A stretch of 5,857 nucleotides of DNA. It comes from Caldifarciminota bacterium 4484_100 (GTDB lineage Bacteria > Hydrothermota > Tepidihabitantia > SM23-42). The stretch is from the NCBI GenBank assembly GCA_002049785.1, contig MUKB01000079.1, positions 1 through 5,857 on the forward strand. Reading direction: 5' to 3'. A program made the position numbers and the translations under genes. Below the pieces are notes generated by a model. It was not told the DNA's origin. It searched no databases and worked only from the letters and a program-made list of their open reading frames with translations. How positions within the stretch are numbered: position 1 is the stretch's first letter; each line of letters opens with the position of its first letter. Below are positions 1 to 5,857 of the stretch, in pieces.

Positions 1-1104
1 CCTGAAGACCACAAGATTGTCCAAACATTGAAGGCAAAAAATTTTAATATCATCGATGAGCTGGAATTCACATATAACAACCTCAATGCACCCCGTATCA
101 TCGCGGTTACCGGAACCAACGGTAAGAGCACAACAATTGCCCTGATCAGTCACCTCCTGAAAAATGCCGGAATCAAAAACTTCCTCGGTGGTAATATCTC
201 TCCAGGAAGGCCATTTTCTCAGGCACTCCTTGAACTGGAATATAGTTATTACTGCCTTGAGGTATCATCCTTTCAATTGATGAGAATAAAAAAATTCCGA
301 CCCAATATCGCAGTAATCACCAATATCAGTGCCGACCACCTCAACTGGCACCACGATTTGAATGAATACATCAATGCCAAGGCGCGGATTCTGATGAACC
401 AGAACTCCAATGACCATCTTGTGCTCAACTACGATGACGAAAGGGTGAGGATACTGGCAACACAGAGTAGAGCAAATATTGTATTCTTCGGAACCGAAAC
501 CGAAAACGGAATCTGGTTTAATGGTGACTTTCATGACCATACCGAAAAACTCTTTTCACTCAACGGCCTATCCCTCAAAGGCAGGCATAACCTTATGAAT
601 ATTGCCGCAGCAATTGCGGTAATGCGAATAATCAAAATTGCAACAGAAGATATCCAGACCGGTCTCAGGACCTTCAAAACCCTGCCCCATCGATTGGAAG
701 AGATTGGAATATTCAACGGCATAAGCTATATCAACAATTCGATGTGCACCAATGAATCGGCTGCAATCGCCTCCTTCAATGCCCTGCCCGGTAACAAGAT
801 TGTCATCGTCGGTGGCAAATATAAAGGAACTGAAGGGAAAAGTTATCTTCTCCTTCTTACACAAAAAGCCAAGGCCTGCGTCATTCTGGGTGAAAATGCT
901 ATGTTCATAAAAAGATTTTTTGAATCACAAGGATACAAAAATTTTCTGATTGCCCATAATATGAAGGATGCGGTTGAGAAAGCACAATCGTTCGCTGAAA
1001 AAGGCGATATCATACTTCTGAATCCTGGATATGCATCGTTCGATTATTTTAAAAATTTTGAAGAGAGAGGTGAGGCATTTAAGGATGCAGTCAAAGGGAA
1101 TTGA
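1..1104 (+). CDS. murD: MurD, UDP-MurNAc-L-alanine:D-glutamate ligase (5' partial)
   Basis: Cytoplasmic ATP-dependent ligase adding D-Glu to UDP-MurNAc-L-Ala. The frame is open to base 1, so the gene starts upstream; the TTG at 28 is probably not the start. About 367 residues are visible of a usual 440-450, so most of the N-terminal UDP-binding domain is missing. Visible in order: P-loop GTNGKSTT (112-135), LEVSSFQL (Glu at 259-261), ADHLNWH (His at 337-339), the Lys normally carbamylated in YINAKARIL (379-381), GRHNLMN (580-600), LPHRLE (682-699), GGKYKG, and the C-terminal NPGYASFDYFKNFEERG, which matches the SPACASFDQF-type D-Glu site. SSFQL and the ASFD tail favour MurD over MurC, MurE or MurF. 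Oddities: INNSMCTN (730-753) replaces the usual INDSKATN, and GGNISPGRPF (187-216) replaces GGNIG-P. The gene ends inside ftsW with a 20-base overlap. Identity is firm; the exact amino acid added is inferred from family and context. Confidence 0.95.
   Translation, partial: PEDHKIVQTLKAKNFNIIDELEFTYNNLNAPRIIAVTGTNGKSTTIALISHLLKNAGIKNFLGGNISPGRPFSQALLELEYSYYCLEVSSFQLMRIKKFRPNIAVITNISADHLNWHHDLNEYINAKARILMNQNSNDHLVLNYDDERVRILATQSRANIVFFGTETENGIWFNGDFHDHTEKLFSLNGLSLKGRHNLMNIAAAIAVMRIIKIATEDIQTGLRTFKTLPHRLEEIGIFNGISYINNSMCTNESAAIASFNALPGNKIVIVGGKYKGTEGKSYLLLLTQKAKACVILGENAMFIKRFFESQGYKNFLIAHNMKDAVEKAQSFAEKGDIILLNPGYASFDYFKNFEERGEAFKDAVKGN
1063..1074 (+). promoter_or_regulatory. Ribosome binding site for ftsW
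   Basis: A purine-rich AGAGAGGTGAGG lies inside the end of murD, about 10 bases before the ATG at 1085. It supports that ATG over two upstream in-frame candidates: ATG at 1031, which has no clear Shine-Dalgarno sequence, and GTG at 1070, which sits inside this motif. Spacing is slightly long, so the start is probable rather than certain. Confidence 0.55.
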
Positions 1105-2152
1105 TCGACTACTACTCTTCTCTGTAATTACCCTCATCGTATTGGGTATTATCTTTGTCTATTCATCATCCTACTATCGGGCAATGAGTCGGGGTGAAGA
1201 TTCAACCTACTACCTGGTGGCCCATCTGAAAAGACTTTTGATTGCCGGTGTATTTTTCCTGTTGGGTATCATCATTCCCTATGAAAAGATTAGAAAGTTA
1301 ATCCTCCCCATATTTATCTTAATGGTCATAACCCTTTTCCTTACTTTGATTGCCGGAAAAACCCAATTTGGGGCACGGCGTTCATTGGTCATCACATCAT
1401 TCGGCCTTCAGGTTTCAGAATTCGTCAGACTCTGGATTATTTTCTTCCTGGCAAACTTCTTTGCCCTCCATTCAGAAACTGCAGATACGAACCGGGGAAT
1501 CCTGGGCGCGATTATGATCTGTCTCTTCGTTATTCTTCTGGTAGCAATTCAACCTTCTATATCAATGGCGGTAATCTGCTTTATTATACTGATTATTATG
1601 TTAATCTATGGTGGAATCAAATTTAAGCTATTGGCACCAACCATACTCACAAGTTTGGCAATGATTGTCCTATTCATCCTCTTCTTTCCACATGCAAAAT
1701 ATCGTATCACAAGTTTCCTCAGCCATCCTACATATCAAGTTCAACAATCACTCATTGCAATCGGTTCCGGTGGATTTTTCGGTAAAGGACCTGGTGCTGG
1801 ACTGCAAAAATTCCTTTTCCTGCCGAGCATCTATAATGACTTCATCTTTGCCCACATTGCCGAGGAGATCGGTTTTCTTGGTGCATTCCTGGTCTTTCTC
1901 TTCTACTGGATGCTCTATTTACGAGGAATCTCCATTGCGGGTGCGGTCACTGACGAGTTCACACGACTTCTCGTTCTTGGCCTCAATGCCTCAATATTCA
2001 TTATTTTTCTGATTCATATTGGAGTAAGCATTGGCCTTCTGCCTCCTACTGGTATCCCCCTGCCCTTCATTTCATTCGGGGGCTGGTCCCTGGCGGCAAA
2101 TCTATTCGCAATGGGAATTATTCTTCAGGCGTCAAAACGGAGGATATTGTGA
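1085..2152 (+). CDS. ftsW: FtsW, SEDS-family septal peptidoglycan glycosyltransferase
   Basis: Integral membrane polymerase that links lipid II into glycan strands at the septum, normally with a class B PBP. From ATG 1085 it has 355 residues, about normal for FtsW/RodA, with multiple hydrophobic segments starting at residues 9-31 (ending VYSSSYY). Visible SEDS signatures: FGARRSL (95-101), LQVSE (108-112, usually QPSE), IQPSISMA (155-162, usually QPDxGT), the GSGGFFGKGPGAG loop (227-239), YNDFIFAHIAEEIG (250-263) whose Asp252 aligns with the essential Asp of RodA/FtsW, and GLLPPTGIPLPFISFGG (317-333). FtsW is preferred over RodA because the gene lies between murD and murG. The start overlaps murD by 20 bases and the stop overlaps the murG ATG by one base. 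Two signature motifs are altered, but the catalytic Asp and the QxSE Glu are kept, so it is probably active. Confidence 0.94.
   Translation: MQSKGIDRLLLFSVITLIVLGIIFVYSSSYYRAMSRGEDSTYYLVAHLKRLLIAGVFFLLGIIIPYEKIRKLILPIFILMVITLFLTLIAGKTQFGARRSLVITSFGLQVSEFVRLWIIFFLANFFALHSETADTNRGILGAIMICLFVILLVAIQPSISMAVICFIILIIMLIYGGIKFKLLAPTILTSLAMIVLFILFFPHAKYRITSFLSHPTYQVQQSLIAIGSGGFFGKGPGAGLQKFLFLPSIYNDFIFAHIAEEIGFLGAFLVFLFYWMLYLRGISIAGAVTDEFTRLLVLGLNASIFIIFLIHIGVSIGLLPPTGIPLPFISFGGWSLAANLFAMGIILQASKRRIL
2139..2143 (+). promoter_or_regulatory. Ribosome binding site for murG
   Basis: GGAGG lies in the last codons of ftsW. It is 8 bases before ATG 2152 and 5 before the adjoining GTG 2149. The ATG has the better spacing and codon and overlaps the ftsW stop as TGATG, so it is chosen; the GTG would add one residue only. 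Confidence 0.6.
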
Positions 2153-3183
2153 TGGTACACAGTGCAACCAACCTCAAGGTAATCATCTCAGGAATCGGCA
2201 CCGGTGGCCACTATTTCCCTGCCCTGGTTGTAGCCAGAGAATTCAGAAAATATAAAAAACAAGTGATATTCTTGGTGCGCAGAGGCTTCACCGAAGAAAG
2301 GATTGCCAGGACCTATGGTCTTTCCCTTTACTATATCAAGGCACAGCCCTATTTTGGCAAGGATCTTCTGACAAAATTTAAATTTTTCCTGTCCCTTTTC
2401 TACTCAACAATTAAATTGATCAGCCTTACCCGAAATGCAATAGGATTTGCATTCGGGGGTTTCGGTTCCCTCAGTCTCATCCTTGCCTGTCTATTCAACC
2501 GAAGAAAATTTTATATCTTCGAGCCGAATCGCATACCAGGCCGGGCGACACGTCTCTTTGCTGGCCGGGCCCAAACGGTCTTCCTGGGTCTTCCGTTAAA
2601 ACAACCCCTTCCCGGACATTCAATGATCACCGGGATCCCGATTCGATCCGGGTTCAAATCGAAACACTCTACCGTGAATCTCCCAGAAAGGCCCTTGATA
2701 CTGTTCATAGGTGCGAGTCAGGGAGCGCGCACCCTGAACAGACTCGCCTTAGAACTTCAGGATAGACTCCCGGAAAATTATCGGCTCAAAATAATAACCG
2801 GGACAAGGGACTATGACTGGGTTATAAAAGAGAAATCTCCCCGCATCCAGGCGATCGCCTTCACTGAAACCCCCTGGCAGGATATGGCTGAAGCTGAACT
2901 GGTCGTCTCCCGTGCTGGTGCCCTTTCTGGATACGAACTCCTCGCCCTCAACAAAAAGGTGATTTTCATACCATTTCCCTATGCTGTTGATAACCATCAA
3001 TACTATAATGCCCAGTTTTTTTGTGAAAATGGAACCGCGGTTATGATCGAAGAAAAAGAGCTGGATGCAGAAAAATTGCTCGTGATGATTGAAACGATGT
3101 TAAAGAAAAAAACCAGTTCCCGGTGCAAACTCATACTCAATGCAGAAGAGAAGATTGTTAAGAATATTCTGAAGGAGAACTGA
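2152..3183 (+). CDS. murG: MurG, UDP-GlcNAc transferase making lipid II
   Basis: Peripheral membrane GT-B glycosyltransferase that moves GlcNAc from UDP-GlcNAc onto lipid I at the cytoplasmic face. From ATG 2152 it has 343 residues, slightly short of the usual 350-360. N-terminal acceptor domain: GIGTGGHYFPAL (14-25, with the His important for catalysis), FGGFGS (101-106) and EPN (124-126, usually HEQN). C-terminal donor domain: TGIPIR (160-165, usually TGNPVR), GASQGARTLN (187-196), SRAGALSGYE (253-262, with the Glu that binds the donor ribose) and DNHQYYNA (280-287). The Glu, Gln and Asn of the donor pocket are kept. Several signature residues differ: His to Phe before Glu124, Gln to Pro125, and Asn to Ile162. 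TGATG overlaps couple it to ftsW upstream and murC downstream. Function is secure from motif order and context; the lineage is divergent. Confidence 0.94.
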   Translation: MVHSATNLKVIISGIGTGGHYFPALVVAREFRKYKKQVIFLVRRGFTEERIARTYGLSLYYIKAQPYFGKDLLTKFKFFLSLFYSTIKLISLTRNAIGFAFGGFGSLSLILACLFNRRKFYIFEPNRIPGRATRLFAGRAQTVFLGLPLKQPLPGHSMITGIPIRSGFKSKHSTVNLPERPLILFIGASQGARTLNRLALELQDRLPENYRLKIITGTRDYDWVIKEKSPRIQAIAFTETPWQDMAEAELVVSRAGALSGYELLALNKKVIFIPFPYAVDNHQYYNAQFFCENGTAVMIEEKELDAEKLLVMIETMLKKKTSSRCKLILNAEEKIVKNILKEN

Positions 3184-4547
3184 TGCTCGGTAAAACTGAA
3201 CATATCCATTTTGTGGGAATCGGTGGTATCGGAATGAGCGGGCTTGCAACCATAATGCACAACCTGAAATTCAAAGTCACCGGTTCTGACATTAACCCTT
3301 CATCCATCACCCGGAGGTTGAAGAAACAGGGTATAAGGGTGTATTACAACCATCGTTCCGAAAACATCTCTGGTGCCGATGTCGTGGTCTATTCATCTGC
3401 AATAAAGGACAGCAATCCTGAACTCGCTGAGGCCCGCAGACTCAACATCCCATTAATCCACCGAGCCGAACTGCTCGCTGAACTGACCCGTTTGAAACTT
3501 GCCGTATGTATCTCTGGAACCCATGGCAAGACAACCACCACATCCCTCATCAGCGAAGTGCTACAATACGGTGGGCTTTCTCCGACCACGATAATCGGTG
3601 GTATCATAAAAGGAAAGAGTCAGGCACGCTTGGGCAAAGGTGACTATCTGGTCTGTGAGGTTGATGAATCAGACAAGTCCTTTCTCAAGGTCTTCCCTTC
3701 ATATGCGGTGATAACAAATATTGAAGCCGAACATCTTGACCACTATAAAAACCTCGATGAGATACTGGAGAATTTTTCATACTTTGCAAATCATGTGCCG
3801 TTCTGGGGATGCACATTACTCGGTATTGATATACCAACAAGTCTGAGCATAAAGGAAAGGATAAGAAAAAGAACCATTCTCTATGGTCTGACCGAGGAGG
3901 CACAGTTGAAGGCCTATAATATCCGTCGGAGCAATTTCGGTTCAACATTCAATGTCAGTTTTCATAAGAAAAAGGTCGGAAGATTCAAAATCCATCTTCC
4001 TGGAGTTCATAATGTCAGCAACGCCCTTGCCGCCATCGGCATCGGCATAGAGCTGGGTATAAGAACGAAAAAAATTGCTGATGCACTCGAACAATTTCGT
4101 GGAGTCTATCGCCGTCTGGAATTCAAGGGGGAGGTAAGGGGAATAATGCTCTTTGACGACTATGGTCATCATCCAACCGAAATCGCCGTAACCCTGCAGA
4201 CCCTGCGCAACTACTTTCCGAAACAGAGGCTCATCACCATATTCCAGCCCCACCGTTACACACGCACATATTATCTGTTTGATGAATTTGCCTTTTCATT
4301 CCTCTATGCGGACATTGTAATTGTCACCAGAATATATCCAGCCCATGAATCGCCCATCCCCGGGGTTAGTGGCGAGGCCCTGTCCCGACGGATTAAAAAA
4401 GAACAGAAATCGGTCTATTACATACCTGATTTCTCTGAAATAATTAATTTCGTGAAGACAATTGCAAAACGTGATGACATAATCATCGTCCAGGGTGCTG
4501 GTGATATCAGTAAACTCCCCCCGCTTCTTCTTAAGGAGTTGAAATGA
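3183..4547 (+). CDS. murC: MurC, UDP-N-acetylmuramate:L-alanine ligase
   Basis: Cytoplasmic ATP-dependent ligase adding L-Ala to UDP-MurNAc, the first amino acid of the stem peptide. 454 residues, normal for MurC. Domain 1 starts with the UDP-MurNAc-binding loop GIGGIGMSG (12-20), with GSD at 34-36 and SSAI at 71-74. Domain 2 has the P-loop GTHGKTTTT (112-120), EVDESDKSF (159-167), NIEAEHLDHY (179-188), PGVHNVSNALAA (273-284) and GVYRRLEFKG (307-316). Domain 3 has DDYGHHPTEI (325-334), QPHRYTRT (355-362), YPAHESPIPGVSG (385-397) and QGAGDI near the end. All the usual invariant residues appear present, including the Asp of DDYGHHPTE, which contrasts with MurD in this window. ATG 3183 overlaps the murG stop as TGATG, with AAGGAG at 3172-3177 five bases before it. 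Nothing suggests truncation or a fusion to MurB or Ddl. Confidence 0.97.
   Translation: MLGKTEHIHFVGIGGIGMSGLATIMHNLKFKVTGSDINPSSITRRLKKQGIRVYYNHRSENISGADVVVYSSAIKDSNPELAEARRLNIPLIHRAELLAELTRLKLAVCISGTHGKTTTTSLISEVLQYGGLSPTTIIGGIIKGKSQARLGKGDYLVCEVDESDKSFLKVFPSYAVITNIEAEHLDHYKNLDEILENFSYFANHVPFWGCTLLGIDIPTSLSIKERIRKRTILYGLTEEAQLKAYNIRRSNFGSTFNVSFHKKKVGRFKIHLPGVHNVSNALAAIGIGIELGIRTKKIADALEQFRGVYRRLEFKGEVRGIMLFDDYGHHPTEIAVTLQTLRNYFPKQRLITIFQPHRYTRTYYLFDEFAFSFLYADIVIVTRIYPAHESPIPGVSGEALSRRIKKEQKSVYYIPDFSEIINFVKTIAKRDDIIIVQGAGDISKLPPLLLKELK
4513..4540 (+). promoter_or_regulatory. Possible hairpin covering the murB ribosome binding site
   Basis: AACTCC (4513-4518) is the exact reverse complement of GGAGTT (4535-4540), which contains most of the murB Shine-Dalgarno AAGGAG (4533-4538, five bases before ATG 4544). 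The stem would be 6 base pairs with a 16-base loop, all within the end of murC. Ribosomes finishing murC would open it, giving translational coupling. The stem is short and may be chance; no folding energy was computed. Confidence 0.3.
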
Positions 4548-5425
4548 AAAATATCTTCCGTTCGATTAAAGGCATCAGGGTATTGAAAAAAACACCACTT
4601 TCAAGATACACATCGTTCCACATTGGAGGTTATGCCGACTATCTCATCACCGTCCATTCAAAAAGGGCATTAAGGAATGTATTTGAGAAGATAAAGAAAT
4701 ATAAGATTAGATATTTTATTCTCGGTGCCGGAACAAACCTTCTTGTTGCGGATTCTGGTTTTCGCGGTGTAGTAATAAAACTCGGTGGTGCATTCAAACA
4801 GCTGAAGCAAAAAAATAATCAATTTATATGTGGTGCGGGTTTGCTTCTCGACAAACTGCTTGAGAAAACAGCAGACCGGGGATATCAGGGTGCCGAGTTT
4901 CTCGCCGGTATACCCGGCACTGTCGGTGGTGCAGTAAAGGGTAATGCAGGCGCCTTTGGAAAATCGATAAGTCAAATCGTTGAATCGATAACCATCTTTG
5001 ATGGAAAAAACTTCAAGGAATTGAAAAAAGAAAGTATTAAATTTGGCTACCGTTTCTCTTCTGTAAAAAACGGTGTCTTTATCATCCAGGTGAAAGTAAA
5101 GCTGAGAAAATCAAACCGCCGTAGCGTCACAAAGAAGATGGCATATTATAAAAACTACCGCAAACAGAGACAACCCGATGAATGGTCTGCAGGTTCATTC
5201 TTCAAAAATCCTCCGGAGGTTCCCGCTGGAAAATTGATTGAGCAGTGTGGATTAAAGGGTCTAAGAATAGGTGATGCTGAGGTGAGTAATAAACATGCAA
5301 ATTTCATTATAAACCGCGGCCAGGCAACTGCAGAACAGGTCATCGCCCTTGCCCAGAAGATCAAGAGGGTGGTGAAGAATAAAAAAGGGGTCACCCTTAG
5401 AGAGGAGGTAAGATTATTAAAGTGA
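4544..5425 (+). CDS. murB: MurB, UDP-N-acetylenolpyruvoylglucosamine reductase (type II)
   Basis: FAD-dependent, NADPH-using cytoplasmic enzyme that reduces UDP-GlcNAc-enolpyruvate to UDP-MurNAc, the MurC substrate. 293 residues, typical of the shorter type II MurB. Visible: TSFHIGG (23-29), FAD-binding LGAGTNLLVAD (60-70, Thr where Ser is commoner), AGIPGTVGGAVKGNAGAFG (121-139), FGYRFS (167-172, the active-site Arg), SAGSFFKNP (215-223, Ser218 as catalytic proton donor), CGLKG and GDAEVSNKHANFIIN (243-257), and LREEVRLL (285-292, the catalytic Glu). ATG 4544 overlaps the murC stop as ATGA, with AAGGAG at 4533-4538. The protein is strongly basic, with many Lys codons. Its position directly after murC matches dcw clusters that carry murB, but no ddl gene follows. 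Confidence 0.96.
   Translation: MKNIFRSIKGIRVLKKTPLSRYTSFHIGGYADYLITVHSKRALRNVFEKIKKYKIRYFILGAGTNLLVADSGFRGVVIKLGGAFKQLKQKNNQFICGAGLLLDKLLEKTADRGYQGAEFLAGIPGTVGGAVKGNAGAFGKSISQIVESITIFDGKNFKELKKESIKFGYRFSSVKNGVFIIQVKVKLRKSNRRSVTKKMAYYKNYRKQRQPDEWSAGSFFKNPPEVPAGKLIEQCGLKGLRIGDAEVSNKHANFIINRGQATAEQVIALAQKIKRVVKNKKGVTLREEVRLLK
5403..5409 (+). promoter_or_regulatory. Ribosome binding site for the ftsQ-like gene
   Basis: AGGAGGT, a near-perfect Shine-Dalgarno sequence, lies at the end of murB, but 12 bases before GTG 5422, longer than usual. A stop (TAG 5398-5400) sits just upstream in the frame, and no ATG, GTG or TTG occurs between it and 5422. The GTG, overlapping the murB stop as GTGA, is therefore the best start. 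ATT at 5416 would fit the spacing better but is a very rare initiator. Confidence 0.5.
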
Positions 5426-5733
5426 TAACATTTCTTTTATGCATTACGGTGCTCATTATTTTAGCCATTGGTCTATTAAAGAAAAAAGAACATTATCTCC
5501 TACTCTCTGAGGTAATACCTGGAGGCAAGATAATATCCCTGGAGGAAGGGATTGTATCATATAAGGGTGTCCAATACATATTTGGCACCAATGACCTGAA
5601 GAGGAAAAAATACCTACTGGAATCACTTGGATTGTTAAATATCGAAGACTCGCTCATCATTGATTTAAGATTTAGCCGACAAATTATTATCAAAAAAAGG
5701 AGGACTGAGATTGGAAAAAGAAGGAGGCGATAA
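5422..5733 (+). CDS. Minimal FtsQ/DivIB-like divisome protein, POTRA domain absent
   Basis: A 103-residue protein in the place normally held by ftsQ, between murB and ftsA. Residues 4-19 form one hydrophobic segment, followed by KKKEH. Residues 41-91 resemble the end of the FtsQ beta domain: GIVSYKGVQYIFG (43-55, like the strand-turn before FtsQ's 'v.lG'), a Lys-rich helix-like stretch with LLESLGLL (65-72), then IIDLRFSRQIIIK (79-91), close to the DLRF..QvivR strand that ends FtsQ. FtsQ is usually about 250 residues or more, with a POTRA domain after the membrane segment; there is no space for one here and no remnant in other frames, because murB lies directly upstream. It ends in a very basic tail (residues 91-103, eight Lys or Arg). 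Lys after, not before, the membrane segment would predict a cytoplasmic C terminus, the reverse of FtsQ. The FtsQ relationship is an inference from position and the C-terminal pattern; an unrelated small membrane protein remains possible. Confidence 0.65.
   Translation: MITFLLCITVLIILAIGLLKKKEHYLLLSEVIPGGKIISLEEGIVSYKGVQYIFGTNDLKRKKYLLESLGLLNIEDSLIIDLRFSRQIIIKKRRTEIGKRRRR
5721..5727 (+). promoter_or_regulatory. Ribosome binding site for ftsA
   Basis: AAGGAGG lies five bases before ATG 5733, an ideal arrangement. The same bases encode the Arg-rich end of the ftsQ-like protein. A second AAGGAGG at 5697-5703 also lies in this tail. Confidence 0.75.
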
Positions 5734-5857
5734 TGCCAAAGAAAGATAGAATCATCAGTGTCGATTTGGGAACAACAAAGGTGGCGGCGATCATCGCTGA
5801 AGTCGAGGATAATGATCTCAAGATAGTTGGTGTCGGCTCCACCCCATCATACGGATT
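5733..5857 (+). CDS. ftsA: FtsA, actin-like divisome protein (3' partial, N terminus only)
   Basis: FtsA tethers FtsZ filaments to the membrane and helps activate septal synthesis. Only 41 codons are visible before the window ends. They show the phosphate-1 loop of the actin/Hsp70 ATPase fold, SVDLGTTKVAAIIAE (residues 9-23), then KIVGVGSTPSYG (30-41), matching the FtsA pattern 'IGvG...S.G'. ATG 5733 overlaps the preceding TAA stop as TAATG and has an excellent ribosome binding site. The short 4-residue lead before the first strand residues is normal. MreB or DnaK would share the loop, but the second motif and the cluster position favour FtsA. Confidence 0.9.
   Translation, partial: MPKKDRIISVDLGTTKVAAIIAEVEDNDLKIVGVGSTPSYG

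Follow-up and report, generated by a model that had tools for sequence, protein, structure and literature searches.

FtsQ, regarded as a hub of division, is brought to the septum by its POTRA domain and holds FtsB through its beta domain. The locus studied here raises the question of what remains of such a protein when the position between murB and ftsA is filled by an open reading frame (ORF) of 103 residues. This ORF, here called mini-FtsQ, lies in a 5,857-nucleotide stretch of DNA (the window, contig C32) from a metagenome-assembled genome of the candidate division WOR-3 bacteria, which amounts to 1.33 Mb in 136 contigs and is 53% complete. A sequence-only reading had taken the protein for an FtsQ reduced in this lineage.

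All genes of the locus lie on the forward strand. The gene murC (3183..4547, with Mur ligase Pfam models and its name taken from gene order) and murB (4544..5425, PF02873 and PF01565) are followed by mini-FtsQ, which spans 5422..5733 when called from its GTG codon, and by the 5' end of ftsA (5733..5857, continuing past the window; 76% identity over 41 residues with a relative's FtsA). The ORF overlaps the end of murB by 4 nt (murB stop at 5425) and shares 1 nt, at 5733, with the ftsA ATG. In G071, a 99% complete genome of the same genus whose ftsA copy matches PF14450 and PF02491, the dcw cluster runs through mraW, an 83-aa DivIC-matching ORF in the place of ftsL (below the cut-off), ftsI, then mraY together with three Mur ligases (assigned by order as murE, murF, mraY, murD), ftsW, murG, murC, murB, mini-FtsQ, ftsA, and ftsZ, all with Pfam support except murC and murB. 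An AGGAGG at 5722..5727 is the probable Shine-Dalgarno sequence of ftsA, and part of the C-terminal arginine run of mini-FtsQ (5722-5733) is encoded by it; the RRR, RRN, or RRK ends of the relatives' proteins may have the same origin.

The ORF gave nothing near any cut-off in Pfam or NCBIfam. It has a single hydrophobic segment, predicted by AF2 as one N-terminal membrane helix at residues 2-18 (5425..5475, block pLDDT 94 and 82), and the motifs listed in the sequence-only reading (G55, a Leu-rich stretch at 65-72, IDLRF at 80-84, and QIIIK at 87-91) are all in place. Among 147 genomes of the phylum (handles G000-G146, families f1-f37), 27 including the source genome contained a match at E <= 1e-3: 22 of the 23 in its own family (f1), all four of the second family of the order (f2), and G012 of another class. 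The non-matching f1 genome, G075, carries only the C-terminal part of ftsA plus an N stretch and was excluded from slot counts. In G012, the matching part is the C-terminal end of the 222-aa FtsQ that occupies this slot, and the other 26 are ORFs of about 100 aa that leave the slot between murB and ftsA otherwise full. These matches rule out a chance ORF. The gene order typical of FtsQ/DivIB in the dcw cluster, with murB (ddl) before ftsQ and ftsA after it, was thus present in the window and for 26/26 short f1/f2 proteins. A frameshift or assembly error, already doubted in the sequence-only reading, was ruled out by the equal ORF length in these 26 genomes, five of them single-contig genomes (G076, G085-G088). 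None of the 26 has a protein of about 250 residues at this position; within the phylum, a full-length FtsQ occupies it in members of other families only. Most relatives in the protein collection are named "hypothetical protein," many from "candidate division WOR-3 bacterium." One source labels a 71-aa mini-FtsQ fragment (P0059) "POTRA domain-...," likely an annotation artefact, as a recognisable POTRA is absent. No relative occurred among the viral contigs searched.

Profile and structure comparisons both lead to the C-terminal end of FtsQ. The profile of the short proteins matched the C-terminus of the full-length WOR-3 FtsQs with an hhalign probability of 95.8%, while 60 shuffled controls reached at most 1.2% and reversed controls were likewise far beneath it. 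Residues 40-93 aligned to residues 167-220 (of 222) of the G012 FtsQ, with E-values of 6.9e-6 in this direction and 1.3e-4 from the G012 FtsQ to the window protein. When the AF2 model was compared with the PDB using Foldseek, ranks 1-10 were all FtsQ chains, with weak E-values (> 0.1). Neither Foldseek nor VIA listed another clear fold, which is no proof of absence, and a search of PDB sequences with the profile returned unrelated best matches and no FtsQ. Residues 25-96 (5494..5709), in the predicted order strand-strand-strand-helix-strand-strand, would make up the C-terminal half of a beta domain of the FtsQ type that is related to FtsQ_DivIB_C (PF03799), and VIA aligned them with residues 172-260 of E. 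coli FtsQ. As a short bitopic protein, the product might also have been FtsB/DivIC; this was rejected because the window protein does not match DivIC (PF04977) and the genome's DivIC match, an FtsB-like protein, is encoded on another contig (C117:4874-5107, E 2.7e-12). The gene ftsQ is described as poorly conserved, and its orthologous groups have been merged by position before ftsA (PMC8871954). By homology and position, mini-FtsQ is probably an FtsQ derivative, and by architecture not a canonical FtsQ.

The retained end includes the residues expected to contact FtsB. For E. coli, PMC6134095 places the FtsB hot spot of FtsQ at Y243-W256 with Y248 central, gives Y248F as functional and Y248W and Y248K as not, and finds FtsB residues 64-87 sufficient. 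The mini-FtsQ residues D81-L82-R83-F84 (5662..5673) fall on E. coli D245-L246-R247-Y248 by way of our A4 alignment and the PDB alignments. Across the 67 proteins of alignment A3, G55 and D81 are invariant, position 83 is R in 62, position 84 is F or Y in all, Q87 is kept in 65, and I89 in 66. The QIIIK segment (5680..5694; AF2 strand at 89-92) is the predicted edge for strand addition by FtsB. FtsQ is described in PMC7614612 as tied to FtsWILB through its beta domain and FtsB, with POTRA and membrane helix flexible, an arrangement that mini-FtsQ would keep. Purifying selection acts on the short gene, with dN/dS of 0.08-0.35 in seven of eight pairs (the eighth has a dS of 0 and is undefined).

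No POTRA was found on mini-FtsQ with Pfam (PF08478), and the part behind the helix is only about 80 residues long. At E <= 0.01, POTRA_1 was found neither in G071 nor in the 53% complete source genome. Over the 23 f1 and four f2 genomes, it occurred only in G073, G068, and G069, below the cut-off and in frames of 730-739 aa (the size of Omp85). As a control, we searched named genomes and recovered POTRA_1 in 8 of 14 and PF03799 in 5 of 14, so that neither model is sensitive alone. A second, full-length FtsQ elsewhere in the genome had been proposed as evidence against the reduction. The G012 FtsQ, PF03799, and the A5 profile described below gave no match outside the slot in G071 or the other f1/f2 genomes searched, which is strong and not final evidence given the incompleteness of the source genome and the insensitivity of the Pfam models. 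Frames of 380-510 aa with POTRA_1 in f23 and f32-f34 were considered as relocated FtsQ. A scan of three of them gave Omp85 domains in L029 and L041; L045, with POTRA-type matches only, reads by eye as an Omp85-type protein.

The start of the protein is likely not the GTG. The 103-residue ORF of the sequence-only reading exists, and its start is better placed at an ATT (5416..5418), which gives 105 aa and adds M-K ahead of V-I-T-F. ATT-A in the mini-FtsQ frame at the murB 3' end is kept in 22/22 f1 genomes, and GGAGGT or AGAGGT lies 6 nt upstream wherever the preceding stretch was covered. In the window, this Shine-Dalgarno-like GGAGGT (5404..5409) lies within the 3' end of murB, and the murB GAG codon beneath it is invariant in the 22 family members. 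All 22 have TTA as the penultimate murB codon, although the TTA share of murB leucine codons is 4-55%, and no other of the 45 invariant columns of four- or sixfold degenerate amino acids is confined to one codon. Invariant third bases occur in just 3 of 289 murB columns: the GAG under the Shine-Dalgarno sequence and the two that spell ATTA. The position of the window's GTG holds GTG, ATG, CTG, CTA, or ATA in the relatives. Because the ATT is conserved so strictly against synonymous drift and the GTG position varies, translation likely starts at the AUU (5416) rather than at the GTG (5422). AUU start codons are known, as in infC. An AUU start would put M-K/R ahead of the helix, as in an N-in topology, but three lysines (KKK) also follow the helix, so that this orientation is no more than possible.

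We then considered how far FtsQ is reduced across the phylum. At E <= 1e-10, an FtsA query matched 133 of the 147 genomes, a few probably only with relatives such as PilM. In addition to the 26 and G012, a further 98 genomes supplied DNA upstream of ftsA, and 87 of these 98 were assessable. A5, a 28-row profile of FtsQ ends and short proteins, matched 64/147 genomes at E <= 0.01; the match in G047 lies in a 1061-aa frame and is a stray. For 60 of the other 63, the match was placed in the slot: the 26 short f1/f2 proteins, G012, 32 more, and G025, where ftsA was assigned by query match; A5-positive G005, G011, and G130 are outside these 60 confirmed positions. When states are assigned from frame and gap, and from the family if the contig is cut, FtsQ is full-length in 22 genomes, short in 41, and without credible match in 84 (83 without any and G047; G075 is counted among the 84). 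The short forms occur in f1 (22), f2 (4), f5 (1), f17 (3), f18 (2), f19 (4), f21 (4), and f28 (1). Where measured, slot gaps were 593-780 nt for the full-length forms and 311-472 nt for the short forms outside f1/f2. Among the 55 assessable slots that lack FtsQ, MurB (or MurC) lies less than 150 nt from FtsA in all but four, those of G141, G142, G144, and G146, which leaves 51. In f3, f4, f6, f7, f9, f10, f22, f25, and f26 (L092-L125 and others), murB abuts or overlaps ftsA or ends at most 145 nt from it in the assessable genomes, which have neither a slot ftsQ nor a credible FtsQ-end profile match. Suitable frames for a hidden FtsQ were absent from the f37 slot gaps, and a weak match on G144:C65 proved to be a class-V aminotransferase. 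In L098 (G064), MurC and MurB are fused into one 859-aa frame ending at ftsA, with Mur ligase and MurB_C domains by Pfam, and at G046:C21:14744-15904 the FtsA match lies inside an 802-aa open frame, possibly also a fusion.

Support for the individual short forms differs. The alignment of the f28 protein spans the full beta domain (hhalign 97.5%, A4 110-230); hhalign gave 93.2% for f18, 74.0% for f19, 18% for f21, 11.9% for f17, and 7.4% for f5, the last three being weak alone (one to three sequences each) and resting on position and A5, which includes members of each. Searching a protein collection with 11 short forms from outside f1/f2 returned 12 proteins, for which Candidatus Hydrothermales is the only name. 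A tree of MurB, FtsA-N, and MurC was built by a quick method for 118 genomes with states by family (19 full, 39 mini, 60 none). The full-length genomes form one side of a branch with support of 84. Full, mini, and none require 6 changes in total; mini and none require 5 each, of which starred branches force 4 or more, and these counts are approximate, since several rows sit on long branches. Since other bacteria have FtsQ with POTRA, this form is taken as the ancestral one. In the simplest reading, FtsQ was then shortened once at the root of a clade of 85 genomes and once more in f28, and was repeatedly lost in full. Within the phylum, POTRA was probably lost first and the FtsB-contact end kept longest, and then several lineages lost FtsQ entirely.

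If FtsQ was lost, its partner may also have changed. DivIC (FtsB) matched at E <= 0.01 in 136/147 genomes, over the cut-off in 83, and the weak matches, those of f19 and f21 among them, may represent other coiled-coil proteins. We aligned 74 FtsB-like proteins (loci L190-L283) with FtsQ states by family; two of the full rows, G006 and G129, lack an A5 match, and G075 is among the mini rows. In the source genome the tail segment reads GEKVYLI, and the segments aligned to it were compared for an acidic second residue combined with an aliphatic or aromatic fifth. By a count made by eye on the printed segments, under a rule chosen once the data were known, this combination is present in 21/21 full, 27/29 mini, 1/21 none, and 0/3 f37 rows. 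Two stricter patterns, likewise set post hoc, gave 15/21 full, 25/29 mini, and 0/24 none, and 15/21 full, 27/29 mini, 0/21 none, and 0/3 f37. The FtsB of f32-f34 ends short of this segment. That of f37 keeps a GE tail, though a recognisable FtsQ was not found there. The FtsQ-binding tail of FtsB thus seems canonical mainly where FtsQ is present and eroded or cut off where FtsQ was not found, an association that is suggestive because only about three pairs are independent (sign test, median p 0.5).

Taken as a whole, these observations are quite probably best explained by a reduced FtsQ that would act as a membrane-anchored FtsB clamp and do without POTRA recruitment, with holding the FtsB tail as the single FtsQ job predicted for it. 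The window and its relatives show profile homology to the FtsQ C-terminus, the ftsQ slot, no POTRA or second FtsQ found, purifying selection, and a conserved hot spot. The lineage-specific reduction first suggested from the sequence is in large part borne out by the profile match, the FtsQ-like AF2 fold, and the slot in 26 genomes. None of the three outcomes named beforehand as evidence against it was observed. In the proposed mechanism, the last strand (IIIK) would pair with the FtsB tail, F84 would stand in for E. coli Y248, and recruitment could proceed via FtsL-FtsB in place of POTRA. AUU-started translation, if coupled to murB, would keep mini-FtsQ scarce.

Three other readings were weighed. 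FtsQ could be split, with the POTRA part persisting as a separate protein that partners mini-FtsQ in trans. The job of POTRA may well remain necessary, given that POTRA mutations in E. coli alter septal localisation (PMC3152878), but the only candidates in 27 f1/f2 genomes are the three Omp85-size frames below the cut-off, and even with the limited sensitivity of the search we consider a split unlikely. That an unrelated small membrane protein with another division role took over the slot would fit the lack of a direct Pfam, NCBIfam, or PDB sequence match and the poor Foldseek E-values. It is hard to reconcile with a profile match far over the controls, with mutual matches to G012, with ten best folds that are all FtsQ, and with retained hot-spot residues, and we judge it quite improbable.

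The last reading, a decaying and functionless remnant heading toward the loss seen in sister families, draws on the 84 genomes without a credible FtsQ end, the closed slots, and the several losses required by the tree. Decay is very improbable for a gene with such low dN/dS, with invariant G55 and D81 and an aromatic residue always at position 84, and with a ribosome site and ATT codon held against synonymous drift. For a reduced FtsQ that still serves as an FtsB clamp, a wider reading is that WOR-3 offers a natural deletion series of FtsQ, with POTRA and beta domain (22 genomes), beta domain or its end (41), and nothing found (84). Here POTRA would be shed first and the clamp last, the tail with which the unlinked FtsB binds FtsQ would erode once the clamp is gone, and mini-FtsQ would be dosed by the conserved, murB-coupled AUU. 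We regard this wider reading as evenly poised between right and wrong.

If the deletion series is true, the core job of FtsQ is to cap FtsB, POTRA-based recruitment is optional, and the divisome can do without FtsQ by remodelling FtsB too. If an FtsB-contact end of about 100 residues is a working FtsQ in two families while others have no FtsQ, natural deletion can separate the two jobs. Such a minimal module would show how small FtsQ gets and make the question of what FtsQ is for testable. It would also offer a small, naturally occurring form of the FtsQ-FtsB interface, an object of study as a drug target.

Compared with the FtsQ of E. coli and P. aeruginosa (DivIB in Gram-positives), mini-FtsQ shares the ftsQ position ahead of ftsA, a single hydrophobic helix at the N-terminus, a partner FtsB, and C-terminal strands with a D-x-R-[YF] hot spot. 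Unlike the 276-aa E. coli protein, it has 103-105 aa and lacks POTRA and the first half of the beta domain. The full-length WOR-3 FtsQ of G012 has the same slot and an aligned C-terminus but carries POTRA_1 at residues 31-94. In the open-access literature searched, as far as its accessible text extends, we found no POTRA-deleted short FtsQ in WOR-3 and no physical reduction to the FtsB-contact end. An FtsQ without POTRA does have precedent in Chlamydia, where, according to PMC4643143, the POTRA domain of Ct764 was not identifiable and the authors propose another recruitment route. Ct764 differs in having a large periplasmic domain with a diverged POTRA region (PMC4643143), whereas mini-FtsQ is deleted to about 80 residues behind the helix. 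Chlamydia also lacks FtsA and FtsZ, whereas mini-FtsQ has ftsA directly after it and, in G071, ftsZ behind ftsA.
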